From: Prochlorococcus sp. AH-716-K03
GTDB taxonomy: Bacteria > Cyanobacteriota > Cyanobacteriia > PCC-6307 > Cyanobiaceae
Reading direction: 5' to 3'
Assembly: GCA_028408675.1 (NCBI GenBank)
Contig: JAOOLH010000001.1
Coordinates: 1 to 57,974, forward strand
Length of the DNA stretch: 57,974 nucleotides
The notes below the pieces were generated by a model. The model had not been told where the DNA came from. It did no database searches and saw nothing but the letters and a program-made list of their open reading frames with translations. The translations under genes and the position numbers were made by a program. Position 1 is the stretch's first letter. Every line of letters begins with the position of its first letter. Shown in pieces: positions 1 to 57,974 of the stretch.

Positions 1-1
1 A

Positions 2-511
2 AGAGAAAGGATAATTTTTTTAGGGACTGGGATTAATGATCAAGTATCAGATTCACTAGTTGCACAATTATTATTTCTAGAAGCCGAAGATCCTGAAAAG
101 GACATTCAAATATATATCAATTCTCCTGGTGGTTCTGTTACTGCTGGATTAGCTATTTACGATACTATGCAGCAGATCTCTCCAGATGTTGTAACAATCT
201 GTTTTGGGGTAGCTGCAAGTATGGGAGCATTCCTTCTCTCTGGTGGCGCAAAAGGAAAAAGATTAGCATTGCCTAATTCAAGAATAATGATTCACCAGCC
301 TCTTGGAGGTGCTCAAGGCCAAGCAGTAGAAATTGAAATACAAGCAAAAGAAATACTGTTCCTCAAAAAAACATTAAATTCTCTTTTAGCAGAACATACG
401 GGACAATCTTTGGAAAAAATCAATGAAGATACTGAAAGAGATTATTTTCTATCGCCTGGAGAAGCAGTTCATTATGGATTAATTGATAAAGTAATAAAAA
501 ATGACAAGTAA
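2..511 (+). CDS. clpP: ATP-dependent Clp protease proteolytic subunit (5' truncated by window edge)
   Basis: Open frame runs from base 2 ([58 protein letters not shown]...); ClpP motifs [11 protein letters not shown] (catalytic Ser) and MIHQPLGG (catalytic His); clpX follows. Confidence 0.97.
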
Positions 512-612
512 AAGTAATATTTTAAGAATATGATGACGAATCCAATTTTATAAGCAATCCTAATAAGTAAGGGATACTTATCTTTTTTATTTTTTACAAG
601 CTTTAATAATCG

Positions 613-1980
613 ATGGCTAAATTTGACGCCCATCTAAAATGTTCATTTTGTGGTAAATCACAAGATCAAGTCAGGAAACTTATAGCCGGTCCAGGAGTTT
701 ACATTTGTGATGAATGTATAGATCTTTGTAATGAGATTCTTGATGAAGAATTAATTGATACGCAAGCAAAACTGAATAACTCACCTCAAGTAAAGAAAAA
801 ACTACAAACTAATAATCCTAATAAATCTCTTCCCTTAGAATTAACTTCTATACCCAAACCGATTGAAATTAAAAATTTTCTTGATAACCAAGTTGTAGGA
901 CAAGAATCTGCAAAAAAAATATTATCAGTAGCAGTTTATAATCACTATAAAAGATTAGCTTGGAGATTAAATGAAGAAATTAATGAAGATAATTCTAATG
1001 GTTGCCAAGCTACTAAACTACAAAAATCAAACATCCTACTAATTGGCCCAACTGGGAGTGGTAAAACATTATTAGCACAAACTTTGGCTGAGTTTCTTGA
1101 TGTTCCTTTTGCAGTAGCTGATGCAACAACTTTGACTGAAGCAGGATATGTTGGGGAGGACGTTGAGAATATCTTGTTAAGACTTCTACAAAAGTCTGAA
1201 ATGAATGTGGATTTAGCTCAAAAAGGTATCATATATATTGATGAAATCGACAAGATAGCTAGGAAAAGTGAAAATCCATCAATCACAAGAGATGTATCAG
1301 GAGAAGGAGTTCAACAAGCATTATTAAAAATGCTTGAAGGAACCATAGCTAATGTTCCACCACAAGGAGGAAGGAAACATCCCTATCATGACTGCATTCA
1401 AATCGATACAAGTCAGATTTTATTTATATGTGGAGGTGCATTTATAGGTTTAGAGGATATTGTTCAAAAACGTTTAGGAAAACATTCCATAGGATTTACT
1501 ACTACCCAAGAAGAAAACAAATTGGATGCAAAAAAAATAGTTGATTCTCGAGATGCTCTCAAGAATTTAGAACTAGATGATCTAGTCAAATATGGTTTAA
1601 TACCAGAATTCATAGGTAGAATTCCTGTATGCGCAGTATTAGATCGTCTTACTAAAGAAACTCTTGAATCAATTCTTACAGAGCCTAGAGATTCACTAGT
1701 AAAGCAATTTAAAACTTTATTAAGTATGGATAACGTTGAATTAAAATTCGAACCAGAATCTGTGGAAGCAATTGCTAATGAAGCTTTTAAAAGAAAAACA
1801 GGTGCAAGAGCTCTCAGATCAATAATTGAAGAATTGATGCTTGATTTAATGTATACTCTTCCATCTCAAGAAGAAGTTAAAGAGTTCACAATTACAAAAA
1901 AAATGGTAGATAATCTGTTCTCTTCGAAAATTGTTAAACTTCCTGCAAGTCCTAATAGGATGATTAAAGAATCTGCATAA
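613..1980 (+). CDS. clpX: ATP-dependent Clp protease ATP-binding subunit ClpX
   Basis: N-terminal zinc finger CSFCGKSQ...CDEC, Walker A GPTGSGKT, Walker [11 protein letters not shown]. Confidence 0.98.
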
Positions 1981-2038
1981 AAGTATCAGATTATTGTTTT
2001 CATACATAAACCTTAATCATTTAAATTAAAAATAATAA

Positions 2039-3811
2039 ATGCTTAATATACATAAACCTTTTCATCAAAAATACAGGCCTCGTAACCTTGATGAGCTGAT
2101 TGGTCAAGAATTTATATCAACAACTCTTAAACAAGCACTATCACTTCAAAAAATTGCTCCTGCTTATCTTTTTAATGGTCCTAGAGGGACGGGGAAAACA
2201 TCAAGTGCAAGAATATTTGCAAAATCATTAAATTGCCTATCGTCTGATAAACCCACAGCTTATCCATGCGGAAAATGTGAATTATGCATACAAATTGCAG
2301 ATGGTAATGCCCTAGACATTATTGAAATAGATGCGGCATCTAATACTGGAGTTGAAAATATAAGAGAAATAATAGATAGAGCAAGATTTGCCCCTACTCA
2401 AGCTAGATGGAAAGTGTATGTCATCGATGAATGTCATATGCTTTCAACAGCTGCATCAAATGCTTTACTCAAAACTATTGAAGAACCGCCTGCAAAAGTA
2501 GTTTTTATTCTTGCAACTACAAATCCTGAAAGAGTTATAAATACTATTCAAAGTAGATGTCAAAAATTCGACTTTAAAAGAATAAACTCAAATATTATTT
2601 TCCATCACCTTTCGGAGATAGCAAACAAAGAATCGATTAAATTTGAAGATCAAGCTCTAAAGCTTATTGCGAAAAGATCAAATGGTGGGATGCGCGATGC
2701 ACAAAGTTTATTAGACCAATTAAGTCTTTTCCCTGATGGAATAAATACAAAGAACGTTCAAAACCTGCTTGGAGAAGTATCCGAAAATGATTTAACCAGT
2801 TTAATCAATGCATTAATTAATAAAGAACCAGAGTCTTTATTAATTAGTTGTAATAACTTATATGACGCGGGAAATGAACCACATGAGATATTGGTTGGCT
2901 TATTAAATATTACTAGAGACCTATTACTTAAAACTTTAAATAATAATTATTCAGATATGTTCTATACATCTATTGACTTTCAAAATGAATTAAATAAATT
3001 TTCTCATAGCATTAGTAAAAATAGGATAATTGAGTGGCACAACAAACTTAAGAATGTTGATTATCAAATCAAAACGAGCGATAATCCTCGTTTATGGTTA
3101 GAAATACACTTAACTAGTCTTCTTGGAAAAAATGACACAGCAAATATAGTTAATAATATAAAAAATAACAATGTAAATATAAATCAAACGCATGATAATA
3201 ATAGAGAATTAGTGAATAATAAATTTATCTCAGAAGATAATAAAAATGAATCAGAAACCTTGAATAAAGAATTAATTAATAATCAACTTATCTCAAAAGA
3301 TAATAAAAATAAAAATGAATCAGAAACTTTGAATAGAGAATTAATTAATAATCAAGATATTAAACAAAATTCTAAAAATGATAATCAAACTGATTATTTA
3401 AAAGAAAAGTGGGAGCTAATTCTCTCTAAATTAGAATTACCTTCAACAAAAATGTTACTTTCTCAGCAAGCAGAGCTTGCAAGTATTGATTCGAATGAAG
3501 TTTTAATAGCATTATCTCCCAACTGGGAAAATATGATCAAAAGTCGAAAAGTCATAATTGAGAATGCTATAAAAAAAGTCTTTGGGGATAACGTAAAACT
3601 TAACTTTTCTAGCAAAAAAATTAATATAACTAATACTACAAAATCACAAGAGACTGTAATTAAGAAATTAAATGAAAATAATGAAAGGCAAAGCACCGAT
3701 TTTCAAAATTCACCCCCCCTTTCTAAAAAACCTCAAACAGAATCTTACGATAATAGTTCCAAAAATCTAGCAAATTTTTTTAATGGGGAAATTATTGATT
3801 TTGATGAATAA
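2039..3811 (+). CDS. dnaX: DNA polymerase III subunit gamma/tau
   Basis: YRPRNLDELIGQE, GPRGTGKTSSARIFAKSLNC, zinc-binding cysteines, SRCQKFDF; Asn/Lys-rich C-terminal linker. Confidence 0.96.
   Translation: MLNIHKPFHQKYRPRNLDELIGQEFISTTLKQALSLQKIAPAYLFNGPRGTGKTSSARIFAKSLNCLSSDKPTAYPCGKCELCIQIADGNALDIIEIDAASNTGVENIREIIDRARFAPTQARWKVYVIDECHMLSTAASNALLKTIEEPPAKVVFILATTNPERVINTIQSRCQKFDFKRINSNIIFHHLSEIANKESIKFEDQALKLIAKRSNGGMRDAQSLLDQLSLFPDGINTKNVQNLLGEVSENDLTSLINALINKEPESLLISCNNLYDAGNEPHEILVGLLNITRDLLLKTLNNNYSDMFYTSIDFQNELNKFSHSISKNRIIEWHNKLKNVDYQIKTSDNPRLWLEIHLTSLLGKNDTANIVNNIKNNNVNINQTHDNNRELVNNKFISEDNKNESETLNKELINNQLISKDNKNKNESETLNRELINNQDIKQNSKNDNQTDYLKEKWELILSKLELPSTKMLLSQQAELASIDSNEVLIALSPNWENMIKSRKVIIENAIKKVFGDNVKLNFSSKKINITNTTKSQETVIKKLNENNERQSTDFQNSPPLSKKPQTESYDNSSKNLANFFNGEIIDFDE
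3200..3382 (+). repeat. In-frame tandem repeat in dnaX linker (units 63 and 69 nt, plus partial third)
   Basis: Translated copies NRELVNNKFISEDNKNESETL / NKELINNQLISKDNKNKNESETL / NRELINNQDIKQNSKND, with strong nucleotide identity. Confidence 0.85.
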
Positions 3812-3812
3812 C

Positions 3813-5114
3813 TTAAACACCAGTATGAAGTGTTTTCTTCCAGAGAATCTTTTTAGGGAAAATAGACATTTTTATTGTTACCCATGGTATAACTAAAAAC
3901 CAATGAGATAGATATAAAAGAGAAACAAACATCATCATCAAATTAAGATTTTGTAAAACTGGACCTTCACTCTTACATGAAGAACCATACCAAAGTGCAA
4001 TTCCCGACAAAGTAAATGCAGTTAAGGAGATCAGCCAATAACTGGGTGATTCTGCTAAAGCAATACTTAAAATCAAATCAATCATAGAAATAATAGGCAA
4101 GGCATATTGCAAGATAAAGAAAAAAGTTAAATCAAGCTTTTGAACAAGTTCAATTTGTTTTGAAAATAATTGATCGCCATAATCAAAAAATCTTTGCAAA
4201 CCTCCTTCAGCCCATCTTTGTCTCTGTAAAAATAAAGCGGATATGTTTTCAACTGCTTCTTCCATAACAGGAGGATCCCATAAAATCCCAATTTTTGCTT
4301 TAGCAAATAAAAGCCTAAGACTTAAATCCAAATCATCAGTAACTGTATCTTCATTGAACGAACCACATTTAAGTAGAACTTCCTTATTAATTAATTGACC
4401 ATTACCTCTCAATTCAGATACTCCAGCCACAGATAATCTTCCATATTGAAAAATGGCATCCATTGCCATTTCCATAGATTGACAAGTGGTTAAAAAATTC
4501 TTACTTATATTGATGACAGATTTTCTTAATTGTACTGCTGACCATGATCCCTCATAAACGAAACTAAAGAGTCTTGGTAAAGTATCTTTTTTCAATTGAG
4601 CATCAGCATCTAATATTAATAGCCATTCTCCCTGCGTAAAATTTAAAGCATAATTTAATGCTCCCGATTTGCCACCTCCGGCATTTGCAGATCTACTAAT
4701 AATTTTTAATTTATCAAACTCTTTCGATAACCTTTCCAAAATTAAAGGAGTTTTATCTGAACTACCATCATCAATAATATAAATATTTAATTTATTGGCT
4801 GGATAATCTAAATTAAATAATCTTTCAACTAATCTTTCAATAACATTTTCTTCATCTCTTGCAGCAACTAAAATATCGAGAGCAGGTAACTTATCATAAC
4901 TAGCTATCTTTTCATTATTTTTAGAAACAACACTTCTTTTTATGTTTTTTGAAATTACATTCAATCCATAACAGGCAACTAAAAAGGAAATTATAAATGT
5001 AAAAAATAGAAAATTTTTGAATTTAAAGATATGAGGAATAGTACTTACTAATAAACAAACAGCAAAAAATAAAAAAGATTTTAATCTTCGATTTTTATAA
5101 AAACCGTTACTCAT
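3813..5114 (-). CDS. Membrane-associated family 2 glycosyltransferase
   Basis: N-terminal TM segments, DILVAARDEENVIERLVERL, IYIIDDGSSDKT, LILDADAQL, QRQRWAEGG; C-terminal TM segments. Confidence 0.9.
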   Translation of the reverse strand: MSNGFYKNRRLKSFLFFAVCLLVSTIPHIFKFKNFLFFTFIISFLVACYGLNVISKNIKRSVVSKNNEKIASYDKLPALDILVAARDEENVIERLVERLFNLDYPANKLNIYIIDDGSSDKTPLILERLSKEFDKLKIISRSANAGGGKSGALNYALNFTQGEWLLILDADAQLKKDTLPRLFSFVYEGSWSAVQLRKSVINISKNFLTTCQSMEMAMDAIFQYGRLSVAGVSELRGNGQLINKEVLLKCGSFNEDTVTDDLDLSLRLLFAKAKIGILWDPPVMEEAVENISALFLQRQRWAEGGLQRFFDYGDQLFSKQIELVQKLDLTFFFILQYALPIISMIDLILSIALAESPSYWLISLTAFTLSGIALWYGSSCKSEGPVLQNLNLMMMFVSLLYLSHWFLVIPWVTIKMSIFPKKILWKKTLHTGV

Positions 5115-5142
5115 AAATGTTAACTTATAATTTTTATTTTAA

Positions 5143-6681
5143 TTATTGAGACAATATCTCAAATTTTTTAATTTTCGTTCCCTGATAATAATGATTCAAT
5201 ATTTGTTCATAAGTAAAACCTAATTCAGCCATTTCGATCGCTCCTGATTGAGATAAACCTACACCATGACCGAAGCCACCTCCTTTAAAAAGCCATAGAT
5301 TATCATTTAATTTATTAATAGTAAATAAATTACTCGGCAAAAAACTCAATATTCGACGGATATCATCTTTCATGAGAACTATTGGTTTCTTTAAATTATT
5401 TAGCTTAATTTCTAATTTTATTACTCTTCCACTGGAACCTCTATCAATAATATTTAAATCAACCAAATCTGATTTTTCCTCGATCAATTGATTTTTTAAT
5501 AGATTATTTTGGATGATATCACTAGAGATTATTTTCTTCCATCGAAAAAGAGAATGCTTATCACCATATACTTTTTCATCTGCAAACGCGAGAAATCTAT
5601 TTAACTCATCCTCACTTTTGATTGGAAGCTTAAAAGCTTTTTTTAAAGAATCTAAACCATCAATCATTGAATTAAGATATCGATAATCTTTTATATGCCA
5701 AGATTCACTTGCGCTTGCTGATATACCTCCATTAGATCCATGATAAAAGGAATTTATTGGCTTCTTTTTATAAGTGATTATTAAATTTGAAGTATCCTTT
5801 ATCGCTTTATTTACATTTTTATATTCATTGGCAGAGTTTTTATAAACTTGGCATTGAGTGGTTATACATAAATGATATTTATCGATTTTAAATCTATCAG
5901 AATTATAAAGTGCCCAAGTTCTAGCGATTATTGCTTGTGCTTTTAATGCCTCTAAAGGTGAATTAGAGCCAATTTCATGCGGCAGAAGACCTTTTAAGTA
6001 ATCATCAAATTTGATTTTCTGAATCAACGTCCAAGTCCCGTATGAATCTTTAGCTAAATAAAACTTTGTACCAAAATTGACATCATTAATTTTTATCTCT
6101 TCGGATGAAGATATATAAATCGGACCTCGGAGTTTATGTTGCGAATATTCAGTAATAAGAAAAGGAATTATTGTTGTATTGTAGGATTTTTTAAAAAATT
6201 TATAGTTTAATTTTTTATCAGGAAGGTTTTTGCTAACTGGAATCCAAACTTCCCAATTTTTTGGAAAGGCTATCAGAGCTTTGTAACCTTTTTCTTTTAA
6301 TTCTTCAGCTTGCTTTAGTGCAGATTCATAGCTTGCAAATGGACCAAATACAAGTCTTTCAACAGTGTAAGGGGTTTTCAAGGTTATTTTCTTCAAAACA
6401 ATACTTATTTTTTTAGATTTGTGTTTTACACCATTAAGAGAAAGGAGTTTTAAAAAATCATTTTTTGTATTAAAAGTAATATTATAATTTTCTGGAAAGT
6501 TATCGATCTCGGCGCCTAGGTATTGTTTTAATCCAATCAAAAAGTTACCTTTTTTTAATTCTTGTGTAAGATTTATTTTTGAAGATTCTTCAGGAAAGCC
6601 ACTTAATGTCAATATTGGCGTAATTGAACAAAATAACCAACATCCATAAATCAGAAATTTTAAGTTCAATTTGTGCAGCAT
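5143..6681 (-). CDS. SpoIID/LytB-domain secreted protein
   Basis: KAQAIIARTWAL, SFYHGSNGG, GGGFGHGVGLSQSGA motifs; internal Met at 6681 gives a signal-peptide-like start (MLHKLNLKFLIYGCWLFCSITPIL); the track ORF begins at 6726. Confidence 0.85.
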   Translation of the reverse strand: MLHKLNLKFLIYGCWLFCSITPILTLSGFPEESSKINLTQELKKGNFLIGLKQYLGAEIDNFPENYNITFNTKNDFLKLLSLNGVKHKSKKISIVLKKITLKTPYTVERLVFGPFASYESALKQAEELKEKGYKALIAFPKNWEVWIPVSKNLPDKKLNYKFFKKSYNTTIIPFLITEYSQHKLRGPIYISSSEEIKINDVNFGTKFYLAKDSYGTWTLIQKIKFDDYLKGLLPHEIGSNSPLEALKAQAIIARTWALYNSDRFKIDKYHLCITTQCQVYKNSANEYKNVNKAIKDTSNLIITYKKKPINSFYHGSNGGISASASESWHIKDYRYLNSMIDGLDSLKKAFKLPIKSEDELNRFLAFADEKVYGDKHSLFRWKKIISSDIIQNNLLKNQLIEEKSDLVDLNIIDRGSSGRVIKLEIKLNNLKKPIVLMKDDIRRILSFLPSNLFTINKLNDNLWLFKGGGFGHGVGLSQSGAIEMAELGFTYEQILNHYYQGTKIKKFEILSQ

Positions 6682-6772
6682 AAGTTCGATAGTACCTTTT
6701 GATTTCAAAACTTTAATTTGCACCAATGCATATAAAGGTTTAGATTATCTAGATTAAACATTATCAAGGGAA

Positions 6773-6970
6773 ATGTCTAAACTTAAAACTCGTAAATCAG
6801 CAGCAAAAAGATTTAAAGCTACTGCTTCGGGTAAATTTACAAGAAGAAGAGCTTTCCATAATCATTTATTAGATCACAAAAGCTCAAAATTGAAGAGACA
6901 CCTTAAAACAAAAGCTGTTGTTGATGAAAGAGATGCTGATAATGTAAAATTAATGATTCCCTACGCTTAA
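6773..6970 (+). CDS. rpmI: 50S ribosomal protein L35
   Basis: [22 protein letters not shown]...; followed by rplT. Confidence 0.98.
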
Positions 6971-7000
6971 AAGCATACAAGTTCCTTTCAAAATAAATTT

Positions 7001-7348
7001 ATGGCACGCGTTAAAAGAGGCAACATCGCCAGAAAAAGAAGAAACAAAATCTTAAATCTTGCAAAAGGTTTCAGAGGAGGAAACAAAAATCTTTTTAGAA
7101 CAGCAAATCAAAGAGTAATGAAAGCTCTTTGCAACGCTTATAGAGATAGAAGAAGAAGAAAGAGAGATTTTCGAAGACTTTGGATATCAAGAATAAATGC
7201 ATCTGCAAGAATTAATGGCACAAATTACAGCAAATTAATAAATGGAATGAAGAATTCTAACATCATTATCAATAGAAAAATGCTTGCACAATTAGCTTTG
7301 AGCGATCCACAATGTTTTGAAAAAATAGTTTCCACTGTAAGCAATTAA
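7001..7348 (+). CDS. rplT: 50S ribosomal protein L20
   Basis: [26 protein letters not shown]... Confidence 0.98.
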
Positions 7349-7377
7349 ATTAAAATTGTGAAAAATATTTATAATTA

Positions 7378-7935
7378 ATGGAAATATCTTCCTTTCAATC
7401 CTATTTAATAATTCTTTTTGTAGTACTCATAATAATATCTGTTTTTGTATTTCGACAATTTCTTAAGACAAGAAAAGAAGAATTAAATTTAGTAAAATTT
7501 GAGCAAAAAGGCCTAAACTCACTAACAAAAGCTTCCGAATTATATGAATTTGGCTCTATCCAAATTAAAAAAAGATTATATTCAGAGGCCACTAAGACTT
7601 TTCTGAAAGCTATAGAATCTTACGATAATGAACCTAACGAAGCAAAAGCTATCATTGAAAATGCTCTCGGTTTCTCTTATGCTGCTCAAAATGAATTTAA
7701 AAAAGCAATCAAGCACTATAATTCAGCTATAAAATCACTTCCTGGCTATACAGTCGCTTTAAATAATCTTGCATCCGCACAACAACGATTGCTGGAATAT
7801 GATTTAGCATATGCAACTTATAAGAAAGTTTTAGTAATAGATCCAAACAACAAAACAGCAATTAAAAAAAGTAAAGAACTTGAAAAAAGAAATAGTTACA
7901 CCCCTTACAAAGGAATTAAAGATAAAGGATTTTAA
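7378..7935 (+). CDS. TPR-repeat protein with N-terminal membrane anchor
   Basis: N-terminal hydrophobic helix, then TPR-like repeats ([37 protein letters not shown]...). Confidence 0.8.
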
Positions 7936-7936
7936 A

Positions 7937-8734
7937 ATGAAATATGATTCATCCCTACAAATTGGAGGTAAAAGCTTCTCAAGTAGGTTGATGGTTGGTA
8001 CAGGAAAATATACTTCTTCAGAAGTAATGATAGAAAGTTTATCGAATACTGAAGCTGAAATAGTCACTGTCGCAGTAAGAAGAATTCAAAATAATCAAAA
8101 TGGTGAAAATTTACTAGAAAAAATTGACTGGGGAAAATTCTGGATGCTTCCAAATACTGCTGGTTGCACCAATTCAGACGAAGCAGTAAGAATAGCAATT
8201 TTAGGAAGAGAACTGGCAAAGTTATCAGGTCAAGAAGAAAATAATTTCGTTAAATTAGAAGTTATTCCAGATAAAAAATATTTATTACCTGATCCTATTG
8301 AAACCCTTAAAGCAGCTGAAATATTAATAAAAAAAGATTTTATTGTTCTTCCATATATAAATGCTGATCCAATATTAGCTATAAAGTTAGAAGAGATAGG
8401 TTGTTCAACTGTAATGCCATTGGGCTCACCTATTGGCTCCGGTCAAGGGCTTTTAAATTTATCCAATATATCCATAATTATTGAAAATTCTAATATTCCC
8501 GTAATAATTGATGCCGGCATAGGTGTACCTAGTGAAGCTTCTCAGGCCATGGAACTTGGAGCAGATGGAGTTTTAATCAATAGTGCTATCGCATTAGCTA
8601 AAAACCCATTAAAAATGGCAAAAGCGATGAATTATGGAGTAAAAGCTGGGCGAGATGCTTTTTTAGCAGGAAGAATTGAAAAGCAAAAATTAGCAAGCGC
8701 TAGTTCACCTGATAAAAACATTTCAATAAAGTAA
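7937..8734 (+). CDS. thiG: Thiazole synthase ThiG
   Basis: [51 protein letters not shown]; start set at ATG 7937, directly after the upstream stop. Confidence 0.95.
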
Positions 8735-8901
8735 TTAGATTCCTTAAAAACTAAATTTAATATTAAAAAAATTACAATATTAACTAATTTGTTAATTAAA
8801 GAGAGAAGATTTGAAACTTTTTACAATCTTTTTTCGCATTTTGTAAGCACTCTGTAGTAATTTAATAAATATAAAATGATATTTTAATTCTGGAGTTTTG
8901 A

Positions 8902-10095
8902 GTGAAAGTAATTGTTCTTGGCGGAGATGGTTTTTGCGGTTGGCCTTGTGCGGTGAATTTAGCAGAACAAAATCATGAAGTTATTATAGTTGACAACCTA
9001 AGTCGCAGAAAAATAGATATTGATCTTGAAGTGGAATCCTTAACCCCAATTTCTTCAATAAATGAAAGACTTTCTGCATGGGAAGAGACCGGTGGGAAAC
9101 CAATAAAATTTATCAATATAGATCTTTCGAAACAATATCAAAAATTACTAAATTTACTTATTGAGGAAAAACCAGATTCGATTGTACATTTTGCTGAACA
9201 AAGGGCTGCACCTTACTCAATGAAATCAAGTTATACCAAAAGATATACAGTTGATAATAATGTAAATGGTACTCACAATTTACTAGCTGCAATTGTAGAA
9301 AGTAATTTAGATATTCATATTGTTCATTTAGGTACCATGGGAGTTTATGGATATGGATCACATAGAGGCGCAACAATTCCTGAGGGTTATTTAAAAGTTG
9401 AAGTACCTCAACCGGATGGAACTCGTTTTGAAGAAGAAATTCTTCATCCCGCTAGTCCTGGTAGTGTTTATCATATGACGAAGACATTAGATCAATTATT
9501 GTTTCTTTATTACAATAAAAATGACCTAATTAGAATTACAGATTTACATCAAGGCATTGTTTGGGGCACTAATACAGAAACAACATTAAAAGATCCAAGG
9601 TTGACAAATAGATTCGATTACGATGGCGACTACGGTACTGTTCTGAATAGATTTCTTATGCAGGCAGCTATCGGATATCCTCTTACTGTTCATGGGACAG
9701 GAGGACAAACAAGGGCTTTTATACATATCAAAGATTCAGTTAAGTGCGTTCAATTAGCTCTAGAAAATCCTCCACAATCTGGTGAACGAGTAAAAATTTT
9801 CAATCAAATGACAGAAAGTCATCAAGTTGGTGAATTAGCTAAAAAAGTTGCTTCTCTTACTGGAGCGGAAATTAATTATTTACCAAATCCTCGCAATGAA
9901 GCCGTAGAAAATGATTTAATAGTTGATAATAAATGTTTTATAGAATTAGGACTGAATCCCACTACTCTTGATAATGGCTTATTAGAAGAAGTTGTTGAAG
10001 TCGCAAAAAAATATTCTATAAGATGTGATGAAAAAAGAATTCCTTGTATTTCAACATGGACAAAGAAACAAGCTAAAGCAATAAAAACTAATTAA
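8902..10095 (+). CDS. sqdB: UDP-sulfoquinovose synthase
   Basis: GTG start; KVIVLGGDGFCGWPCAVNLA, VHFAEQRAAPYSM, TMGVYGYG; followed by the SqdX-like glycosyltransferase. Confidence 0.95.
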   Translation: MKVIVLGGDGFCGWPCAVNLAEQNHEVIIVDNLSRRKIDIDLEVESLTPISSINERLSAWEETGGKPIKFINIDLSKQYQKLLNLLIEEKPDSIVHFAEQRAAPYSMKSSYTKRYTVDNNVNGTHNLLAAIVESNLDIHIVHLGTMGVYGYGSHRGATIPEGYLKVEVPQPDGTRFEEEILHPASPGSVYHMTKTLDQLLFLYYNKNDLIRITDLHQGIVWGTNTETTLKDPRLTNRFDYDGDYGTVLNRFLMQAAIGYPLTVHGTGGQTRAFIHIKDSVKCVQLALENPPQSGERVKIFNQMTESHQVGELAKKVASLTGAEINYLPNPRNEAVENDLIVDNKCFIELGLNPTTLDNGLLEEVVEVAKKYSIRCDEKRIPCISTWTKKQAKAIKTN

Positions 10096-10124
10096 AAATT
10101 GTTTTAATATCAAACTTTAAAAAA

Positions 10125-11258
10125 GTGAAAATAGCATTCTTTACTGAAACTTTTCTACCTAAAGTCGACGGAATAGTAACAAGACTAACTAAGACCATCG
10201 AATTTTTAACAAAAAATGGTGATGAAGTGATAGTTTTTTGTCCTGAGGGATGTCCTGATTCTTATAAAGGAGCAACAATAGTAGGAGTTGCTGCAATGCC
10301 GCTACCCTTATATCCTGAGTTGAAATTAGGCTTACCTGGCCCTGCAGTCTCTGATAAGTTAGAAGAATTCAAGCCAGACTTAATACACGTAGTTAATCCC
10401 GCCGTACTTGGACTTGGAGGGATATGGCTAGCAAAAACAAATAATATTCCTCTTATTGCAAGTTATCATACACATCTTCCTAAATATCTTGAACATTACG
10501 GAATGGGAATGTTAGAACCACTATTGTGGGAATTATTAAAAGCAGCTCATAATCAAGCCTTATTAAATCTTTGTACTTCAACTGCAATGGTTAATGAACT
10601 CGAAGATAAAGGAATACAAAGGACTGCTTTATGGCAAAGAGGAGTAGACACTGAAAACTTCAGACCAGAGTTAAGAAGCGAAAAAATGAGAGAAAAATTA
10701 TTTGGAAAATATCAAAATACTGATTCACTTTTGATTTATGTAGGTCGATTATCGGCAGAAAAGCAAATTGAGAGAATTAAACCTGTTTTAGATAATATAC
10801 CGGGCGCTTGTCTCGCTTTAGTAGGAGATGGTCCCTACAGGGGACAATTGGAAAAGATTTTTGAAAACACAAAAACAAATTTTATAGGTTATTTATCTGG
10901 TGAAGAACTCGCCAGTGCATATGCATCTGGAGATATATTCTTATTCCCATCAAGCACAGAAACTCTCGGATTAGTATTGTTAGAAGCAATGGCTGCAGGA
11001 TGCCCAGTAATAGGGGCTAATAAAGGGGGAATCCCCGACATTATCAACAATGGAATAAATGGTTGTTTATATAACCCAGATGAAAAAGATAATGGAGAAA
11101 GAAGCTTAATTGAAGCTACTAAAAAAATCTTAGTAGATAAAAATAAAAAAGAAACTATGAGAAAAGAAGCCAGAAAAGAAGCTGAACGATGGGATTGGAA
11201 CCAAGCTACTCTTCAATTACAAAAATATTATTCAGAAACACTTGAAAAAATCTCGTAA
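10125..11258 (+). CDS. sqdX: Sulfoquinovosyltransferase-like GT4 glycosyltransferase
   Basis: GTG start; KIAFFTETFLPKVDGIVTRL, FLFPSSTETLGLVLLEAMAAGCPVIG; adjacent to sqdB. Confidence 0.92.
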   Translation: MKIAFFTETFLPKVDGIVTRLTKTIEFLTKNGDEVIVFCPEGCPDSYKGATIVGVAAMPLPLYPELKLGLPGPAVSDKLEEFKPDLIHVVNPAVLGLGGIWLAKTNNIPLIASYHTHLPKYLEHYGMGMLEPLLWELLKAAHNQALLNLCTSTAMVNELEDKGIQRTALWQRGVDTENFRPELRSEKMREKLFGKYQNTDSLLIYVGRLSAEKQIERIKPVLDNIPGACLALVGDGPYRGQLEKIFENTKTNFIGYLSGEELASAYASGDIFLFPSSTETLGLVLLEAMAAGCPVIGANKGGIPDIINNGINGCLYNPDEKDNGERSLIEATKKILVDKNKKETMRKEARKEAERWDWNQATLQLQKYYSETLEKIS

Positions 11259-11270
11259 ATTTCTAAGAAA

Positions 11271-11522
11271 TTAAGCCACATGTGGTGGTGGCGTAGGATT
11301 CATAAATGTATGGATTGGGAGTATTAAAGTTGCTATATTTTGATTCTTATCAGGTCTCTTTTTCTTAGAAAATCTTTTTCCAAATGGTACTCTAATTACA
11401 TTAGTACCTTCGACAGAACTTACCTCTGAATTATTTCCTAAGGAATTATTAACAAAATTTGGTAGATCCAAATTTGTTACTGGCAAGCGTTTAACCTTAC
11501 CAGATTTAAAATCTTTGCTCAT
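11271..11522 (-). CDS. Small hypothetical protein (83 aa)
   Basis: ORF with ATG; plausible spacing between sqdX and gcvP. Confidence 0.6.
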   Translation of the reverse strand: MSKDFKSGKVKRLPVTNLDLPNFVNNSLGNNSEVSSVEGTNVIRVPFGKRFSKKKRPDKNQNIATLILPIHTFMNPTPPPHVA

Positions 11523-11653
11523 AGCTTCAAATACCCCAAATAAATTTGATGCTTGATTATAGTAATCAAAAAATCTAAAAAAATTCTATAAGAAAATATT
11601 AAATTTTTTTATTCAACTCGAAGATAACTAAAAAAACAGAAGAATGCTAGTCT

Positions 11654-14563
11654 TTACGCACATTTTTTATCATCTGATAAATCTTGATCGTTAACATTAC
11701 AAGAACAAATTAAATTTCTATCTCCATAAGCATTATCAATTCTTGATACAGAAGACCAAAATTTGTGTTCGAATTTACCTTTATAAGGATATGCAGCCCT
11801 TTCTTTTGAATAGGGATAATTCCAATTATCTGAGATCAACTCATTTATCGTATGAGGAGCGTTACAAATTAAATTATTATTTCTTAGATCAATATTATTT
11901 TCAATTTCTTCAATTTCATCGCTGATTAAAAGCATAGCTTCACAAAATCTATTTAACTCCTTCAAACTTTCGCTTTCAGTTGGCTCGATCATTATAGTTT
12001 CAGGAACTGGCCAACTTATAGTTGGAGCATGAAAGCTATAATCAATTAATCTCTTGGCAATATCGTTTACATTTAAACCCGTTTTGGACTTCAAGTCTCT
12101 AAAGTCAAGAATACATTCATGTGCGACAAAATTATTTTGTCCTTTATATAAAATCTTAAATTTATTTTTTAATGTATAAGCAATATAATTTGCCGACAAT
12201 ATTGCATGACTACTCGCCTTTCTTAAACCACTCTGACCAGCCATTTTAATATACATCCAGCTAATTGGAAGAATACTTGCACTCCCATGCTGCGAAGAAG
12301 ATACAGAATATCCAAATTGACTAGAAATGTTATCTTTCAAAGAATGGGAAGGAAGGAAAGGACTTAAAGTTTCTGATACTGCTACAGGACCAACTCCAGG
12401 ACCGCCGCCGCCATGGGGGATACAAAATGTTTTATGTAAGTTCAAATGGCAAACATCTACGCCATAATCTCCAGGCTTACACAATCCGACCTGAGCATTA
12501 AGATTTGCTCCATCCAAATAAACAAATGCGCCAACTGAATGAATCAAGTCACATATTTCTCTGATTTTTAATTCAAAGACTCCGTGAGTAGAGGGATAAG
12601 TTAACATTAGTGCACCAATTTTATTGTCAAATTCCTGGACCTTAATTAATAAATCCTCATAAGAAATATTACCCTCAGAATCACATTTTATTGTTACAAC
12701 ATCAAACCCTGCCATAACGGCGCTGGCAGGGTTTGTTCCATGAGCACTTTGTGGAATTAAGCATTTTTTTCTTAATAAATCACTTTTTGAAGCGAAATAA
12801 GAATTAATTGCTAATAAACCGGCAAACTCGCCTTGAGAACCTGCATTTGGTTGAAATGAAACTGACTTCAAACCAGTAAGTTCACTAATCCATTTCTCAA
12901 GATCGCTTATTATTTTTGAATAACCCTTAGTTTGATTAGATGGAGCGAAAGGGTGAATTGACGATAAATTACCCCATGAAATTGGACTAAGCTCTGCTGC
13001 GGAATTTAATTTCATAGTGCAACTTCCTAATGGAATCATTCCATCAACCAGTGAAAAGTCTTTCTCAGCAAGTTTAAAAATATATCTCATTAAATCAGTC
13101 TCACTTTGATAATTTTCGAATATATTTTGTTGCATCCATTCTTTATTTCTTAGAGGAATGCCCTCCAACTGACAAAAATTATTAAGTGTAATATGCTTTA
13201 AATCTTCTTTTTTTCCTAGTCCATTTGCTATGAAAGTTACTATCTTATGAATTTCATTTTTATCAGTAAGCTCATCTAGGGAAATTCCAAATCCTGTAGA
13301 TTCCTCGATAGTTGAGCCCAAAGGTAAAATTCTAAAGTTAAATCCATTCTTTAAAGCTTCATTGTGAATCTTTGCAGATTCCTCACAGTAAATATCAAAA
13401 CTATCAAACCTATTCCCAACAGGTATTTTTAAACCTAAATCAGAAAGGAAAGATTCTAGATATACTCTTAATTCAACTAACCTCTTAGCTATTTTTGTTA
13501 ATCCAGAAGAACCATGATATATAGCATAAAAAGAAGATATTATTGCTAACAAAGATTGAGCTGTACAAATATTACTAGTCGCCTTTTCTCTTCTTATATG
13601 TTGTTCTCTTGTTTGCAATGCCAATCTAAGTGATTTTTCTCCATTTCTTGATAGGGTTTGTCCCACGATTCTTCCTGGTATAAGTCTTTTATATTTTTCA
13701 CTACATGCAAAAAATGCTGCATGAGGGCCACCAAAGCCCATTGGGACTCCAAATCTTTGCAAACTTCCTACAGCTATATCAACCCCAAATTGGGCTATTG
13801 GTTTGATCAAAACTTGGGCAAGAGGATCAATAATTGATGTGACGACAATTTCTGCTTTATGAGCTTGGGAAATTAAAAATGTTGGATCAAATAATTCTCC
13901 ATTTTTACCAGGCAGCTGAATTAAAAGGCCAAAAACATCATCATGATTTTTAGGATACTTTTGATTAAAACGTTTTAAATTAATTCCTAATGGTTTAGCT
14001 CTTGTCAATAAAACATTAAATGTATGATCAAAAACATTTTCATCTACTAAAAAAATATTTGAGGACTTATTTTTCCTTGAAGAAAAACTCATTGTCATTG
14101 CTTCTGCAGCAGCAGTTCCCTCATCTAAAAGCGATGCATTAGCGACAGAGAACCCCGTTAATTCACAAATTAAAGTTTGAAAATTAAATAAAGCTTCTAA
14201 CCTACCTTGGGCAATTTCAGCTTGATAAGGGGTATAAGATGTATACCATCTGGGATTTTCTAGCACATGCCTTTGAACAACTTTAGGCGTATGAGTCCCA
14301 TAATATCCAAGTCCAATTAAGGATCTAAATTTATGATTTTTATTAGATATTTCTTCTAATTCGTTCAAAGCCTCAATTTCAGAACATCCTTTTGGTAAGA
14401 CATCTGAATATTTTTCTTTTATCTGTATATCTTCTGGAATAACTTGATTAATAAATTGATCTATATTATTGAAGCCAAGTTTTTGAAGCATTTTTTTTTC
14501 ATCATTATCCTTCAATCCAAGATGTCTATCGATAAATAAATCCGAGTTACTTGTGGGATTCAT
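11654..14563 (-). CDS. gcvP: Glycine dehydrogenase (decarboxylating), P protein
   Basis: FIDRHLG, SLLDEGTAAAEAM, GSCTMKLN, NLHKTFCIPHGGGGPGVGP (PLP lysine region). Confidence 0.98.
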   Translation of the reverse strand: MNPTSNSDLFIDRHLGLKDNDEKKMLQKLGFNNIDQFINQVIPEDIQIKEKYSDVLPKGCSEIEALNELEEISNKNHKFRSLIGLGYYGTHTPKVVQRHVLENPRWYTSYTPYQAEIAQGRLEALFNFQTLICELTGFSVANASLLDEGTAAAEAMTMSFSSRKNKSSNIFLVDENVFDHTFNVLLTRAKPLGINLKRFNQKYPKNHDDVFGLLIQLPGKNGELFDPTFLISQAHKAEIVVTSIIDPLAQVLIKPIAQFGVDIAVGSLQRFGVPMGFGGPHAAFFACSEKYKRLIPGRIVGQTLSRNGEKSLRLALQTREQHIRREKATSNICTAQSLLAIISSFYAIYHGSSGLTKIAKRLVELRVYLESFLSDLGLKIPVGNRFDSFDIYCEESAKIHNEALKNGFNFRILPLGSTIEESTGFGISLDELTDKNEIHKIVTFIANGLGKKEDLKHITLNNFCQLEGIPLRNKEWMQQNIFENYQSETDLMRYIFKLAEKDFSLVDGMIPLGSCTMKLNSAAELSPISWGNLSSIHPFAPSNQTKGYSKIISDLEKWISELTGLKSVSFQPNAGSQGEFAGLLAINSYFASKSDLLRKKCLIPQSAHGTNPASAVMAGFDVVTIKCDSEGNISYEDLLIKVQEFDNKIGALMLTYPSTHGVFELKIREICDLIHSVGAFVYLDGANLNAQVGLCKPGDYGVDVCHLNLHKTFCIPHGGGGPGVGPVAVSETLSPFLPSHSLKDNISSQFGYSVSSSQHGSASILPISWMYIKMAGQSGLRKASSHAILSANYIAYTLKNKFKILYKGQNNFVAHECILDFRDLKSKTGLNVNDIAKRLIDYSFHAPTISWPVPETIMIEPTESESLKELNRFCEAMLLISDEIEEIENNIDLRNNNLICNAPHTINELISDNWNYPYSKERAAYPYKGKFEHKFWSSVSRIDNAYGDRNLICSCNVNDQDLSDDKKCA

Positions 14564-14609
14564 ATTTAATTTATTTTTCTTTAAAATAGCTGGTTTTTAG
14601 AAATTTGCT

Positions 14610-14999
14610 TTAATTCGGAACAACCTTTGATTTATATTCATCTGAATTCATTAATTCGTCTAATAAAAAATTTTGTTCTGGCTTAATAATTAGCAACCAT
14701 CCATCACCAATTGGATCATTTTGCAAAATTTCTGGATTATCAATAACAGCGTCATTTACAGAAACCACTTCTCCTGTAAAAGGAAGATATACTTCTTCAA
14801 CAGCCTTCACAGATTCAATTGTTCCAAAAGTTTCTCCTTTTTGCAAATTAGCTCCTTTCTCAACTAATTCAACAAAAACAATATCTCCTAATTGATCAAT
14901 TGCAAATTCACTAACACCAATTTTTAACAATCCATTTTCTTCCTTCACATATTCATGTGTATCAGCGTACTTTAAATAATTTGGAAACTTATAGGACAT
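14610..14999 (-). CDS. gcvH: Glycine cleavage system H protein
   Basis: YADTHEYVKEENGLLKIGVSEFAIDQLGDIVFVELVEKG; lipoyl site GTIESVKAV. Confidence 0.98.
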   Translation of the reverse strand: MSYKFPNYLKYADTHEYVKEENGLLKIGVSEFAIDQLGDIVFVELVEKGANLQKGETFGTIESVKAVEEVYLPFTGEVVSVNDAVIDNPEILQNDPIGDGWLLIIKPEQNFLLDELMNSDEYKSKVVPN

Positions 15000-15007
15000 A
15001 ATACAAT

Positions 15008-16297
15008 TTATAAAAAAATGAGGGATTCCTTTTCAATTAGATTTGCGTCTAATAGCTCAAATACTAATTGAATTAAAGCAATTTTGATGTGAGCCATGTG
15101 CGAACCACCTTGAACAAAAATATTATATGGATCTCTTAAAGGAGCATCAGCTGAAAATTCACTTGTACTTCCTTCAATAAAAGTACCTCCTGACATTAAT
15201 AAATTTGTATCATAACCACTCATTGGAGAAGGAATAACATTTAAAAAAGAATCTATGGGTGAAGAATTTTGAAACGACTGACATACTTTTTGTATTAAGT
15301 GTGGATTATTTAATCTAACTGCTTGAATTATGTCTGATCTATACGACTTTGGCTCTGGTAAAACCATAAAACCTAGATTTTTAAATACTGCAGCTACCAA
15401 ATCAGCACTTTTTAAAGATTCATGCACCATTTGAGGTGCTAAAAATAATCCCTGCAGAATTAATCTTCCCAAACCAAAGTTAATTCCTGCATCAGCGCCA
15501 ATTCCTGGTGCAGTTAATCTACAACATGCCATTTCAACTAATTCAGAATCACCCGCAATATATCCGCCAGTTGGAACAATAGTCCCACCCAAATTTTTAA
15601 TTAGCGATCCAGCGATTATATTTGCACCATTAATGATTGGTTCACTATCTTCTACAAGTTCTCCATAACAATTATCTACAAAACAAATACACTTAGAATT
15701 AAGTGAATGAACAAGGTTACAGATTTTTTTTATTTGATTATTATTTAAAGATTTTCTCCAACTATAACCACAACTTTTTTGGATAAAAACCAATTTACAT
15801 TTATTATTTTTAAAAAAGTCAACAAGTTTATCTTGGTAGGAATTTGTTTCTTCATCAATGCTAATTTGACTATATTCAACGCCTAAATCTAATAAAGAAC
15901 CCTTGCCCTTTCCTCTTATCCCTATCACTTCCTCCAATGTATCATAAGGTGTTCCAGTTACAGATAACATTAAATCCCCTGGCCGCAAAATACCAAACAG
16001 AACGGAGCTAATAGCATGGGTCCCACTGACAAATTGCATCCTAACAGCTGATTTTTGTGCGAGAAAAAATTTAGCGAATACCTCATCAATCTTTTGTCTA
16101 GATAAGTCACCATGCCCACTACCTGTAGTTTGATTGAAGTGACTAGTTGAAACTTTTTCTTCTTTAAAAATTTTTAATATATTATCTAATTTGTAATAAG
16201 TTTGATTTGATCTTTCATCAAAAATATCCTTTAAACCTGCCTCAACAGACATAACCATTTCTTCGGCTAATCTATAATTATAATTTTTATTTTTCAT
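15008..16297 (-). CDS. Methionine gamma-lyase / aluminium-resistance family PLP enzyme
   Basis: ASGTHAI-type motif (FVSGTHAISSVLFGILRPGD), VFIQKSCGYSWR, GSLIKNLGGTIVPTGGYIAG. Confidence 0.85.
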   Translation of the reverse strand: MKNKNYNYRLAEEMVMSVEAGLKDIFDERSNQTYYKLDNILKIFKEEKVSTSHFNQTTGSGHGDLSRQKIDEVFAKFFLAQKSAVRMQFVSGTHAISSVLFGILRPGDLMLSVTGTPYDTLEEVIGIRGKGKGSLLDLGVEYSQISIDEETNSYQDKLVDFFKNNKCKLVFIQKSCGYSWRKSLNNNQIKKICNLVHSLNSKCICFVDNCYGELVEDSEPIINGANIIAGSLIKNLGGTIVPTGGYIAGDSELVEMACCRLTAPGIGADAGINFGLGRLILQGLFLAPQMVHESLKSADLVAAVFKNLGFMVLPEPKSYRSDIIQAVRLNNPHLIQKVCQSFQNSSPIDSFLNVIPSPMSGYDTNLLMSGGTFIEGSTSEFSADAPLRDPYNIFVQGGSHMAHIKIALIQLVFELLDANLIEKESLIFL

Positions 16298-17009
16298 CCT
16301 TTAAATTTTCTTTTTTTTGTGAAGCTATATCTCTTAAATGAGTAAGAAAAGCATTAGGTCCTCCTCCATTAAAATAAGAAAGTTTTTTTGAGGTCTCATA
16401 AAGATCTAATAATTCACCATCTAATTCTTCTGCTGTAAAATCTTTTATTCCCGCTATAACTTCTGCAAATCGATCTCTTCTTAAAGACTTTGAAACTCTA
16501 TACGCATCCATAATAATCATTTTACAAGATCTCCAAGGCCTATTTTGACAAAAATGATCAGAAAGAGCATCACTTAATGTAGATGCCTCATAATCCTCTA
16601 TATACCAATCAAATGAAGATGGGAGAGGTTTCAATCCAGAAAAAATTTCAAATAATTCTCCTGCTGATAACGGCTTGCCAGAATCATTTTTTAATGGAAG
16701 TGCAGAATCTTGCAATGATCTCCATAACTCTGGATGATTCTTTTCTAATTGATCCCTTATCAGTTCTATTCCTTGATCAAGAATCGTATTGACTTGTGCC
16801 AATGCAAGAAAAACCTCCGGGCCAGGTGATGATAACTTTCCATTCCTTAGATTTGAAATCTGAGAATTATGCACTCTGCCTAAATCCAGTATTTCAGATA
16901 GCAAGGGTAAAACCCTGTGGGACCAACCATTTCTCTCGTGCCAAAGATGAATCAAATGAGCCATTGCTCTTCGACCTTTCAATAATTTATCACGATATCC
17001 TGGGCTCAC
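16287..17009 (-). CDS. Conserved hypothetical protein, HTH-like N-terminus
   Basis: 240-aa ORF overlapping the next gene by 11 nt; N-terminal segment GRVHNSQISNLRNGKLSSPGPEVFLALAQVN resembles a helix-turn-helix. Confidence 0.7.
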   Translation of the reverse strand: MSPGYRDKLLKGRRAMAHLIHLWHERNGWSHRVLPLLSEILDLGRVHNSQISNLRNGKLSSPGPEVFLALAQVNTILDQGIELIRDQLEKNHPELWRSLQDSALPLKNDSGKPLSAGELFEIFSGLKPLPSSFDWYIEDYEASTLSDALSDHFCQNRPWRSCKMIIMDAYRVSKSLRRDRFAEVIAGIKDFTAEELDGELLDLYETSKKLSYFNGGGPNAFLTHLRDIASQKKENLKDEK

Positions 17010-17085
17010 AGATAATTAAAATAATCAATAGTATAGTATGATAATATTACATATCGGCCTTTTTGAAAATAGTTTCTCCAATATC

Positions 17086-18024
17086 ATGAAATCAGTTATC
17101 TTCCAAGAAACAGCCAAATTAAAGAAACCAGTCCCTGCAGAAAAAGTTATAGAACTTTCGGATAAATTACTAGAACCATCTAGCCACTCAAAAAGATATC
17201 CCCCTAGATTGCACAAAACATGGGGCACTATCTTTTTTATGATTGCCATCCATTTGCTTTCATTAATAGCTTTACAGCCACAATTTTGGAGTCTTCCAGC
17301 AGTTGTATCTTTACTATTCTTTTACTGGCTTACAGCTTGCCTAGGGGTCACACTTGGTTATCACAGATTGCTATCACATAGGTCATTCGTAGTTCCTAGA
17401 TGGTTAGAAAGATTTTTTGCTACTTGTGGAGCGATCAGTTGTCAACACGGACCCATAGATTGGGTTGGTTTACATAGACATCATCACTCATTTTCAGATA
17501 CAGAGGTTGATCATCATAATAGTAAAAAGGGGTTTTGGTGGAGCCATATGGGTTGGATGTTTAAAGATGTTGAGGCTTTAAAAGCAGTACCTAAACTAAG
17601 TGCAGATTTAATTAAAGACCCTTACTACAGATTCCTCAATAAATATTTTCTCTTTTTACAAATTCCTATAGGTTTATGTCTTTATGCGATAGGGCAAAAA
17701 TTGGCTGTTGGAGGCTGGGCTTTAGTGCTCTGGGGAATACCTTTAAGACTTGTAGTCGTTTATCACATAACTTGGTTAGTCAATTCAGCAACTCATTGCT
17801 GGGGAAAAGCTCCTTTTGATAGTGGTGATTCATCAAAAAACAATGTTTGGGTTGCAGCTCTAACATTTGGAGAAGGATGGCACAACAATCATCATGCATT
17901 TCCTAATTCAGCTAGGCAGGGATTATTTAGGGGTCAAATTGATTTAACATGGGAACATATTAAGATTCTTGCTAAATTGGGATTTGCAAAAAAAGTAAAA
18001 TTGCCCTCTAGGTCTTATTATTAA
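17086..18024 (+). CDS. desC: Fatty acid desaturase (delta-9, acyl-lipid type)
   Basis: Histidine boxes HRLLSHR, HRHHH, HNNHH; the track ORF starts at 17038 but ATG 17086 looks more likely. Confidence 0.85.
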
Positions 18025-18044
18025 TAAGATTAATAAATATTTTT

Positions 18045-18500
18045 ATGGCCAAAAGAGTAAAAGTCGTTTTAACAGAAACAATTGCCACCCTGGGTAGAGA
18101 CGGTGATGTCGTAGAAGTAGCTCCTGGTTATGCAAGGAATTTCTTATTACCATTTGGTAAAGCAGCTAATGTAACGCCCTCAATTCTTAAACAAATTGAA
18201 CGAAAAAGAGCAAAAGAAAAAATTGTTGCAGAACAAGTAAAACAGGAAGCTATTGACTTTAAAACCGCATTAGCAACTATTGGTAGATTTACAATCAAGA
18301 AACAGGTTGGGGAAGATGGTGTCCTGTTTGGAACTGTTACTAATGGGGATGTTGCTGAAGCTATAGAGGCAGCTACTAAAAAAGAAATTGATAGAAGAGA
18401 CATAACTGTCCCGGATATACATAACTTAGGTTCTTTTGTTGCAAAGATAAAACTACATCAAGAAGTAAGTGCGGAAGTAAACATTGAAGTAACAAGTTAA
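18045..18500 (+). CDS. rplI: 50S ribosomal protein L9
   Basis: [40 protein letters not shown]. Confidence 0.98.
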
Positions 18501-18558
18501 TAACTTTGTTGCATTATTTGGAAAAGTAGTCAGAGTATATATCTAAGTCTTTAAGTTC

Positions 18559-19941
18559 ATGGTTTCAGTTCCTTTTCCGAATAATGGGTCTAATAAAAAT
18601 TTTAAAAAAGACTTCAATAATGAAAACGCAGGTTTAGTACCTCCCCAAAATATTCAAGCAGAAGAAGCTGTTTTGGGAGGAATCTTACTTGATCCTGATG
18701 CGATAGGAAGAATTGCAGACTTGATTAAGCCAGAAGCCTTTTATATAAATGCTCATCAAGAGATTTATAAAACAGCCTTAATGTTACATACACAAGGCAA
18801 ACCTACAGACCTTACTTCAATGAGTGCGTGGCTTGCTGATAATGGATCACTTGAAAAAATTGGAGGCAATATTAAATTAGTAGAACTAGTAGAAAATGTT
18901 TCTTCCACAGCCTCAATAGAGCAAGTTGCTAATTTAATTAGTGATAAATTTATAAGGAGACAACTAATCAGGTCTGGGAATGAAGTGGTTCAACTTGGAT
19001 TTGATCAAACACAAGAAACTAATGAAGTATTAGATAAGGCAGAGCAGAAAATTTTTGAAATTAGTCAAGAAAAACCCACAAAAGGTCTTACCCAAGCAGC
19101 AGAAATACTAACAAGTACTTTTAATGAAATAGAATCTAGATCATTAGGAAAATCTGTAGCTGGTATTCCGGTAAATTTTTATGACCTTGATGCAATGACT
19201 CAAGGATTTCAAAGAAGTGATTTAATAATTGTGGCAGGAAGACCCTCAATGGGGAAAACCTCAATGGTCTTAAACCTAGCAAAAAATGTAGCTCAATCTC
19301 AGGATCTTCCTGTTTGTGTATTTAGCCTTGAGATGAGCAAAGAACAACTTACCTATAGATTGCTTTCTATGGAAGTAGGTATCGAAAGCGGAAGATTAAG
19401 AACCGGAAGACTGCAACAAGAAGAATGGCCTTTACTTGGAGAAGGAATTAATTCATTAGGTCAACTTCCAATTTTTATTGATGACAAACCTAACTTAAGT
19501 GTTTTAGAAATGAGATCCCTATGCAGAAGATTAATAGCTGAGCAGAAAAAAGAACTTGGTTTAATAGTTATTGACTACTTACAACTGATGGAGGGTACAA
19601 CACCTGATAACAGAGTCCAAGAACTATCAAGAATTACAAGAGGTCTAAAAAGTATGGCAAGAGAGTTAAAAGTACCTGTAGTGGCTTTATCTCAATTAAG
19701 TAGAGGAGTTGAATCAAGAACAAATAAAAGGCCTATGTTAAGTGACCTTAGAGAATCTGGATCTATAGAACAAGATGCAGACTTAGTATTAATGATTTAT
19801 AGAGATGAGTATTACAATCCGGAAACTGAAGATAGAGGAATAACTGAAATTATTGTCACGAAACACAGAAATGGTCCTGTTGGAACTGTTAAATTATTAT
19901 TTGAACCACAATTTACTAGATTTAGAAACTTAGCTAATTAA
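18559..19941 (+). CDS. dnaB: Replicative DNA helicase
   Basis: [42 protein letters not shown]; no intein. Confidence 0.97.
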
Positions 19942-19952
19942 TCATCACGATA

Positions 19953-21887
19953 ATGAAAGATCCACAATCCCCCAATGAGTCTTTTGACATTATTGTTATT
20001 GGAGGAGGACATGCAGGTTGTGAAGCTGCAATTACGACAGCAAAATTGGGATTTTCTACCGCTTTATTTACAATAAATTTAGATAGGATCGCTTGGCAAC
20101 CATGTAATCCTGCTGTCGGTGGGCCAGCTAAAAGTCAATTAGTCCATGAAATTGATGCTTTAGGAGGAATTATTGGACAATTAGCTGATGAAACAGCTAT
20201 ACAAAAAAGAATTTTAAATGCGAGCAGAGGACCAGCCGTTTGGGCCTTAAGGGCTCAAACAGACAAAAGAGAATATTCAAAGCGAATGATAGGAATGCTT
20301 CAAAACACAGATAATCTTTCGTTAAAGGAGGCCATGATTACTGAATTAGTGATAAAAGAGGTAGAAACTTTTACCAAAAACTCAAAGAAAACGAGAAAGC
20401 AAATTAAAGGTGTGAAAACTTTTTTTGGAACCTACTATTCTGCAAAATCAATAATAATAACTGCAGGAACTTTTTTAGAAGGAAGAATCTGGATAGGTAA
20501 TAAATCAATGTCTGCAGGGAGATCTGGAGAGCAAGCGGCTCAAGGTTTAACTCAAAGCTTACATAGTATTGGAATAAAAACTGAGAGATTAAAAACTGGA
20601 ACTCCTGCAAGAGTGGATAAAAAAAGTATTTTTTTTGATGAATTAGATGTTCAACCAAGCACTGCTGCAGATAAATATTTTTCGTTTGATCCAAAAGTCA
20701 AAAACGACATGCCACAAGTAAGTTGTCACATAACAAGAACAACTTCAAAAACTCATGAATTAATTCGCAATAATTTACATTTAACACCAATATATGGTGG
20801 ATTTATAGATAGTAAAGGACCTAGGTATTGCCCTTCAATCGAAGACAAAATTGTCAAATTTGCAGATAAAAATTCACATCAAATTTTCTTAGAACCTGAA
20901 GGGATAAATACACCAGAAATATATGTTCAAGGATTCTCTACTGGATTACCTGAAAATATTCAATTAGAACTTTTAAGAACATTACCAGGATTAAATAAAT
21001 GTAAAATGCTTAGGCCTGCTTATGCTGTTGAATATGAATACATACCTGCGACTCAACTTAAGTCATCCTTAGAAACAATTGAGATAGAAAATTTATTTAG
21101 TGCTGGACAAATTAATGGGACAACTGGCTATGAAGAAGCTGCTGCGCAAGGATTAGTTTCAGGGATAAATGCAACTAGAAAACTTAATAGGAAAGATCCA
21201 ATAATCTTTTCAAGAGAGAGCAGCTATATAGGGACTATGATTAATGACTTAATAACAAGAGATCTTAAAGAGCCATATAGAGTTCTTACAAGTAGAAGTG
21301 AATATAGACTTACCTTACGAGGAGATAATGCAGACAGAAGATTAACTCCTTTAGGTTTTGAAATTGGCTTAATCGATGAAAGGAGATGGTCAGCTCATAA
21401 GGAAAAGATGAAATTACTTAAAGAAGAACATTCAAGATTAGAAAATACACGTTTAAGATGTACTGATGAAATCGCAAAAAAAATCGAGTTGGATAGTGGA
21501 TCAACAATTAAAGGATCGACTACATTAAAAGAACTTTTAAAAAGACCAAATCTTCACTATTCCGATTTTAAAAAATATGATTTGGCAGACAAAAATCTAC
21601 CCATAGCAGTAACTGAAGGAGTTGAAATAGATATTAAATATGAAGGCTACCTTAAACGGCAAAAAAATAATATTGATCAAATAAATCGTCAAAGTCTCAA
21701 ATCACTACCAACGGAAATTAATTATGAGCAAATAGATACTTTATCTTTAGAGGCACGCGAAAATTTAAATAAAATAAAACCTACTAATTTTGGTGATGCA
21801 TCCAAAATACCCGGTGTCAGTAAAGCTGATTTAACAGCATTACTAGTTTGGCTCAAAATAAAGGAACTCAAAAAACAAATAGTTTGA
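19953..21887 (+). CDS. mnmG: tRNA uridine-5-carboxymethylaminomethyl modification enzyme MnmG/GidA
   Basis: [48 protein letters not shown]. Confidence 0.97.
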
Positions 21888-21991
21888 TTGAAAAAAAGTT
21901 ATTATCTTAAAAGATATCTGTAAGATCACTGAATAATAAACTCTTCAACTCACCAAAAATTTTATGGGAAGAGAAAGCTAATGCTTTTTTA

Positions 21992-22534
21992 GTGGAAAAT
22001 TCTTTACCTAAAATATCTGGATCATGGAAATTAATGTTACTGGGGGATGGCAGTCCAACAAGACATTTCCAACTTTTAACTAATCAAGAAACAAAAATTA
22101 AATTAATATCAATGCAAATAGATCCTATATTTAATAAAGAGGCTCCAATAGAAATTAATCAATTAAAAGAACCTTTAATTAGAAGGCAAGTTTGGATTAA
22201 AAACCAAAACAAAAATCTTGCCTGGGCTGAAAGTTGGTGGAATTCAGAACAAGTCAGCCAAAACTTAAAAGAAACAAAAGAACCAATCTGGAAAAACTTA
22301 ACTCAAGATAGATCAGAATTATTTAGAGAAGTGGATAATATTTCAATAGTGAATTCAAATTGGTTAGAGGAGGAATTTTGTTTTGAAGGCCCATTTTGGT
22401 CAAGAAATTACAGATTTTTTCGCAATAAAAAACCTCTAACTATTATTCGCGAAGTCTTCAATCCTCTCTTAGAAACTTGGTTAGGTCCATCAGGAATTCA
22501 AAATTTTTCTAATCTATATTCTTCTTCTTCTTGA
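21992..22534 (+). CDS. Chorismate lyase-like protein
   Basis: SWKLMLLGDGSPTRHFQLLT...; the GTG used by the ORF track may be internal because the frame stays protein-like upstream. Confidence 0.65.
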   Translation: MENSLPKISGSWKLMLLGDGSPTRHFQLLTNQETKIKLISMQIDPIFNKEAPIEINQLKEPLIRRQVWIKNQNKNLAWAESWWNSEQVSQNLKETKEPIWKNLTQDRSELFREVDNISIVNSNWLEEEFCFEGPFWSRNYRFFRNKKPLTIIREVFNPLLETWLGPSGIQNFSNLYSSSS

Positions 22535-23083
22535 CCTTGGAATACTTCTTCCATTATTTGACCCGCTTTTTGGATTATCTTGATTTATATTGATCTCGTT
22601 AATTTTTTCAGAAGATCTTTGCCATCTATCAACTTTTAAATCTGAATCATCAGGCCATTCATCAAAAGAGTTTGATTTTCTATAAGGCAACTTCTTTTGT
22701 TGGTCCATCTGGAGACTTTTAGGTTGTCTTAAAGATAAGGCCTCTAAAGGACGCTTAGAAAAAGGTTTCTCAGCATCAACAGATATAGATTTTCTTGAAA
22801 AAGATTTAATATCTTGCGCCTCTTGATAATTATTTTGTTGATCATCCCAATTATCTTCTTCTTCTTCAAAAAACATATCCATTTTATCTGATACCCATCT
22901 TCCGACATTTTTAACATTACTACGAGAAATCCCTTGAAAATCAGTATTTCTTTTTTTACCCGGTCTAGAACCTGATACGCCATCAACAAATTGTCTGCCT
23001 GTTTCAAAAATTTTGTCAACTTGTTTATCAAGTGATCTTCTGTCAAAATTATTTCTAAAGTTTCTAAGTCTGCGAGAATCCAT
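22514..23083 (-). CDS. Hypothetical Arg/Ser-rich protein, likely disordered
   Basis: 189-aa ORF with RRRRI C-terminus, convergent overlap with the upstream gene. Confidence 0.6.
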   Translation of the reverse strand: MDSRRLRNFRNNFDRRSLDKQVDKIFETGRQFVDGVSGSRPGKKRNTDFQGISRSNVKNVGRWVSDKMDMFFEEEEDNWDDQQNNYQEAQDIKSFSRKSISVDAEKPFSKRPLEALSLRQPKSLQMDQQKKLPYRKSNSFDEWPDDSDLKVDRWQRSSEKINEININQDNPKSGSNNGRSIPRSRRRRI

Positions 23084-23167
23084 AAATTATATTTGTTTTT
23101 AAATATCAAATTACAACAAAATAAGAGGAAATTCTAAATAAAGAAACATAATCACATTTTTAAATTA

Positions 23168-23695
23168 TCAATCAAACAAAATTAAACAGTTTTTATGCCA
23201 GGATCCCTTAAAGAATAAATCACAACATTTTTTACAAGCAATATTTCTAATTCTTTTTCTATACATATATTTCTCCCCGCAATTTAAACATTTACCGGTG
23301 TATTTTAATGCCTTTCTTTCAACAGGATAATTATGTCTAATACTTATCTGAAAATTATTTTCTTCTTTATTAATTTCATTCATTTTCCTCAAAAAATTTG
23401 GCCCATGTATCTCATTAATATTCAAAATCCTATCTACCCATGCATGAATCATTTCATGACATAAGGTGCTGTAAATTTCATTACACGATAATTTACTTAA
23501 AATTGGCTTTGACAAAATTATTTCAGAATCAATGACTCCGTTCAGTTGTTTGCGCTTATAAAAACCTGCAGTTGTTTTTAATCTATTATCGCTCCATCTA
23601 ACCTTTACCAAAGGTTCTTTATTAGTTGTTAAAGATTGATCAAAGAATTGCCTATTAAACTTATGAAATACTGGTAAAAGAGGAATTAGAGACAT
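23168..23695 (-). CDS. SprT-like zinc metallopeptidase
   Basis: CHEMIHAWVD (HExxH) and C-terminal CLNCGEKYMYRKRIRNIACKKC zinc ribbon. Confidence 0.88.
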   Translation of the reverse strand: MSLIPLLPVFHKFNRQFFDQSLTTNKEPLVKVRWSDNRLKTTAGFYKRKQLNGVIDSEIILSKPILSKLSCNEIYSTLCHEMIHAWVDRILNINEIHGPNFLRKMNEINKEENNFQISIRHNYPVERKALKYTGKCLNCGEKYMYRKRIRNIACKKCCDLFFKGSWHKNCLILFD

Positions 23696-23780
23696 TATCG
23701 ATTAAATTTAGTATTATTTTGACAAAAAAAGTCATCAAAATCGATTTATTTTCTTAAAATCAAAGAAAAACTAATTAAAA

Positions 23781-24200
23781 ATGGATGCATTACTAGTAAA
23801 AGATATTGGTACTAAAGCTTTATTGGTTGGAGGAGCAGTGCTTGTTTCTTTTTGGACCTTCAATGCTGTTAAGCTTGTTATAAGTGCTAGAGGAATTAAT
23901 CCATTAGTACGGAAATTTTTTGATCAAGTCGCAGCTGGTAGAATTGACGCTGCGTATGGACTAACTACTAAAACTTACAAAACGCATGTAAAACGTCAAG
24001 ACTTTCTAAAATTTTTAGCTGGCTTAAATTTAAATAAGTATAGAAATCTAAAGTCAGGAAGACCAAGAGTTCAAGAAGATCAAATAATAATTACTTTAAA
24101 TTTAAAATCTGAGGATAAGAAGGATGAACTTCCGTTAGATTTTACTTTTTCAAAAAGTGATAAAGATTGGAAGATAGACAGAATAGCTAAAGTAAATTAA
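23781..24200 (+). CDS. Conserved hypothetical protein with N-terminal TM helix
   Basis: 139 aa; KALLVGGAVLVSFWTFNAVKLVI then a globular domain. Confidence 0.75.
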   Translation: MDALLVKDIGTKALLVGGAVLVSFWTFNAVKLVISARGINPLVRKFFDQVAAGRIDAAYGLTTKTYKTHVKRQDFLKFLAGLNLNKYRNLKSGRPRVQEDQIIITLNLKSEDKKDELPLDFTFSKSDKDWKIDRIAKVN

Positions 24201-24217
24201 TAAAGGTTCAAAAACTT

Positions 24218-25549
24218 GTGAAAAATGAAAAACTTCGGCAAGAAGAAATAATAAAAAAATTAGAATTACACCCAAGCAGATTAGATAAAGAAAAAATCAT
24301 ATTTGAAGCAATGAGAAAAGGTCTGAATGATTTTTTTGAGGGAGTAAGTATGGCATTAGATCCTTTAGTAACTTTTGGTGTCAAGCAAGTACCTGAAAAA
24401 AAAGAAGAAACATCAAGTCAAGGATGTAAATGGAGTATTTTTAAGGTATTAACAAATCAATTAATCAAAAGAGAACTTACTGGGCATGCCGCTAGAGATG
24501 CGATCAATTTAGTTATGAATTCTGCAACTAAAGAACAATGGAACGGATTTTATAGACGCGTATTAATTAAAGATCTTCGTTGTGGGGTTTCTGAAAAAAC
24601 AATAAATAAAGTTGCAAAAAAATTTCCAAAGTATAAGATCCCAATTTTCTCATGTCCCCTTGCACATGACAGCGCAAACCATGAAAAGAAAATGGTAGGC
24701 AAGAAACAAATTGAGATTAAATTAGACGGAGTCAGAGTATTAACAATTATTAGAAAAAATAAAGTAGAAATGTTTTCTCGGAACGGCAAACAATTTAATA
24801 ACTTTGGTCATATCATTACAGAAATAGAAAAAGTATTAGAGAAACATCCTGCTCCCTACGATTTAGTCTTAGACGGTGAAGTAATGAGTGCTAATTTTCA
24901 AGACCTAATGAAGCAAGTACATAGAAAAGATGGCAAACAATCCAAAGATGCAGTTTTACACTTATTTGATATATGTCCAATTAAAGATTTCAAGAAGGGT
25001 TTATGGGAGAAAGATCAAACTACTAGAAGTTTGTTGGTAAAAGATTGGGTAGCAAAAAATGCAACTCTTTTAAAACATGTCCAAACACTTGACTGGGAAA
25101 ATGTGGATTTAGATACGCCTGAAGGACAAAGTAGATTTGTAGAACTTAATAAATCAGCCGTAGAGGGAGGATATGAAGGCGTGATGATTAAAAATCCTCA
25201 TGGTTGGTATGAATGCAAAAGAACACATAATTGGTTAAAAGCAAAACCATTCATAGAAGTTACCTTAAGAGTAGTAGCAATAGAAGAAGGGACAGGCCGA
25301 AACGAGGGCAGACTTGGAGCAATCATGGTTGAAGGTAAAGATGATCAATATAATTATCGTCTTAATTGCGGGAGTGGATTTAGTGATTCTCAACGTGAAG
25401 AATATTGGCTTGGAAGAGATAAACTAATTGGCCAATTGGTAGAAATCAGGGCTGATGCAAGAACTCAATCTCAAGATGCTGAAACATTCAGTCTTAGGTT
25501 CCCAAGATTCAAGTGCTTTAGAGGTTTCGGGCCAGGTGAAAAAATATAA
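24218..25549 (+). CDS. ATP-dependent DNA ligase (phage T4-like architecture)
   Basis: GTG start; adenylation motif IEIKLDGVRV (KxDG), FSRNGK, VLDGEVM, EGVMIKNP, WLKAKP; N-terminal RELTGHAARDAINLVM...VLIKDLRCGVSEKTINKV resembles the T4 ligase N-domain. Confidence 0.92.
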   Translation: MKNEKLRQEEIIKKLELHPSRLDKEKIIFEAMRKGLNDFFEGVSMALDPLVTFGVKQVPEKKEETSSQGCKWSIFKVLTNQLIKRELTGHAARDAINLVMNSATKEQWNGFYRRVLIKDLRCGVSEKTINKVAKKFPKYKIPIFSCPLAHDSANHEKKMVGKKQIEIKLDGVRVLTIIRKNKVEMFSRNGKQFNNFGHIITEIEKVLEKHPAPYDLVLDGEVMSANFQDLMKQVHRKDGKQSKDAVLHLFDICPIKDFKKGLWEKDQTTRSLLVKDWVAKNATLLKHVQTLDWENVDLDTPEGQSRFVELNKSAVEGGYEGVMIKNPHGWYECKRTHNWLKAKPFIEVTLRVVAIEEGTGRNEGRLGAIMVEGKDDQYNYRLNCGSGFSDSQREEYWLGRDKLIGQLVEIRADARTQSQDAETFSLRFPRFKCFRGFGPGEKI

Positions 25550-25676
25550 TTTTAAGGGAATTAGTTTCATAGAAGTCAATATTTAAGCTATCAGTAAATT
25601 ATGACAAACTAAAAAAGTAGATAATGAAATACACTATTAATGATTAATAAATTACTACCTAAAGATATTGATTTTT

Positions 25677-25829
25677 ATGGATAACAAAAATCTTTTCAAA
25701 TATATTAAAACCCCTTGCGGTCAAGCAAAATTTATAGAATTACAATCTAATAAAAGTTTGCTTGGAAAATTAAGACTTTTTTGGTTTGTAATTATTGCTT
25801 CTATAAGAGATTGGAATATTAGAGATTAA
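25677..25829 (+). CDS. Small hypothetical protein, 50 aa
   Basis: ATG..TAA: MDNKNLFKYIKTPCGQAKFIELQSNKSLLGKLRLFWFVIIASIRDWNIRD; fills a gap and overlaps the convergent DedA-like gene by 11 nt; below the track length cutoff. Confidence 0.5.
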   Translation: MDNKNLFKYIKTPCGQAKFIELQSNKSLLGKLRLFWFVIIASIRDWNIRD

Positions 25830-26430
25830 TGTCTTCTGACTCATTAATATATTCTTTAGCGTACTTTGCTGACAAATAAACAACCATCAAAGTAGAAACC
25901 ACACTTATAATTGTTATAAATAAATTATTTGTTGGCTGTAAATTTTTTAAATCCTGCAAACTTTTTGCCAAGCTCCCTATAGAACAATAAAGAAATGTTC
26001 CAGGAATGATTCCTAAAAGACCAAGAGCAAAGTTTCCAAATTTAATATTATTTAATCCATAAAAATAATTAAGAATACTAAAAGGAAAGAGAGGAGAAAG
26101 TCTTGCTAAAAGTATTAATTTGAGACCACCTCTCTGCACTACTTGTTCCATAAGACTTAATCTGGGGAAACGATTCATAACTTTTTTAAGTTTTATTGAT
26201 AAAAAACTTTTTGAAATAAAAAATGCTACTGAAGCTCCAATAACTGCCGCAAAAAAAACTATTATTGAACCAAGATAAGAACCATATAAAAAACCAGATA
26301 ATAAAGATAACCAAGAGGCAGGAAGAATTAATAAAACAATTAAAATATATAAAAGGATGAAAGCAAGAATCCCAATGTTTGTATTAAAAAAATAAGCTAA
26401 TTCATAAATATTTTCAAAAAAAGGATTCAT
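25819..26430 (-). CDS. TVP38/TMEM64 (SNARE-associated/DedA-like) membrane protein
   Basis: Multiple TM segments; SGFLYGSYLGSIIVFFAAVIGASVAFFISK; LARLSPLFPFSILNYFYGL; GIIPGTFLYCSIGS. Confidence 0.9.
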   Translation of the reverse strand: MNPFFENIYELAYFFNTNIGILAFILLYILIVLLILPASWLSLLSGFLYGSYLGSIIVFFAAVIGASVAFFISKSFLSIKLKKVMNRFPRLSLMEQVVQRGGLKLILLARLSPLFPFSILNYFYGLNNIKFGNFALGLLGIIPGTFLYCSIGSLAKSLQDLKNLQPTNNLFITIISVVSTLMVVYLSAKYAKEYINESEDINL

Positions 26431-26431
26431 A

Positions 26432-29194
26432 TCATTTTAATAATTTAAGTTTTTTATTTATTTTTTCCGATTGCAACTTTCCTTCTTTCAACTTGGCAAA
26501 ACATTCCTCAACAATATCTTTAGGAGCTTTATCTATAAAGTTTTTATTAGATATTCTCTTATTTAATGTTTCTATATCAGAATTAACTTTTTGCAGGTCC
26601 TTATTCAGTCTATCCTTTAAAGCTTCTAGATTTACAAAATCATTTAAGGGTAAATAGACTTCTATATCACCAATAATTCCAGAAAAAGACTTAGCAAAAT
26701 TATTTTTATCGATATCCTTAGATTTACAAATAAAAACTTCAGATGACTTAGTGAAAGTTTTAATATCGACTATTAAAGTTTTCAAAAAGTTAGTTAATTC
26801 AACATTATCTGAAATTAAGTAAACAGGAACCAGTTGAGATGGCTTGAGTCCTAACTCAACCCTAAGATTTCTAATCAATCTAATTATTTCAAAGAGCTCT
26901 TGAAAGGATTTATCTATTTGAGAATTTATATATTTTGTTTCTAATACAGGCCATTTCTGAAGAGATAATAAAATTTGTTCAGGTTTAATTTGCAATTTAT
27001 GCCAAAGTTCTTCAGTAATATGTGGCATAAAGGGATGAATCATAACCAAAACATCAGTTAGTACTTTGATTAATATTTTTTCAGATATTTTTCTATTGTG
27101 GGATTCTTTATTATTAAATTTTTGTTTTGCAAATTCAACATACCAATCACAAAAATCATTCCATGCAAATTCATATAATAATTTTGCAGATTCGCCTAAT
27201 TTATACTCAATTAAAAGATTAGATACTTTTGTATTCAACTGATTTAATTTTGATAAAATCCACTTATCAGATAAGTCTAAATATTTTTCATCACTCTCAT
27301 TTAAAGAATAATTTTCAGAAAAAGTTTTATTTATTAAAACAAATTTAGTAGCATTCCAAAGTTTATTTGCAAAATTCCTTGATGCTTCAACTGTTGAAGA
27401 AGTATTTTCTTTCCTATCAAAATCAAGCCTTATATCCTGACCAGCGCCAGCGACTTCACGAAGTAAAGCAAATCGCAAAGCATCAGAACCATATTTATCA
27501 ATCAACAGCAAAGGATCAATTCCGTTACCTGAACTTTTACTCATTTTTTTATTATTTTCATCTCGAACTAAACCATGAATATAAACATCTTTGAATGGAA
27601 TATTATTTGTAAAAGTTTTCCCCATCATTGTCATTCTTGCTACCCAAAAGAAAATAATATCGAAACCAGTAACTAAAACACTATTTGGATACCATTTTTT
27701 AAAATCTGCATCATTAGTATTAGGCCAACCCAATGTAGAAAAAGGCCATAACCCACTTGAAAACCATGTATCTAAAACATCCTTATCACGAATAAGTTGG
27801 AAATTAGCCCCAAATTCTTTAGTAGCTTTGCTTAATGCTTCTTTCTCATTTCTGGCAACAACATATGGAGTATTTTGATCTATTGAGTCTTCTGATTGTT
27901 TTAATACGTACCATGCAGGAATTTGATGTCCCCACCATAATTGTCTACTTATACACCAATCATTGATATTATCTAACCAATCTTTATAAACTTTCTCCCA
28001 ACGCTGAGGAATAAATGTAGGCTTTTTAGAATCAAGTTCTTTTAAACAACTTGAAGAAATATTGTCCATTTTTAAAAACCACTGTGTTGATAATAATGGC
28101 TCGATTGGCACTTTTCCTCTATCAGAAAAAGGTACTGTATTTTTATAGTTTTCTATTTTAGTTAATAACCCTAAATTATCTAATTCCTTTATGATTTGTT
28201 TTCTAGCATCAAATCTATCTAAATCCTGAAACTTTCCTGCATTAATATTAAGAGTTCCATCTTTATTCATTATATTAATTTGCTTTAAATTATTCCTTTT
28301 ACCGATAGCAAAATCATTAGGATCATGAGCTGGAGTAACCTTTACACAACCTGTACCAAAATCCTTATCAACATGTATATCAGAAATAACAGGTATTTCT
28401 CTATCAACAAAAGGTACTTTTACTTTTTTATCAATATATTTTTTATATCTTTCATCGTTTGGATTTACAGCTAAAGCGGTATCTCCCAATAAGGTTTCAG
28501 GTCGAGTTGTTGCGACCTCTAAATATTCATCTAAGATTTGACCCTGACCAGAAATTAGTGGATATTTAAAATGCCATAAGTATCCATTAACCTCCTGCAT
28601 TTCAACTTCAAGATCACTAACTGCTGATTGAGATGCTGGACACCAATTAACTAAATATTCACCTCTATAAATCAGTTTTTTCTCATGTAAAATATTAAAT
28701 GCTTCAACAACTGCTTCATTCAATTTTTCATCTAAAGTGAATCTTTCCCTTTCCCAATCGACGGAATACCCAATCCTCTTTAATTGGGATATTATTTTAC
28801 CCCCACTTTGCTCTTTCCAAGTCCAGGCTCTTTTTAAAAATTCTTCTCTGCCAATATCTTCGCTATTTTTACCCTCAACTTTTAATTTTTTTTCAAGAAT
28901 AGTTTGAACGGCTATTGAAGCATGATCAGTACCAGGCAAACACAAAACATTTTTACCAAGAAGTCTTTGAAAACGAATAATCACGTCTATTAATGCAGTA
29001 TTGAAAGCATGGCCCATATGCAAAGACCCTGTGACATTTGGAGGCGGAATAACTATACAAAAAGGATCCCCTTTATCACTAGGATTAGGACTAAATGCTC
29101 TAAAACTATCCCAGTGTGTTTGCCATTTTTGTTCTACCTGTGAAGGCAAATAATTATTTAATGTCAGTTCATCATTCGACTCATTCATTTGCAA
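26432..29194 (-). CDS. valS: Valyl-tRNA synthetase
   Basis: PPPNVTGSLHMGHAFN, KMSKSSGNGIDP, DVLDTWFSSGLWPF; true start may be the Met at codon 3. Confidence 0.98.
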   Translation of the reverse strand: MQMNESNDELTLNNYLPSQVEQKWQTHWDSFRAFSPNPSDKGDPFCIVIPPPNVTGSLHMGHAFNTALIDVIIRFQRLLGKNVLCLPGTDHASIAVQTILEKKLKVEGKNSEDIGREEFLKRAWTWKEQSGGKIISQLKRIGYSVDWERERFTLDEKLNEAVVEAFNILHEKKLIYRGEYLVNWCPASQSAVSDLEVEMQEVNGYLWHFKYPLISGQGQILDEYLEVATTRPETLLGDTALAVNPNDERYKKYIDKKVKVPFVDREIPVISDIHVDKDFGTGCVKVTPAHDPNDFAIGKRNNLKQINIMNKDGTLNINAGKFQDLDRFDARKQIIKELDNLGLLTKIENYKNTVPFSDRGKVPIEPLLSTQWFLKMDNISSSCLKELDSKKPTFIPQRWEKVYKDWLDNINDWCISRQLWWGHQIPAWYVLKQSEDSIDQNTPYVVARNEKEALSKATKEFGANFQLIRDKDVLDTWFSSGLWPFSTLGWPNTNDADFKKWYPNSVLVTGFDIIFFWVARMTMMGKTFTNNIPFKDVYIHGLVRDENNKKMSKSSGNGIDPLLLIDKYGSDALRFALLREVAGAGQDIRLDFDRKENTSSTVEASRNFANKLWNATKFVLINKTFSENYSLNESDEKYLDLSDKWILSKLNQLNTKVSNLLIEYKLGESAKLLYEFAWNDFCDWYVEFAKQKFNNKESHNRKISEKILIKVLTDVLVMIHPFMPHITEELWHKLQIKPEQILLSLQKWPVLETKYINSQIDKSFQELFEIIRLIRNLRVELGLKPSQLVPVYLISDNVELTNFLKTLIVDIKTFTKSSEVFICKSKDIDKNNFAKSFSGIIGDIEVYLPLNDFVNLEALKDRLNKDLQKVNSDIETLNKRISNKNFIDKAPKDIVEECFAKLKEGKLQSEKINKKLKLLK

Positions 29195-29280
29195 TAGTTA
29201 TTTCAGTAGTTTTTTACTTATTTTATATTGATAGACGCAAATAATTTAAAAAAATATCAGTTTGCAAAATATATGTAAAA

Positions 29281-29622
29281 CTACAAGAGTTTAAAACCAG
29301 AACCGCAAGCACACCTCTTGGCATTTTTAGGAGTTGAGATAAGAAAACCTCCACCACTTAAATCACTGTAATAATCAAGTTTTAAATCTTTTAACAAATA
29401 AAAGTTTTTAGTATCAGCATATAAAGTTATCCCCTCAGTTCTAGATATTGGAGATCCATTACATGTACCTGGTTTTAATTTAATGTGCATCCATCCTTCT
29501 GAGCCTATATTATCTTTGATTAAATCAATAGACATTTCACCCGGCGATCCACCAAAAGATGCTTGCCTTGAAAGCTCTGATGCTGCAGTTTGACTGATTG
29601 AAAGATTAACGATCTCAGTCAT
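29281..29622 (-). CDS. Iron-sulfur cluster assembly accessory protein, HesB/IscA-like
   Basis: Short protein with A-type carrier C-terminus CACGSGFKLL. Confidence 0.75.
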   Translation of the reverse strand: MTEIVNLSISQTAASELSRQASFGGSPGEMSIDLIKDNIGSEGWMHIKLKPGTCNGSPISRTEGITLYADTKNFYLLKDLKLDYYSDLSGGGFLISTPKNAKRCACGSGFKLL

Positions 29623-29638
29623 AGAAATAAAAAGAGAA

Positions 29639-29710
<72 letters not shown>

Positions 29711-29808
29711 TATAATATTTCATTCTAATAGATGAAGTTGAAAATTTTATACTAAATATTTAAATATTTCATGATTAAGGCAAAATTGAATAAATAAGAT
29801 ACAGTTTT

Positions 29809-30663
29809 ATGAACTTAAACAATGAATATAACAATCAAAAAGATAGTGATCTAGAGACTTTAGAGAGTTTCAAGATTTTAATATCAAATATTAAATATTT
29901 AAAAGATAAAACTTGGGGCTGCCCATGGCAAAAAATACAATCACATAAATCCTTGATTCCATTTTTAAATGAAGAGAGTAGTGAATTTATTGATGCAGTA
30001 TATGAAAAAAACGCGAATAATATTTGTGAAGAATTAGGAGATCTCTTATTACAAATAATGCTTCATGCAGAAATTGGCTTTGAAAAAAATCAATTTGAAT
30101 TAAAAGATGTTATTGAAAATTTAAATAAAAAAATTATTAATAGACATCCGTATATTTTTAAAAAAAAAGAAAAAGTATCTTTAAAAAAGTCACAAGAAAT
30201 TTGGGAAAAAATTAAAAATTCAGAAAATAACACGTTCTTTAAGCAATCATCAATTAGTAGACAATTGAATTCAAAAATAAAAAGTTTACCTGCAACTATA
30301 GGATCAAACCAAATTACCAATACTGTTAAACAATACGGTTTCAAGTGGCAAAATAGTAAAAAGATTTTTGATAAATTGGATGAAGAAATATGCGAATTAA
30401 AAGAGGCAATAAAAAGCAAAAAAGCACATGATATAAAAGATGAATTTGGAGATGTTTACTTTACTTTGATAAGTCTTTCAAACTTTCTAAAAATAAATCC
30501 AGAATCATCTCTTCAAAAAACTAATAAAAAATTTTTAGACAGATTTGCAATAATTGAAGATCAAGTAGGAGATAATATTAAAAAACTAAACCCAAAAGAT
30601 TTTCAGCGACTTTGGAAAATTGCTAAAAAAACACTTATGAGAGAAAAATTGAACAGAAAATGA
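29809..30663 (+). CDS. mazG: Nucleoside triphosphate pyrophosphohydrolase MazG
   Basis: CPWQKIQSHKSLIPFLNEESSEFIDA, EELGDLLLQIMLHA; second domain KDEFGDVYFTLI. Confidence 0.95.
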   Translation: MNLNNEYNNQKDSDLETLESFKILISNIKYLKDKTWGCPWQKIQSHKSLIPFLNEESSEFIDAVYEKNANNICEELGDLLLQIMLHAEIGFEKNQFELKDVIENLNKKIINRHPYIFKKKEKVSLKKSQEIWEKIKNSENNTFFKQSSISRQLNSKIKSLPATIGSNQITNTVKQYGFKWQNSKKIFDKLDEEICELKEAIKSKKAHDIKDEFGDVYFTLISLSNFLKINPESSLQKTNKKFLDRFAIIEDQVGDNIKKLNPKDFQRLWKIAKKTLMREKLNRK

Positions 30664-31511
30664 AAAATATGCCAACGTGGATAGATGAGTACCATAAAGG
30701 CTCAAGATTTGGGCTCAATGGGAAAGTATTACTTAAAAAAAATTCTAAATATCAAGAAATTCTCATTATAGAGACTGATTTTTATGGTAAAGCTTTAATG
30801 TTAGATGGATGCTGGATGACGTCATTGAGAGACGAAAAATATTATCATGAATGTCTTGTTCATCCAGCCTTAAGTAGTATTGATAAGAAATCTCATGTAC
30901 TAATTATTGGAGGGGGTGATGGTGGTACTGCAAGAGAATGCTTAAAATACTCTCAAGTTGCAAAAATTGATTTGGTAGAAATTGATGAAGAAGTCATAAA
31001 AGTATCTAAAACATTTTTACAAGAAATTGGAGGTGAAGCTTGGAGTGATGAAAGATTAGCTATACATATTGAAGATGGAGTTAAATGGGTAGAAAAAACT
31101 AAAGATAATTTTTATGATGTTATTTTTATAGATTGTTCTGATCCATCAGAATTTTCTGATTTATTATTTACAGATTTCTTTTATAAAGAATGTAAAAGAA
31201 TACTTACGAAAAAGGGAATATTAGCGACTCAAAGTGAATCGCCTGAATCATTCAAAAATATTCATATACATATTTTGAAATCACTAAATAAAATATTCAA
31301 ATTATCTAAAACTATGTATTCATTTGTGCCCATATATCCAAGTGGTATTTGGAGTTGGACATTTGCTTCAGAAGAAGAATTAAATTTATCAAAAGTAAAT
31401 TACAAAGAAGTCATGAAAATAGAAAAGAATTGTGATGTTTGGAATTTAAATTTTCAAAATGCTGCATTCAAAATGATGCCAAATAAAATTGTAAAAGAAC
31501 TCAATTTCTAA
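30660..31511 (+). CDS. speE: Spermidine synthase
   Basis: LMLDGCWMTSLRDEKYYHECLVHPAL, VLIIGGGDGGTARECLKY; 4-nt ATGA overlap with mazG. Confidence 0.96.
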   Translation: MKNMPTWIDEYHKGSRFGLNGKVLLKKNSKYQEILIIETDFYGKALMLDGCWMTSLRDEKYYHECLVHPALSSIDKKSHVLIIGGGDGGTARECLKYSQVAKIDLVEIDEEVIKVSKTFLQEIGGEAWSDERLAIHIEDGVKWVEKTKDNFYDVIFIDCSDPSEFSDLLFTDFFYKECKRILTKKGILATQSESPESFKNIHIHILKSLNKIFKLSKTMYSFVPIYPSGIWSWTFASEEELNLSKVNYKEVMKIEKNCDVWNLNFQNAAFKMMPNKIVKELNF

Positions 31512-31513
31512 AA

Positions 31514-32398
31514 ATGATCAATAAAAATTTATTTGATAACGAAAGTGCAATTTTTATGGGTGCTAAAAGAAATCCGGATGATTGTTCAATTGGAATATTT
31601 GGAGTCAATTATGATGGTACATGCTCTTATAAGTCAGGGACTAGATTTGGTCCAAATGCCATAAGGCTAGTCAGCACATGCTTAGAAACATTCTGTCCAA
31701 GATTAGGAAAAGATTTAGAAGATTTTAATTATGTTGATTTTGGTTCACTAGAAATAGATAAAAATGACTCAAAGTCTGTCATTAAATCAGTCAAATCAGC
31801 AACAGATTTCATTATGAGTAGAAAGCTTAGTCCCATTATGCTTGGAGGTGAGCACTCTATTACTAGTGGTGCTATTGAGGCGTTAGTAAATAAATATCCA
31901 GATCTGATTTTAATTCAACTAGATGCTCATGCAGATTTAAGAAACTCATATATGGGGAATGAACATAGTCATGCCTGTGCAATGCAAAGATGCTTAGATG
32001 TCTTACCTGAAAAAAAAATTTTGCAAGTCGGAATAAGAAGTGGCACCAAAGAAGAGTTTAAATTTATGAGTCAACAAAATCAATTAGTAAAATTCGTGCC
32101 AGGAGGAAATGCTAAAGAATTTAAAAAAGCTCTTCTTCCTTACTCTAATTCTCCAATATATTTAACTATAGATTTGGATTGGTTTGATCCCAGTTTATTA
32201 CCTGGTACGGGAACTCCAGAACCAGGAGGTTTTTTTTGGAATGACTTTGAAGTGATTCTTGAAACTTTAAAAGACTTTAGAATTGTCGCTTCAGATATTG
32301 TGGAATTATCTCCAGAAATTGATAACAGCGGAGTGAGCAGTGTAGTTGCCGCAAAAGTACTGAGAAGCTTAATTATGTCATTAAAAAATATGCAATAA
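31514..32398 (+). CDS. speB: Agmatinase/ureohydrolase
   Basis: MLGGEHSITSGAI, LIQLDAHADLRN, LTIDLDWFDPSLLPGTGTPEPGG. Confidence 0.95.
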   Translation: MINKNLFDNESAIFMGAKRNPDDCSIGIFGVNYDGTCSYKSGTRFGPNAIRLVSTCLETFCPRLGKDLEDFNYVDFGSLEIDKNDSKSVIKSVKSATDFIMSRKLSPIMLGGEHSITSGAIEALVNKYPDLILIQLDAHADLRNSYMGNEHSHACAMQRCLDVLPEKKILQVGIRSGTKEEFKFMSQQNQLVKFVPGGNAKEFKKALLPYSNSPIYLTIDLDWFDPSLLPGTGTPEPGGFFWNDFEVILETLKDFRIVASDIVELSPEIDNSGVSSVVAAKVLRSLIMSLKNMQ

Positions 32399-32448
32399 AA
32401 AATTTCTAAACTAGAGTATAAAAAACTAAATAACTCATTAAATATTTC

Positions 32449-33561
32449 ATGGATTTGCTTAAAAGTCCGCTTTATTCAAAATATATTAAGTCAAATGCAA
32501 AGTTAGTCAATTTTGCAGGATGGGAAATGCCCATATCCTTTTCGGGATTAATAAAGGAACATGAATCAGTAAGAAAATCAGCAGGATTCTTTGACATTTC
32601 TCACATGGGTGTAATTTCTCTTAGAGGAATTAATCCTAAAGAATATATTCAAAAATTTTTTCCTACTAATTTATACTCCTTTTCGGAAGGACAAGGGCTT
32701 TATACTTTAATGCTCAATGAAAAGGGAGGAATAATAGATGACCTAATAATTTATGACCTTGGTCAACAAGAAGGGGATATCTCAGAAATTTTTTTAATAG
32801 TAAATGCAAGCAGATACAATATTGATTTTTCTTGGATTAAAAATAACTTAAATACTAACAATATTTCTATATCAAACGCCAAAAAAGATAAGGTCCTTTT
32901 TGCGCTACAGGGCAAAAGTTCCTTTAAATTATTTGAAGAATGGATTAAATCATCAATTTCACATATCCCTTACTTTGGTTGTGAATATAAAATTTTTAAA
33001 AATATTTCAACTGAAGAAAAAATTTTCTTTTCGAAAACAGGATACACCGGTGAAAACGGTTTAGAAATAATATTATCCGCAAAAGCAGCAAATAATTTAT
33101 GGGATTTCTTAGTTTCAAAAAATATTGAGCCTTGTGGATTAGGTGCAAGAGATACCTTAAGACTTGAAGCCGGAATGCACTTATATGGACAAGATTTAGA
33201 TGAAACAACTACACCATATGAAGCAGGATTAGGTTGGCTAGTACATTTAGAGAATAATCATGAATTTTTTGGGAGAGATTCTCTTGAAAAACAATCAAGA
33301 TTAGGTATTAAGAAAAAGTTAGTTGGTCTAACTATTGAAGGAAGAGCTATTGGAAGAAAAGGATGCGAAGTATTTAAAGATGGAGAAAATATTGGTAAAA
33401 TAACTAGCGGTAGTTGGTCTCCTACTAAGCAAAAGGCAATAGCTTTTGCTTATATTCAAAATTCTTACGCTACTTTAAATAATATTGTTGAAATTTTAAT
33501 AAGAGGTAAAAAGTTCAAAGGGACTATCACGAAAAGAGCTTTTTATAAAAAAGATAATTAA
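32449..33561 (+). CDS. gcvT: Aminomethyltransferase (glycine cleavage T protein)
   Basis: [55 protein letters not shown]. Confidence 0.97.
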
Positions 33562-33619
33562 CTAAATTTACCCTTTAAGAATTATTATTATAAATTATTG
33601 CTCAATAAGTCATTTCTAG

Positions 33620-35416
33620 ATGCGAAACAAAATTTGTGAAGAACTCAATAAGTCAGATATTGGGAAAGCAGTTAATTTATGTGGATGGGTTGATCGAAGA
33701 AGAGATCATGGCGGTGTGATTTTTATAGATTTACGAGATCATAGTGGATTTATGCAAATTACTATTAATCCTGAAGATGGTGAGACTCTTTTTAAACAGG
33801 CTGAGATTCTAAAAAATGAAACTGTGATAATGGTTAATGGAATTGTTAATGAAAGGCCAAAGGATTCGATAAATAAAAATATTGTCACTGGAGAGTTAGA
33901 ACTAAAAGTTAAAGATCTACAAATTCTTAATCAAATAAAAAATAATTTACCATTTCCCATCTCAGTGCATGACTATGAAAATACAAAAGAAGAGATTAGA
34001 CTAAAATATAGATATTTAGATCTAAGAAGAGGAAAATTACTTAAAAATTTAAAAACAAGACATAAAATTATTAAAGCAGTAAGAGAATATCTTGATAATT
34101 CTGGATTTACAGAGGTTGAAACTCCATTACTGACAAAATCGACTCCAGAAGGAGCTAGAGATTTTTTAGTTCCAGCTAGACTCTCAAACGGTGAGTTTTT
34201 TGCTTTGCCACAATCTCCTCAATTATTTAAACAACTTTTAATGGTAGGAGGATTAGACAAGTACTATCAAATCGCAAAATGTTTCCGTGATGAAGACCTA
34301 AGAGCTGATAGACAACCTGAATTTACTCAGCTTGATATTGAAATGAGTTTTATAAGTGAAGAAGAAATCATTTCTTTTAATGAAAAACTAATAAAAAATG
34401 TATGGAAAAATGTACTAAATATAAACTTCAATGAGGAGTTTCCAAGAATGACTTGGCACGAGGCCATGGACAACTATGGAACAGACAGGCCAGATACAAG
34501 ATATGAAATGTTACTTAAAAATTTAGGAGAGATACTTGGCAATATTGGTTTTAACATTTTCACTAAAGCAATTCAGAATGGCGGAGCAATAAAATCCATA
34601 ACTATTAAAGATGGCAACTCAAGTATTAGTAACGTTCGAATTAAACCTGGAGGAGATATTTTTAAAGTTGCCCAAGATGCAGGAGCTGGAGGTTTAGCAT
34701 TCATAAGAGTTAAAGGAGATGAACTGGAAACAATTGGGGCAATAAAAAATAATTTAAATAAAGATCATATTTCTAATATTTTAAAAATAACAGAAGCAAA
34801 AGATGGGGACTTAATTCTTTTAGGGGCAGGAAATACTCAAATTGTAAATCAATCATTAGATAGAGTCAGGCAATATATTGCAAAAGATTTAAAGCTAATA
34901 GAAAAAGATAAATGGAACTTTTTATGGGTCACAGATTTTCCTATGTTTGAAATGAATGAAGAAGAAAAAAGATTTGAAGCTTTACACCATCCGTTTTGTT
35001 CTCCTAAAAATATTAAGCTTGAAGATGAAAAAGAATTAAAAGAAAAAATTGAGAGTTCTACAGCACATGCTTATGACTTAGTCCTAAATGGATTAGAGTT
35101 AGGAGGTGGTTCTCTGCGTATCCATCAAGCCAAAATGCAAAGAGAAGTTCTAAGAACAGTTGGATTATCAGATAATCAAATTAATGAAAAATTTGGTTTT
35201 TTAATTGAAGCTCTCGAAATGGGTGCTCCACCTCATGGGGGAATAGCATTTGGGGTAGATCGGATAACCATGCTCATTTTGGGGGAAGATTCAATTAGGG
35301 AAACAATTGCTTTTCCAAAAAATCAACAAGCAAAATGTCTTCTTACAAATGCACCTTCAAATGTCTCCAAATCCCAATTAAAAGAATTAGATATTGAAAT
35401 AACAATTGATGAATAA
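33620..35416 (+). CDS. aspS: Aspartyl-tRNA synthetase
   Basis: [48 protein letters not shown]. Confidence 0.98.
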
Positions 35417-35490
35417 ACTATTTATGGATGATCAATAAATTTTTTGTTTAAATAAAGTATAAGGAGGTTGTGCTTAATTAAAAATATTTC

Positions 35491-37101
35491 ATGTCAAAAT
35501 TTGTTTTTGTTACAGGAGGCGTTGTTTCTAGCATAGGTAAAGGTATTGTTGCCGCAAGCTTAGGAAGATTATTAAAATCAAGAGGATATAGCGTTTCAAT
35601 ACTTAAACTAGATCCTTATCTAAATGTTGACCCAGGAACAATGAGCCCTTTTCAACATGGCGAAGTTTTCGTTACCGAAGATGGAGCTGAAACAGATTTA
35701 GATTTAGGTCACTATGAGAGATTTACTGATACTGCAATGACTCGTTTAAATAGTGTCACGACAGGATCCATCTACCAAGCAGTCATTAATAAAGAAAGAA
35801 GAGGAAGTTACAACGGAGGTACAGTACAAGTTATTCCTCACATCACAAGAGAAATAAGAGAAAGGATTCATAGAGTAGCAGCTAACAGCAATGCTGATAT
35901 CGTGATAACTGAGATTGGTGGAACAGTAGGAGATATTGAATCTCTACCATTTTTAGAGGCAATAAGAGAATTTAAAAATGATGTTAATAAAAATGATGTC
36001 GCTTACATTCACGTAACTTTACTTCCTTATATCAAAACATCTGGTGAGATAAAAACTAAACCTACTCAACATTCTGTTAAGGAATTAAGATCCATTGGTA
36101 TACAACCAGATTTACTTGTATGCAGGAGTGATAAAGAAATTAATGAAGGGCTAAAAAGAAAACTCAGTGGTTTCTGCGGAGTTAATCTTAATTGTGTAAT
36201 TGAAGCATTAGATGCTGATAGTATTTATTCAGTTCCTCTTTCTTTAAAGAATGAAGGTTTATGTAAAGAGACTTTAAATTGTCTAGAACTGGAAGATAAA
36301 GAATGTGATTTAGAGAATTGGGAAAAAATAATTCATAATCTTAGGAATCCCGGTAACCCTATAAAAGTTGCTTTAGTTGGAAAATATATAGAACTTGGTG
36401 ATGCATATCTTTCAGTTGTAGAGGCATTAAGGCATGCTTGTATTGAACAAAAAGCTTTATTAGATTTGTATTGGGTAAGTGCTGAAATGATCGAAGAGAA
36501 ATCAGCCGAAGAGTATTTGAATGATGTTGATGCAATTGTAGTTCCAGGAGGATTTGGAAATAGAGGAGTGAATGGAAAAATTGAAGCAATAAAATTTGCA
36601 AGAGAAAAGAAGATTCCTTTCCTAGGTTTATGTTTAGGTATGCAATGTGCAGTAATAGAATGGGCAAGAAATCTAGCCCAATTACCTGGTGCATCTAGCT
36701 CAGAATTAAATCCAGATTCCCCAAACCCGGTTATTCATTTATTACCTGAACAAGAAGACATTGTTGATCTTGGAGGTACTATGAGATTAGGAGTTTATCC
36801 TTGTAGACTTCAAAAAAATACAACTGGTAAAGAGTTGTACAACGAAGATGTTATATATGAGAGGCATCGACATAGATATGAATTTAATAATTACTACAAA
36901 CAAAGTTTTTTAGATTCTGGATACAAAATCAGTGGCACGTCACCAGATGGAAGATTAGTAGAATTAATTGAATTAGTTGATCACCCATATTTTTTAGCAT
37001 GCCAATACCATCCTGAATTTTTATCAAGGCCAGGGAAGCCACATCCATTATTTAAAGGATTGATCAGAGCATCGCAGGAAAAATTAAAGCAATCAAATTA
37101 A
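35491..37101 (+). CDS. pyrG: CTP synthase
   Basis: [49 protein letters not shown]. Confidence 0.99.
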
Positions 37102-37128
37102 TATTATTTATTTTTCTTGAATAAAATA

Positions 37129-37800
37129 ATGACAAATTTCTTACCATTAGTAGAAAAATTTCATTCATTACAAGGAGAGGGTTTTCACACAGGCCAAAGT
37201 GCCTTTTTTATAAGACTAGCTGGCTGTAGCGTTGGATGTTCATGGTGCGATACTAAACATTCTTGGGATAAAGAAAAATACCCTTTAATACCAATCAAAA
37301 AAATCATTAATGCAATAAAGAAGGCTCGAAAAAAAGGCGCATCTTTTTTAGTTATCACTGGTGGTGAGCCTTTACATCATAATTTAGATAATTTATGCCA
37401 AGCTATAAATAAAGAAACTTCTGAAAAAGATCAAAATCCAATCAAGATTCATATTGAAACAAGTGGTGTAAACGAAATATCAGGTAATTATGATTGGATT
37501 ACTTTATCTCCAAAAAGACATTTACCCCCCAGAACTTATTTTTTGGAAAACTTTAATGAATTAAAAATAATTATCAATGATAAAAAAGATATTGATTTTG
37601 CAATTGATATAAAGCAAGAAATAATGAACAAATATCAGAACTTATCATCAAAACACAATTTTTATAAGTTAGATAAAAAATATTATGTACAGCCCGCTTG
37701 GGAAAACGCAAGTGGGTTTTCACTTACGATTGATTTTGTTAAAAATAATCCTGAATGGAACTTAAGTCTTCAGACACATAAATACTTAAAGATTAAATAA
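37129..37800 (+). CDS. queE: 7-carboxy-7-deazaguanine synthase QueE (radical SAM)
   Basis: FHSLQGEGFHTGQSAFFIRLAGCSVGCSWCDTKHSW; ATG 37129 fits family N-terminus better than track start 37117. Confidence 0.93.
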   Translation: MTNFLPLVEKFHSLQGEGFHTGQSAFFIRLAGCSVGCSWCDTKHSWDKEKYPLIPIKKIINAIKKARKKGASFLVITGGEPLHHNLDNLCQAINKETSEKDQNPIKIHIETSGVNEISGNYDWITLSPKRHLPPRTYFLENFNELKIIINDKKDIDFAIDIKQEIMNKYQNLSSKHNFYKLDKKYYVQPAWENASGFSLTIDFVKNNPEWNLSLQTHKYLKIK

Positions 37801-37805
37801 TTTAT

Positions 37806-38480
37806 ATGGATTTAAAAAATAAATCTGCAGTAATTTTATTATCAGGAGGCCTAGATTCTTCAACTGTTACTGGCTTAGCAAAAGCATCCAAAGCAAAAAT
37901 ATTTGGCTTATCTTTTGATTACGGACAAAGACATAAAAAAGAATTAGATTCCGCATTCACAATAGCCAATCACTTTGAAATAGAAGAATTCAAAATAGTA
38001 AAGCTTGATTTATCTTTGTGGGGCGGGTCATCTCTTACAGATATAAAAAAAGATTTACCTATTGATGGCATACAGCAAAATACAATTCCAAACACCTATG
38101 TACCTGGAAGAAATACGATCTTTATTTCTGTTGCGTTAAGCTATGCTGAGGCAATAAATGCTGATTTAATAGGTTTAGGAGTTAATGCACTAGATTATTC
38201 TGGTTATCCTGATTGCAGACCTGATTATATTAAAAAGTTTCAAGAATTAGCTAATCTTGCTAACAAACGTGGAAGAGAAGAAAATCCAATTAAACTTTGG
38301 ACACCTTTAATTGATCTAAATAAAGAAGATATTATTCAATTAGCTTTTGATAATAATGTTCCTATAGAAAAAACATGGAGTTGTTATTCAGGAAATTTAA
38401 AACCATGTGGAAAATGTGATAGTTGCAGAATTAGACAAAAAGCCTACAAAAATTGGCAAATAAAAAAGAATGAGAATTAA
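37806..38480 (+). CDS. queC: 7-cyano-7-deazaguanine synthase
   Basis: VILLSGGLDSSTVTGLAK, YVPGRNTIFISVALSYAEAI, PCGKCDSCRIR. Confidence 0.97.
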   Translation: MDLKNKSAVILLSGGLDSSTVTGLAKASKAKIFGLSFDYGQRHKKELDSAFTIANHFEIEEFKIVKLDLSLWGGSSLTDIKKDLPIDGIQQNTIPNTYVPGRNTIFISVALSYAEAINADLIGLGVNALDYSGYPDCRPDYIKKFQELANLANKRGREENPIKLWTPLIDLNKEDIIQLAFDNNVPIEKTWSCYSGNLKPCGKCDSCRIRQKAYKNWQIKKNEN

Positions 38481-39789
38481 GACAAAAAAATTATCTAAGT
38501 GGCTTGACCCAGAATTGATAGCTAATCATTTTGCATTAAAATTTGGAGACCATGGGTTGTCTTGGTTAGATAGTGATGGGAAAGATAATGGAGAATGGTC
38601 TATTTTAGGAGTCAACCCAAAGGAAATTATTTGCTCAAGAAATATATCTAATTTAGATAAAGAAAATAATCCATTTTTTAAATTAAAAAACATTGACAGA
38701 GGATTTTGGATGGGATGGTTAAACTTTGAGGCGGGCGCTTATATCGAGCCAAAAAATCCATGGAAGAATAATGAAATATCAACTTTATGGATTGCATCTT
38801 ATGATCCAATTATCAAATTTAATCTAGTTTCTAATGAAATAATTCTTGAAGGAACTAGTTCTGCTGAATTAAATAAATTTGAAAAAATAATTTATAATAT
38901 TAATGCTGAAACAGAAAAAAATTCTATTAAAAATAATCTGAAATTTGATTTTTCAAAAATTAATATAAAAAAAATAACCAACGAATTTGAAAAAAATATT
39001 TTAAAAGTTAAGAAATTAATATCAATAGGGGATATTTTTCAAGCAAATCTAACCACTCAATGTGAGGTTAAAGCTTTAGAAACTTATAGTTCTTTAAGCA
39101 TATATTCAAGAATACGAAGAAAATTGAAAGCCCCTTTTGGAGGGATAATAATTAATAATTCAAAGGGAATCAACGAAGCAGTGTTATCAACTTCACCTGA
39201 AAGATTTTTGAAAATAGACAAAGAAGGATATGTCGAATCAAGACCTATCAAAGGTACAAGATCCAGACACCAAGATGAGAATCAAGATGCATTAAATGCC
39301 ATAGATTTGATAACAAATGAAAAAGATAGAGCTGAAAATATTATGATTGTAGACCTCTTAAGAAACGATTTAAGCAAAGTATGCGAAATAGGAACTATTG
39401 AGGTTCCAGAAATACTAAAACTTGAGAGTTACTTAAAAGTTCATCATCTTACATCAGTAATTAGAGGAAAACTAAAAAAGGATAAAAGCTGGGTTGACTT
39501 ACTAATTGCTTGCTGGCCAGGAGGCTCAATAACTGGAGCTCCAAAATTACGTTCATGCCAAAGGCTTTTTGAAATAGAAAAAAATGGAAGAGGACCTTAC
39601 TGTGGATCCTTTATAAAACTTGACTGGAATGGAGAGTTTGATAGCAACATACTAATAAGATCATTTATAGTAAAAAATGAGAAAATTAATATATCTGCTG
39701 GTTGTGGAATAGTTAGTGATTCTGATCCTCAAAATGAGACAGAAGAACTAAAGTGGAAACTTTTGCCTTTAATAGATTCATTGAAATGA
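38470..39789 (+). CDS. pabB: Para-aminobenzoate synthase component I
   Basis: FQANLTTQCEV, SRPIKGTRSR, MIVDLLRNDLSKVC, WPGGSITGAPKLRS. Confidence 0.93.
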   Translation: MRIKTKKLSKWLDPELIANHFALKFGDHGLSWLDSDGKDNGEWSILGVNPKEIICSRNISNLDKENNPFFKLKNIDRGFWMGWLNFEAGAYIEPKNPWKNNEISTLWIASYDPIIKFNLVSNEIILEGTSSAELNKFEKIIYNINAETEKNSIKNNLKFDFSKINIKKITNEFEKNILKVKKLISIGDIFQANLTTQCEVKALETYSSLSIYSRIRRKLKAPFGGIIINNSKGINEAVLSTSPERFLKIDKEGYVESRPIKGTRSRHQDENQDALNAIDLITNEKDRAENIMIVDLLRNDLSKVCEIGTIEVPEILKLESYLKVHHLTSVIRGKLKKDKSWVDLLIACWPGGSITGAPKLRSCQRLFEIEKNGRGPYCGSFIKLDWNGEFDSNILIRSFIVKNEKINISAGCGIVSDSDPQNETEELKWKLLPLIDSLK

Positions 39790-40613
39790 AACTGAGTATA
39801 GGTTGGCATAAAGATAAATGGCTAGATATTGAAAATATTTATATATCAGCAAATGATAGAGGTCTAAAGTTTGGAGATGGAATATTCGAAACTGTTTTAA
39901 TAAAAAATAATAATGCTGTTTTGATAGACGAACATATTCAAAGACTAGAAAATAGCAATAGAATTTTGAATATGAATTTGAATATTAATAAATCACATTT
40001 AAAAAACATTATTAGTCTAGGTATTAAAAAATTATCTCTTAAAAACCATCAATTAGGATCAATTAGAATTAACTACAGCAGGGGCTTGAATAAAGGCAGA
40101 TCAATTAGAATTAATAAAGACCAACAGGAAGATTATAAACATAATTTATGGATTGAATTTTATATTATAAAACCTAGCTTTTCTCCAATAAGTGCATTTA
40201 TTAGTCAAACAGAAAAAAGAAATCAATATAGTTTAATTAATCAATGTAAAACTTTCTCATATAATCAATCAATACAAGTACTAATAGAAGCTAATAAAAA
40301 ATTATTTGATGATTGTTTAATATTAAATACGGATAATGAATTGTGTTGTGGCAGTACTTTTAATATCTTACTTAAAAGAGATAATGTATGGATAACACCA
40401 AGAAAAGAAAGTGGATGTCTACAGGGAATTATGCTTAAAAAAGCTATAAAATTAAATATAATAAAAGAAGCATTAATATTACCTAAATTTTATAATGATG
40501 ATATTTTGATTGCAATCAACAGTTTATCTTGTAGGCAAATTAATAGAGTTAATGATATAGAATTTATAACAACTTTTGACCCGAAATATTTCTGGGAATT
40601 GTTGTATAATTAA
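39786..40613 (+). CDS. pabC: Class IV aminotransferase, probable aminodeoxychorismate lyase
   Basis: DRGLKFGDGIFETVLIKN, RINYSRG; ATGA-type overlap with pabB. Confidence 0.75.
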   Translation: MKLSIGWHKDKWLDIENIYISANDRGLKFGDGIFETVLIKNNNAVLIDEHIQRLENSNRILNMNLNINKSHLKNIISLGIKKLSLKNHQLGSIRINYSRGLNKGRSIRINKDQQEDYKHNLWIEFYIIKPSFSPISAFISQTEKRNQYSLINQCKTFSYNQSIQVLIEANKKLFDDCLILNTDNELCCGSTFNILLKRDNVWITPRKESGCLQGIMLKKAIKLNIIKEALILPKFYNDDILIAINSLSCRQINRVNDIEFITTFDPKYFWELLYN

Positions 40614-41398
40614 AGTTTTTTTTCTAGCAAAGAAGCATCAGATAAATTATTTATATAGTTATTAACTTTAAAATCAACAATACTTCCAATAACAATAATT
40701 GATGGTGAGGTGAAACCTTTATTACTAATTGCCTCTACTAAATTCTTTAATTCTGAAATTAAACATTTTTGATTATGCAAAGTTGCTTCTTGAATCACAG
40801 CACATTTAATATTCTCATCCAAACCGCCTAAAAGTAATTCTTTCACAATAAATTCTATATTTCTCATACCCATATAAATTACTAAACCGTTAGATGATTT
40901 AGCTAGCATTCTCCAATTAACAGTCTTTTTGTCTTTATTAATATCTTCATGTCCAGTGACAAAAGTTATAGAGCTACCTGCTTCTCTATGAGTTAATGGG
41001 ATGCCAAAATTTAAAGGAGCAGCTATTCCAGAAGTTATACCAGGCACAATTTCAACTGAAATCCCATTTTTTTCTAAAAAAGATACTTCTTCACCACCTC
41101 GGGAAAAAACAAAAGGATCACCTCCTTTTAGCCTTACAACATTCTTTCCCTCTTTTGCCAATTTAACAAGAAGAGAATTAGTATCAGCCTGAGGGACGGA
41201 ACATAACCCAGCCCTTTTACCTACATTAAATATTTCAGTTTTCTTGTTAATTTCCTTTATAATTTCAGCAGAAACTAATGCATCGTGTACTAAAGCATCA
41301 CAACTTTTGATAAGTCGTAAAGCTTTTAAAGTTAGCAGCTCAGGGTCACCTGGACCTGCTCCAACTAAATAAACTATACCGGGCACAATATTATCCAT
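40610..41398 (-). CDS. cobA: Uroporphyrinogen-III C-methyltransferase
   Basis: VYLVGAGPGDPELLTLKALRLIKSCDALVHDALVS, VRLKGGDPFVFSRGGEE, VVPGITSG-type motif. Confidence 0.96.
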   Translation of the reverse strand: MDNIVPGIVYLVGAGPGDPELLTLKALRLIKSCDALVHDALVSAEIIKEINKKTEIFNVGKRAGLCSVPQADTNSLLVKLAKEGKNVVRLKGGDPFVFSRGGEEVSFLEKNGISVEIVPGITSGIAAPLNFGIPLTHREAGSSITFVTGHEDINKDKKTVNWRMLAKSSNGLVIYMGMRNIEFIVKELLLGGLDENIKCAVIQEATLHNQKCLISELKNLVEAISNKGFTSPSIIVIGSIVDFKVNNYINNLSDASLLEKKL

Positions 41399-41443
41399 TA
41401 ACCAGTATCGTAGTAGAAGAAAATAGTATTGTAGATAAATATC

Positions 41444-42694
41444 GTGAAAAAAAGTTTATTTAAGCCAAGTAGAAAATTCACTTTGTTCAGTGCCTTTGTA
41501 ACTCTCCTAAATGATCGATTAAGCGAAAGTATTCTTTTACCAATTTTGCCTTCTTTTGTTTTACTTTTTGACTCGAAAGCTAGTACTTATGGTTTACTCT
41601 CTTGTACTTATCAATTAGCACAATTTACAGCTTCTCCTTTTATAGGGCTTATGAGTGATAGGTATGGAAGAAGACCTGTAACTTTATTTTGTATAACTGG
41701 CTCGATCATCGGAATATCAATATTATCTTTTACAGTTTTATTTGATTGGTCAACTTCGATCGCTTCAATCCCTCTTTTTTTATTATTTATGGCAAGACTT
41801 ATTGATGGTCTTAGTGGTGGAACTGCAGCAACAGCGACTACTATACTTGCAGATATTTCTAGCCCCGAAAAAAGAGCAAAAACATTTGGACTTATTGGAG
41901 TGGCATTTGGATTAAGTTTTTTTCTGGGTAATATTTTTGTTGTAATTTTTGCTAAAAGCTCAAATAATAATTTCATTATTCCTGTATTAATAGCCTCAAT
42001 AATTCCAATTATTAACTTTATACTTGTTTTATTTTACCTACCAGAAACTAAACCTAAAAAAGAATTAAATGATTCACAAAAAGTTTTAAAAAACCCTTTA
42101 AAACAACTATTTAAAGTATTTAAAGAAGAAAAAATTAGAAAATTATCTCTGGCCTTTTTTATTTATTTCATAGCTTTTACTGGATTAACAAATATTTTAA
42201 TATTTTTCCTTCAAGAATCTCTTAATTGGACAACTAAAGCATCCAGTGGAACCCTAGTAGTTGTTGGGGTAATAGCTATAGTTGTACAGGGTGGATTAAT
42301 AGGTCCTCTTGTTAAAAAATTTGGAGAAATGAAACTAACCTTGATTGGTTCAGGATTTATAGTATTAGCCTGCTTTCTTTTAATAACTACTCCAGAAAAC
42401 AATGCGGTTTTTAATATTTATTGTGCTGTCTCATTTTTAGCAGTTGGAGCCGGTTTAATTACACCTACATTAAGAGCATTAATATCAAAAAAGTTAGATG
42501 GTGATAAACAAGGTTCAATACTTAGTAATTTGCAAGGACTTCAAAGTCTTGGAGGAGTTTTAGGAATCGGAATGGCTGGAAAAGTATATGATGAATTCGG
42601 TCCAAAAGCACCATTTATTGCAGGTTTAATTATTTTACTTTTTATGATATACCTTATCGCTGAAGGAAAAAATAAGAAAATTTCTTATAATTAA
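41444..42694 (+). CDS. Major facilitator superfamily transporter (TetA-like)
   Basis: GTG start; GLMSDRYGRRPVTLFCITGS motif, 12-TM-like hydrophobicity. Confidence 0.88.
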   Translation: MKKSLFKPSRKFTLFSAFVTLLNDRLSESILLPILPSFVLLFDSKASTYGLLSCTYQLAQFTASPFIGLMSDRYGRRPVTLFCITGSIIGISILSFTVLFDWSTSIASIPLFLLFMARLIDGLSGGTAATATTILADISSPEKRAKTFGLIGVAFGLSFFLGNIFVVIFAKSSNNNFIIPVLIASIIPIINFILVLFYLPETKPKKELNDSQKVLKNPLKQLFKVFKEEKIRKLSLAFFIYFIAFTGLTNILIFFLQESLNWTTKASSGTLVVVGVIAIVVQGGLIGPLVKKFGEMKLTLIGSGFIVLACFLLITTPENNAVFNIYCAVSFLAVGAGLITPTLRALISKKLDGDKQGSILSNLQGLQSLGGVLGIGMAGKVYDEFGPKAPFIAGLIILLFMIYLIAEGKNKKISYN

Positions 42695-42711
42695 TAAATT
42701 AAATCCTCTTA

Positions 42712-44790
42712 ATGAAAAAAGAACCTAATAACTACATTAATAGAGAATTAAGTTGGATCGACTTTAATAAACGAGTTCTCCTAACTGGAATGGAGAAAGA
42801 CTATAAAGTACTTGATAAAATTAAATTTTTTTCAATTTTCAGCAATAACTTAGATGAGTTTTTTATGGTGAGAGTTGCTTCACTAAAAGCTCAAGTCGAA
42901 GCAGGAATTAGAAAAAAAAGTATTGATGGGCAAACACCTAAAGAACAATTAAACAAAATAAACAAAGAAGTAAAAAAACTCACAAACCTTCAAGAAATCT
43001 ATTTTAATAATGAATTAAAGGTTGAACTCAAGAATGAAGGAATTTTTATAAAAAAATATGAGGAACTTAATGAGAATCAAAAAAATTGGTGTAATAACTA
43101 TTTCCAATCTTCAATTTTTCCTTTATTAACTCCCTTAGTCGTAGATCCTGCTCACCCATTCCCTTTTATTAGTAATTTAAGTCTTAACCTAGCAGCTCTG
43201 ATTAATGATGGAGAAGAATCTAAAAATCAGTTTGTAAGAATAAAAATTCCAACAAAAAATATCGGCAGATTTATTCTCATACCAAATGAAATTATGGAAA
43301 CAAATAATGAAAAAAAACACTTTTTTATTACTGTTGAAGACTTAATTGGAAACAATATTAATGCATTATTTAATGGAATGAAATGCATTAATTATTCTTT
43401 TTTTAGAGTGACAAGAGACGCAGATCTAGAACTAAAGGAACTTGAAGCTGACGATTTACTTCTAGCAGTTGAGCAAAGCCTTCAAAAAAGAAGATTAGGG
43501 GGAGATGTAGTCAGATTAGAAGTAGAAGAAAATATTCCAGAAAATATTTTGAAATTACTTATTGAGAGCATTGCAATACCAGCAGAGTATATTTACTTTT
43601 GCAAAAGCTTAGTAGGACTTGATGATTTAAATTACCTTACAAAAATTAATCGAGATGATTTAAAAGAGAATTTATTAATTGGCGACAGTCATCCATTATT
43701 AAAAACACTAGATTCTTCTAAAGAAAAAAACTTTAACTCTATTTTCAGCATTCTACGAAAAAAGAATATACTTCTTCATCATCCTTACGACTTATTCAAA
43801 ACTTCAGTTGAGGAATTCATAAATAAAGCTGCTGACGATCCCCTAGTATTAGCTATCAAAATTACTCTTTATAGAGTTTCAAAAGATTCTCCTATTATTG
43901 AAGCTTTGATGAGAGCCGCTGAAAATGGTAAAGAGGTTATGACTCTTGTTGAACTCAAAGCGAGATTTGATGAAGATAACAACATCCAATGGGCAAAGCA
44001 GCTTGAGCAAGCTGGAATTCATGTCGTTTATGGAATACTAGGCTTTAAAACTCATACAAAAATTTCATTAATAGTTAGGAGAGAAAAAGGAAGATTAAGA
44101 AATTATTTCCATATCGGAACAGGAAATTACAATTCAAACACTTCTCGTTTTTATACAGATATAGGATTACTTTCAACAGATCCTGATATAGCATCAGATT
44201 TAATTGAGTTATTTAATTATTTATCAGGATTTTCGAAACAAAAAACTTATCAGAAGTTATTAGTTTCTCCAACATCATTGCGAAAGAAATTCATCTTTTT
44301 AATAAATCGAGAAATTGAAAATGCACAAAAAGGTGGGAAAGGAGAAATAATTGCAAAAATGAATTCCTTAGTTGACCCTGAAATTATTCAATTACTTTAT
44401 TTAGCTTCTCAAAAGGGAGTTAAAATTAACCTAATTATTAGAGGAGTTTGTTGCTTATACCCACAGAGAAAAAATTTAAGTGAAAATATTACCGTAATAA
44501 GTATTATTGGACATTTTCTTGAACATTCTAGAATTTTTTGGTTTTACAATAATAATAATTCGGAAGTTTTTATTGGTAGTGCCGACTGGATGAGAAGAAA
44601 CTTAGACAGAAGAATAGAAGCCGTTACACCCATAGAAGACTTAGATTTAAAAACTCAATTGTATGATCTTTTGCAGACTTATATTCATGATAATTATTAC
44701 TCTTGGGTAATGAATAAAGACGGTGCTTATGTAAAAAAGAGAGAAAATTTAAACTCAAATCGCTCTCAATTTGATCTAATAAAAAAATAA
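42712..44790 (+). CDS. ppk: Polyphosphate kinase 1
   Basis: NRELSWIDFNKRVL, FKTHTKISLIVRRE, HIGTGNYNSNTSRFYTDIGL. Confidence 0.97.
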   Translation: MKKEPNNYINRELSWIDFNKRVLLTGMEKDYKVLDKIKFFSIFSNNLDEFFMVRVASLKAQVEAGIRKKSIDGQTPKEQLNKINKEVKKLTNLQEIYFNNELKVELKNEGIFIKKYEELNENQKNWCNNYFQSSIFPLLTPLVVDPAHPFPFISNLSLNLAALINDGEESKNQFVRIKIPTKNIGRFILIPNEIMETNNEKKHFFITVEDLIGNNINALFNGMKCINYSFFRVTRDADLELKELEADDLLLAVEQSLQKRRLGGDVVRLEVEENIPENILKLLIESIAIPAEYIYFCKSLVGLDDLNYLTKINRDDLKENLLIGDSHPLLKTLDSSKEKNFNSIFSILRKKNILLHHPYDLFKTSVEEFINKAADDPLVLAIKITLYRVSKDSPIIEALMRAAENGKEVMTLVELKARFDEDNNIQWAKQLEQAGIHVVYGILGFKTHTKISLIVRREKGRLRNYFHIGTGNYNSNTSRFYTDIGLLSTDPDIASDLIELFNYLSGFSKQKTYQKLLVSPTSLRKKFIFLINREIENAQKGGKGEIIAKMNSLVDPEIIQLLYLASQKGVKINLIIRGVCCLYPQRKNLSENITVISIIGHFLEHSRIFWFYNNNNSEVFIGSADWMRRNLDRRIEAVTPIEDLDLKTQLYDLLQTYIHDNYYSWVMNKDGAYVKKRENLNSNRSQFDLIKK

Positions 44791-44833
44791 TAAATTTAAT
44801 AAATTTTATAACATTTTAAAAAATTCCTTAATA

Positions 44834-44967
44834 TTTGCGTTGAAACTTTAAAGACTAAAAAATAGAATTTTAAAAAATTTATATTTATACAAAACATAGT
44901 CATATCAAATGATTTAAGTAAATATTTACAAAATTCTATTTTTTAGTCTTTAAAGTTTCAACGCAAA
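44834..44967. repeat. Perfect 38-nt inverted repeat around a 58-nt spacer
   Basis: Arm 44834-44871 TTTGCGTTGAAACTTTAAAGACTAAAAAATAGAATTTT is the exact reverse complement of 44930-44967. Confidence 0.97.
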
Positions 44968-45016
44968 AGTAGTTTTTATTTTGATTTCAGTGCTAGCTTT
45001 TTAAAAAATCCATTAT

Positions 45017-45022
45017 AGGAGG
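45017..45022 (+). promoter_or_regulatory. Strong Shine-Dalgarno AGGAGG upstream of sigma factor gene
   Basis: AGGAGG lies 5 nt before GTG 45028 and 8 nt before ATG 45031. Confidence 0.6.
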
Positions 45023-45027
45023 CCAGG

Positions 45028-46050
45028 GTGATGGGGATCCCTCTGGAATCTGGAAAGAGTTCTTCAAAAAAAAATATTGAAGAACCTAGATTACCAAACA
45101 CTGCGGGCAAGACTCGCAAAACAAAATCTAGCTTAACTGCTAAACAAAGCCAAAAAAAATCTGCAAGAAATGCTTCAGATTCTATAGGTTTTTACTTAAG
45201 TAGTATAGGAAGAGTTCCTCTTCTTACAGCTGCTGAAGAAATAGAACTAGCACATCATGTACAAAACATGAAAAAATTGCTAGAAACACCTGAGATTGAA
45301 AGATCAGCGCAAAATCGCCATCTAATAAAAATTGGTAAAAGAGCTAGAGATAGGATGATGGCGGCTAATCTAAGACTTGTAGTTTCTGTTGCCAAGAAAT
45401 ATCAAAATCAAGGTTTAGAACTATTAGACTTGGTACAAGAAGGCGCAATAGGCTTAGAAAGAGCTGTTGATAAATTTGATCCTGCTATGGGTTATAAATT
45501 TTCTACGTATGCCTACTGGTGGATTAGACAAGGAATGACAAGAGCTATTGATAATAGTGCTAGAACCATTCGATTGCCCATTCATATAAGTGAGAAATTG
45601 TCGAAAATGAGGAGAGTTTCTAGAGAATTATCTCATAAATATGGTCGACAACCAACCAGATTAGAAATGGCAACAGCAATGGGTATTGAGCAAAAAGATT
45701 TAGAGGATCTAATCTCGCAGAGTGCACCATGTGCTTCTCTTGATGCCCATGCAAGAGGCGAAGAAGACCGAAGTACACTTGGAGAACTTATTCCTGATCC
45801 AAACGGAGAAGAGCCTATGGAGGGCATGGATAGAACTATCCAAAAAGAACATTTAGGAACTTGGCTTGCCCAGTTAAATGAAAGGGAACAAAAGATCATG
45901 AAACTAAGATTCGGGTTAGATGGAGAAGAACCACTAACTCTTGCTGAAATAGGAAGGCAAATAAATGTATCTAGAGAAAGAGTAAGGCAACTAGAAGCAA
46001 AAGCAATTTTAAAACTGAGAGTAATGACCACTCATCAAAAAGCAGCATAG
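45028..46050 (+). CDS. Group 2 (alternative, primary-like) sigma-70 factor
   Basis: DSIGFYLSSIGRVPLLTAAEEIELA, YAYWWIRQGMTRAIDNSARTIRLPIH, LAEIGRQINVSRERVRQLEAKAILKLR; start GTG 45028 or ATG 45031. Confidence 0.95.
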   Translation: MMGIPLESGKSSSKKNIEEPRLPNTAGKTRKTKSSLTAKQSQKKSARNASDSIGFYLSSIGRVPLLTAAEEIELAHHVQNMKKLLETPEIERSAQNRHLIKIGKRARDRMMAANLRLVVSVAKKYQNQGLELLDLVQEGAIGLERAVDKFDPAMGYKFSTYAYWWIRQGMTRAIDNSARTIRLPIHISEKLSKMRRVSRELSHKYGRQPTRLEMATAMGIEQKDLEDLISQSAPCASLDAHARGEEDRSTLGELIPDPNGEEPMEGMDRTIQKEHLGTWLAQLNEREQKIMKLRFGLDGEEPLTLAEIGRQINVSRERVRQLEAKAILKLRVMTTHQKAA

Positions 46051-46055
46051 AAAAG

Positions 46056-46700
46056 TTGTTAAAATTTGCTTACATTTTAATATATATATTTATTGTATTT
46101 TTAATATCAATAATTTATAAAAGTTTTAATCCAAATAATAAAGAATCCTTTAGGAAAATTATTCATATTGGAATAGGACCTTTAATTCCTTTTGCTAAAT
46201 TTTTAGATATTGACCAAACTTCTGCGCTTTATTTTACAGGACTTGTTTCAATTTTAACTTTTATAAATTATAAGTCTAAATTATTCCCAACTATTGAAGA
46301 TGTAGATAGAAAAAGTTATGGGACATTATTTTATTGCCTCAGTCTATTTATTTTGATTTACCTTTATTGGAATAAAGATTCTACTTCTCTAATAGCTGGT
46401 TTTTTTATAATGACATTTGGGGATGGTTTAGCAGGATTAATAGGCAAAAACTTTCAATCCAAAAGTTGGATTTTTTTTAATCAAAAAAAATCTTTTATTG
46501 GAACAGTTACTATGTTCATAACAAGTTTTATAGTGGTTTTTGGTCTCAGTTATTTCCAGAGATATCCATTTAATATAAATTTGATTACCATATCTCTCAT
46601 TTCAACGGTTCTAGAACAATTTAGTATTTTTGGAATAGATAATTTGATTGTGCCAATTTCAGCAGCATTTTGCTTTAATTTTTTTATTACAGGTTTATAA
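46056..46700 (+). CDS. Phytol/dolichol kinase-like CTP-dependent membrane kinase
   Basis: TTG start; FRKIIHIGIGPLIP, MTFGDGLAGLIGKNF, KKSFIGTVTMF motifs; multiple TM segments. Confidence 0.82.
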   Translation: MLKFAYILIYIFIVFLISIIYKSFNPNNKESFRKIIHIGIGPLIPFAKFLDIDQTSALYFTGLVSILTFINYKSKLFPTIEDVDRKSYGTLFYCLSLFILIYLYWNKDSTSLIAGFFIMTFGDGLAGLIGKNFQSKSWIFFNQKKSFIGTVTMFITSFIVVFGLSYFQRYPFNINLITISLISTVLEQFSIFGIDNLIVPISAAFCFNFFITGL

Positions 46701-46701
46701 A

Positions 46702-47769
46702 TTACATAATAGAATCATACAAAATTGCAAGCAAACTTTTTGTTGTATCTATATTTATACAGGCATCAGTAATACTTTTACCATATTCAAGATCTTTTGT
46801 ATTTGAAAGTTTTTGATTACCCTCCTTAAGATGACTTTCAAGCATAACTCCTAAAATATTTTGTTCACCATTACTAATCTGATTTGCAACATTTTTAAGA
46901 ACATCAGATTGCTTCCTATAGTCTTTATTGGAATTGCCATGACTACAATCAATCATAACTTTATGGGGAAGATTAATTGCTTTTAATTCAGAAGAAATAC
47001 TTTTTACATGTTGATTTTCAAAATTTACACCTTTAGATCCTCCTCTTAAAACTATATGACCATCAGGATTACCAGTAGTATTAACAATAGAAGCATAACC
47101 ATGATCATTAACACCTAAAAAATGATGAGATTTTGAAGCTGATTGCATTGCATTAATTGCTGTAGTAAAAGAGCCATCTGTGCCATTTTTAAAACCTATA
47201 GGCATAGATAATCCTGATGCCATTTCTCTATGAGTTTGACTTTCAGTGGTCCTTGCACCAATAGCTGTCCAACTAATCAAATCAGCAATATATTGAGGAA
47301 CAATTGGATCTAACAACTCTGTAGCTGATGGTATTTCATTAATTGCTAAAAAAGAGAGTAAATTTCTAGCTCTTCGTAACCCTGTATTGATATCATATGA
47401 ACCATCAAGATGTGGATCGTTTATTAATCCTTTCCATCCAATAGTAGTTCTTGGTTTTTCAAAATATACTCGCATTACAATTTCTAATTTATCTTTGTAG
47501 ATTTTTCTAAATTCATGAATATATTCTGCATATTCTTTAGCTGCCTCAATATCATGAATTGAGCATGGTCCAACTATGACTAAAAGCCTACGATCATTCT
47601 TATGCAAAATACTTTGTATTGATCTTCTAGCGCTAGAGACAGTATTTGCAGAGGTATAATCTAATGGTATATCGTTATGAAGTTTTTTTGGAGGTATTAA
47701 TGGACGTGTTTCAACAACATGCAAATCAGATGTTTTTTCTAAAGATTGATTATTTGATGAAGTCGTCAT
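46702..47769 (-). CDS. 3-deoxy-7-phosphoheptulonate (DAHP) synthase
   Basis: RRLLVIVGPCSIHDIEAAKEYA, MRVYFEKPRTTIGWKGLINDPHLDGS, MIDCSHGNSNKDYRKQ. Confidence 0.96.
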   Translation of the reverse strand: MTTSSNNQSLEKTSDLHVVETRPLIPPKKLHNDIPLDYTSANTVSSARRSIQSILHKNDRRLLVIVGPCSIHDIEAAKEYAEYIHEFRKIYKDKLEIVMRVYFEKPRTTIGWKGLINDPHLDGSYDINTGLRRARNLLSFLAINEIPSATELLDPIVPQYIADLISWTAIGARTTESQTHREMASGLSMPIGFKNGTDGSFTTAINAMQSASKSHHFLGVNDHGYASIVNTTGNPDGHIVLRGGSKGVNFENQHVKSISSELKAINLPHKVMIDCSHGNSNKDYRKQSDVLKNVANQISNGEQNILGVMLESHLKEGNQKLSNTKDLEYGKSITDACINIDTTKSLLAILYDSIM

Positions 47770-47866
47770 TGATTAATTAGGAAGTTTGAATATTTAAAAA
47801 AGCATTTATGAATACTCTCCTCATTAATATTAAAAATAACAATAGATTAGGCATTAAACCTCACAA

Positions 47867-50440
47867 ATGAAGAAATTGGAAACATTGCTAAAAGATTATG
47901 CTAATCACGTAGCTGAAAGAGCTACTAGAGGCATACCTCCTTTGCCCCTTAATGCAGAGCAGACTAATTATGTTACTAAACTTTTAGAACAAGAGACTAA
48001 TTACGAAAGTGGATATTTACTCGATTTGCTTATAAACAGAGTTCCACCAGGTGTTGATGAGGCGGCATATGTAAAAGCAAGCTGGCTTACAGCAATTGTG
48101 AATGGTGAAAAACATTCCAAATATATTAATCCTCAAAAAGCGATAAAAATACTGGGGACAATGATTGGAGGATATAACGTAACAGCTTTAGTAGAGATAC
48201 TAAAAAGTAAAAACAGTTTACTCGCTAAAGAAGCAGCAAAAGTTTTAAAGAATATTATCCTCGTTTACGATGCGGCGAATGATATTTTTGATTTATCTCA
48301 AAATAATATTTATGCAAAAGAAGTTATAAATAGTTGGGCAAATGCAGAATGGTTTACAACTAAAAATCCTCTTCCAAAAGAAATTATATGTTTAGCATTC
48401 AAAATTGATGGGGAAACGAATACTGATGACTTATCTCCGGCAGTTCATGCTACTTCACGCCCAGACATACCATTACACTCACTATCTATGCTTGAATTTA
48501 AAAAGCAGGATGGACTTAAAATTCTTGATGATCTTAAAAAACAAAACATAAAAATAGCTTATGTTGGAGATGTTGTTGGTACAGGAAGTTCAAGGAAATC
48601 TGCCATTAATTCTGTTATTTGGCATTTAGGCGAAGATATACCCTTTGTACCTAATAAAAAAACTGGTGGGATAATTATTGGGAATAAAATAGCTCCAATT
48701 TTCTTTAATACCGCTCAAGATTCAGGTGCACTTCCTATTGAAACTGATGTCTCTGGTATAAATACTGGTGATTTGCTAAAAATAATGCCATATGAAGGGG
48801 TCATTAAAAAAATAGATAAAATTACAAAAGCTGAATTAGTAATTAGTCATTTCGATTTAAACCCATCGACACTTACTGATGAAATTCAAGCTGGGGGAAG
48901 AATAAATCTTATGATTGGAAGATCTCTCACAGATAAAATCAGAAAAAAACTTGAATTAAAACCCAGTGAAATATTTATCCGTCCAAAAAGTCCAAAAAAG
49001 ACTAATACTAGATTTACTCAAGCTCAAAAAATAGTAGGTAGAGCATGCGGTTTAGAAGGGGTTCTTCCTGGCATGACATGCGAACCCATTATGACAACTG
49101 TTGGTAGCCAAGATACTACTGGTCCAATGACTAGAGATGAACTTAAAGAATTAGCTTGTTTAGGCTTTACTGCAGATTTAGTAATGCAAAGTTTTTGCCA
49201 TACTGCTGCGTATCCTAAACCAGTTGATTTAGTGACTCATAAAGAATTACCTGATTTCATCTCACAAAGAGGTGGTGTAGCTCTTAAACCTGGAGATGGC
49301 ATTATCCACAGTTGGCTTAATAGAATGCTACTCCCTGACACAGTGGGAACTGGCGGTGATAGTCACACGAGATTCCCTTTAGGAATTTCATTCCCTGGAG
49401 GTTCGGGTATTGTTGCTTTTGCTGCAGCAATTGGATCAATGCCTTTAAATATGCCGGAATCAGTATTAGTAAAATTTAAAGGAGATATGCAGCCAGGAAT
49501 AACTTTAAGAGATCTCGTAAATGCAATTCCACTCTTTGCAATAAAAAGAGGTCTATTAACCGTTGCTAAAGCAAATAAGAAAAATATATTTAACGGAAAA
49601 ATTATGGAAATAGAAGGTTTACCTGATTTAAAACTTGAACAAGCATTTGAATTGACTGATGCCACCGCTGAAAGATCATGCGCGGGTAGCACAATACTTT
49701 TATCGCCTCAAACTGTAGAAGAATATTTAAGAAGTAACATTTGCCTTTTGGAAAAAATGATCGAGAGTAAATATGAAGATTCAAAATCTATATCAAGAAG
49801 AATCATTGATATGAAGAATTGGTTAAATAAACCTGAATTAATTCAACCAGATGAAAACGCTTCTTATGAAGAAATAATAGAAATTGACTTAGCGAAAGTT
49901 ACACAACCAATTGTAGCTTGCCCAAATGATCCAGATAATGTCAAAGAAATTAAAGATGTTGAAAATACTAAAATTGACGAAGTATTTATAGGGTCCTGTA
50001 TGACAAATATTGGTCACTATAGAGCTGCTGCTAAAGTTCTTGAGGGCATTAAAAAATTAAATGCCAAACTTTGGATTTGTCCTCCTACAACAATGGATGA
50101 AGAAAGACTAAAAGCGGAAGGATACTATGAAATATTTGAAAAATGTGGAGCAAGATTAGAATTGCCAGGTTGTTCATTATGCATGGGAAATCAAGCAAGA
50201 GTGGATGAAGGTTCTGTTGTATTCTCAACCAGTACAAGAAATTTTGATAATAGACTTGGCAAAAATGCTCAAGTATTTTTAGGGAGCGCTGAATTAGCTG
50301 CAGTTTGTGCCCTTTTGGGAAGAATACCCAATATCAATGAATATCAAGATATTACCAAAAACAAAATCAATCCATACTCCAATGAACTTTATCGTTATCT
50401 TCAATTTGACGAAATGAAAAATTTTAGTTTGTCAAAATGA
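47867..50440 (+). CDS. acnB: Aconitate hydratase B
   Basis: AERATRGIPPLPLNAEQT, GTGSSRKSAINSVIWH, GGDSHTRFPLGISFPGGSG, IGSCMTNIGHYRAAAKVL. Confidence 0.98.
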   Translation: MKKLETLLKDYANHVAERATRGIPPLPLNAEQTNYVTKLLEQETNYESGYLLDLLINRVPPGVDEAAYVKASWLTAIVNGEKHSKYINPQKAIKILGTMIGGYNVTALVEILKSKNSLLAKEAAKVLKNIILVYDAANDIFDLSQNNIYAKEVINSWANAEWFTTKNPLPKEIICLAFKIDGETNTDDLSPAVHATSRPDIPLHSLSMLEFKKQDGLKILDDLKKQNIKIAYVGDVVGTGSSRKSAINSVIWHLGEDIPFVPNKKTGGIIIGNKIAPIFFNTAQDSGALPIETDVSGINTGDLLKIMPYEGVIKKIDKITKAELVISHFDLNPSTLTDEIQAGGRINLMIGRSLTDKIRKKLELKPSEIFIRPKSPKKTNTRFTQAQKIVGRACGLEGVLPGMTCEPIMTTVGSQDTTGPMTRDELKELACLGFTADLVMQSFCHTAAYPKPVDLVTHKELPDFISQRGGVALKPGDGIIHSWLNRMLLPDTVGTGGDSHTRFPLGISFPGGSGIVAFAAAIGSMPLNMPESVLVKFKGDMQPGITLRDLVNAIPLFAIKRGLLTVAKANKKNIFNGKIMEIEGLPDLKLEQAFELTDATAERSCAGSTILLSPQTVEEYLRSNICLLEKMIESKYEDSKSISRRIIDMKNWLNKPELIQPDENASYEEIIEIDLAKVTQPIVACPNDPDNVKEIKDVENTKIDEVFIGSCMTNIGHYRAAAKVLEGIKKLNAKLWICPPTTMDEERLKAEGYYEIFEKCGARLELPGCSLCMGNQARVDEGSVVFSTSTRNFDNRLGKNAQVFLGSAELAAVCALLGRIPNINEYQDITKNKINPYSNELYRYLQFDEMKNFSLSK

Positions 50441-50449
50441 TAATGAACT

Positions 50450-51808
50450 ATGCAAAAATTAATAAGAGATAATTTTCAAAAAACTAGTACTAACTCTTCT
50501 AGAAGTATTAAAAAATTACTTAAACAAAGATCTTTTGTTGTTGTCATATCGATTCTATTAACAGGTTTAGGAGCATCTATAACTAGTATTTCTTTTAAAA
50601 CTGGAATCTATTTTATCAACAATTGGAGATTAGAACTTTTAAATCATTTTCCATCAATTGCAGTTTTACCAGTATTTGGAGCAATTGGTGGAGCTATCGC
50701 AGGATTGTTAATTAAAAACATTGCCCCAGCAGCTAAAGGTTCAGGTGTAAGTCAAATCATGGGATTTTTAAGACATAAAAAAGTACCCATGAATCTTAAG
50801 GTTGGATTAGTTAAATTAATATCTGGAATTATAGCAATTGGAAGTGGTTTCCCTTTGGGTCCTGAAGGTCCATCAGTTCAAATGGGGGGTTCAGTTGCAT
50901 GGCAAATGGCAAAATGGCTAAAGGCTCCTCTTGCATTTAGAAGGGTGATAGTTGCGGCAGGTGGTGGCGCAGGTATAGCTGCAGTATTTAGCGCTCCACT
51001 GGGTGGTTTCATATACGCAATTGAAGAATTATTAAATTCTGCAAGGCCAGTAATCTTATTATTAGTTGTAATTACAACCTTCATAGCAGATTCATCTGCA
51101 GACATTATTCAAGCCTTGGGTTTAGATCCAAAAGCGGGAGGTTTTGACTTCAATCTAGGCTTTTTAATCCAAAAAGAATATGATCCATCAGTTTTTTTCT
51201 TGCCTATAGATTTTATTTACCTTGTATTACTTGGAATAATCATTGGATTATTCGCAGAACTATATAGTAAATATGTTCTTGTTATGCAAAAGCTTGGAAA
51301 AAAATGGTATAAAAATAAATTTGTTTTGAAAATGAGTATTTGTGGACTGTTACTTGGAAGCATTTATTCTTTTTTACCTAGCTCTTTCCATAATTTAGAT
51401 GAATTACAAAAAATAATAGTCGAAAAAAATACGAATATTGAAATAGCCTTTTTAGCTGTATTTATACTTTTTATAACAACAGGATTAGCTGCTGCATCCG
51501 GAGCACCTGGGGGGTTATTCTATCCCATGCTCACTTTAGGAGGAGCTCTTGGATTAATCATGGGAACCTGGGTAGAAATTGCTACAGGTCATGCCCCAAG
51601 TACATATATATTTGCTGGAATGGGGGCATTTGTAGCAGGATGTTCCAGAACACCAATAACTGCAATGTTCTTGGCATTTGCGTTAACAAAAAATTTATTA
51701 ATAATGAAACCTGTCCTCATCAGTTGTATTACCAGTTTTTTAATTGCAAGAGCTTTTAACGAAGAATCTATTTATGAAAGGCAAATACAAATTGAATTAG
51801 AAGAATAA
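50450..51808 (+). CDS. ClC family chloride channel/transporter
   Basis: GSGVSQIMGFL, GSGFPLGPEGPSVQMGG, AAVFSAPLGGFIYAIEE, GAPGGLFYPMLTLGG. Confidence 0.95.
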   Translation: MQKLIRDNFQKTSTNSSRSIKKLLKQRSFVVVISILLTGLGASITSISFKTGIYFINNWRLELLNHFPSIAVLPVFGAIGGAIAGLLIKNIAPAAKGSGVSQIMGFLRHKKVPMNLKVGLVKLISGIIAIGSGFPLGPEGPSVQMGGSVAWQMAKWLKAPLAFRRVIVAAGGGAGIAAVFSAPLGGFIYAIEELLNSARPVILLLVVITTFIADSSADIIQALGLDPKAGGFDFNLGFLIQKEYDPSVFFLPIDFIYLVLLGIIIGLFAELYSKYVLVMQKLGKKWYKNKFVLKMSICGLLLGSIYSFLPSSFHNLDELQKIIVEKNTNIEIAFLAVFILFITTGLAAASGAPGGLFYPMLTLGGALGLIMGTWVEIATGHAPSTYIFAGMGAFVAGCSRTPITAMFLAFALTKNLLIMKPVLISCITSFLIARAFNEESIYERQIQIELEE

Positions 51809-51819
51809 AAAATTTATTT

Positions 51820-52674
51820 TCAATCGAAAACAGCAGTTTTACTATCGTAAACAAAAATCTGATGATTTAAATGTAATCTAACTGCCCTTGCAAGAGCTAT
51901 TCTTTCTATATCACGTCCTTTTCGAATCAAATCATCAACCTCATCTCTATGACTTACATTTACCGTACATTGCTCTATTATTGGCCCTTCATCTAAATCT
52001 TGAGTCACATAATGTGCTGTTGCCCCGATCAATTTTACACCTCTCTTCCATGCTCTTTGATAAGGTTGTGCGCCTTTAAATGCAGGTAAAAAAGAATGAT
52101 GAATATTAATAATTGAGGAATAATTTTTTAAAAAAGACTCACTCAAAATTTGCATATATTTTGCTAATACAACCAGTTCAATATCAAAATCTTTCAACAA
52201 ATTTAAAATTTGATTTTCGACATTAGACTTTGGACAATTTGAAGTATCAATAAAAACAAATTCAGCGTCAAAATCCTTAGCTATATTTTCAAGATCAGGA
52301 TGATTAGAAATTATTAGTGGTACATTCATTTTTAATTCGCCATTTCTTACTCGCCATAGCAAATCTATTAAGCAATGATTTTGCTTACTTACAAAAATTC
52401 CTACATTTGGTATCTCATCTGAATAATTAATATTAAATTTACCATTTATATCTATTGCAATTTTTTTAAACTGATTATAAATTTCAACTTTATTTATGGC
52501 TAAATCGTTTCTATTCCATTCTATTCTGCTCAAAAATAATCCTGCATCTTGATCTGTGTGATGATCAGAATGCTTTATATTTCCGCCATAATTAGATATC
52601 CAACTAGTTAATTGACTAACTAGTCCAGGACGATCAGGACAGACAGTTCTTAAAATAATTGAAGGTTGTTCCAA
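51820..52674 (-). CDS. purU: Formyltetrahydrofolate deformylase
   Basis: N-terminal ACT-like domain, NIHHSFLPAFKGAQPYQRAWKRGVKLIGATAHYVTQDLDEGPII. Confidence 0.96.
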   Translation of the reverse strand: MEQPSIILRTVCPDRPGLVSQLTSWISNYGGNIKHSDHHTDQDAGLFLSRIEWNRNDLAINKVEIYNQFKKIAIDINGKFNINYSDEIPNVGIFVSKQNHCLIDLLWRVRNGELKMNVPLIISNHPDLENIAKDFDAEFVFIDTSNCPKSNVENQILNLLKDFDIELVVLAKYMQILSESFLKNYSSIINIHHSFLPAFKGAQPYQRAWKRGVKLIGATAHYVTQDLDEGPIIEQCTVNVSHRDEVDDLIRKGRDIERIALARAVRLHLNHQIFVYDSKTAVFD

Positions 52675-52724
52675 ATAAAAAATCTAAATTATTTAATTTT
52701 TGATTAATTACTTATAATATATCA

Positions 52725-53807
52725 ATGGAAGGATTAAAAAAAAGTATTAAAAATTCTCATATATTAATTATTGGATCAGGAATTATAGGAAAATTTAACG
52801 CATTAGAACTTTCTGAAAAAGGATTTCAGATAACGATTGCAGATCCACAGCAAAATAAGAACAGTAGCAGTGCTGCATTAGGTCTCCTAATAAGTCATAT
52901 GTATCAAAAAAGTAAAGGTAGAAGTTGGGAACTAAGAAAAAAAAGTAATGAATTATGGCCAAAATGGATCAAATTTCTTCAGCTATATAATAAAAATTTG
53001 GACATTGAGAAGCCATTAATTCAACTAACATCAGACCAAGCTCATTTTGAAAAACTAAGTCAGTTTGTTTCCAATCATCCCAAAAGAGATTTAAGAGTTT
53101 TAGAAAAAGGATCTCCCACTATTAAAAACATTAATAAGATCTTTAACATTAAAAACCTGGGAGGAATCATATCTTTTCAAGACGGAAGAATAGATCCTAT
53201 TTCATTGTTAAAAACAATAAATATTTATCTAAAAAATAAAAAAATAAATTTTATTAATCAAGAGGTAATAAATATAAAAAAATTAAACAATCAATGGATT
53301 TCTACTTGCAAAAATAATTTCGAGATTAAAAGTGATGCTATTATTCTTTGTAACTCCCTTGATTCACTTAAGTTAATAGACCTAAATAAGAATAACATTA
53401 AATTAAAACCTGTTTTAGGACAAGCAATAGAAATTTTTATAAATGAAAAAGAAATTGATTTATTATCTCTTCCTAAGCATTTCAGCATAAATGGTAAAAA
53501 TTTTATTCCACTAAACAAAAACAAACTAATTATTGGATCTACAGATGAATTCGACATTTACCCTAAAGAGGATATTTTTAATGAGCTCACAGATTATCTG
53601 ACAACTAAACCATCATGGCTTAATAAAAAAAATATTATAAATAGATGGTTTGGTATAAGATCACGACCATCAAATGAAGCTTCACCTATATTAAAAAGTT
53701 TAGAAAAAGGATTAATTTTGTGTACTGGATTTTATAAAAATGGGATATTACTTGCTCCTGCCTGTTCTAGTTGGGTTTCAAATGAAATTGAAAATCATCT
53801 CTTTTAA
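52725..53807 (+). CDS. FAD-dependent oxidoreductase (D-amino acid oxidase/ThiO-like fold)
   Basis: [30 protein letters not shown]-terminal [11 protein letters not shown]. Confidence 0.82.
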
Positions 53808-55711
53808 TCATCTTTTGTCTCTGTAAAATCAGCATCAATGACATCGTCATCATCACCTTTCTGATTAGATTCGTTTGAGTCTGAACTACCTGGAGCTGGT
53901 GGTTGATTACCTGGTTGTTGATATACAGAAGAACCAATTGCATAAAGCTCTTGTTGAAGTTCTTCTAATAATTTTTTCATAGATTCATAATCTTCCTTAG
54001 CAGTTGCTTCTTTTAATGCCTTACTTTTTTCTTCTACCTTAGTTTTAGCAGCAGCATCAACTTTATCTCCAAGTTCTCCCAACTGTTTTTCTGTTTGATA
54101 AACAAGCGTTTCAGCTTGATTTTTTAAATCTATTTTTTCTCTTTTTTCTTTATCGACAGATGCATTAGATTCAGCGTCTTTCACCATTTTTTCAACTTCA
54201 TTATCTGAAAGAGTTGAAGCACCTGTAATGGAAATAGATTGTTCTTTACCGCTTCCCTTATCTTTAGCGGTTACACTTAAAATACCATTTGCGTCGATAT
54301 CAAAAGTTACTTCAATTTGAGGAACACCTCTTGGAGCAGATGGGATTCCATCTAATCTAAAGGTTCCTAAACTTTTATTATCTGAAGCCATTTCTCTTTC
54401 ACCCTGCAAGACATGAATCTCAACATTAGTTTGTCCATCAACTGCAGTTGAATAAGTCTCAGCTTTTTTTGTTGGGACAGTTGTATTTCGAGTAATCATT
54501 TTTGTCATTACTCCACCTAAAGTTTCAACACCAAGAGATAAAGGGGTAACGTCTAGCAAAAGTATATCTTTAACTTCGCCGGCTAAAACACCTCCTTGAA
54601 TGGCTGCCCCTACAGCTACTACCTCATCTGGATTAACAGTTTGATTAGGATCTTTTCCTGTAACACGCTTAACCAACTCTTGAACTGCAGGCATTCTAGT
54701 TGAACCACCAACCATAACTATTTCATCAATTTCTCCAGTAGAGAGCTTTGCATCCTTAAGAGCCTGCTCTACAGGAACTCTACATCTATCTATTAATTTA
54801 GAAGCAAGCTCTTCAAAATTGGCTCTAGTTAAATTTAAATCAAGATGCTTTGGACCTTCAGGTGTAGCTGTTATAAAAGGCAGATTGATTTCGCTTTGAG
54901 TAGCATTTGAAAGTTCAATTTTTGCCTTTTCAGCAGCTTCAGTAAGGCGTTGTAAAGCTTGTTTATCTTGTCTTAAGTCAATACCTTCATTAGATTTGAA
55001 AATACTTGCAAGATGATCAACAATACATCTATCAAAATCATCGCCTCCTAAATGAGTATCACCAGACGTCGATAAAACTTCAAAAACACCATCCCCAACC
55101 TCTAAAACTGAAACATCAAAAGTTCCACCGCCCAAATCAAAAACTAATATTCTTTCATTACTTTTTTTATCTAATCCATAAGCTAAAGCAGCTGCTGTAG
55201 GTTCATTAATAATTCTTAAGACTTCAAGTCCTGCTATTTTACCTGCATCTTTTGTAGCCTGTCTTTGGGAATCATTAAAATAAGCTGGAACAGTTATTAC
55301 TGCTTGAGTAATATTTTCTCCTAGATATTTGCCAGCATCTTCAGAAAGTTTTCTAAGAACCTGAGCGCTTACTTCCTCAGGAGAAAATTGTTTATCTAAA
55401 ACTGGACATTTTAATTTTACATTTGAACCAGCTTTTTCAATCCCATAACTAACTTCTTTTGATTCGTCATTAACTTCATCAACTCTTCTACCTACAAAAC
55501 GTTTAGCAGAGTAAAATGTATTTTCAGGATTCATAACAGCTTGTCGTTTTGCAATCTGGCCGACAAGTTGATCTTGATTTTTTGTGTATGCAACAACAGA
55601 TGGAGTTGTTCTGAAACCCTCCGCATTTGCTATTACAGTAGGTTTACCACCTTCCATTACTGCAACACAACTATTTGTTGTTCCTAAATCAATTCCAACA
55701 ACCTTCCCCAT
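53804..55711 (-). CDS. dnaK: Molecular chaperone DnaK
   Basis: [62 protein letters not shown]-terminus. Confidence 0.98.
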
Positions 55712-55826
55712 GGGTAAATACTCGTTTTAATATTCTCCATAATCGTTCATCGACGTCATTATTGTTACTCTGAAACGAGGTGTGGTTCCCGAACAGATTA
55801 CAAATTTTTTCAAAATCTATCTAAAA

Positions 55827-56684
55827 ATGATTACAAGTAAAACATCATTTCTTGCTTTGATTGGAAACCCAGTAAGTCACTCTTTATCTCCAATTATGCA
55901 GAATGCAGCTATTCAATATTTAGGCCTAGATTTAATTTATATTGCTATTCCTTGTGAAAATGAAAACTTAGAAATAGTGGTTAATTCTTTAAAAAAAATG
56001 AATTGTAGAGGATTGAATATCACAATTCCTTTTAAACAAAAAGTATTTGATTATTGTAATGAAATATCTCCAGTTGCAAAAAGAGTAAAAGCTATAAATA
56101 CTCTTAAATTAAAAGACAATAAAGATTGGAGTGGAACAAATACAGATATTGATGGATTTATCTATCCTTTACGTAAACTTAATTTGATGAATAAGACATC
56201 TATAGTCCTAGGATCTGGAGGCGCGGCAAGATCAGTAATTCAAGGTCTCATAGATTTAAAATTATCAAAAATCACAATTGTTTCACGAAATAAAAATTCA
56301 TTAAATGATTTAGTAACAAACTTTGAAAATGAAATTAAAATAGAAGGTTTACTAAATACGGATATCAAAATTGATAATTTAATTCAAGAAACGGATTTAA
56401 TAGTAAATACAACTCCTGTAGGAATGAGTAAAACCGTTAATGATAATGAACTACCATTTGGTCAGAGCCTTTGGAACAACATAAAGTCAAATACAGTTGT
56501 TTATGATCTAATTTACAACCCTTCTCCTACACCATTTTTACAATTTTGCGATAAAAAAGGATGCTTGACTATTGATGGAATACAAATGCTGATTGCACAG
56601 GGAGCAAGATCTTTATCGTTTTGGACAAATGGACTAGAAGTGCCTTTCGAAGTAATGCATGATTCAATAAAAAAATATCTTTAG
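55827..56684 (+). CDS. aroE: Shikimate dehydrogenase
   Basis: ALIGNPVSHSLSPIMQNAAI, NITIPFKQKV, GSGGAARSVI; likely start ATG 55827, track ORF starts at 55782. Confidence 0.95.
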   Translation: MITSKTSFLALIGNPVSHSLSPIMQNAAIQYLGLDLIYIAIPCENENLEIVVNSLKKMNCRGLNITIPFKQKVFDYCNEISPVAKRVKAINTLKLKDNKDWSGTNTDIDGFIYPLRKLNLMNKTSIVLGSGGAARSVIQGLIDLKLSKITIVSRNKNSLNDLVTNFENEIKIEGLLNTDIKIDNLIQETDLIVNTTPVGMSKTVNDNELPFGQSLWNNIKSNTVVYDLIYNPSPTPFLQFCDKKGCLTIDGIQMLIAQGARSLSFWTNGLEVPFEVMHDSIKKYL

Positions 56685-56792
56685 AAAAATAATTAAATTC
56701 ATTTACAAAAATTTTGACCTTGATAATGTATCGTAAGTAATGAACAGACGCTCATTAAACAAATTTTGGGCCAAAGACCCTGTCTGAAAATT

Positions 56793-57260
56793 ATGACTGA
56801 TCAGATCTACTACGAAACAATGTATATCCTTCGCCCAGATATCGCGGAGGATGAAGTAAATAATCATATTGATAAATACAATAAACTTCTTGAAGAACTA
56901 GGAGGAAAAATACTAGACAGTCAAATGAGAGGTAAAAGAAGATTAGCTTATCAAATAGCAAAACACAGAGAGGGAATATATGTTCAATTAAGTCATCAAG
57001 GTGATGGTCAACATATTTTCAAAATTGAAAAAGCAATGCGTTTAAGTGAAGATGTTATTAGATACTTGACAGTCAAACAAGAAGGCCCTCTTCCTACTCC
57101 AAGATCTTCTAATAAAAGTTCTAATCAATCAGAAAAAACAGAAAATGAAAATATTAATACAAATAACAAATCAGAGCCTAAAGCTGAAAAATCGAACGAT
57201 AACAAAAAAGAAACTAAAGAAGCGCCAACTCTAGAAATAAAAGAGCCCGTAGAATCTTAA
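56793..57260 (+). CDS. rpsF: 30S ribosomal protein S6 with extended C-terminal tail
   Basis: [48 protein letters not shown] 56793 preferred over upstream TTG 56766. Confidence 0.95.
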
Positions 57261-57267
57261 ATCACAA

Positions 57268-57974
57268 TTAATCTTTTTTTGAATTTAATTCTGCCCATAT
57301 TTTGTTAGACATACCCCACATATAAATAAAACCCTCAGCTTGCTCATGGTTAAAAATATCATCTCTACTATAGGTTGCTAAATCTTCCCTATAGAGAGAG
57401 TTATTTTCAGAAGACCTACCAATTACTATTGCATTTCCTTTATATAATCTTATTTTCACCTTTCCATTAACAGAAATTTGAGTTGAATCAATAAAACTAT
57501 CTAGTGCTTTCTTTAGAGGACCAAACCAAAATCCTTGGTAAACTAATTTACCCCATTTTTTTTCTACTAAATTTTTAAAATCAAGTACATCTGGATTTAA
57601 AGTGATACTTTCAAGCTCTTTATGCGCTTTTATAAGAAGTAAAAGGCCAGGCGTCTCATAGATTTCTCTACTCTTAATGCCAACAACTCTATCTTCGATC
57701 ATATCTATTCTTCCAAAACCATTTTCTCCTGCTAAAGTGTTAGCCTTTTGAATAATTTCTAAAGGGCTTAAAAATTCATTTTCTATTGCAACAGGAAATC
57801 CATTTTTAAATACAATTTCTATATCTGTTGGAACATCTGGTGCGTCATGAATAGAGGAAGTCATAGCAAAAACATCTTCATGTGGTTCTTGCATTGGATC
57901 TTCCAATAAACCAGCTTCAATACTACGACCAAGAAGATTTACATCAATTGAATATGGTGACTTCTTAGAAACAG
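57268..57974 (-). CDS. argG: Argininosuccinate synthase (5' part beyond window edge)
   Basis: FGRIDMIEDRVVGIKSREIYETPG, ARG-type C-terminal domain; frame continues upstream to window end. Confidence 0.95.
   Translation of the reverse strand, partial: VSKKSPYSIDVNLLGRSIEAGLLEDPMQEPHEDVFAMTSSIHDAPDVPTDIEIVFKNGFPVAIENEFLSPLEIIQKANTLAGENGFGRIDMIEDRVVGIKSREIYETPGLLLLIKAHKELESITLNPDVLDFKNLVEKKWGKLVYQGFWFGPLKKALDSFIDSTQISVNGKVKIRLYKGNAIVIGRSSENNSLYREDLATYSRDDIFNHEQAEGFIYMWGMSNKIWAELNSKKD

Follow-up and report, generated by a model that had tools for sequence, protein, structure and literature searches.

Perfect inverted repeats can arise from replication that leaves its template for a short distance. 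The four-point template-switch model predicts such repeats (PMC7954356), and a single switch has been proposed to be enough to form a perfect stem (PMC8794818). In the short-range template-switch mutations described in these studies, nearby resident sequence gives rise to a perfect inverted repeat in one event, which is resolved against ancestral-type sequences, and in the quasipalindrome mutations of E. coli the switch takes place within tens of nucleotides and leaves perfect arms (PMC7202029). Inverted joining through a few nucleotides of complementarity also occurs in vitro during MDA, where about 85% of the chimeras are inverted, with 2–21 nt of complementarity and about one chimera per 22 kb of product; most have a single junction, kilobases can separate the joined segments, and self-priming by hairpins has been judged to be no major route (Lasken and Stockwell 2007, PMC1855051).

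The inverted repeat described here lies upstream of a sigma factor gene in a window of 57,974 nucleotides, which is the whole stretch of DNA that was analysed, from a Prochlorococcus assembly (G000; 1.17 Mb in 75 contigs, 69% complete). It resembles the short-range and E. coli mutations: one arm matches, in reverse complement, resident sequence close by, and relatives show the ancestral state without the copy. The kind of event is thus already known, and the repeat is ordinary in kind. Unlike the short-range cases, it lies in a bacterial intergenic promoter region, as a 33-nt insertion without loss in one genome, and unlike the E. coli cases, it had no imperfect long repeat as a predecessor. 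Exact inverted arms in the corresponding gap of the relatives are only 8–14 nt long, and so the repeat reflects a new copy rather than the correction of a quasipalindrome.

Organization of the ppk–rpoD4 Region

The features of the locus are as follows.
42712-44790, plus strand: ppk (polyphosphate kinase), the upstream neighbour, a 692-aa open reading frame named as in the preliminary description
44834-44871, no strand: upstream arm, derived and genome-specific, the exact reverse complement of 44930-44967 and absent from 69 of 69 comparable relatives
44835-44867, no strand: 33-nt templated inverted insertion between CTTAATAT and TTTTAAAA, from the alignment with 20 relatives and a sequence check; its placement is ambiguous by a few nucleotides within a T run
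44872-44929, no strand: spacer, collinear with the relatives and uninverted, from the alignment and an orientation check
44930-44967, no strand: downstream arm, ancestral, with a conserved outer half and a genome-specific inner half, from per-position conservation in 69 relatives
44946-45027, plus strand: conserved rpoD4 upstream block, with most positions about 95–100% conserved in 69 relatives
45028-46050, plus strand: rpoD4, group 2 sigma factor, orthologue of MED4 PMM1697, from the open reading frame and the PMM1697 primer match

Among the relatives, G015 is taken to be MED4 and G022 to be MIT9515. Both published PMM1697 qPCR primers (PMC2921402) are found in the G015 orthologue of the sigma gene at the published 102-nt spacing, with absolute positions 57 nt off the published ones, and therefore the sigma gene is identified as the orthologue of PMM1697 (RpoD4). 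PMM1697 cycles daily in MED4 (PMC2663038) and has been reported to be up-regulated upon nitrogen depletion (PMC2758279). The papers that name PMM1697 give its expression, and no transcription start site for it was located in them.

The two arms match in reverse complement at 38 of 38 positions across a spacer of 58 nt, and can be extended to 43 nt at 95% identity. The gap between the ppk stop at 44790 and the GTG codon at 45028 is 237 nt. Recomputation thus reproduces the arm length, spacer and gap given in the preliminary description. When the window was simulated 20 times with a first-order Markov model, exact arms reached at most 15 nt (spacer of at most 200 nt), and in 1.04 Mb scanned of the 1.17-Mb assembly the second-longest exact short-range arm is 19 nt, this repeat being the only exact inverted repeat of at least 20 nt (spacer below 1 kb). 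The 38-nt repeat is therefore not due to chance. Its RNA and DNA folds have z-scores of -8.3 and -11.1, respectively; both are due to the arms alone and so add nothing further.

Two other features that had been put forward in support carry no weight. The gap is also long in the relatives, at about 200 nt, so that the repeat accounts for just 33 nt of its length. The 12-nt palindrome GTAAATATTTAC in the spacer is one of 30 palindromes of such length in the window and is not conserved in the alignment with 20 relatives. As a candidate NtcA site, this palindrome is likewise rejected, because its GTA-N6-TAC spacing departs from the 8 nt of the NtcA consensus.

Conserved Block Upstream of rpoD4

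Extraction of the rpoD4 upstream regions from all fetched loci yielded 120 distinct sequences, and the downstream arm is recognisable in 69 relatives. The outer half of this arm belongs to a block of about 80 nt, which extends to the start codon of rpoD4 and is present in all 69 comparable high-light Prochlorococcus relatives; in low-light clades and in Synechococcus, the block is unrecognisable. It consists of a core, CTTTAAAGTTTCAA, followed by TGCTAGCTTTTTAAAAAATCC and then GGAGGCCAGG, and contains an extended -10-like motif, TGCTAGCTT (44991-44999). Judging from this arrangement, the block very likely comprises the rpoD4 promoter and leader, and it probably also holds a putative regulator site. 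The conserved motif CTTTAAAGTTTCAACGCAAAAG occurs in four genomes only at the rpoD4 site, apart from the new copy in G000; lacking any wider occurrence in these genomes, it was rejected as a regulon marker.

Polarity of the Two Arms

The upstream arm is absent from all 69 comparable relatives, in which the highest similarity to it is 26 of 38 positions, a level that would be expected of AT-rich background. In the alignment with 20 relatives, relatives have an uninterrupted site in which CTTAATAT runs directly into TTTTAAAA. In the window, the same two sequences are separated by 33 nt (junction sequence CTTAATATTTGCGTTGAAAC), and, together with the flanking Ts, these 33 nt match the downstream arm exactly in reverse complement. 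No ancestral nucleotide is deleted at the insertion site, and T/A-run microhomology flanks the insertion, with 3 nt at one edge and 4 nt at the other. The source sequence lies 59–133 nt downstream of the new copy. The downstream arm is therefore ancestral and the upstream arm is new.

Among the copied bases of the downstream arm are some that the relatives do not conserve, such as the A at 44945 (2% of relatives), indicating that the copying postdates the lineage's own substitutions. Consistently, only G000 among 266 genomes of the genus matches the full repeat segment. The preliminary description rightly listed recent origin among the possible reasons for the identity of the arms, and had named absence from other genomes and lack of covariation among the signs that would speak against its readings; the alignment that it proposed shows both, with no arm covariation and no upstream arm in the relatives. 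It overlooked the difference in age between the arms, one being a templated copy of the other.

Template Switching as the Probable Origin of the Upstream Arm

These observations lead to a plausible hypothesis, held here with moderate confidence as the best reading of the repeat, that the upstream arm is a recent, neutral template-switch copy confined to one genome. Recently and in one lineage, a DNA polymerase would have made two template switches over a distance of about 134 nt. The end of the growing strand may have paired through a T/A run of 3–4 nt, after which 33 nt of the sequence upstream of the rpoD4 promoter would have been copied in reverse orientation; a second T/A run would then have re-paired, allowing synthesis to resume on the original template. 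A fold-back hairpin of the nascent strand and a switch between strands would be equivalent readings of this process. Its product would be an inverted duplicate that is only fortuitously a 38-bp perfect stem, and the repeat is most likely without function.

In a relative (G025, L281:16039-16100), and in this genome alone, a short terminator hairpin is extended to perfect arms of 29 nt; the stem measures about 10–12 bp in six relatives. This stem extension is probably another template-switch event.

Origin in the Cell or During Amplification

A double template switch could also have occurred in the tube during single-cell MDA, with its product then becoming dominant in the reads at the locus. 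Contig C67 of the same assembly (L201:1-4443) carries at its beginning, and so at a contig end, a perfect inverted repeat with 1,376-nt arms, and parts 1-3070 and 3068-6000 of C67 map to opposite strands of MED4, with one junction at about 3068-3070. The inverted repeat of C67 is clearly an MDA fold-back chimera. G000 is therefore very probably a single-cell MDA product that retains at least one artefact, and this makes an in-tube origin of the 33-nt copy possible. In addition, the named relatives are SAGs, amplified by MDA or WGA-X before assembly in the single-cell mode of SPAdes (PMC6122165), the high proportion of inverted joins among MDA chimeras suits such an origin, and a brand-new artefact would also be expected to show zero differences between the arms.

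The geometry of the locus speaks against this origin. A typical MDA chimera has a single junction and joins segments that lie farther apart, and as a class these chimeras combine derivation from an MDA assembly, which C67 bears out here, with a single inverted junction and an intervening deletion; the repeat instead has two junctions, no deletion and a return to the original site. An artefact would require two junctions 38 nt apart followed by a clean return, and would have to dominate inside a 127.8-kb contig, not at a contig end. Moreover, G000 is no richer in short perfect inverted repeats than MED4 and MIT9515 (400 kb of each) or the single-cell genome AG-402-N10 (300 kb). Since a double switch over 134 nt that returns cleanly fits an event in the cell better, an in-cell origin of the 33-nt copy is fairly likely to be the correct one, and an origin in the amplification tube is tentatively regarded as unlikely.

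Structural and Mobile-Element Readings

From the sequence, it had been suggested that the repeat controls the sigma gene as a functional RNA: a hairpin, a small RNA, or a leader processed by RNase III. The predicted fold is indeed very stable, and the repeat adjoins the gene of a regulator with a daily cycle in MED4. However, with the upstream arm in no comparable relative, there is no long stem in any of them and hence no covariation; no Rfam family is matched either, a scan at gathering thresholds returning tRNA only. Since the repeat lies upstream of the likely -10 motif, it would fall outside the rpoD4 mRNA and, if transcribed at all, would be carried by ppk read-through RNA. A role as a functional RNA is therefore very unlikely.

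It is highly improbable that the repeat is a promoter switch in which recombination between the arms inverts the spacer. Perfect arms around a 58-nt spacer would suit such a switch, as would the promoter-like matches TTGAAA-17-TAGAAT, one per arm, facing both ways; these matches, however, are at chance level (two found against 1.9 expected). The relatives have one arm only, and the adjacent open reading frames include no recombinase gene. Of the 69 scored pairs, 66 place the spacer in the orientation that it has in the relatives, and three gave a tie or near-tie.

A MITE-like or other non-autonomous mobile element, which the inverted-repeat ends around a short core might suggest, is scarcely credible, because the spacer and the downstream arm are ancestral resident sequence, the inserted part is one arm only, and the repeat occupies a single locus, with no further copy at up to 3 mismatches in G000, where the arms were searched genome-wide as had been proposed, nor in 266 congeneric genomes; viral contigs likewise gave no exact match to the arm. 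The proposal of a ppk terminator fails as well: a scan for an intrinsic terminator at the repeat, defined by a G+C-rich short stem and a direct T run, found none, and the stem is missing in the relatives.

Implications

Comparison with relatives dissolves the apparent puzzle of the stem, and shows how one template switch can yield a 38-bp stem that mimics a selected RNA structure. It also calls for caution with single-cell assemblies, as G000 holds a proven amplification chimera, and the duplicated start of C67 is not to be taken for biology. The conserved rpoD4 upstream block of high-light Prochlorococcus came to light as a by-product of the analysis. It is improbable that the copy is a real segregating promoter mutation that alters the daily expression of rpoD4. 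If it is, the inverted copy of the conserved upstream element would give this lineage a second, opposite-facing regulator site, together with a chance TTGAAA-17-TAGAAT promoter directed towards the sigma gene.
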